From a virus: a DNA stretch of 27,040 nucleotides. Each line of letters starts with the position of its first letter. Position 1 is the stretch's first letter. The stretch covers positions 1 through 27,040 of IMG/VR virus record IMGVR_UViG_3300010392_000236; one strand, written 5' to 3'. The position numbers and the translations under genes are program-made. Of the stretch, positions 1-27,040 are shown piece by piece. The notes below the pieces were generated by a model. The model did no database searches and had not been told where the DNA came from. It saw only the letters and a list, made by a program, of their open reading frames with translations.

Positions 1-95
1 ACATTAAATACATTAAATTAGAGAGCTTGGGGTTTTGGGTCGGCTATACGATCGGTTCGTTAATATCTATCAGTATTACATTTATATTAAGCTAG
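1..95 (+). CDS. Partial C-terminus of a possible small membrane protein
   Basis: The frame beginning at base 3 is open from the left edge to a TAG at 93-95, giving about 30 residues. The last 22 residues are strongly hydrophobic (the run starts LGFWVGYTIGS) and look like a terminal membrane helix. The stop lies about 25 bases before an attC-like site, as expected for the last gene of an upstream cassette. The start is outside the window and another frame (17-115) is also open, so the reading frame is only favoured because it gives a plausible membrane segment. No function can be assigned. Confidence 0.3.
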   Translation, partial: IKYIKLESLGFWVGYTIGSLISISITFILS

Positions 96-119
96 ATGTA
101 TGCGAACTACGATAAAGCA

Positions 120-195
120 AACTAACCATTTGCGTTAAGTTGTTGCGCAAGGCGCGTAGCAACTGTAGCAATCAAATTTAAACGCGTTGTTAGGC
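120..195 (+). other. attC-like recombination site 1
   Basis: The inverse box AACTAAC (120-126) and the core box GTTAGGC (189-195, a perfect GTTRRRY) bracket a 76-bp imperfect palindrome. Outer arms pair roughly TTGCGTTAA against TTAAACGC. The centre is a hairpin, GTTG-TT-GCGC against GCGC-GTAG-CAAC around an AAG loop. The upstream cassette's 5' end is outside the window, so its own-end match cannot be tested here. Confidence 0.6.
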
Positions 196-234
196 GGTTT
201 GCTTGGCAACTTAATCAAAGAAAGAGGAAATACA

Positions 235-459
235 ATGGATAATCAACACAAGAAAATTAAAGGCTACCGTGATTTGAGTCAAGCTGAGATTGATGCTATG
301 AACGCAGTTAAAGCGAAAGCCGAAGAGGTTGGAGTTTTAATCGAGGAGCTACAAAGTAATAAACAGTTAGATCAACGATGGGTTGCTGTAGCTAAAACGG
401 ATTTACAAAAAGGCTTTATGGCTGCTGTGCGCGCTGTAGCACAGCCAGAGAGTTTTTAA
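235..459 (+). CDS. acb2: Acb2-family anti-CBASS cyclic-nucleotide sponge
   Basis: This 74-residue protein matches the Acb2 (Acb2/Tad1 hairpin) family as I know it: an N-terminal [14 protein letters not shown] (residues 7-20), a central helix, [18 protein letters not shown] (46-63), and the typical ending RAVAQPESF. Tyr11 and Lys26 fall at the numbered positions reported, from memory, as essential for cyclic-dinucleotide binding in the Pseudomonas phage PaMx33 protein. Family members are oligomeric sponges that sequester CBASS signals (3',3'-cGAMP-type dinucleotides and cyclic trinucleotides) in the infected cell, so the effector is never activated. The ATG at 235 has AAAGAGGAAA at 221-230. 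The longer TTG start at 187 would overlap the attC core and is rejected. It is the first gene of its cassette and lies 3 bp before the next gene. Confidence 0.9.
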
Positions 460-462
460 GTT

Positions 463-666
463 ATGGCTACTGGTGATAAAGCTAGAATGCTGCAAAAGTT
501 TGGTGAAGAACTTTGCAAGGTTGCTAATGACCGAACAAGATTACAAATAGCTTTTGAGCAAACATTAAACAAGCTTGGTTTGCCAGATAGCCAAATAAAT
601 AAAATAGTAAAAGATGTTAGAGCGGCTGATTTTGACAGTTTACACAAAACGCTGAAATTGAATTAA
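463..666 (+). CDS. Unknown 67-residue helical protein, partner of acb2
   Basis: I do not recognise this protein. It begins MATGDKARMLQKFGEELCK and looks wholly helical and charged, without Cys pairs, a signal peptide or a membrane segment. It starts 3 bp after the acb2 stop with no separating attC, so the two genes form one cassette and are probably co-translated. Its TAA (664-666) lies within the cassette's inverse box (665-675), the usual cassette economy. Phage genes paired with a known anti-defence gene are often anti-defence themselves, but nothing in the sequence shows that here. Confidence 0.75.
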   Translation: MATGDKARMLQKFGEELCKVANDRTRLQIAFEQTLNKLGLPDSQINKIVKDVRAADFDSLHKTLKLN

Positions 667-700
667 CCGCCTAACCTTAGATTAATGGGTTGCGACCCAA
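665..700 (+). other. Degenerate attC boundary (inverse box only)
   Basis: AACCGCCTAAC at 665-675 is the exact complement of 189-199, so it is the inverse box of the acb2 cassette. Only 37 bases separate it from the next start codon and no clean GTTRRRY box follows. A small GGGT-TGCG-ACCC hairpin (687-698) sits there instead. The site appears truncated, fusing this cassette to the following genes. Confidence 0.5.
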
Positions 701-712
701 AGGAGAGAATAA

Positions 713-973
713 ATGTTTGGAAATACAAATAAAGAATTAGAGGAAGCCTTTGACGAGAAGCCAACTGTTAGCAATCCCGTTGAAGCCGTTGTTAGCGGCG
801 AATTAATAATGCCTTTTACTGGGCATAAGGCTACCGACTTAAATGAATACCTAGAGCTGATATGCAACTGTGGTTTAGCGGTAGAGTGCTTTGATGCTTT
901 CTTAGCTGAATACGCGAGAACGAAAGATCTTAATAAAGCATGGTGGTTTGCACAATGTGAGTGGGATGTTTGA
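713..973 (+). CDS. Unknown 86-residue acidic protein
   Basis: I do not recognise this protein. It is acidic at the N-terminus (KELEEAFDEK), has three Cys (two in the run LICNCGLAVEC), and ends with an aromatic stretch, AWWFAQCEWDV. It looks soluble, without a signal peptide. A strong ribosome site, AAGGAGAG (700-707), precedes the ATG. It lies just after the truncated attC of the acb2 cassette, and no clear attC separates it from the gene at 1017, though the spacer resembles the right half of an attC. Its compact size and place among cassette genes suggest an accessory phage function. Confidence 0.7.
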   Translation: MFGNTNKELEEAFDEKPTVSNPVEAVVSGELIMPFTGHKATDLNEYLELICNCGLAVECFDAFLAEYARTKDLNKAWWFAQCEWDV

Positions 974-1016
974 TTGTTGTGCTACGCGTTGAATTGTAAT
1001 TATTTAGGAGGTAGTT

Positions 1017-1232
1017 ATGCAAAATATTGAAAGCCATGTGTTGGCAGAGTTAAAACCAAAAAACAGACGAAGTGCATGGAGTATATTTTTAACCCTAAGA
1101 AATAAAGATGAACTTAGTCATCTGCAAAATCAACTAACTAGATTAGATGTAAGTCAAAATTTGCAAAAATTAAAAAGGCGTGGATTAGTAAAAAATGACG
1201 GCGCAGTATGGTGGTCGATTAATTCCTGCTAA
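1017..1232 (+). CDS. Unknown 71-residue basic protein, possible winged-helix fold
   Basis: The start at 1017 is set by a near-perfect AGGAGG at 1006-1011. The protein is basic and helical, with a Leu-patterned middle (LRNKDELSHLQNQLTRLD) followed by LQKLKRRGLVKNDGAVWWSI. That ending resembles the recognition helix and wing of small winged-helix DNA-binding proteins, where a basic helix is followed by a short beta hairpin. This is a pattern guess only. The stop codon overlaps the inverse box of the next attC-like site, as in typical cassettes. It could be a small regulator or an anti-host protein. Confidence 0.65.
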   Translation: MQNIESHVLAELKPKNRRSAWSIFLTLRNKDELSHLQNQLTRLDVSQNLQKLKRRGLVKNDGAVWWSINSC

Positions 1233-1308
1233 CCTCAAATTAAGCGCGCTGGAAACAGCGTGAGGAACGAGCGAACTGTTGACAGTCCGTTTGAATTATT
1301 TGTTAGAT
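1227..1308 (+). other. attC-like recombination site 3
   Basis: The inverse box TGCTAAC (1227-1233) and core box GTTAGAT (1302-1308, perfect GTTRRRY) bracket 82 bp. Inside are CGCTG-GAAA-CAGCG and CTGT-TG-ACAG hairpins and weakly paired A/T-rich arms. GTGAGGAACGA at 1260-1270 recurs in site 5 at 1852-1862 in the same central position, so the two sites are related. Confidence 0.65.
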
Positions 1309-1336
1309 TGGCATTAACACAAAAGGTAGGATTGAA

Positions 1337-1504
1337 ATGGTAAGCATAGTAGAGAAACATTCAAAAAGAGAATACACCTCTTTAGCCACTAATAATGGCA
1401 TTGTGTTGTGCGATAAAGAAGATGGTGCATTTTTAGTTCTGCGATACAAAGAAGATATAGATAATTTAAAAAAGCTGCTGGATAAAATATATATTATCGA
1501 TTAG
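1337..1504 (+). CDS. Unknown 55-residue cassette protein
   Basis: The ATG at 1337 reads 55 codons to TAG at 1502-1504, with a weak AGGT/GGA-type ribosome site about 10 bases upstream. The sequence begins MVSIVEKHSKREYTSLATN. A hydrophobic centre (GIVLCDKEDGAFLVLRY) looks like paired beta strands, and a helical, Lys-rich end follows (DNLKKLLDKIY). No family is recognised. It is the only gene between sites 3 and 4 and fills the cassette, whose two ends (1302-1312 and 1504-1514) are complementary in 10 of 11 bases. That containment is the main reason to think the small frame is real. Confidence 0.6.
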   Translation: MVSIVEKHSKREYTSLATNNGIVLCDKEDGAFLVLRYKEDIDNLKKLLDKIYIID

Positions 1505-1507
1505 CCA

Positions 1508-1561
1508 TTCTAACCCCAAGCACAACGGCTCGTAGAGTCCGATTGATGCGCTTTGTTATGT
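1508..1561 (+). other. attC-like recombination site 4
   Basis: TTCTAAC (1508-1514) and GTTATGT (1555-1561) bracket a 54-bp imperfect palindrome. CACAACGG on the left pairs with CCGATTGATGCG on the right around a CTCGTAGAGT top. The core box departs from GTTRRRY at one base, as VCR-type sites such as GTTATGC also do. Confidence 0.6.
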
Positions 1562-1583
1562 GATTTATTTTGAGGATTTAAAG

Positions 1584-1820
1584 ATGAGTGGTGAATGTAA
1601 TATTTGCGGTCAAAAGGGTTGTGTTGAAGCGAACCATGACAGAGACATTATTAAATATTTTGTTGGGCCAGTTGGTGCGCCTGCTTTTGAGATAGATGCA
1701 GAAACTGAAGATGAAGCAAGGCACTATATAAAGAAAAACTTTCGAGGTAGTGGTGATGTGCGCTTGGTAATTAAACGTTATGTATTGCAGCACACTACAC
1801 CGTTTATTGTGAGAACATAA
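1584..1820 (+). CDS. Unknown 78-residue protein with N-terminal Cys cluster
   Basis: The ATG at 1584 is preferred over the GTG at 1560 because TTGAGG at 1569-1574 sits at ribosome-site distance and 1560 falls inside the attC core. The N-terminus is ECNICGQKGCVEANH, with three Cys and a His that could form a small zinc site. The rest is a mixed alpha/beta stretch containing EIDAETEDEARHYIKKNF, which resembles short phage proteins that pair a zinc knuckle with a DUF-type domain. No specific family is claimed. The stop overlaps the inverse box of site 5, and the cassette ends match over 7 bases (1555-1561 with 1815-1821). Confidence 0.65.
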   Translation: MSGECNICGQKGCVEANHDRDIIKYFVGPVGAPAFEIDAETEDEARHYIKKNFRGSGDVRLVIKRYVLQHTTPFIVRT

Positions 1821-1900
1821 CCTAAAGCACAGATGCAAATATAAAGCGTCTGTGAGGAACGAACCAGCTGTTATTTGTCGTTTGATAGCAGTTGTTATAT
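1815..1900 (+). other. attC-like recombination site 5
   Basis: ACATAAC (1815-1821) and GTTATAT (1894-1900) bracket 86 bp. Internal pairing includes CACAGATGC with GCGTCTGTG (one mismatch) and a second hairpin ending TTTGATAGCAG. It shares GTGAGGAACGA (1852-1862) with site 3. Confidence 0.6.
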
Positions 1901-1929
1901 TTGCCGATTAAATGAAAGAGGAACTAAAA

Positions 1930-2199
1930 ATGGAAAGATTACTAGCTAGAACAGCGAGAACATTTGCAGACGAAACGCCAGTATTTAATGCTAAACAGGT
2001 TAATGATTGGTACGAAAAACATTTTGTGCTTAAAGATGTAAATCAGGCTCCACCAGAAGCTATGCAAGGGAATAAGATTTTAGGGTTTAATGGGAGTTAC
2101 TTTTTTGAATGTGAATTTGACGATGGGTACTGGTGCAATATAGGTGGAGAAGATATGACACACTGGATGCCATTACCTGAATTGCCCGAGGCAATATAA
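1930..2199 (+). CDS. DUF551-like phage protein, 89 residues
   Basis: AAGAGGAA (1915-1922) is correctly spaced for the ATG at 1930 and lies inside the alternative frame start at 1912, so 1930 is chosen. The protein has a helical N-terminus containing FNAKQVNDWYEKHF, then an aromatic beta-rich part. It ends in THWMPLPELPEAI, the HWMPLPE signature seen at the C-terminus of DUF551 proteins, which are common accessory genes of lambdoid and other phages. Their function is unknown. Its presence supports a phage rather than host origin for the cassette genes. Cassette ends GTTATATTTGCC (1894-1905) and GGCAATATAAC (2190-2200) are complementary apart from one inserted T. Confidence 0.75.
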   Translation: MERLLARTARTFADETPVFNAKQVNDWYEKHFVLKDVNQAPPEAMQGNKILGFNGSYFFECEFDDGYWCNIGGEDMTHWMPLPELPEAI

Positions 2200-2264
2200 C
2201 ACTGTTACTAAGGATCGTTTTTCCTCTTTTCACCAGTAAACCTTTAGCCAATAACTTGTTAAAA
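2194..2264 (+). other. Terminal attC-like site 6
   Basis: ATATAAC (2194-2200) overlaps the upstream stop codon. ACTGTTACTAAGG on the left pairs imperfectly with CCTTTAGCCAATAAC on the right, ending at GTTAAAA (2258-2264). The last base does not fit GTTRRRY, so this may be the decayed right end of the array. Confidence 0.45.
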
Positions 2265-2284
2265 ACAATAACGTTTAACAAGTT
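2253..2284 (+). repeat. Perfect 11-bp inverted repeat at the array end
   Basis: AACTTGTTAAA (2253-2263) and TTTAACAAGTT (2274-2284) are exact complements around a 10-base loop. It is not followed by a T-run, so it is not an obvious terminator. It overlaps the core box of attC-like site 6 and could be a protein-binding palindrome or a remnant second site. Confidence 0.6.
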
Positions 2285-2363
2285 GGCATGATTCTCCTAC
2301 TGAAAGCGAGAAAAACCACGATATTAGTAATTCTGGAACGCATGTCAGAAACTTCCCATTTTT

Positions 2364-2385
2364 GGGGCTGGTTTTGCCCCTTTTT
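2364..2385 (+). terminator. Intrinsic terminator, first of a tandem pair
   Basis: GGGGC (2364-2368) pairs with GCCCC (2376-2380) around TGGTTTT, followed by five T. Together with the next terminator it separates the cassette genes from the lysis genes. The 2200-2492 interval holds no gene, and I cannot identify a promoter in it with confidence. Confidence 0.75.
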
Positions 2386-2426
2386 GATGGTATAGTTTTC
2401 CCAAGATGCAAAAAGACCGTATACAC

Positions 2427-2454
2427 AAACCTGCTAAATAGAGCGGGTTTTTTT
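2427..2454 (+). terminator. Intrinsic terminator before the lysis module
   Basis: AAACCTGCT pairs with AGCGGGTTT around AAATAG (one T-G wobble), followed by a run of T to 2454. It lies 38 bases before the first lysis gene, so lysis transcription must read through it or start after it. Lambda solves this with Q antitermination at tR'. Confidence 0.8.
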
Positions 2455-2492
2455 ATGCCTAAAATTCAACAAAGAGTAACGAGAAATGTGAC

Positions 2493-2717
2493 ATGGAGTT
2501 TTTAATACCAATTTTATTTGCTGTTGTTAAAAAAGGCTTAGCGGCTTTATTGGCAACAGTGTTTTTGTTTACTTCGTTACGTATTGCAGATAAGCGTTCG
2601 GGTATTGATTTTCAAAAAACATGGAAGGAATTACATGAACATTATCAAGTGCGCTATCTTAATGTTCGCCATATTTGTTACACAGCATTGTTTATCTTCA
2701 CCTTTACAATCGCTTAA
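2493..2717 (+). CDS. Holin-like small membrane protein
   Basis: This 74-residue protein has an N-terminal hydrophobic segment (about residues 2-28, MEFLIPILFAVVKKGLAALL onward), a charged middle (RIADKRSGIDFQKTWKELHEHY) and a second hydrophobic segment at the C-terminus (about 60-74). It is the first gene of the lysis cluster, where a holin or related inner-membrane lysis protein is expected. Size and topology fit, but no holin family is identified. Its last 83 bases overlap the start of the transglycosylase in another frame. That is long, but the downstream gene has its own good ribosome site, so the overlap seems genuine. Confidence 0.6.
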   Translation: MEFLIPILFAVVKKGLAALLATVFLFTSLRIADKRSGIDFQKTWKELHEHYQVRYLNVRHICYTALFIFTFTIA

Positions 2718-3191
2718 ATACGACATTTATTTTAAGTCAGCAATGTCTTGGCATATGCCTGGTATTGATTGGTACTGGCTAAAAGCTCAGTGTTATCAAG
2801 AAAGCCGATTTAAACCGACAGCAGTCTCTCCAGTAGGGGCAGAAGGTGTTTGTCAGTTTATGCCGACAACTTGGGAAGATGTTCCCAACCTAATCAAGCA
2901 AGGGTCACATGTGTTTGATCCGCGAACCAATATAGAGGCCGCCGCTTGGTATAACAGTAGCTTTATCGCTTCTGGTATTCGCCTCGGCCAGTCATTGAAA
3001 GAATCAAATTGATGCTTGCTAGTTATAACGCAGGAGCAGGAAATATTGCCAAAGCACAAAAACTTTGCAATATGGCTGTTTTTTACGACCCGATCATCAA
3101 TTGTTTGCCGAAAGTCACTAAACATCACTCAAAGGAAACGATCAATTATGTTATCCATATTCAAAAATTTCGGGCTCAGCTCAATAATTAA
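2635..3191 (+). pseudogene. Lytic transglycosylase (SLT domain), split by a frameshift
   Basis: The ATG at 2635 follows AAGGAA (2623-2628). The product has a hydrophobic signal segment (residues 3-20), then the SLT family motifs: CYQESRF with catalytic Glu56, and GVCQFMPTTW. The first frame ends at 3010-3012 after an unfamiliar tail. The next frame continues with FWYSPRPVIERIKLMLASYN, including the family's ASYNAGAGN motif, and runs to 3191. Homology therefore crosses frames at about 2968-2973 (a -1 shift). No classical slippery heptamer lies there, so this looks like an indel mutation or a sequencing error rather than programmed frameshifting. If intact it would be the phage endolysin, cutting peptidoglycan beta-1,4 bonds. 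Without the second half the fold would be incomplete. Confidence 0.8.
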
Positions 3192-3657
3192 AACAGTTGT
3201 TGCTTTGGTTATATTTACGTTAATAGCCATTATCTTTTCGCTAAATGCGGCTAATGCGTCTTTATCAAAAGATAACAAGGTGTTAACTGCCAACGCACAG
3301 ATATTAAAAACCGCGAACAACGAAAGCGTAGCAACTATTGCCGAGCTAATGCATCAACTCAAACAAAACGAGCAGATAGCCTATAAGCGAAGCGTTATTG
3401 TTAATGATATAGCGAAAGACAATATTGAAGTTAAGCAAGTATTGGTTGAAGTGATAAAGGAAAGTGACGATGAAAACATTATTGAATGGTCTGATGCTCT
3501 TGTTCCTGATGATATTGTCAGCGTGCTCAAGCACCCCAGAAATAGTAATTCAGACGAAAACAGTAAAATTAACACCACCAAAAGTGTTAATGGAACAAAT
3601 TTACTTGCCAGTATTCCAAGGCAAAACAAATCAAGATCTAGTCAATTATATTTTTGA
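3148..3657 (+). CDS. Rz-like inner-membrane spanin subunit
   Basis: The ATG at 3148 has AAAGGAAA upstream (3130-3137). The protein has 169 residues: an N-terminal transmembrane segment (about residues 13-35), a long helical coiled-coil region, and the motif WSDALVPDDIVSVLKHP, which is characteristic of Rz/LysB i-spanins. It spans the periplasm and, with Rz1, disrupts the outer membrane in the last lysis step. Its start overlaps the end of the transglycosylase, and an out-of-frame Rz1 begins inside it. The tail after the KHP motif is low-complexity and is constrained by the overlapping Rz1 frame. Confidence 0.85.
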   Translation: MLSIFKNFGLSSIIKTVVALVIFTLIAIIFSLNAANASLSKDNKVLTANAQILKTANNESVATIAELMHQLKQNEQIAYKRSVIVNDIAKDNIEVKQVLVEVIKESDDENIIEWSDALVPDDIVSVLKHPRNSNSDENSKINTTKSVNGTNLLASIPRQNKSRSSQLYF

Positions 3658-3760
3658 TTTGCAGGCTTTTGGTAATCAATGCCTCAGCGATAGAAAACTG
3701 TTACGACAGTGGGAAAGTGAAACTCATGAGCAACGGAACACTAATGGAAAGCCCAAATAA
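3470..3760 (+). CDS. Rz1-like outer-membrane lipoprotein spanin
   Basis: The gene lies within and beyond Rz in another frame. The ATG at 3470 is chosen over the GTG at 3464 because AAAGGAAA (3456-3463) is spaced for it. A short hydrophobic signal ends in the lipobox LSAC (lipid-carrying Cys18), followed by the Pro-containing stretch TVKLTPPKVLMEQIYLPVF typical of Rz1. The remaining LVNYIFDLQAFGNQCLSDRK matches the usual C-terminal helix. At 96 residues it resembles the longer LysC/Rz1 proteins. It pairs with Rz to fuse the inner and outer membranes. The 3' end overlaps the next gene. Confidence 0.85.
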   Translation: MKTLLNGLMLLFLMILSACSSTPEIVIQTKTVKLTPPKVLMEQIYLPVFQGKTNQDLVNYIFDLQAFGNQCLSDRKLLRQWESETHEQRNTNGKPK

Positions 3761-3950
3761 TTTAAATGCCACATCAATGATACTGTCAATTGGAAGTTTT
3801 ATTGGCACATTGTCAGGCTTAGAAGCTTCAATGTTGTTACTTAGCGGTGTTATTACTCTAGCTGTTGGTGTATCAGCAATACGAATGAACAACGCACGAA
3901 CAAACTACTATCAACGTGGTTTACGTAAAGAAAACGAAGAAGAACAATAA
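3726..3950 (+). CDS. Second holin-like membrane protein
   Basis: The ATG at 3726 gives 74 residues. Two hydrophobic segments (about 17-34 and 36-54) flank a short turn, and a charged tail ends RGLRKENEEEQ. This matches the general plan of two-helix phage holins or antiholins, with a polar N-terminus and a highly charged cytoplasmic tail. GGGAAAGTG about 11 bases upstream is a weak ribosome site. The first 35 bases overlap Rz1, so translation is probably coupled. With the protein at 2493 there are two candidate membrane lysis proteins. Which one is the timing holin cannot be told from sequence. Confidence 0.6.
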   Translation: MSNGTLMESPNNLNATSMILSIGSFIGTLSGLEASMLLLSGVITLAVGVSAIRMNNARTNYYQRGLRKENEEEQ

Positions 3951-4055
3951 AGTTACTAAACTTTATTGGTATGCCGCTTGTTACTGACTTCAATCTTTGT
4001 AGCAATCTACCCCTTTGTAGTTCCGCTACTTTCAGGCGGCAGACCAATAAAATAG
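3916..4055 (+). pseudogene. Possible frameshifted small membrane protein
   Basis: A GTG-started frame (3916) reads KKTKKNNKVTKLYWYAACY to a stop at 3985-3987. A frame shifted by one continues at 3984 with LTSIFVAIYPFVVPLLSGG and stops at 4053-4055. Joined, they would give a Lys-rich start and a single membrane helix. The evidence is only the appearance of the joined product. The interval 3951-4079 otherwise holds no gene. Confidence 0.25.
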
Positions 4056-4079
4056 TTACAGTCAGAATAGTATTTAATT

Positions 4080-5735
4080 ATGGCAATAAAAGGCGACACG
4101 ACAGGTAAGGTTACAATACCCCCTATAACATTCACAGGCGCATTTAGCCTGAGTGGGTCTTTTACTTACTCTACAGCTGCAGGTAATACATATGTGCTCT
4201 ATAGCTCCAACAGTCATTTTGTGGCTATTGCTAGCGGAGTATTTAGGGCTAAGGTTGCTGGAACATTTATAGATGGTTCTTGGTCCTTCACCGAAGATGA
4301 AATAATAAACTGGACGTTAGTTCGCGATGCTTCAAACAATGTGACATTAACTGCTAATGGTGTATCCTCTACCGTTAAAGTTGCGGCAGGCAATTTTACC
4401 CTTTCAGAAATTGGTAGAGCATTTACCAAGGTCATCAGAAGCACATTAGACATGTCTGGTGATGGAGTCAATAGTCGATCTTATGACACTGATGATTACA
4501 CTCTACCAACCGATACAATATTGGTAGACACATTAGATGGACAGAATGGAACATTAACTGGATATACTACTGGTGGTTTCGTTGTTGATACAGCTGGCAA
4601 TATAGTTATAACATCTATTGCGGATTATCAGTGCATCACTCATGATGAAAATGGTGAGGCCGTATTCCCTATAGCTGGTACTTATTCAGGTAGTCCCGAC
4701 ACAATAGTATTAAGCATGAATGGTGGTGTTGATTTTGTTGTTTTAGATGCATCGCCTACTGGTGATGGGTTTTCAGCTAATGTTAGAGTTAAAGGTCAAG
4801 TTGATATTATTGTCGCCTTTGGAAATGATAAATCTATCAATGCTGAAGTTATTTATATAACAGCCGCTTGGACAATGGGCAGACCTGGACAATCTAATAC
4901 ATCGAGTAGAGGGGGGGAATTACAGGTGCCCTCATTTAGTCGCAATAAACCATTACCTATTATGTGGAAAGATGGTGTGTTTCAACCTCTGACAGACCCT
5001 ACAAACGGCTATGATAACAACTCAGCAGGTAGTACAGATGCTAGGTTGGCTAGTTTATTTGCAAATGCAGGAGTACCTATTTGTATTGGTAATGTCGCTC
5101 AGGGAGGTCAAGGATATAGTCAATGGCAAAAAACAGGAAGTTTATACCCTAGATTACAAGCTTTTGCTGATGCTGTTGGTGGAACACTTTCAGCGTGTGC
5201 AGGCATTGGTGGTGAAAACGATGAAGGTGATGGTCAAGCTACAATCGAGGCTAATTTAAACGCATTTATTAATGATGTTAAAGCTGACTTTGGGTGTGGG
5301 TATAACCTAACCAAATATCCAACAATTAGTGGAGATACCTTATTAGCTTTCAATGCTGTATTGGCTTCTAATCCCAATGCTTTACCTGGGGGTGATTTAT
5401 CTGTGATGGATATATCTTCAGCTACCGATCCACGAAACGATGACCTTCATATCATATTGACTCCTGATTTAAACCAAGCTGCACAGATTCAGTATGATGA
5501 TATTAACACATCAACCGCGAATTTAACGGCACCAGGTATACCTGATGGTACATATCATACAAGGTTAGTTGAAAGTGGAACTGATAGAATCTTACATGAT
5601 GGAGATTTAGTGTGGTCTAATAACAATACTAGTGTTTTAATTGATGCACCTAAAAGCACTACAGTATCAGGCCATGTAATAGATAACCTAGAGGCTAGTA
5701 TTGATGGCAGCGCATTAGAAGCGATAACAGCATGA
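4080..5735 (+). CDS. SGNH-hydrolase-like esterase with beta-rich N-terminal domain
   Basis: The protein has 551 residues. The first ~270 are Thr/Ser/Gly-rich beta structure, resembling lectin-like or tail-spike adaptor domains. From about 265 the SGNH/sialate-esterase blocks appear: GQSN with nucleophile Ser272, GNVAQGGQGYSQW with a block II Gly, GGEND with Asn380 (block III), and DDLH with Asp454 and His457 as the final dyad. Such enzymes remove O-acetyl groups from sugars, and in phages they often act on host surface polysaccharide. There is no signal peptide, which fits a virion component. The gene sits between lysis and cos. Its stop overlaps the next start by ATGA, suggesting co-translation with the following tail-related genes. 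No clear ribosome site precedes the ATG. The substrate is unknown. Confidence 0.65.
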   Translation: MAIKGDTTGKVTIPPITFTGAFSLSGSFTYSTAAGNTYVLYSSNSHFVAIASGVFRAKVAGTFIDGSWSFTEDEIINWTLVRDASNNVTLTANGVSSTVKVAAGNFTLSEIGRAFTKVIRSTLDMSGDGVNSRSYDTDDYTLPTDTILVDTLDGQNGTLTGYTTGGFVVDTAGNIVITSIADYQCITHDENGEAVFPIAGTYSGSPDTIVLSMNGGVDFVVLDASPTGDGFSANVRVKGQVDIIVAFGNDKSINAEVIYITAAWTMGRPGQSNTSSRGGELQVPSFSRNKPLPIMWKDGVFQPLTDPTNGYDNNSAGSTDARLASLFANAGVPICIGNVAQGGQGYSQWQKTGSLYPRLQAFADAVGGTLSACAGIGGENDEGDGQATIEANLNAFINDVKADFGCGYNLTKYPTISGDTLLAFNAVLASNPNALPGGDLSVMDISSATDPRNDDLHIILTPDLNQAAQIQYDDINTSTANLTAPGIPDGTYHTRLVESGTDRILHDGDLVWSNNNTSVLIDAPKSTTVSGHVIDNLEASIDGSALEAITA

Positions 5736-6541
5736 GTTTAAATGCATGGGGTAAAATTAATAACTGGACTGGCGTGGCGGTAGTTAATGAATTATCAACA
5801 ACAATAGCCCAACAAACTAATCAAGCAGCTAAGCTACCAGCAAGCCAAGTACATAATCTATCAGTAAGCGTTGCAAGACAGATTAATAAGGCATTAACGT
5901 TATCATTAGCATCAACCAGCATATTGGATGCTGTTGTAGCACAGCAAACCAATAAAGCATTAGTTAGTGAACTGTTTCAGCAACACAATTTATCTTTAGC
6001 AAAAGCACAGCAAACAAACCAAGCAACAAGCGTTGAATTAAATCAAGCACATTTACTTGGTTTAGCAATAGCTCAACAAGTTAATAAAGCATTAAGCGGT
6101 GATATAGAGCAATTTCATCAATTAGATGCATCAGTTGCTAAGCAGGAAAATAAAGCAACTAAACCCGCTATTGGTACAGTTCACACCCTTGGTGTAGTTA
6201 CCGCGCAGCAAGTTAATAAAGCACTAAAAATAACCATTGGCCAAGTTCATGGTTTACTTTCAACAGTGGCAGAACAGCATAACAAAGCTTTGTTGCTTGA
6301 AGTTATCCAAGGCTTAAAGCATGAATTAGCCATTGCTCAACAGCAAAACCAAGGCGAGAACAACTTTGTCATTCAAGTGCATGAATTAGAGCCAGCGATA
6401 GCAGAGCAACATAACCAGGCATTACCTGGTTACTTGGTAAGTAGTTTAATCGAAGATATTGACCCACAAAAGTCAGTATTAATCAGTGTTACCCCAGAGA
6501 ATGTTTTGGTGAGTAACACACCAACATCAGTATTACATTAG
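5732..6541 (+). CDS. Protein of ten 22-residue repeats, unknown function
   Basis: Of 269 residues, about 17-240 are ten copies of a unit with an exact 22-residue period. The conserved core is A-x-Q-x-N-[KQ]-A, with its Ala at 26, 48, 70 and so on to 224, preceded by H-x-L about nine residues earlier and followed by a hydrophobic-x-Q-V. No insertions or deletions break the period. Twenty-two equals two hendecads, which suits a long helix or right-handed coiled coil, though stacked helical hairpins are possible. The N-terminus MSLNAWGKINNWTGV and the final 40 residues are non-repetitive. The ATGA overlap with the SGNH gene and the position before gpZ/cos suggest a structural or tail-associated role. 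I recognise no named family. Confidence 0.7.
   Translation: MSLNAWGKINNWTGVAVVNELSTTIAQQTNQAAKLPASQVHNLSVSVARQINKALTLSLASTSILDAVVAQQTNKALVSELFQQHNLSLAKAQQTNQATSVELNQAHLLGLAIAQQVNKALSGDIEQFHQLDASVAKQENKATKPAIGTVHTLGVVTAQQVNKALKITIGQVHGLLSTVAEQHNKALLLEVIQGLKHELAIAQQQNQGENNFVIQVHELEPAIAEQHNQALPGYLVSSLIEDIDPQKSVLISVTPENVLVSNTPTSVLH
5780..6430 (+). repeat. Divergent 66-bp coding tandem repeat, ten copies
   Basis: The repeat encodes the 22-residue unit. Nucleotide identity between copies is modest while the protein pattern and period are kept, so the array is old and under selection at protein level. Confidence 0.75.
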
Positions 6542-6550
6542 GAATTTATC

Positions 6551-6955
6551 ATGGGCGTTTTATATTCTCATCCGGACGTTTTAGATAATGGCCCAGCAGA
6601 GCTATTAAAAACAAATCAAGTTGCAGTGTTAAAAGCTTACGCATTAGCAGATTCACATGCGACTGTAACAGCAGGTGCCAATATTGTACTTACTGAAGCG
6701 GTTACAGGTGGCGACATGTCGCTGTCGAATCATGAAACACATGATCGTAAGTGGCAATGTAATGGCAAAGCTGGTGTGATATCACTTATTGATACAGAAA
6801 ACACAGATGATTTGCATATTGCTTATATAGATACGCTTACCTCAAGAGTGCTTTATGTGACTGATGAAATAACCGATCAAGAAATAACGGCAGGTAACCC
6901 TGTTGATGTTCCTGCAGGTGAATACCGAAGCTTGCAACCAACAGCGGTAGCGTAA
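6551..6955 (+). CDS. Unknown 134-residue probable virion-associated protein
   Basis: I do not recognise a family. The protein begins MGVLYSHPDVLDNGPAELLK, has a helical, Ala-rich first third and a beta-rich remainder with many Thr/Asp, and has no signal peptide or membrane helix. The ending VDVPAGEYRSLQPTAVA is typical in style of small phage structural subunits. It follows the 22-residue-repeat gene by 9 bp, and its TAA overlaps the next ATG by one base. The unbroken run to gpZ suggests a role in the virion, perhaps with the esterase and repeat protein. Confidence 0.65.
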   Translation: MGVLYSHPDVLDNGPAELLKTNQVAVLKAYALADSHATVTAGANIVLTEAVTGGDMSLSNHETHDRKWQCNGKAGVISLIDTENTDDLHIAYIDTLTSRVLYVTDEITDQEITAGNPVDVPAGEYRSLQPTAVA

Positions 6956-7302
6956 TGAGTGGTGTAGAGTTATTTTATAACGGCCATGACAACATTATTC
7001 AGTGCCAATACATCTATGACGGTGCGCCGTATGAGTTTATGAATCAAGGCGCGACTGATTTACATATTTCATTAAAAAACAAAGTAGATAGCACTGAATA
7101 TACATTAACATCAATCAATCACCCTGACGTTGTGAGCTATGACAACAATGGTTACATTTACTTGTCACTTGGTAAGGTAGGTATTCCAGCAGGAGCGTAC
7201 GATGTCACAGGTATTGTTAAAGGCGTAGCGGGAGCATCTAAAGTGATCATCCAAAAGAAGCAACGTAAATCTAAGCTAGTGATAGAAGGTGTAGACATCT
7301 AA
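6955..7302 (+). CDS. Unknown 115-residue beta-rich phage protein
   Basis: This is a beta-rich protein with alternating strands, for example YNGHDNIIQCQYIYDGAPYE and DNNGYIYLSLGK, then IPAGAYDVTGIVKGV and a basic stretch, QKKQRKSKLVIEG. It has the look of a small immunoglobulin-like or baseplate-type domain, but I cannot name a family. It overlaps both neighbours by one base (TAATG at each junction), so expression is tightly coupled to the unknown protein upstream and the gpZ-like tail protein downstream. A structural role is likely and unproven. Confidence 0.65.
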   Translation: MSGVELFYNGHDNIIQCQYIYDGAPYEFMNQGATDLHISLKNKVDSTEYTLTSINHPDVVSYDNNGYIYLSLGKVGIPAGAYDVTGIVKGVAGASKVIIQKKQRKSKLVIEGVDI

Positions 7303-7940
7303 TGAGTAATGCTTCTGTTCAATTAGACATCAACATAAACCAAGTTGCTGCTCAAATTGATAAGAACATTCAAGGCTATGATCAAGTTATCACTCGCGCT
7401 GCTAACATGGGTATCAACAGAACCATTAGAAGCGTAGAGTCCAAAGGTGTAAAAGCGATAGCCGATGAAACAGGCTATAAACAAAAACTGGTACGTGAAA
7501 ACATACGAGTAACACGTTCAAAAACCAAAACATTAACAGCAATAATAGAAGCGCCGCGCAAAGCTAAAGCTATCAACCTGATTGAGTTTGTTCGTAGGAA
7601 TATGCAGAACCCTGCATTCTTTAGACGTAGATATAAATCTAATAGCCGTAAGCGTGGCTATAGTAAAGGTCAGTTCAAGTACAAAGGTGTCATCGCTTCA
7701 GCTTGGAACAATGAGAAAGTGTACAAAGGCACCTTCATTGGTCGTGATGGCAAAGGTCAACTGAAAGTGTTTAAGCGCACAGCTGGATACAGAAGCAAGC
7801 CAACACTGGTATCAGGACCATCAATACCAGCCACGTTCTCACAAGAGGTGATGATTAAATACTTTGAACGTGAAGCCAAGCACACATTCCCTAAAGAGTT
7901 TAATAGAGCAGCATCATACCTATTGTCGCAGCAGAAGTAA
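7302..7940 (+). CDS. Minor tail protein, lambda gpZ-like
   Basis: This 212-residue basic protein has MGINRTIRSVESKGVKAI followed by ADETGYKQKLVRENIRV, the pattern of prophage minor tail protein Z (lambda gpZ, 192 residues). gpZ acts at the head-proximal end of the tail and is needed for correct tail completion and DNA positioning. The middle is very basic (FFRRRYKSNSRKRGY). In lambda Z lies between FII and U, but here it lies upstream of cos, while FII-like and U-like genes are adjacent at 15337-16036. It has therefore been moved, yet it is still the last gene before the terminator at 7951. Confidence 0.75.
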   Translation: MSNASVQLDININQVAAQIDKNIQGYDQVITRAANMGINRTIRSVESKGVKAIADETGYKQKLVRENIRVTRSKTKTLTAIIEAPRKAKAINLIEFVRRNMQNPAFFRRRYKSNSRKRGYSKGQFKYKGVIASAWNNEKVYKGTFIGRDGKGQLKVFKRTAGYRSKPTLVSGPSIPATFSQEVMIKYFEREAKHTFPKEFNRAASYLLSQQK

Positions 7941-7950
7941 TCATACTGTA

Positions 7951-7985
7951 AATCTAAATGAGAATCATTCTCATCTAGATTTTTT
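7951..7985 (+). terminator. Intrinsic terminator after the gpZ-like gene
   Basis: AATCTA-A-ATGAGAAT and ATTCTCAT-C-TAGATT form a nearly perfect stem (7951-7980) with an effectively tiny loop, followed by T to 7985. It ends the lysis/tail-accessory block just before cos. Confidence 0.75.
7957..7975. promoter_or_regulatory. Fur-box-like palindrome
   Basis: AATGAGAATCATTCTCATC fits the Vibrio-type Fur consensus AATGANAATNATTNTCATT at every fixed base except the last. It lies within the terminator stem, so the match could be a by-product of the hairpin, and no promoter is evident beside it. Confidence 0.3.
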
Positions 7986-8100
7986 GGGTCCTTTTGGCCT
8001 AAAAATTCCCATTGAGGGGGCGCGGCAGCGCAGAGTTTCAGAATTTACGAAAATTTTTTCATTTGGGGTTTCCGGTTCCGGTTAGCCTTTTTAAACATGA
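7986..8100 (+). other. Putative cos packaging site
   Basis: This is non-coding DNA between a terminator and the small terminase gene, the position of lambda cos. GGGGGCGCGGCAGCGCAGAG (8016-8035) is GC-rich with GCGC-GGCA-GCGC dyad symmetry, like cosN. ATTTACGAAAATTTT (8043-8057) closely matches ATTTATGAAAATTTT downstream of lambda cosN. GGTTTCCGGTTCCG (8067-8080) resembles the cosB R-sequence containing GTTTCCGTTC. The cut positions cannot be assigned. Confidence 0.7.
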
Positions 8101-8111
8101 GCTTTTGATTT

Positions 8112-8621
8112 ATGGCAACTCAACGCGAAGTCGCTGAGCACTTATTTTTAGAGGCCTCTGGCAGACAAGTAAGAAATTGGCACAAGCAACCAGGCTTTCC
8201 AGTTCCAAGCGGAAAAGGGGGATATGATTTAGTTGCTGTGCGGAAATGGTATATCGCATTTTTAAAAAGCCGCCATTTAAAAAATGGTGCGGCACCTGCT
8301 GATGATATTGATTCAGAAATGGAGCAAGCAAAATTAGATATTGCTAAAGAAAACCTCAGGACAAAGAAAATAAAAAATGATCGTGATGAAGGTTTAAACA
8401 TTCCTGTTGAAATAGCTCGTCATTTATTAGCGGGTGTTATGTCTCGCGTTAACGCTAATTTCAAAGCACTTACTCCAATAATTAAAAGAAACAATCCAGA
8501 TGTTAGCCACCGAGTTATTGAAAGCGTCGAAATTGAAGTAATTAAAGTTCAAAACGAGACATCAAAAATTGGGCAACACTTGGATGAAATAATTGATGAG
8601 CTTGTCAGTACACCAGATTAG
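8112..8621 (+). CDS. Terminase small subunit (gpNu1-like)
   Basis: This 169-residue protein begins MATQREVAEHLFLEASGRQV followed by RNWHKQPGFPVP, a winged-helix DNA-binding domain of the Nu1 type (a helix-turn-helix choosing cosB sites). A GGYDLVAVRKWYIAFLK segment and a charged helical oligomerisation and large-subunit-binding region (about 70-169) follow. It recognises the cos site just upstream and, with the large subunit, starts packaging. No good ribosome site precedes 8112. A three-codon frame, ATG AGC TTT TGA (8097-8108), ends 3 bp before the start and could couple initiation. The 3' end overlaps the large terminase start. Confidence 0.85.
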   Translation: MATQREVAEHLFLEASGRQVRNWHKQPGFPVPSGKGGYDLVAVRKWYIAFLKSRHLKNGAAPADDIDSEMEQAKLDIAKENLRTKKIKNDRDEGLNIPVEIARHLLAGVMSRVNANFKALTPIIKRNNPDVSHRVIESVEIEVIKVQNETSKIGQHLDEIIDELVSTPD

Positions 8622-10560
8622 AGCAGTAAAAAAAGCATTTAAAAGTGCCTTAAGTATTCTGTTCAGACCTGAGCCAATGACAGCGGTAGAGCATGCAGAT
8701 TCAAACTTCTACATGTCACCAGAATCCTCATACATTGAAGGTGACTGGACAACTGTTGGTTACCAAGTAGCTATTTTAAATAGTATTGGCAATGATGAAG
8801 TATTAGAGGTTGCATGGCCCAAAGCAGCCAGAACAGGTTTTACTAAAATTGTCTGTGCTGCCATTAATTATTTCATTGATCATAAGCAACGAAATATAGG
8901 TGTTTGGCAACCGAACGACACCATGCGCGATAGGTTTTCTAAAAAACATATCGACACCATGATCCGTGACGTTAAACCACTAAGAAAATTATTCCCTTGG
9001 TGGGGGAAAAAGCACAAGAACAACACCAAAGAAAATAAAAGCTTTTTAAACTTTTGTGAACTGTTTTTACTTGGCGCAGAGTCAGCAAACAACTTTCGTG
9101 AATTATCTCTTGATGTAGCGATAACTGATGAAAGTGGTTCGTACAAAATGGACGTTGGCGATGAAGGTGACGCCCTTGGCCTTATTGAAAAACGTTTAGA
9201 AGGTTCAGCGTTCAGTAAGTTCGTTAATGGTTCATCACCAACTATTAAAGGCCAGTGCTTAATAACCAAACGCGCTGATCATTGCGAACAGCATTTTTAC
9301 CGTTATATTCCTTGTCCTCGCTGTGGTGGCTTTCAAATTTTAGAGTTTGGTGGCAAAGACAGCAAACATGGTTTGAAGTGGGATAGAAGCTTAACCGGCT
9401 CAGCTAGAAACAAATCAGCACATTATGTTTGTAAACATTGCCATGACAAATTTCAGTACGTTGAATATTTAGAAGCTGACAAGCTTGGTTATTATCAAAG
9501 CACTCAAGGCTTATTAACATTTGACGGTATAGACTTTTTTGACGCAGAAACCAGACAGCCAGTAGAAACACCAGAAACAATTGCTTGGATGGGGATATGG
9601 ACCATCTATTCTCACTTTGCGCCCTGGTGGAAAATAGTTCGTGATTGGTATCAAGATAAAGGCACACCGGCAGGCTTAAAAAAATTCATTAATACTACGC
9701 TTGGTCAAGCGTTTGAAGAAGAAACAGGTGAGAAAACCACGGCAGAAAGCTTAATGCTTCGTCGTGAAATGTACAAAGCACAAGTACCAAAACATGCGTA
9801 TTACTTAACCTGTGGTTTAGATATGCAAGACACTTGGGTGCCAGGTGTTGTTTATGGTTGGGGCCTCGATGGCGAACGCTTCAAAATAGATAAATTTGAA
9901 GTGCGTGGCAACCCGAAAGAGCCAGAGTTTTGGGATGAATTAGAGATAGCATGTAATCGTGAATACACCCACGAAAGTGGCGTAAAGTTAAAAATATCAC
10001 GATTTAACTTTGATACTGGTGGTCACTTTACCGACCAGGTACATGCTTTTTCAAGACGGATTGGGATTACAAGGATGCTGCCTTGCAAAGGGGCTAACAC
10101 TTACGGAAACCCCATTGCCACTATGCCGAAAAAACCTGATCGGTCACGTAAAACCTATTTAGTTACTGTTGGCACTGATACAGCAAAAGAAAGCATTTTT
10201 AGTAGTTTTAAAATTCACCCTAAAGCTTCAGACGAAGCAATACCCGGGTGTTTTCATTTACCGCTCAACGACCAAATTTGTAATGAGGAAATGCTCAACG
10301 AGCTTTGCTCTGAAAGTAAGCGTAGAGAATACATCAAAGGTCGCGCAGTTTATCGCTGGTTGCCGTTATATGACGGTATTCGAAATGAAGAACTGGATTG
10401 TACCGTTTATGCTGAAGCTGCATTTTATTGCTCTGTGCAATATTTTGGTTTGAACATGCAGCAGCTCGCAGCGTCATTTAAAAATATCGATTCACCGGCT
10501 AAAGCCACCATCAAAAAGAAAAAGAGAAAACGCGGTACCGTTACCGGAGGAATTAACTAG
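8596..10560 (+). CDS. Terminase large subunit (gpA family)
   Basis: The protein has about 654 residues from the ATG at 8596 (a TTG at 8593 is also possible). It shows the gpA-type features: a deviant Walker A in AWPKAARTGFTKI (about 73-85), a DVAITDESGS Walker B-like strand (about 173), and two CxxC pairs, CPRCGG (about 240) and CKHCHDKF (about 281). A C-terminal nuclease domain includes RFNFDTGGHFTDQ and GLDMQD. It is the ATP-driven packaging motor and the nuclease that nicks cos. It overlaps the small subunit by 26 bp and ends in a Lys-rich tail that contacts the next gene by TAGTG overlap. Length is close to lambda gpA (641). Confidence 0.95.
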   Translation: MSLSVHQIRAVKKAFKSALSILFRPEPMTAVEHADSNFYMSPESSYIEGDWTTVGYQVAILNSIGNDEVLEVAWPKAARTGFTKIVCAAINYFIDHKQRNIGVWQPNDTMRDRFSKKHIDTMIRDVKPLRKLFPWWGKKHKNNTKENKSFLNFCELFLLGAESANNFRELSLDVAITDESGSYKMDVGDEGDALGLIEKRLEGSAFSKFVNGSSPTIKGQCLITKRADHCEQHFYRYIPCPRCGGFQILEFGGKDSKHGLKWDRSLTGSARNKSAHYVCKHCHDKFQYVEYLEADKLGYYQSTQGLLTFDGIDFFDAETRQPVETPETIAWMGIWTIYSHFAPWWKIVRDWYQDKGTPAGLKKFINTTLGQAFEEETGEKTTAESLMLRREMYKAQVPKHAYYLTCGLDMQDTWVPGVVYGWGLDGERFKIDKFEVRGNPKEPEFWDELEIACNREYTHESGVKLKISRFNFDTGGHFTDQVHAFSRRIGITRMLPCKGANTYGNPIATMPKKPDRSRKTYLVTVGTDTAKESIFSSFKIHPKASDEAIPGCFHLPLNDQICNEEMLNELCSESKRREYIKGRAVYRWLPLYDGIRNEELDCTVYAEAAFYCSVQYFGLNMQQLAASFKNIDSPAKATIKKKKRKRGTVTGGIN

Positions 10561-10787
10561 TGGCCACTAAAGAACAATTACAAACTGACATTGCTGACCT
10601 TCGTGTTGCTCAAAAAAAGTTAAGAGCAGGAGAACGTGTTGGCGAAGTCATGTATCAAGGCCGGAAAACAAGCTTTGTTGAGGTCAGCTTGCCACAGTTA
10701 GCAGAAGAAGAAGCTCGTCTTAATCGACAACTTGCTCGTAAAACTAATAAACGTTATTCACTCATTAGTACAGGAAAAGGCTTTTAA
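10560..10787 (+). CDS. Head-tail joining protein (gpW-like)
   Basis: This 75-residue protein starts with GTG at 10560, sharing the G of the terminase stop. It has two helical stretches around GEVMYQGRKTSFVEVSLPQL, the compact helix-strand-helix plan of lambda gpW (68 residues). It sits between terminase and portal exactly as W does in lambda. gpW plugs the connector after packaging and forms the site for tail attachment. GGAGG (10547-10551) serves as its ribosome site. The stop overlaps the portal start by one base. Confidence 0.8.
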   Translation: MATKEQLQTDIADLRVAQKKLRAGERVGEVMYQGRKTSFVEVSLPQLAEEEARLNRQLARKTNKRYSLISTGKGF

Positions 10788-12283
10788 TGGTCACAAAAAT
10801 CAAAAAGCCTCGTATCAATGTGCATGGCGGCATGACAACAGCACAATTTCATAATGCATACGAAGGGGCAAGTCGCTCTTATCGTATGCGTAATAAAGGC
10901 ATGTCAAACGGTGGTCCAAACCAAGACATCAAGCAATCACTTGCTACATTAAGAAAGCGATCGCGCCATGCTATTCAAAATCACCCTTTGGCTGTTAGTG
11001 CAATTGAAAACTATACCAGCCAATTAATCGGCAATGGTATTACCGCTAAATGGCCTAACAAAGAAGTTCAAAAGCTCTGGGAAAAATGGATAAAAGAGTG
11101 TGATGCCGATGGCATTGACAACTTCTATGGATTACAGCTTTTAGCGGCGCGTAGTCAATTTGAGTCAGGCGAAGTACTTGCTCGTCGTAGAGCTCGTTTG
11201 CCACAAGATGGTTTATCCGTTCCATTGCAAATACAGCTATTAGAGAGCGATCACTTAGACGAAAACTATAACGTTCAATTTGATAACACCAACATCACCA
11301 TGGGGATTGAGTTTAACGGTATAGGCCAGCGCAGCAACTATCATTTATGGCGAAATCATCCATCAGAAAGTGGCACGCTCACCGCAAACAGTAGAGTGAG
11401 AGTGCCAGCGAATGATGTTATTCATTTATTCAGACGTTTACGCCCAGGGCAACAACGAGGTGTACCAGAATTAACAGCCGTACTTGCCCGTTTATATGAC
11501 ATAGACGAAATGCAAGACAGCACGTTGATGAAACAAAAATCAGCGGCCTTGTTTGGCTGGATTGTTACCAAAAAATCACCAGAAATCATGGCTGGCCAAG
11601 AGTCTAACGAAGTAAACCGTGATTTAGTGGGTGAAAACAATGGTGAAGAAACCGAAGCAGGCACACCAATTACTGAAATTCGCCCTGGCGGCATTCATTA
11701 CATGGAAGAAGATGAAGACGTTACATTTTCATCACCTGATGGCATTGGTCAAAACTATATTCCATGGCTTAAATCAGAATTTCGTACTATTGCTAAAGGT
11801 TTACCGGGTTGTACGTATGAACAACTTACGGGTGATTTAACCGATGTTAATTACTCAAGTATTCGCGCAGGACTTGTTGAAATTCGTCGCAGAATAGAAC
11901 AACTGCAATACATGATGATGATACACAGATTTTGTCATCCTATTGCCCAATGGTTTTTAGATCATGCGGTAATTTCAGGCGCAGCAAAAATTGCCAACTA
12001 CTGGTCAAACCGTGATGAACACCTACCTAAATGGTTTACCCCTAAATGGGATTGGGTTGACCCACTTAAAGATGTGATGGCCGACTTAATTGAAGTACGT
12101 GCAGGTTACGCAACCCGAGCTGACAAAGTAGCTGAGCGAAACGGTGACATCACCAAAAATGATGAACAATTATTGCTAGAGCAAGCCAGTGAGCTAGTGC
12201 TTGATTCAAACCCTAAAGTCACAACCAAAGCAGGTCAGTTACAAGTAGATGATCTCGCTAATCAATTAATTACACAAGAGTAA
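10787..12283 (+). CDS. Portal protein (lambda gpB family)
   Basis: This 498-residue protein has the portal core beginning SRSYRMRNKG and LRKRSRHAIQNHPLAVSAI, then NYTSQLIGNGI and IQLLESDHLDE. It continues with DVIHLFRRLRPGQQRGVPEL and GCTYEQLTGDLTDVNYSSI, the last a very typical lambda-type portal motif. It forms the dodecameric DNA channel at the head vertex and nucleates capsid assembly. In lambda the N-terminus is clipped by the protease encoded next. Size is close to lambda gpB (533). Confidence 0.95.
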   Translation: MVTKIKKPRINVHGGMTTAQFHNAYEGASRSYRMRNKGMSNGGPNQDIKQSLATLRKRSRHAIQNHPLAVSAIENYTSQLIGNGITAKWPNKEVQKLWEKWIKECDADGIDNFYGLQLLAARSQFESGEVLARRRARLPQDGLSVPLQIQLLESDHLDENYNVQFDNTNITMGIEFNGIGQRSNYHLWRNHPSESGTLTANSRVRVPANDVIHLFRRLRPGQQRGVPELTAVLARLYDIDEMQDSTLMKQKSAALFGWIVTKKSPEIMAGQESNEVNRDLVGENNGEETEAGTPITEIRPGGIHYMEEDEDVTFSSPDGIGQNYIPWLKSEFRTIAKGLPGCTYEQLTGDLTDVNYSSIRAGLVEIRRRIEQLQYMMMIHRFCHPIAQWFLDHAVISGAAKIANYWSNRDEHLPKWFTPKWDWVDPLKDVMADLIEVRAGYATRADKVAERNGDITKNDEQLLLEQASELVLDSNPKVTTKAGQLQVDDLANQLITQE

Positions 12284-12293
12284 CGGAGCACTT

Positions 12294-13340
12294 ATGCCTA
12301 ATCCGGTAAAAATGACGCGTCCTGAAAACGCAAAAGCACCCTTTGAAATACTAAATATGGACAATAGCAGTGAAGCAGCTCGCATTAATATTTACGACAT
12401 CATTGGTCAAACGTGGTGGGATGATGGCGTTACAGGAAAAGCTTTTGCTAATGAGGTGTCCAGCCTTGGTAAAGAGCGTGATTTGGTTGTACATATCAAT
12501 TCACTTGGTGGTGACGTTGTTGATGGAACGCTAATATATAACACCTTGTTAAATCATGAAGGCAAAATCACCTTTATCATTGATGGCTGGGCGGCAAGTA
12601 TGGCATCAATTATCCCAATGGTACCAGGTTGCAAAGTGAAAATGTCACCGCTTGGTATGATGATGATTCATAAGCCTCTCAATAATTGTCGAGGTAACGC
12701 TGATGCTATGCGTAAAAATGCTGAAACTTTAGATAAGGTCGAGGCTGCTTTAACTACTGCTTACACGAACAAAACAAAAATAGAAAAAGAAGCTATTGCT
12801 GAAATGTTAACGGTTGAAACATGGATGACAGCAGAAGAAGCATTAGATCAAGGTTTTATTGATGAAATAATCGAGTCTACGGGTACGGCTCCTTCCAATT
12901 GTTTGGATCCTGATATTGCTAGCCAATTTGTAAATGTTCCTAAAGCTGTGCTTGAAATTGTAGCTAGCGATGAAACAGATGATGATAACGAATCAGAGCA
13001 AAACAATGATGAAGACTTAGATGTTGAAGATGAAGAATCAAACGACTTATCATCAGATGATGACAATAACGTTTCTGAAGATGAGCCCGATGCCACCGAA
13101 GTTGAAAACCACCGCGTATTAGACATCATGAATCAATGCCAAGCATTAGGTCTTGAACATATGGCTCAGGATCTAATCAAAAACAAAACATCCATTGAAG
13201 TTGCTGGTACTATTTTATCCAACGTCAAAGCTGGTATTGATAACAACAATCAAACCCATGGTCAACATAAGCAAAACTTAGAAACAACCATGTCAAATGA
13301 TGACATTTGGAATGCTGCAAAACAAATTAACAAACGATAA
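12294..13340 (+). CDS. Head maturation protease, ClpP-like, with acidic scaffold-like tail
   Basis: This 348-residue protein has an N-terminal ClpP/S14 fold: HINSLGGDVVDGTLIYN, nucleophile Ser102 in GWAASMAS, and His126 in MMMIHKP. The WMTAEEALDQGFIDEI segment completes the domain. From about residue 225 comes a very acidic linker rich in Asp, Glu and Ser, then a helical C-terminus. In lambda, gene C encodes the protease and nested Nu3 the scaffold; here the C-terminal third probably provides the scaffold function. I could not find a convincing internal ribosome site for a separate scaffold start. AACGGAG precedes the ATG. It lies between portal and decoration genes as expected. Confidence 0.9.
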   Translation: MPNPVKMTRPENAKAPFEILNMDNSSEAARINIYDIIGQTWWDDGVTGKAFANEVSSLGKERDLVVHINSLGGDVVDGTLIYNTLLNHEGKITFIIDGWAASMASIIPMVPGCKVKMSPLGMMMIHKPLNNCRGNADAMRKNAETLDKVEAALTTAYTNKTKIEKEAIAEMLTVETWMTAEEALDQGFIDEIIESTGTAPSNCLDPDIASQFVNVPKAVLEIVASDETDDDNESEQNNDEDLDVEDEESNDLSSDDDNNVSEDEPDATEVENHRVLDIMNQCQALGLEHMAQDLIKNKTSIEVAGTILSNVKAGIDNNNQTHGQHKQNLETTMSNDDIWNAAKQINKR

Positions 13341-13377
13341 ATCTTTTTAACCAACTAACCTTTATAGGGGAAATACT

Positions 13378-13749
13378 ATGGCTCAAACGCCTATTGTCGA
13401 AGGAAATCATGCTGGTGCGCACCTTGTAGAGGTGCCAACACTAGCGATTACCCGTAAAAAAATCACTTTACTTAGTGATCAAAATTTAAAAGCCGGTGCA
13501 GTGCTTGGCAAAATCACCATAGGTGGTAAATACAAAGAGCTTAACCCTGCCGCCACTGATGGTAGTGAAGTTGCTGCCGGCATTTTGTTTGATAACGAAC
13601 ATGCTGATGGTGCGGATAAAGAAGTACTCGCAGATTTACGCCACTTTGTTGCCAACAAACAAGAAGTTGTTTGGAAGGCTGGCATGACTGCCGGTGAAAT
13701 CACCACAGCAACGGCTGAGTTAGATGCCTTAAGCATCGTGCTTTGCTAA
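13378..13749 (+). CDS. Capsid decoration protein (gpD-like)
   Basis: This 123-residue protein has an N-terminal flexible stretch, then ITRKKITLLSDQNLKAGAVL and later NPAATDGSEVAAGILFDN, signature segments of the phage HDPD (head decoration protein D) family. Trimers bind at capsid three-fold sites after expansion and stabilise the DNA-filled head. The family is close in size to lambda gpD (110). A clear ribosome site, AGGGGAAA, lies before the ATG. An intrinsic terminator just after the gene separates it from the capsid gene. Confidence 0.9.
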   Translation: MAQTPIVEGNHAGAHLVEVPTLAITRKKITLLSDQNLKAGAVLGKITIGGKYKELNPAATDGSEVAAGILFDNEHADGADKEVLADLRHFVANKQEVVWKAGMTAGEITTATAELDALSIVLC

Positions 13750-13770
13750 ACCACTAATCCTCAATAAATC

Positions 13771-13797
13771 AAAAGGAGCCAAATGGCTCCTTTTTTT
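13771..13797 (+). terminator. Intrinsic terminator between decoration and capsid genes
   Basis: AAAAGGAGCC (13771-13780) pairs perfectly with GGCTCCTTTT around AAAT, followed by further T to 13797. Some read-through must occur to express the capsid gene from the same transcript, so it may set the dose of the downstream genes. Confidence 0.85.
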
Positions 13798-13821
13798 ATT
13801 CCTAATTTATGGAAAAACTAT

Positions 13822-14853
13822 ATGTCTATTTTTAATATTTTTCAGAATGACCCGTTCTCTTTTGCAGGTATGGCAACAGCGGTAGAAAAGTCTGAAACAG
13901 TACCATCACGCCTTGGTGATTTAGGTCTGTTTACGGCTAACCCTATTAGAGAGATTGTTTTAGGGGTTGAAATGCGTGAAAACGGCCTGTCACTGATTAA
14001 AACATCAAAGCGTGGCGAGCCATTAAAACAAAACACGAAAAGTAAACGTAATATGCGTTATTTTGAAACTGGCCGCATCGGTGAAGAAGATACGGTATTA
14101 GCATCAGAGTTGGCGTTTCTTCGCGCCTTTGGCACTGAAGACCAAATCGTTCAAGCTAGTGCAGAAGTTGATCGCCGCCTAAGTGGACCAGGTGGTTTAT
14201 TAGAAAAAGTTGAAGCTACCTTTGAACACATGCGTTTAAGTGCTTTAAACGGTATTTTGCTTGATAGCGATTTATCAGTAATTTACAACTTTTATGATGA
14301 ATTCGGTATTGCTGAAAACGCTGAAATTGGCTTTAACCTTGCTAATATTGCCGATGGTGATTTAGAAAAAATGGTTAATGCTCAAGTGCTTCGCCCAATG
14401 CGACTGAAGTCAAAAGGTGCCCGTTATTCAGAAGTACGTGCAGAATGTGGCAGTGAGTTTTTTGATGCATTAATTAAAACAGCAGAAGTGCGAGAACGTC
14501 GTAAAACGGATCGTGAATCAGGTAAAGATAACGACAGTTATTTAGGTCGTAAGGTTCATTTCGCTGGCATCATGTGGGAAGAATATGTTGGCACTGATGA
14601 TGGCACTACCGTGGCAGTTGAAACGGATAAAGTTAAATTCTATCCAGCAGGTCTAGGTAATACGGTATTTGAACACGTTATGTCACCAGGCGAAGCCTTT
14701 GAAGATGTTGGTCAATTGGGTAAGCGTGTTTATGCTGAAATCAATGTTGAACAACGCGAACGTCCTCGTTTAGCTACGTTAGAAGCAATTGCTTATCCAT
14801 TATTCTTAAACAAACGCCCAGAAATGATCTTCAAAGGTCGCGCGGGTGCGTAA
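13822..14853 (+). CDS. Major capsid protein (gpE family)
   Basis: The product is 343 residues from the ATG at 13822. The open frame starting at 13783 begins inside the terminator loop and is not used. The sequence carries the lambda gpE style: NPIREIVLGVEMRENGLSLI, VEATFEHMRLSALNGILLDS, and near the end RERPRLATLEAIAYPLFLNK followed by RPEMIF. It forms the T=7-type icosahedral shell in the HK97 fold. Size matches lambda gpE (341). Terminators lie on both sides, so this very highly expressed gene is transcriptionally bracketed. Confidence 0.95.
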   Translation: MSIFNIFQNDPFSFAGMATAVEKSETVPSRLGDLGLFTANPIREIVLGVEMRENGLSLIKTSKRGEPLKQNTKSKRNMRYFETGRIGEEDTVLASELAFLRAFGTEDQIVQASAEVDRRLSGPGGLLEKVEATFEHMRLSALNGILLDSDLSVIYNFYDEFGIAENAEIGFNLANIADGDLEKMVNAQVLRPMRLKSKGARYSEVRAECGSEFFDALIKTAEVRERRKTDRESGKDNDSYLGRKVHFAGIMWEEYVGTDDGTTVAVETDKVKFYPAGLGNTVFEHVMSPGEAFEDVGQLGKRVYAEINVEQRERPRLATLEAIAYPLFLNKRPEMIFKGRAGA

Positions 14854-14872
14854 TCAAAGCAACTAAATAATT

Positions 14873-14899
14873 AAGCCTCATCAATTGATGAGGCTTTTT
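14873..14899 (+). terminator. Intrinsic terminator after the capsid gene
   Basis: AAGCCTCATCAA and TTGATGAGGCTT form a perfect palindromic stem (14873-14896), followed by T. Confidence 0.85.
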
Positions 14900-14934
14900 G
14901 TTTTCTTTAATCCCAATTAACGCTAGGAAATACC

Positions 14935-15333
14935 ATGGCATTACAAAAAAAAGATTTAAAAGCAGCGCTAGTACTGTTGTCAGTCAGCTTTGCTGCTGAC
15001 GCAACTAACGAAGTGCTCGAAGACCAATTATCAACAGAGTTAAAAGAACAATTAACAGTATTAAAGGTTGAGTTTCCAACGGATGCGTCAACCGAAACCT
15101 TGCTTGAGCTATATAACTTAGCAACAACCAAAGATGATTCGGGCGATGGTGGACTAGGCGATAAAGCTGAATTACCAGAAGACGAAGAGTTCTTTGAATT
15201 TACTGCCAAAGTCGGTTTTAAACAACCATGGCAGGGCGGCATGTTTTCAAAACTTAAAGATGAAGAGTTTGATTGCGACGATGACAAGCTAATTAAACAT
15301 CTTGAGTCAAATGCGTTAATCAAACGTAACTAA
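14935..15333 (+). CDS. gpFI-like packaging accessory protein
   Basis: The protein has 132 residues, the same length as lambda gpFI and in the same place, between capsid and FII-like genes. It is acidic. A helical N-terminal region resembles small HeH-type domains (KKDLKAALVLLSVSF, then VLKVEFPTDASTETLLELY). An acidic Gly/Asp linker follows (about 67-82), then a beta-containing C-terminus ending LIKHLESNALIKRN. In lambda FI helps terminase engage the prohead. Sequence similarity is weak, so the call rests on position, length and architecture. Confidence 0.6.
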   Translation: MALQKKDLKAALVLLSVSFAADATNEVLEDQLSTELKEQLTVLKVEFPTDASTETLLELYNLATTKDDSGDGGLGDKAELPEDEEFFEFTAKVGFKQPWQGGMFSKLKDEEFDCDDDKLIKHLESNALIKRN

Positions 15334-15336
15334 TCA

Positions 15337-15618
15337 ATGAACTTCTCAACCATTATGGCCACCGCCAACAACGCGATAGAACAGCATTTGTTTGATGATC
15401 ACGTTGTTGATGGTTTACCTGTGCGTGGCATGTTTGATTTTGAGGATGTTGGTTCTCCCGCTGGCCCTCAATATGCCCCGATTTTAACAGTAACCTCTAT
15501 CGATGCGGCAAAGATTGATAAAGGGGCCTCTTTTTCTCACGATGATATTAACTACGTTATTGGTATGCGACATTCAGCGGATGCGGGTTTTGTTGCTTTG
15601 GAGTTAGAGCGTGCATAA
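15337..15618 (+). CDS. Head-tail joining protein (gpFII-like)
   Basis: This 93-residue protein contains VRGMFDFEDVGSPAGPQYAP and GASFSHDDINYVIGM, in keeping with gpFII-type connectors, which have an RGIFD-like segment and a small beta barrel. It completes the connector by binding gpW and provides the surface where the tail docks. Four bases separate it from the FI-like gene. It overlaps the next gene by 8 bp (GTG start inside its end), indicating coupled translation. Confidence 0.7.
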   Translation: MNFSTIMATANNAIEQHLFDDHVVDGLPVRGMFDFEDVGSPAGPQYAPILTVTSIDAAKIDKGASFSHDDINYVIGMRHSADAGFVALELERA

Positions 15619-16036
15619 AGCTAATCAAATTATTAATGCCGTCGAAACATTATTAAAGAAAATCCCCAAATTAGCAGTAGTTACTCATCGTAAAGCAATC
15701 GATGAAGATGATTTGCCAGCCACCAGATTATTATTTGGCAAAAACAAGCCGATTAAAGTTGGTGCCCAAGTTACCGATTGGGAATTAACCCTGCATAGCG
15801 ACATAGTGCTTACCGCTTACGATGAAGATATCAATAGCGAAACCACTAAGTACGCATTAGAAATTCATAAAAAGTTAATGGCAGATAACGCCCTTAATTT
15901 ACCTTTCATCATAGCTATTGAGCCACTAGGCCAAGATGAAACTCAGTTCGACACAGAAAGTGATAGAACGTTTGCCACTGTACCTAACAGCTGGACAATA
16001 AAATATCGCGCAAATTCGCAAGATCCATCCCTTTAA
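15611..16036 (+). CDS. Tail terminator (gpU-like)
   Basis: This 141-residue protein starts with GTG at 15611 inside the previous gene. It has an alpha/beta plan: HKANQIINAVETLLKKIPK, then DLPATRLLFGKNKPIKVG and DWELTLHSDIVLTAY, matching gpU-family tail terminators (lambda gpU has 131). It caps the growing tail tube, fixes its length with the tape measure, and forms the head-binding interface. The FII-U order is the same as in lambda apart from the missing Z gene. Confidence 0.75.
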   Translation: MHKANQIINAVETLLKKIPKLAVVTHRKAIDEDDLPATRLLFGKNKPIKVGAQVTDWELTLHSDIVLTAYDEDINSETTKYALEIHKKLMADNALNLPFIIAIEPLGQDETQFDTESDRTFATVPNSWTIKYRANSQDPSL

Positions 16037-16075
16037 TATTTAGCCCTTAATTTTAACAAACAAAGAGCAATTACC

Positions 16076-16243
16076 ATGCCTAAAGAAGCAGAGTCAAACG
16101 CACCTGAACGGACAAAAACGACTGTTCAAAAAGGTGGTAGCAGAGAAATATCACCCACAAAATTGGCCAAAGAGTTAAAAGATTCTGGTCGACACCAACA
16201 TAATAAAGCACCGGCTAATCCTGCTGCGAAAAAAGAGGGCTAA
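16076..16243 (+). CDS. Small Lys-rich disordered protein, 55 residues
   Basis: The ATG at 16076 reads 55 codons to TAA at 16241-16243 and ends 3 bp before the tail tube gene. AAAGAG lies about 8 bases upstream. The product is rich in Lys, Ala and Pro, starting MPKEAESNAPERTKTTVQKG and ending PANPAAKKEG, and looks intrinsically disordered. Its placement and spacing suggest a real gene translated with the tail tube. I do not recognise a family, though similar short Lys-rich proteins occur between tail genes in related prophages. Confidence 0.6.
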   Translation: MPKEAESNAPERTKTTVQKGGSREISPTKLAKELKDSGRHQHNKAPANPAAKKEG

Positions 16244-16246
16244 TTC

Positions 16247-17152
16247 ATGTTAAAAAAACGCACCATTGTTTGTTTTGCGCTTGAGTCGAGCTATAAAGCA
16301 GAAGAAATACCAAACCCAGCCACTGATTCAGTTCTGGTTGCCAACCCTTCCATCAGTATCGAAGGGGCTCGTACTATTGAGCGTGAAAACACTAACCCCG
16401 CATTAAATAAAGACCAAGGTATTTATGGCGGTAGTTTACGCAAGGTTAGCTTTGAAGTTGAAAACAAAGGCTCTGGCGCGGCAGGAACTGCCCCAGAATT
16501 TGGCAAGCTTTTACAAGCTTGTGGCATGTTAGAAACGGTCGTAGCGTCTACCTCTGTAGCCTATACAGAAGCAGATGAGGGCATTCCTTCAGGTACGTGT
16601 TACTACTATGAAGATGGTATTTTACACAAACTTATTGGTTGTCGAGGTACGTTCTCGGTATCGGCTGAAACGGGTGAGAAAAGCACAATTTCTATTGAGC
16701 TAACAGGTCATTTAAAAGAAACCGTAGATGCCGCAATACCGTCAGCAACGTATCTTGCCACAGTGCCAGCACCCTTTATCAATGCCGCCTTTACTATCGG
16801 TGGCTTTGCTGCTGAAATTTCTAAAGTCGATTTAGATTTAGGTAATACCGTTGCCACGCCATCGTCTGCAAGTGACGCCGAAGGTTATGGTCAAATTGTT
16901 ATCACCGAGCGTGATATGTCAGGTTCATTTGACCCTGAAGCCACGTTATTAGCCACTAAGAACTGGGTAAACGAGTGGAAAACAGGGGCAGTGCAAACAT
17001 TAACCACAGGCGCTATTGGCAGTGTTGCGGGTAATAAATACCAAATTGATATGGATGTTTATTTCCGTGAAATTTCAGGGGGTGATCGCGATGGCGTATT
17101 AACCAATGAAATATCGTGTGGTGTTAAAGCGGCTACCTTAACGTACACCTAA
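16247..17152 (+). CDS. Major tail tube protein
   Basis: This 301-residue, beta-rich protein contains MLKKRTIVCFALESSYKAEE, typical of siphophage tail tube proteins. It also has repeated beta strands such as YGGSLRKVSFEVENKG and IGGFAAEISKVDLDLGN, and a late TERDMSGSFDPEAT segment. It polymerises round the tape measure to form the tail tube, the role of lambda gpV (246 residues). It lies after the tail terminator and before the assembly chaperones, as in lambda. A terminator follows, as expected for a highly expressed structural gene. Confidence 0.8.
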   Translation: MLKKRTIVCFALESSYKAEEIPNPATDSVLVANPSISIEGARTIERENTNPALNKDQGIYGGSLRKVSFEVENKGSGAAGTAPEFGKLLQACGMLETVVASTSVAYTEADEGIPSGTCYYYEDGILHKLIGCRGTFSVSAETGEKSTISIELTGHLKETVDAAIPSATYLATVPAPFINAAFTIGGFAAEISKVDLDLGNTVATPSSASDAEGYGQIVITERDMSGSFDPEATLLATKNWVNEWKTGAVQTLTTGAIGSVAGNKYQIDMDVYFREISGGDRDGVLTNEISCGVKAATLTYT

Positions 17153-17178
17153 ATTTAAAACTGAAAATAACAAGAACT

Positions 17179-17213
17179 AAAAGCCACTGAGTTAATTACT
17201 TGGTGGCTTTTTT
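17179..17213 (+). terminator. Intrinsic terminator after the tail tube gene
   Basis: AAAAGCCA (17179-17186) pairs with TGGCTTTT (17204-17211) with a longer loop, followed by T. It probably reduces expression of the tail assembly genes relative to the tube. Confidence 0.75.
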
Positions 17214-17247
17214 ATTTGCCTAGATAAATAATTCGGGAGAAATAACA

Positions 17248-17586
17248 ATGGCAGAATTAACACCCAAATGGTTTAAACCAGATACTGAAAAAGACAAAGA
17301 AAACCCGCAAGAATTTAAAATTAGACCATTAACGTCAGTGGAATTATGGGAAGTCAATTCTCATATGAAAATGATTGATGCCGACCACATAGGCATGAGC
17401 TTTGAGGGCCAAAAAGCCGCCGTTAAATTTGGCCTAATAGATTGGAAAAATGTTGATGATAGCGAAGGCAACCCAGCCAAATGCAATATTATTAACTGGC
17501 GACTATTAGACTCATGGACGTTAAACTTCATTTCCCGTGAAATCATTGCCATTTCAGAGCTTGCGGAAGCCGAAAGAAAAAACTAA
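17248..17586 (+). CDS. Tail assembly chaperone, short form (gpG-like)
   Basis: This 112-residue protein contains EFKIRPLTSVELWEVNSHM, a strand-helix start common in siphophage tail chaperones, and ends in RLLDSWTLNFISREIIAISE. GGGAGAAA supplies its ribosome site. Lambda gpG binds the tape measure and recruits tube subunits. The stop at 17584-17586 immediately follows a slippery heptamer, so a fraction of ribosomes make the extended form. Confidence 0.85.
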   Translation: MAELTPKWFKPDTEKDKENPQEFKIRPLTSVELWEVNSHMKMIDADHIGMSFEGQKAAVKFGLIDWKNVDDSEGNPAKCNIINWRLLDSWTLNFISREIIAISELAEAERKN

Positions 17587-17888
17587 TCATTGCAGTTGAA
17601 GTAGGCAAACATGCCAAGGATTTCAACTGCAACACCTGTTCACACAAGCATTGTGACAATGCTAATCCAGCACCATACCCCAAGTGGGAAATACCTGGTG
17701 TTATCGAAACCAACATTTGTTTAAAACCCATGGTGTCTGAGCAATCAGAGCGATGGATATCATTATTTTCTCATTATAAAAATCATATCTTGCCCTTTAG
17801 CGGTGGTTTGCTTGAACAACCTGCTGCCTACCAAGAAGCCATGCAAGTGATTGATTCGTGCGTTAACTCAGAAAAACAACCCAAATAA
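17248..17888 (+). CDS. Tail assembly chaperone, -1 frameshift form (gpGT-like)
   Basis: Reading 17248-17583 and then -1 from 17583 continues as LIIAVEVGKHAKDFNCNTCS and so on to TAA at 17886-17888, giving 213 residues. The T part (101 residues) carries CNTCSHKHC, a likely small metal site. It continues with SERWISLFSHYKNHILPFSG. In lambda the gpG:gpGT ratio is set by programmed frameshifting and is vital for tail assembly. No separate start for the T frame is needed. The next gene, the tape measure, follows 8 bp later, as in lambda. Confidence 0.85.
17577..17583 (+). promoter_or_regulatory. Programmed -1 frameshift site (A AAA AAC)
   Basis: The heptamer A AAA AAC is in the correct phase of the chaperone frame (AGA AAA AAC) and is followed at once by TAA. 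It is among the strongest X XXY YYZ bacterial slippery sequences. I did not identify a clear downstream stimulatory structure. Confidence 0.9.
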
Positions 17889-17896
17889 GAGTCGCT

Positions 17897-20800
17897 ATGT
17901 CTACTGAAGCACAATTTATTATCTCTGCTAAAGAGAGAACTAAACCTGCCTTTAACCAAATAAAACGCAACCTGCAAACCGTTGAAAAGCAATCTCAGCG
18001 TACCCAAAGCGCCATCTCTCAAGTTATGGCACCATTGTCTGCTTATGCTGCGTTTGCTGGTGTTCGTCGCTTGGCTAGTGATTTTGGTAACTTTGAAGAA
18101 GCATTAGTTAAAGTTGGCAAAACAGCAAACATTGAAGGCGCAGAGTTAAAGCAATTTGGCGAAGACATTAAAAACTTAGATATTCCTGTTGCTACCAACG
18201 ATCTACTTCAATATGCCGAAGCTGCTGGTCAATTGGGCATCAAAGGTAATGACAATTTATTAAAGTTTGTCGACACCATGGCTCGCCTTGAAAAATCGTC
18301 AGACTTAGCTGGTGAAGCCTCAGCAAAGTCAATTGCCCGGGTAATTAATGTTACGGGTGAAGGCATAGGTACTGTTGATAAATTCGGTTCTGTTTTAGTG
18401 GCGCTTGGTAATAATTTTGCGGCCTCTGAAAGTGAAATATTAGGGCATACCACGGAAGTTTCACGCGCCATTGCTGTTTATGATGTTGGCTCAGCACAAT
18501 CAGCTGCTTTTGGTACTTCAATGGCCTCGCTTGGCATTCGTGCGGAAAGTGGGGGCTCTGTGGTTGGTCGCGCCTTTAACTCAATGAATGTTGCCATCGC
18601 TCAAGGTGGTGAAAAGCTTAATCAGTTAATGGCTGTTACCGGCATGACTGAGCAGCAATTAAAAGCCACCTTTAAAGATAACGCAGAAGGTGTTTTTCAG
18701 TCATTTTTAACGGGGTTAAATAAAATAGATAAATCGGGTGGTGACATGATCGCTACCCTTGAAGATTTTGGCTTGAAAGGCGAGGAAGTTAACAAAACCT
18801 TGCCAGTAATGGCTAAAAATTCGGGTATTTTGGCGCGAGCTATGAAGTTGGCCAACAAAGAAGTTAAAGATGCCACAGCGTTAGTCAAAGAATCAAATAC
18901 AGCATTTCAAACCATGAATGCTGATCTTGTCAAAACTCAGAAATCACTCACCAATGTTTCTAGCGAAATTGGTGAACGGTTATCACCAGCGATTACGGGG
19001 ACATCATCAGAATTACGTGAGTGGATTGGCGATACCGATGATATTTCAAGCAGCATAGATACTTTATCTAACGTTGCCATGGCTGGTTTAGTGGGTGTTA
19101 CCGCTAAATATACCACCAGCATTGGCATAGCAACCCAAGCAAAAATTGCCGATATTGTTGCCACTAATAACAAAATCAAAGCCTCGCAATTAGAAGCGGC
19201 TCAAAAAGTCACCTCAACTAAAACAGAGCACGCCTATGCTTTAGCGGTTTACAACTCAGCCAAAGCCCAAAAACTAGGGGCAATTGGCAGCGCAAAATAC
19301 ACTGCAGCTGCCAAGCTCGAGCAAACCGCTAGGGCAGGGTTAACAACCTCAATTAAGGCGATGCAGGTAGCGCAAAGCCAACACAATGCAGTAATGGCTC
19401 AAGGTACCATTGCTAGTAGGGCGCTTACTGGCTCAATGGCCCTACTGGGTGGCCCTGCTGGTATCGTTATGCTTGCTGCGGGTGCATTGACTTACTTTGT
19501 GAGTTCATCAAGTAAAGCCTCGGAAAACACTCAGACCCTTTCAAGCAACATCAAAGCATTAGAGGGAAATTACCGAAGCCTTTCGCAAGCGAAACTAAAA
19601 GGAAAAATTGTAGAGCTCACTCAAGATATAAAAACGCAATCTGACGTTGTTAAGCAGAATGCTATGACTATTTTGGGCTTAAAGAAAACCACGAAAGAAG
19701 TGTGGGATCCAACGCTTCATCAAACAGTAACTAAAACTATTGTTCGCAGTAAAGAAGAGCAAGACAAGTTGGTTTTAACTGTCTCTGCACAAGAGACTGA
19801 AAACAAAAAGCTCAACCAGCAGCTTGCTTTGCGGTTACAGCTTGAAGACCAACTTAAATTTTTAAGTGAAGGTGGTCAGCCTGAAACACCTAAAAAAGAT
19901 CCATTAGATTTAAACAACAATGACAATACGGATGATCCTAATGCCGCCTTAAAACGTCAACAATTAGAGCAGCAATATACTGACTTACAAAACGCCCTTA
20001 AATCAGAAGACCAATTACTGTTTGAAACCGCTAATAAACGCAACGTTCTATTAGCTGAGTTGTGGCAAGCAGGGGTTATAAACGATGCGGCCAAATTCAA
20101 TGAATTAGCCAGTGCCAACAACGAGCAATACTTAGCGAAACTTGAGGCTATTGAAGCGCAGGAAATAGCTAAAAACCAAGCGAGTTTAATTCGTCTTGAT
20201 GAACAATGGTTAACCAAAAGCGAAGCGATAAGTGCTCAGCACACAGCTGAAATTGCGCAGTATAAAGCTTTGTTTGATAAAAAAACAATCACTGAAACTG
20301 AGTATGAAGAGCGCAAGAAAAAGCTAAGCGAAAAATATAAGAAAAAGCACAAAAAGCTAGAAGAAGCAGAGCAAAAAGCCAAATTTAATATGATAACAGG
20401 CGGCCTGCAAACCATCGCTAACATGGAAACAGGCGGCAGTAAAAAACTCTTTAAAATCAAAAAAGCGGCAGCACTTGCGCAAGCAGCTGTTTCATTACCT
20501 GCAGCCGTGATTGAATCCTTTAAAAATGCTGGTGGTTATCCTTGGGGTATAGCACCTGCAGCTGCCATGCTAGCAAGCGGTTTAATGCAAATTAAAAATA
20601 TTAAAAGCCAAACGCTCGGAAGCTCTACCTCAAGCAGTAGCGCTTTGGGCGGTGGTTCGTTGGCAACGTCTATACCATCTAACACTAACCAAAGCTTAGA
20701 AAACACCTTAAGCAGCAACATCAATTCAAACAACCAAATAGAGCAAGAACCGGTTAGAAACTACTTTATTGTTGAAGGTGATCTTATTGGTAATTCAGCG

Positions 20801-20905
20801 GATTTAATTTTTGATCAAATCAAAGAAAAAATAGAAACAACAGATGCGGTATTAATTGAACCTAGTACCAGACAAGCCCAAGAATTATCAACAGTAGGTA
20901 CCTAA
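17897..20905 (+). CDS. Tape measure protein
   Basis: The protein has 1,002 residues. The N-terminal region (about 50-400) contains the TP901-type tape-measure core: SDFGNFEEALVKVGKTANI, EAAGQLGIKGNDNLLKFV, and segments AFGTSMASLGIRAESGGSV and LEDFGLKGEEV. A hydrophobic stretch (about 515-540, GGPAGIVMLAAGALTYFVSS) is the putative membrane-inserting part. Long coiled coils follow (about 560-860). The C-terminus has the usual hydrophobic PAAVIESFKNAGGYPWGIAP motif. It sets tail length and is ejected with DNA. By lambda's scale this would give a tail of slightly over 100 nm. It follows the GT-like chaperone. Confidence 0.95.
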   Translation: MSTEAQFIISAKERTKPAFNQIKRNLQTVEKQSQRTQSAISQVMAPLSAYAAFAGVRRLASDFGNFEEALVKVGKTANIEGAELKQFGEDIKNLDIPVATNDLLQYAEAAGQLGIKGNDNLLKFVDTMARLEKSSDLAGEASAKSIARVINVTGEGIGTVDKFGSVLVALGNNFAASESEILGHTTEVSRAIAVYDVGSAQSAAFGTSMASLGIRAESGGSVVGRAFNSMNVAIAQGGEKLNQLMAVTGMTEQQLKATFKDNAEGVFQSFLTGLNKIDKSGGDMIATLEDFGLKGEEVNKTLPVMAKNSGILARAMKLANKEVKDATALVKESNTAFQTMNADLVKTQKSLTNVSSEIGERLSPAITGTSSELREWIGDTDDISSSIDTLSNVAMAGLVGVTAKYTTSIGIATQAKIADIVATNNKIKASQLEAAQKVTSTKTEHAYALAVYNSAKAQKLGAIGSAKYTAAAKLEQTARAGLTTSIKAMQVAQSQHNAVMAQGTIASRALTGSMALLGGPAGIVMLAAGALTYFVSSSSKASENTQTLSSNIKALEGNYRSLSQAKLKGKIVELTQDIKTQSDVVKQNAMTILGLKKTTKEVWDPTLHQTVTKTIVRSKEEQDKLVLTVSAQETENKKLNQQLALRLQLEDQLKFLSEGGQPETPKKDPLDLNNNDNTDDPNAALKRQQLEQQYTDLQNALKSEDQLLFETANKRNVLLAELWQAGVINDAAKFNELASANNEQYLAKLEAIEAQEIAKNQASLIRLDEQWLTKSEAISAQHTAEIAQYKALFDKKTITETEYEERKKKLSEKYKKKHKKLEEAEQKAKFNMITGGLQTIANMETGGSKKLFKIKKAAALAQAAVSLPAAVIESFKNAGGYPWGIAPAAAMLASGLMQIKNIKSQTLGSSTSSSSALGGGSLATSIPSNTNQSLENTLSSNINSNNQIEQEPVRNYFIVEGDLIGNSADLIFDQIKEKIETTDAVLIEPSTRQAQELSTVGT

Positions 20906-21288
20906 TGCGTTTAGTTTACAGCCCAACAAGAAAACTAGTTGGTGGTGCTGGTGTAATACAGCACAACCTCGCCAAATTTGATTATACCCCAAAAGAAAAC
21001 AGCACAATTTCATCAAGCCTATCAGGCAAGAAAGAAGGGATATTAGAGTCGCTAGATGACATTTATTCTGTCACTACCCAGCCAATTGCCCCAGCCAACA
21101 TGGATAAATGGCGCGAATGGTTTGCCTCTACCGCAGCGGCAGAGGTGTTTATTTTAGATGCTGACGATACAGCTACCGCTGAAAATATTGTGGCACCAAT
21201 AAATTGTCTTCGTGTTGCCAAATCTTATAAAGAATCTCGCCAAGGGATTTACTACATCATCACCTTTAAAATTGAACGAGTTTATTAA
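20905..21288 (+). CDS. Minor tail protein after the tape measure
   Basis: This 127-residue protein begins MRLVYSPTRKLVGGAGVIQH. Its centre (NMDKWREWFASTAAAEVFIL) and C-terminus (GIYYIITFKIERVY) are mixed alpha/beta. Overlaps of one base with the tape measure stop and with the next ATG mark it as part of the tail-tip operon. It has the position of lambda gpM or distal tail proteins, but I see no sequence match good enough to name a family. It probably joins the tube's distal end to the tip protein. Confidence 0.7.
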   Translation: MRLVYSPTRKLVGGAGVIQHNLAKFDYTPKENSTISSSLSGKKEGILESLDDIYSVTTQPIAPANMDKWREWFASTAAAEVFILDADDTATAENIVAPINCLRVAKSYKESRQGIYYIITFKIERVY

Positions 21289-24200
21289 TGCGCCAAAACA
21301 GCCAAGAGTTTAATATATTTAATCAATCAAGCAGCAAAGACTTACGCTTGGTTATTATGCTTGATTTTGCCACGCCGGTTTACTTTTCATCACACGCCGA
21401 TATTCCCAATTTACCTGCTAATACCATCACCGATACGGTAAAAAAAACCTCGTCTATTTCACAAAGCATTAACCCCGATGTCGCACGCGCTGAAATCGGG
21501 AAATTGACCTTTTCTTTACTTGATCTTAATGGCGCAGTTACCCAAGCCTTTAGAAATGCTAATGCACAAAATCAAGGTTTAAATGGCTTAACGGTTAAGT
21601 TATACCGTGGTGGCCTCGGCATGGACTTTGCAGATTTCAGGCTAGAGCAAACACAGCAAATTGATAAAGAGGTAAGCTATAACAATAGCGTGTACTCCGT
21701 CACCTGTGCTGATATCCAAAGAAAGTTACGTTCCGATATTTTTGATTTAGCTAAAACACAATTAACCCGTGACTTTTTAGCTAATGAAACAACGATAGAG
21801 GTTAGCACCACAGAAGGTTTTGAGTTTTGTGATCACGTTGCTTCGTTTTCTGATCAGCCAACTGGAAAGTATATTTATTTAAAAATATACCAAGGTGATC
21901 TTTTTGAAATTGCTAGGGCATCAGGTAAGACAGCTACTACGTTTACCGGCATAGAGCGTGGCCTTTTTGGCACTAATGATATTTCACACAGCATACCTAC
22001 TGATTCTACTGATGATAACGGCATTGTTGTTGAAGAATACGTATACATTGAACTACCTATTCCAGTGATGGCTTATGCCATGTTAACAGGTGACATTATT
22101 GGTGGCGGTAAGCTGCCAACACGTTGGCATTTAGGTATAGATCCAAGCAGTGTAAACACAGATGCGTTTATTAATATTGGTGAAGGTTTATTTGATGAGA
22201 ATGACTTTTCCAAAGGTTTCATTACGTATTTTTCAGGGTTAACCAAAACGGATGGCAAAACGTTTATAGAAAAAGAAATCTGTTTACTGATGGGCGCTTT
22301 CATGCCCGTTTTGTCGGATGGCAAATTATCATTAAAATTAATGTCGAGTGTGTTAAGCGGCTCAGATGCTATTGCCGAGTTAAATGAAGACAACATAGTT
22401 AGCCACAGCAAAATCACTTATGATCACAGTAAAATTCACAACCAAATTGAAATTAACTGGGCTTATTTGCAATTTGTTGGGCAAGACCCACAGTTTTATC
22501 GTAAACATACCTTGCTTGATAGCAACTCTATTAATAAGCACGGCCTAGGCTCCGTTTATAAGTTGAGCTTTAAAGGCTTGCATTCTAGCCGTCACACCAT
22601 TACTCACATTCATAATTTATTTGATGCACTTCGTGATAGATATGCGGGCCCACCTGTTTTATTAACGGCTACTTTATTGCCGAGCATGAATGATTTAGAA
22701 CAAGGTGACATTGTTCGCGTTAAACTACCACAGCAACGTGATTTCATGGGGTTTGACCGTATAGAGCGTGCTTTTGAAGTGCAAAAAGTCACGGTGGACC
22801 AAATTACAGGCAAAGTTACAGTAAGCTTGTTTGGTTCGTCAGATAAAGCCAGTGTGATCACCGAAAGTGATGCAACCACAGATTGGGCGTTACAGGATAG
22901 CTGGTATACATCAAACGGTTCATCAATGTCTTCATTACTGAACATCAGCAACGGAACATTGCAGCAAGATGGTACCTTGCCCGGCACAGTGGGCACTAAA
23001 ACCACTCAAGCCTATTGGATTAGCATCATAAAGAACAGCCACACCAGTCGTAAGCTGTATCATTTTGACGGTGATCTGCTTATACCTAACGGTGTTACAT
23101 TAACACTTTGGGATAATGTTGGTTTATTGGTTAAAGGCCATCTTCAAGTTGACGGTGAAATTAGAGTTAAGAAAACCCCGGATGAATATTTAACCTCAGG
23201 TTATCTTGGCGTAACAATATCTCAAGGTTCATTTCATTATGACAGAGATAATAATGGTAATTATGTAAACAAAGAGAAGTCTGGGCACACTCTCGGTTAT
23301 CATCCTGCTAATTCACCTGATATGAACAGCAACACTTCGGTACCAGCGTTAAATATCACGCAAGACCAATATGGTTTGCACGGCGTACCTGGTGATATGT
23401 GTGGCACATCAGGCAAAGATGGTAAGCTGGTTAATGATGGCTCAACATATAAAGATGGTGGTGCTGGTGGTGTTGGCGGTGGTTCATTATTAATCGTTGC
23501 CAGAGGCTTGGCTTTTGGTGTTTCTGGCTTTGTTGATACCAGCGGTGAAGATGGCTCAATAGGTGACCTTATACCTGAATATGATTATTATTCAGGCTCA
23601 GGCGCTGGTGGTGCTCCTGGTGCTTTAGTCGTATTAATTGACGGTATTGATTCAAGCTTTCCAGTATTAACCAATTCTATCAAAGCAAAATTTGGTTTAA
23701 GCCCATTAGTCGGCGATGCGCTAGGTTCAGGTAATGGCCCTTGGCACTCAACGAAATATGTAGGTAAATCTCAAACACGCGAAGACTTAGGTATTAATGC
23801 AACCCACATTCAATATGTTCCACAGTACAGACAACCATTTCCAACGCAAGGCGAATTATTAAATACGCTAAGTGATGTCTCAGGATTAATTTATAGCCAA
23901 CTCACCGACAACATCAATCAAGGCTTGCTATCTTGGGATGCAGTAGAGCCAAGCTTTAATGCGAAATATCGCGTTAAATTATTTGATGACAATGGCGGTC
24001 ATGTTTGGGTGAAATATGCCTCAGACTCTTCAGGCAGTAACATGTCTGATAGCGCCACAGCTAAAACCCATATTGGTTTTGCGTTAAACCAATCATCAGC
24101 CACCAAGTCGTTAGTTGCCAGTGATTACCAATGGTTTGTTATTGACTCGTCGTTTGGCTATGAAGTAACAGGATTACAAGGTGAACAACGCTTTATTTGG

Positions 24201-27040
24201 GTGAAATATGCCACTAACTTACAAGGCATTAACCACGTTGATGGCCATGCGGGCAATAGCTATATTGGCATAGCAATAAACAAGAGAAGCAATACAAAAT
24301 CTGCATCGGCAAGTGATTATTTATGGTTTAGTGCCTTTGGTAGCTCTTCGCTTGATCACAACGACAACCCACCATTAATATCAAACCAATTACTTGATGA
24401 TAATGAGCTATACATATCAGGGTTAGGTGCTGGAAAATATCGCGCTTCTGTTGCTATTGTTACCGATGAATTATCTAGCGCGTACAGTGATGTTTTAGTA
24501 GAAATAATCACAGACAGCTTTTCTGAATTAGCGACCAATTATGAAGATGAACGTATAGCCAATACTGTTGCCATTGAGGCCGCAAAAGATTATGCAGACA
24601 GTAAGTTCATTGACAGCGTGCAATACGGCACAGATATCACCGAATTACAGTCACAAATTGATGGCAATGTCACCACTTGGTTCCAAGCTGGTGTGCCTAC
24701 GTTAGCCAATGCTCCGGCTAATGAATGGGTTACTACCGCATTAAAAAATCAACACTTAAGTGATATTTATTATGATGACAACACTGGCTTTGCCTATCGC
24801 TTTAAATTAGTTAATACAACCTATAGTTGGGCAAAAATTGATGACTCGGACATCACTAAAGCATTATCTGATGCGGCAAAAGCACAAGACACCGCTGACG
24901 GTAAACGTCGCGTTTTTGTGGTGCAGCCAATCCCTCCTTATGATGTAGGTGATTTATGGGATACAGGCAATGGTTTTAGTCGCTGTATAATCGCAAAACT
25001 AGTAAATGGTGTTTACGCTGCTGGCGATTGGAAAGCAGCTGCTGATATCACAGATTATGATGACACCCGGGTAAGCAACAGCGAAATATCAGTAGGCTCA
25101 TTGGGGGCTATTCCGTCAGATACCACGCTATTTCCGCGTTATAAATCATTAAGTGCCATTCACGGCACTGGTGCCATCACAACGTCGCAGTTTGTTGCTG
25201 CATTAACCAGTGCTGGTTGCTTTAATGGTAATCACAATGTTTTTAAGACAAGCTGGAGTTATGCTGGCCACGGTTACATTAGCGATACTAACTGTGGTGT
25301 TATTGATTTAGCGGGTGCAACCATTGAGGTAATTGGCACTAGCAGCACCTATATGATTCGTGTTACTTCAGCGCCAAGTGCCTCTGGCCACGGTGGTTTA
25401 TCTCATACTACGTGGGAATACAGATATCACGGTAGTGCCTACAACCCTGGTTGGCGCATGGTGCTTAACTCGGGTAATTTTCAAAACTCAATTACCCAGG
25501 CGTTTATTAATAGCTTGAATGTTGATGCTGCTACGCTTGGTGGTTACGGTGAATCATCATTCACTCGTAATAGAGGTAGTATTGGTGATGACAACGTATT
25601 AGTTGGTTCAACTGCTAACTGGCCAAACAACCCTTTAGGTGGCAGCTACAGAACTGATTACGCAGGTGCTTCTGGCTTGGTCATGATGTCTAATGATGTT
25701 GGCGGTAGTACATCATCAGTTGCACTGGAGTTTTCATATAACGGCAAAGTTTTTTTCCACTCTAACACTGATAGTAATAAGTGGAATAGCTATCAAATTT
25801 ATACTGAAGAAACCCTTACTAAAGCAGTAATAGACGCGCTAAACGTTGATGCATCTACTTTAGATGATATTGATTCAACAGGTTTTATGCGTACAGCTGC
25901 CGACGGTAACGGCTACTGGGGACTAACTCCACAAGGTAATAGTGCTGGGTATGTTAGGTCACCCCAAAATGGAATAATCCCTTTTGATTCCTCTAAGCAG
26001 GCATATCTTGGAACGACTTCATGGAGATGGAAACAAATTCATGGCCAAGCAATATATGAGGCAGGAATATCATTAAGTAATCGTTACTTAGGCTTGTCTG
26101 CTCTTAATTACAACGACTCAGCAACGTATGCAGCTGCTTGGCTCGCGGTTGAGGAATTTAAAAAATGGGTTACTTCGGGTAGTGCTGATAATAGCGCATA
26201 CGATACAGTGACCGACTCTATAGCGACTGCTTTTATTAATAGTATTATCGGTCAATTTAATATTGTCGTAGCAAACAAGGCTAACGTAGGCTATTTAAGT
26301 GCCAACGCTATCAGCGTTGGTTTAAATGATAAAGCGGTCAACGAAAACCCTTACTTCCAGGCTGAGGGTGCCGCTGCTGCGGGTAATTCAGCTAACGGAT
26401 GGTCGGTTAACCCGTTTACTAAGTATGGTAAACAAATTACTGATGGAATAGTGGCTGATACCTGTGCGGAAGTTACTAATAATAACTTATCTGGAGGTTT
26501 CTGGTCTGACGATATACATCTAGAAGACGGTAAAGTATATAAAATATCTTTATGGATTCGCAATACCTCTGCAACGGTTAGAACTCAATACTTAGCCTGT
26601 CATTTCAAGGACGCTAACGGGACTAGGATTACTTCTGGTGGCACTGGTTGGTCATTAGGAACTTATTGTTATTGGGGGCGAGTCAACCAAGCTATTCCTG
26701 GCACAGATTGGGTTAAATACGAAGTAACTTTAGCTAATGTTGTTGAGAGCGGAGATTCCTCTAGTTTTAAAACGCCTGCTGGTACAGCAACCGTAAGTCT
26801 TGGGATTTTGGCTAACTATAGCGCTAGTGTTGGAACAGGTGAAGCTACAATACAAATTCAAGATTACCGTATTGAAGAGATGACCACATCAACCACAATT
26901 GTGGATGGAACCATCACAGCCGACAAGATAGCAGCCAATGCGATTACTGCAGATAAAGTTGCCGCCAATGCGATTACCGCCAACAAAATAGCAACCAATG
27001 CGATTACTGCTATCAAAATAGCGGCTAATGCGATTACTGC
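21288..27040 (+). CDS. Giant tail-tip/receptor-binding protein (partial, at least 1,917 residues)
   Basis: The frame is open from the ATG at 21288 to the right edge. The N-terminal ~530 residues look like a tail hub, including DLRLVIMLDFATPVYFSSH and KYIYLKIYQGDLFEIA. A Gly-rich beta part follows (about 690-790). Two copies of a module with WVKYA and an ASDYxWF ending lie at about 905-1020. Then comes DGKRRVFVVQPIPPYDVGDL (about 1204), a segment familiar from siphophage tail tip proteins. Fibre-like repeats with NVDAATL/NVDASTL and a late carbohydrate-module-like region (about 1685-1870) follow. At about 1873 a 10-residue tandem repeat begins. It takes the place of lambda L, K, I and J. It likely acts in receptor recognition and tip assembly. 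Confidence 0.85.
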   Translation, partial: MRQNSQEFNIFNQSSSKDLRLVIMLDFATPVYFSSHADIPNLPANTITDTVKKTSSISQSINPDVARAEIGKLTFSLLDLNGAVTQAFRNANAQNQGLNGLTVKLYRGGLGMDFADFRLEQTQQIDKEVSYNNSVYSVTCADIQRKLRSDIFDLAKTQLTRDFLANETTIEVSTTEGFEFCDHVASFSDQPTGKYIYLKIYQGDLFEIARASGKTATTFTGIERGLFGTNDISHSIPTDSTDDNGIVVEEYVYIELPIPVMAYAMLTGDIIGGGKLPTRWHLGIDPSSVNTDAFINIGEGLFDENDFSKGFITYFSGLTKTDGKTFIEKEICLLMGAFMPVLSDGKLSLKLMSSVLSGSDAIAELNEDNIVSHSKITYDHSKIHNQIEINWAYLQFVGQDPQFYRKHTLLDSNSINKHGLGSVYKLSFKGLHSSRHTITHIHNLFDALRDRYAGPPVLLTATLLPSMNDLEQGDIVRVKLPQQRDFMGFDRIERAFEVQKVTVDQITGKVTVSLFGSSDKASVITESDATTDWALQDSWYTSNGSSMSSLLNISNGTLQQDGTLPGTVGTKTTQAYWISIIKNSHTSRKLYHFDGDLLIPNGVTLTLWDNVGLLVKGHLQVDGEIRVKKTPDEYLTSGYLGVTISQGSFHYDRDNNGNYVNKEKSGHTLGYHPANSPDMNSNTSVPALNITQDQYGLHGVPGDMCGTSGKDGKLVNDGSTYKDGGAGGVGGGSLLIVARGLAFGVSGFVDTSGEDGSIGDLIPEYDYYSGSGAGGAPGALVVLIDGIDSSFPVLTNSIKAKFGLSPLVGDALGSGNGPWHSTKYVGKSQTREDLGINATHIQYVPQYRQPFPTQGELLNTLSDVSGLIYSQLTDNINQGLLSWDAVEPSFNAKYRVKLFDDNGGHVWVKYASDSSGSNMSDSATAKTHIGFALNQSSATKSLVASDYQWFVIDSSFGYEVTGLQGEQRFIWVKYATNLQGINHVDGHAGNSYIGIAINKRSNTKSASASDYLWFSAFGSSSLDHNDNPPLISNQLLDDNELYISGLGAGKYRASVAIVTDELSSAYSDVLVEIITDSFSELATNYEDERIANTVAIEAAKDYADSKFIDSVQYGTDITELQSQIDGNVTTWFQAGVPTLANAPANEWVTTALKNQHLSDIYYDDNTGFAYRFKLVNTTYSWAKIDDSDITKALSDAAKAQDTADGKRRVFVVQPIPPYDVGDLWDTGNGFSRCIIAKLVNGVYAAGDWKAAADITDYDDTRVSNSEISVGSLGAIPSDTTLFPRYKSLSAIHGTGAITTSQFVAALTSAGCFNGNHNVFKTSWSYAGHGYISDTNCGVIDLAGATIEVIGTSSTYMIRVTSAPSASGHGGLSHTTWEYRYHGSAYNPGWRMVLNSGNFQNSITQAFINSLNVDAATLGGYGESSFTRNRGSIGDDNVLVGSTANWPNNPLGGSYRTDYAGASGLVMMSNDVGGSTSSVALEFSYNGKVFFHSNTDSNKWNSYQIYTEETLTKAVIDALNVDASTLDDIDSTGFMRTAADGNGYWGLTPQGNSAGYVRSPQNGIIPFDSSKQAYLGTTSWRWKQIHGQAIYEAGISLSNRYLGLSALNYNDSATYAAAWLAVEEFKKWVTSGSADNSAYDTVTDSIATAFINSIIGQFNIVVANKANVGYLSANAISVGLNDKAVNENPYFQAEGAAAAGNSANGWSVNPFTKYGKQITDGIVADTCAEVTNNNLSGGFWSDDIHLEDGKVYKISLWIRNTSATVRTQYLACHFKDANGTRITSGGTGWSLGTYCYWGRVNQAIPGTDWVKYEVTLANVVESGDSSSFKTPAGTATVSLGILANYSASVGTGEATIQIQDYRIEEMTTSTTIVDGTITADKIAANAITADKVAANAITANKIATNAITAIKIAANAIT
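26904..27040 (+). repeat. 30-bp coding tandem repeat at the window edge
   Basis: About 4.5 copies encode a unit like [A/D][N/G][A/T]IT-A-x-K-[I/V]-A. Starts are at 26904, 26934, 26964, 26994 and 27024. This is a common stalk motif in phage tail fibres. The array continues beyond the window, so copy number is unknown. Confidence 0.85.

Follow-up and report, generated by a model that had tools for sequence, protein, structure and literature searches.

A 22-residue repeat family of phages, encoded beside a small fibre-related protein, as candidate shaft of an accessory adhesin fibre

Results

An array of 22-residue units and its partner

The repeat protein described here consists almost entirely of an array of 22-residue units, and the gene directly behind it encodes a small protein, the partner, whose homologues accompany such arrays at most loci of the same family. 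We put the probability at roughly two in three that dimers of this partner and the array together build an accessory adhesin fibre, in which the array is the shaft or rope and is beta-structured. The fibre would be of a known kind; for the repeat family, its size, its linkage to the partner and its recombination junction, we found no description in searchable sources. Both genes lie in a 27,040-nucleotide stretch of viral DNA (IMG/VR record IMGVR_UViG_3300010392_000236, positions 1 to 27,040), which we call the window (Table 1).

Table 1. Features of the repeat-protein module and its surroundings (positions in the window)
Feature	Position	Strand	Remarks
ORF of 551 aa, SASA-like carbohydrate esterase domain	4080..5735	+	Pfam SASA E 7.4e-5
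Repeat protein, 269 aa	5732..6541	+	ATG start; proposed shaft or rope
Ten 22-residue units	5780..6439	+	residues 17-236; xHxLxxxxAxQxNKAxxxxIxQ type
Start of DNA homology to related phage L003/L018, inside array	6043	.	blastn
C-terminal tail of repeat protein	6440..6538	+	nearly unchanged in L003; weak 9-residue tandem
Partner protein, 134 aa	6551..6955	+	probable distant relative of GP4 fibre-I gp80 (PF23140)
115-aa protein	6955..7302	+	third-gene place of module (LSH1 gp36, P24 AZU97338)
Minor tail protein Z / Neck1-like tail completion protein	7302..7940	+	Pfam Minor_tail_Z 1.8e-16; phrog_27 1.4e-19

The 22-residue period is kept at the protein level

A preliminary description of this DNA had claimed ten repeats with a perfect 22-residue period on diverged DNA, and both statements hold. 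Every unit has exactly 22 residues, there are no indels between units, and the mean pairwise identity of the units is 48% for DNA and 38% for protein. The periodicity analysis that had been proposed as a check gives a clear result, with BLOSUM self-similarity at z = 12.1, 13.3 and 10.3 for lags 22, 44 and 66; across 2000 shuffles and all lags, the top self-similarity was 0.07, compared to 0.90 observed. As the DNA has diverged with the period intact, and Tandem Repeats Finder reports no DNA array at the repeat gene, we conclude that selection on the protein keeps the period. The region is also present in two longer IMG/VR contigs at 99.97% identity and is thus no assembly artefact.

The same description spoke of an exact 11/22 periodicity, which stands for 22 residues. 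The 11-residue period by itself is marginal in the window protein (z = 2.6), and we dropped it as a hendecad signal because it is too weak. Scored against the family profile in each of the 22 possible registers, the window array does best in the correct one and second best with a shift by 11, which indicates that an 11-residue pseudo-repeat is real at the level of the family profile.

The array belongs to a family found in many phages

We looked for relatives using a DNA pattern of three consecutive QxHxL motifs at 66-nt spacing. The pattern has one match in the window, with 0 expected in shuffles; as it was built on the window protein, this match taken alone is circular. Viral contigs contain at least 120 matches, at odds with the preliminary view of an uncommon design. 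Low-complexity loci were taken out by hand, after which 594 distinct units from 78 loci (among the matches listed) yielded the consensus QxHxLx[AV]x[DG][AVI]x[HQS]x[HQSNP]x[AVL][DG]xxx[LIV]x, which is rich in D, G and P. Unit length is variable, as one array (L008) is made of 23-residue units, and some family proteins are, like that of the window, almost array only.

Three observations place the window array in this family: it has consecutive units with Q1, H3 and L5, it agrees with the family at the remaining positions, and it has the partner gene. Masking positions 1, 3 and 5 leaves the correct register in first place among the 22, and only 10 of 20000 column permutations reach the masked profile score. 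By tblastn with the low-complexity filter off, the array matches family loci down to 4e-12. Within units, positions 12 and 14 covary (H/H 129 vs 44 expected, Q/Q 67 vs 22, Q/N 24 vs 8), counts that overstate significance to the extent that units within one array are not independent. The units of the window are of the Q/N type.

Neither the array, searched against Pfam, NCBIfam, PHROGs and PDB, nor the family profile, searched against PDB, gave a match, which agrees with the earlier statement that the protein fits no named family. When the array was searched against the proteins of annotated phages, only one weak match came back, probably because BLAST low-complexity masking hides the repeats. 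Scanning genome contigs at the protein level with the window protein found nothing, and the QxHxL pattern in the same kind of contigs gave mostly low-complexity false positives and few real arrays. A TerL-based search for relatives recovered the same two phage groups and distant terminases only. On sequence evidence, the family is large, unnamed and present in many diverse phages.

Individual members vary widely. The longest array that we saw, of ~40 units in a protein of ~1090 aa, comes from a Gammaproteobacteria MAG (L165, JALVPS010000223.1) and has the partner downstream. A 1103-aa protein with ~20 units of 22-24 residues (L008:4185-7496) ends, by eye, in a T7 gp11-type tail tubular or adaptor-like domain and is preceded by two PF23140 proteins. 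In Phage DSL-LC04 (WJZ48131.1, L259:1150-2280), a gene that adjoins an adaptor gene encodes 22-residue VTGVQxxGxVGxVTV repeats (lag 22, z = 12) that lack the Q and H and may represent another branch of the family. One phage repeat protein (MW805364.1 7065-8591, L006:4365-5891) is labelled ‘ribonuclease E’, apparently a misannotation that stems from its repetitive composition. In many arrays each unit contains an HxH (AHAHTADN), exchanged pairwise for QxQ or QxN. In the needle of T4 gp37, stacked HxH motifs bind metal, and by analogy those of the family arrays could do so as well.

A small partner accompanies the array

The partner gene (A8 family) begins 10 nt downstream of the repeat gene on the same strand. 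Homologues occur at 66 of 85 family loci (among the matches listed), on the same strand in all and within 400 nt in 44; at 17 of the 19 loci that lack one, less than 1 kb of sequence is available on one side of the array gene. The partner is found at 0 of 111 non-family loci of the genome collection, a weak control since these are not phage structural loci. Partner type also follows repeat type: nearest neighbours agree in 55 of 64 cases, where chance predicts 25.6 and none of 2000 shuffles gave more than 39. This covariation could come from contact or from co-inheritance of adjacent genes.

If partner and array are linked, then a partner found by its own profile should have an array beside it. 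The partner profile led to a gene in the cultured Alteromonas phage P24, and its neighbour, AZU97340, carries a diverged 22-residue array, an independent check of the linkage that came out as predicted. An exception is Roseobacter phage CRP-6, in which the partner lies beside a tail-fibre gene with no detectable 22-residue period.

The partner resembles gp80, the small protein of fibre I in the Ralstonia podophage GP4, at a distance. PF23140, the family of GP4 gp80, is matched by 5 of 34 partner sequences (best E 0.0018), and the window partner itself has no match to it. Relatives of the partner reach at most about 20 bits, below the curated cut-off of 27 bits. Adjacent paralogues do pass it, one in an Octadecabacter phage (4e-38) and two copies at L008 (1e-21, 6e-19); the one from the Octadecabacter phage also hits the chain of GP4 in PDB 8JOU (2.7e-6). 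The partner thus appears to be distantly related to gp80 yet outside PF23140, the link running through relatives that score below the cut-off. In fibre I of GP4, an elongated rope protein reportedly connects dimers of gp80. The window array has no match among PDB chains, and a search of PDB for the GP4 rope with two divergent arrays gave nothing. One partner sequence also matches a 110-aa chain of the neck map of Shigella phage Sf14 (0.0026), a similarity that is only suggestive, as it is not significant by subgroup profile (E = 0.013). The two small whisker proteins in the Sf14 neck, gp30 and gp31 (PMC11821841), are comparable in being small neck proteins but come without a repeat protein.

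The module resembles those of phages LSH1 and P24

Alishewanella phage LSH1 has an ‘extra structural module’ of three adjacent genes, gp34-gp35-gp36, which follow the lysis module and encode proteins found in virions (PMC13243795, June 2026). According to the same study, gp34 combines an adhesin/depolymerase-like N-terminus with a C-terminus that is beta-helix-like, poorly predicted and left unexplained by the authors, who suspect a repetitive motif; gp35 is a dimer and GP4-fibril-like, and gp36 is Ig-like (PMC13243795). The module is accessory, being present in only half of the related genomes, and the authors recognised no 22-residue repeat or wider family (PMC13243795). Window positions 4080-7302 follow lysis-type genes with the same gene order of adhesin-like part, partner and third gene. 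LSH1 gp34 is one chain that includes the adhesin-like part, whereas in the window this part is a separate ORF. From the published gene order and content, we predict that the window module corresponds to that of LSH1, and by the same analogy 22-residue repeats may explain the C-terminal domain of gp34. In Slicko01, a myophage named in the LSH1 paper, we found neither the repeat nor the partner.

In P24, the closest cultured relative of the window phage by terminase, the genes AZU97340-AZU97339-AZU97338 encode an array protein, the partner and a third small protein in the order of the window. AZU97340 matches the window array by blastp at 3e-8 and has, by eye, a lectin-like N-terminus. P24 differs in its irregular units and in the place of its module, which is at another site of the genome and not flanked by lysis genes and terminase. 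In Octadecabacter Antarctic DB virus 2, gp11 (‘ribonuclease E’) carries 22-residue repeats in the register of the window, together with a partner, gp9 (1.1e-44), and the PF23140 paralogue gp8 (4e-38); this phage differs in its S/P-type units, its N-terminal domain and its podovirus-like gene order. Anabaena phage A-1(L) gp80-82 form a bead-chain neck fibre with a carbohydrate-binding module at the tip and trimers as beads (PMC10966104); its trimer beads and lack of a rope set it apart from the fibre that we propose for the window.

The third gene of the window keeps its place in the order in L003 and is matched by position in P24. The 115-aa protein has no detectable similarity to P24 AZU97338 and no matches in other family loci; it is a possible attachment protein. 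The module as a whole sits between lysis-type genes and the Z/Neck1 gene, which places it beside connector genes. Upstream of the module (window 3016-3760), the ORFs 3016-3657 and 3464-3760 overlap and the second has a lipobox-like LSACSS; by eye, they look like an Rz/Rz1 spanin pair.

The upstream part, a probable adhesin, appears to be exchanged at the array

The ORF upstream of the repeat gene scores 22.9 bits against Pfam SASA, just under the cut-off of 24.8. Its stop and the start of the repeat gene overlap in an ATGA. We see no slippery heptamer by eye near the ATGA and rejected a -1 frameshift that would fuse the two; translational coupling through the ATGA is our preferred reading. The ORF is the probable adhesin or enzyme payload of the fibre, a role assigned by inference.

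Relative to the related phage L003/L018, the window aligns by blastn at 75.9% over 6043-12445, downstream genes included, and nothing upstream of 6043 aligns. L003 has an array that is 66% identical to that of the window and one unit shorter, fused to a different N-terminal domain. As the homology starts inside the array, the array appears to be the junction at which the upstream adhesin part was exchanged. N-terminal parts are variable across the family, with the lectin-like Laminin_G_3 in 8 of 57.

At the other end of the protein, the last 38 residues are nearly the same in the window and L003. A C-terminal tandem of ~9 residues (p < 0.01) is found in 25 of 71 family members vs 7 of 84 controls, and is possibly a separate docking motif; the window tail ends in a weak one, SVLISVTPE/NVLVSNTPT/SVLH (p = 0.03). 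The tail as a whole is a probable anchor or cap. These ~9-residue tandems are often R- or P-rich, e.g. in L064, L069, L050 and L127.

The array is predicted to be beta-structured

Given a family alignment of 43 rows, AlphaFold2 builds a model that is all beta (pLDDT 66.6, pTM 0.65), with a pLDDT of about 80-86 at residues 41-100. We count this model as only moderate evidence for a beta array because of its pLDDT of ~67 and because AlphaFold may hallucinate beta helices on such regions, as the LSH1 authors caution (PMC13243795). With three sequences from near relatives, AlphaFold2 builds helices at pLDDT 34, a model discarded as uninformative. In the repeat family, hydrophobicity has a component of 0.11 at 98 degrees vs 0.85 at 131 degrees, and homologous units carry turn or helix-breaking residues, namely D/G at positions 9 and 17 as well as P at positions 14 and 19. 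A hendecad coiled coil should keep its helical periodicity in homologues and be free of helix breakers; the family shows neither feature. Taking model and profile together, the array is probably beta-structured and not a coiled coil.

Monomer structure prediction, which the preliminary description had also proposed, thus speaks against a helix and does not lead to a known fold. Foldseek finds no solved structure significantly similar to the array model (best E 0.21, probability 0.14), and among viral models only weak, uncharacterised matches. There is no significant structure or profile match that would place the array with Curli CsgA or known beta-solenoids. NosD matches the family consensus at 0.0049, under its own cut-off, and we rejected the matches to CsgA, NosD and apolipoprotein as weak or composition-driven.

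Discussion

We infer virion location, direct binding, polarity, stoichiometry and the role of each part from genes alone. The fibre would sit on the virion exterior, probably at the neck between head and tail or on the upper part of the tail. Its N-terminal side would bear a carbohydrate-active adhesin or enzyme, here the coupled SASA-like ORF and in relatives a lectin or other domain within the same chain. In the shaft, each 22-residue unit would form short beta strands with Q, H/N and aliphatic residues facing inward, and the shaft would assemble with the 134-aa partner, whose probable distant relative gp80 is dimeric in GP4, as is the GP4-fibril-like gp35 in LSH1. The C-terminal tail and its 9-residue tandem, perhaps along with the 115-aa protein, would hold the fibre to the virion. 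With the array conserved, phages could swap the upstream adhesin by recombination within the repeats. That the repeat protein is a phage structural protein, as first assumed, is probably right.

The main competitor, a real possibility against which we lean, is an autonomous beta-solenoid shaft with one coil per 22 residues, in which the partner only caps or anchors one end. The single-chain AlphaFold2 model is all-beta, as a solenoid would be, and its best matches among PDB structures, none significant, are with solenoids, for example CsgA and left-handed beta-helix enzymes. A solenoid would, however, have to stack Q, H and N inward in every coil, and it has no significant fold match; the covariation of positions 12 and 14, together with its link to partner type, points instead to contacts all along the array.

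A more specific version of the shaft built with partner dimers is a molecular rope, and we offer it tentatively, by analogy. Each unit, with its two pseudo-equivalent 11-residue half-sites, would be the site for one partner dimer, so that the repeat count would set the bead count and the length of an adhesin-tipped fibre; tailed phages of very different kinds would have this rope family in common and exchange adhesins at the rope. If unit count does set bead count, the array would be a natural length ruler.

Whichever way the shaft is built, it might belong to the head rather than to the neck or tail. Head genes (portal, major head protein, protease, head morphogenesis), together with connector genes, make up most of the surroundings of family members, as would suit a capsid fibre like Hoc or the RcGTA head spikes. 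We consider this unlikely, since connector genes occur in the same module, the next recognisable gene of the window encodes the Z/Neck1-like protein, and the GP4-like relatives of the partner are neck or tail fibres (PMC13243795). Still less probable is a flexible, largely disordered spacer between adhesin and virion that has no defined fold. Low AlphaFold confidence without homologues, here and in LSH1 (PMC13243795), would fit such a spacer, but the 22-residue length is free of indels despite 48% DNA identity, positions 12 and 14 covary strongly (H/H and Q/Q each about threefold over expectation), and one register is common to very diverse phages. The long right-handed coiled coil or membrane-surface helix of the preliminary description, an impression that the 98-degree component of the window protein (0.68, with the 131-degree component stronger) accounts for and that the alignment-poor AlphaFold2 model echoes at an uninformative pLDDT, is very improbable in either form in view of the turn residues, the absent helical moment (0.11) and the all-beta model of the family.

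The family is common in environmental phages and absent from Pfam, NCBIfam and PHROGs, its members being labelled ‘hypothetical’ or ‘ribonuclease E’. Recognition of the repeat and its near-constant partner provides a simple means of finding accessory adhesin fibres; such fibres may affect where and to what a phage binds. It also offers a testable answer for the C-terminal domain of LSH1 gp34 and points to P24 as a cultured model.

A shorter repeat lies at the far end of the window. At 26919-27038, 30-bp tandem repeats encode about four IAANAITADK-type units of 10 residues, close to the end of a J-like tail protein whose ORF runs from 21288 to beyond the window end.
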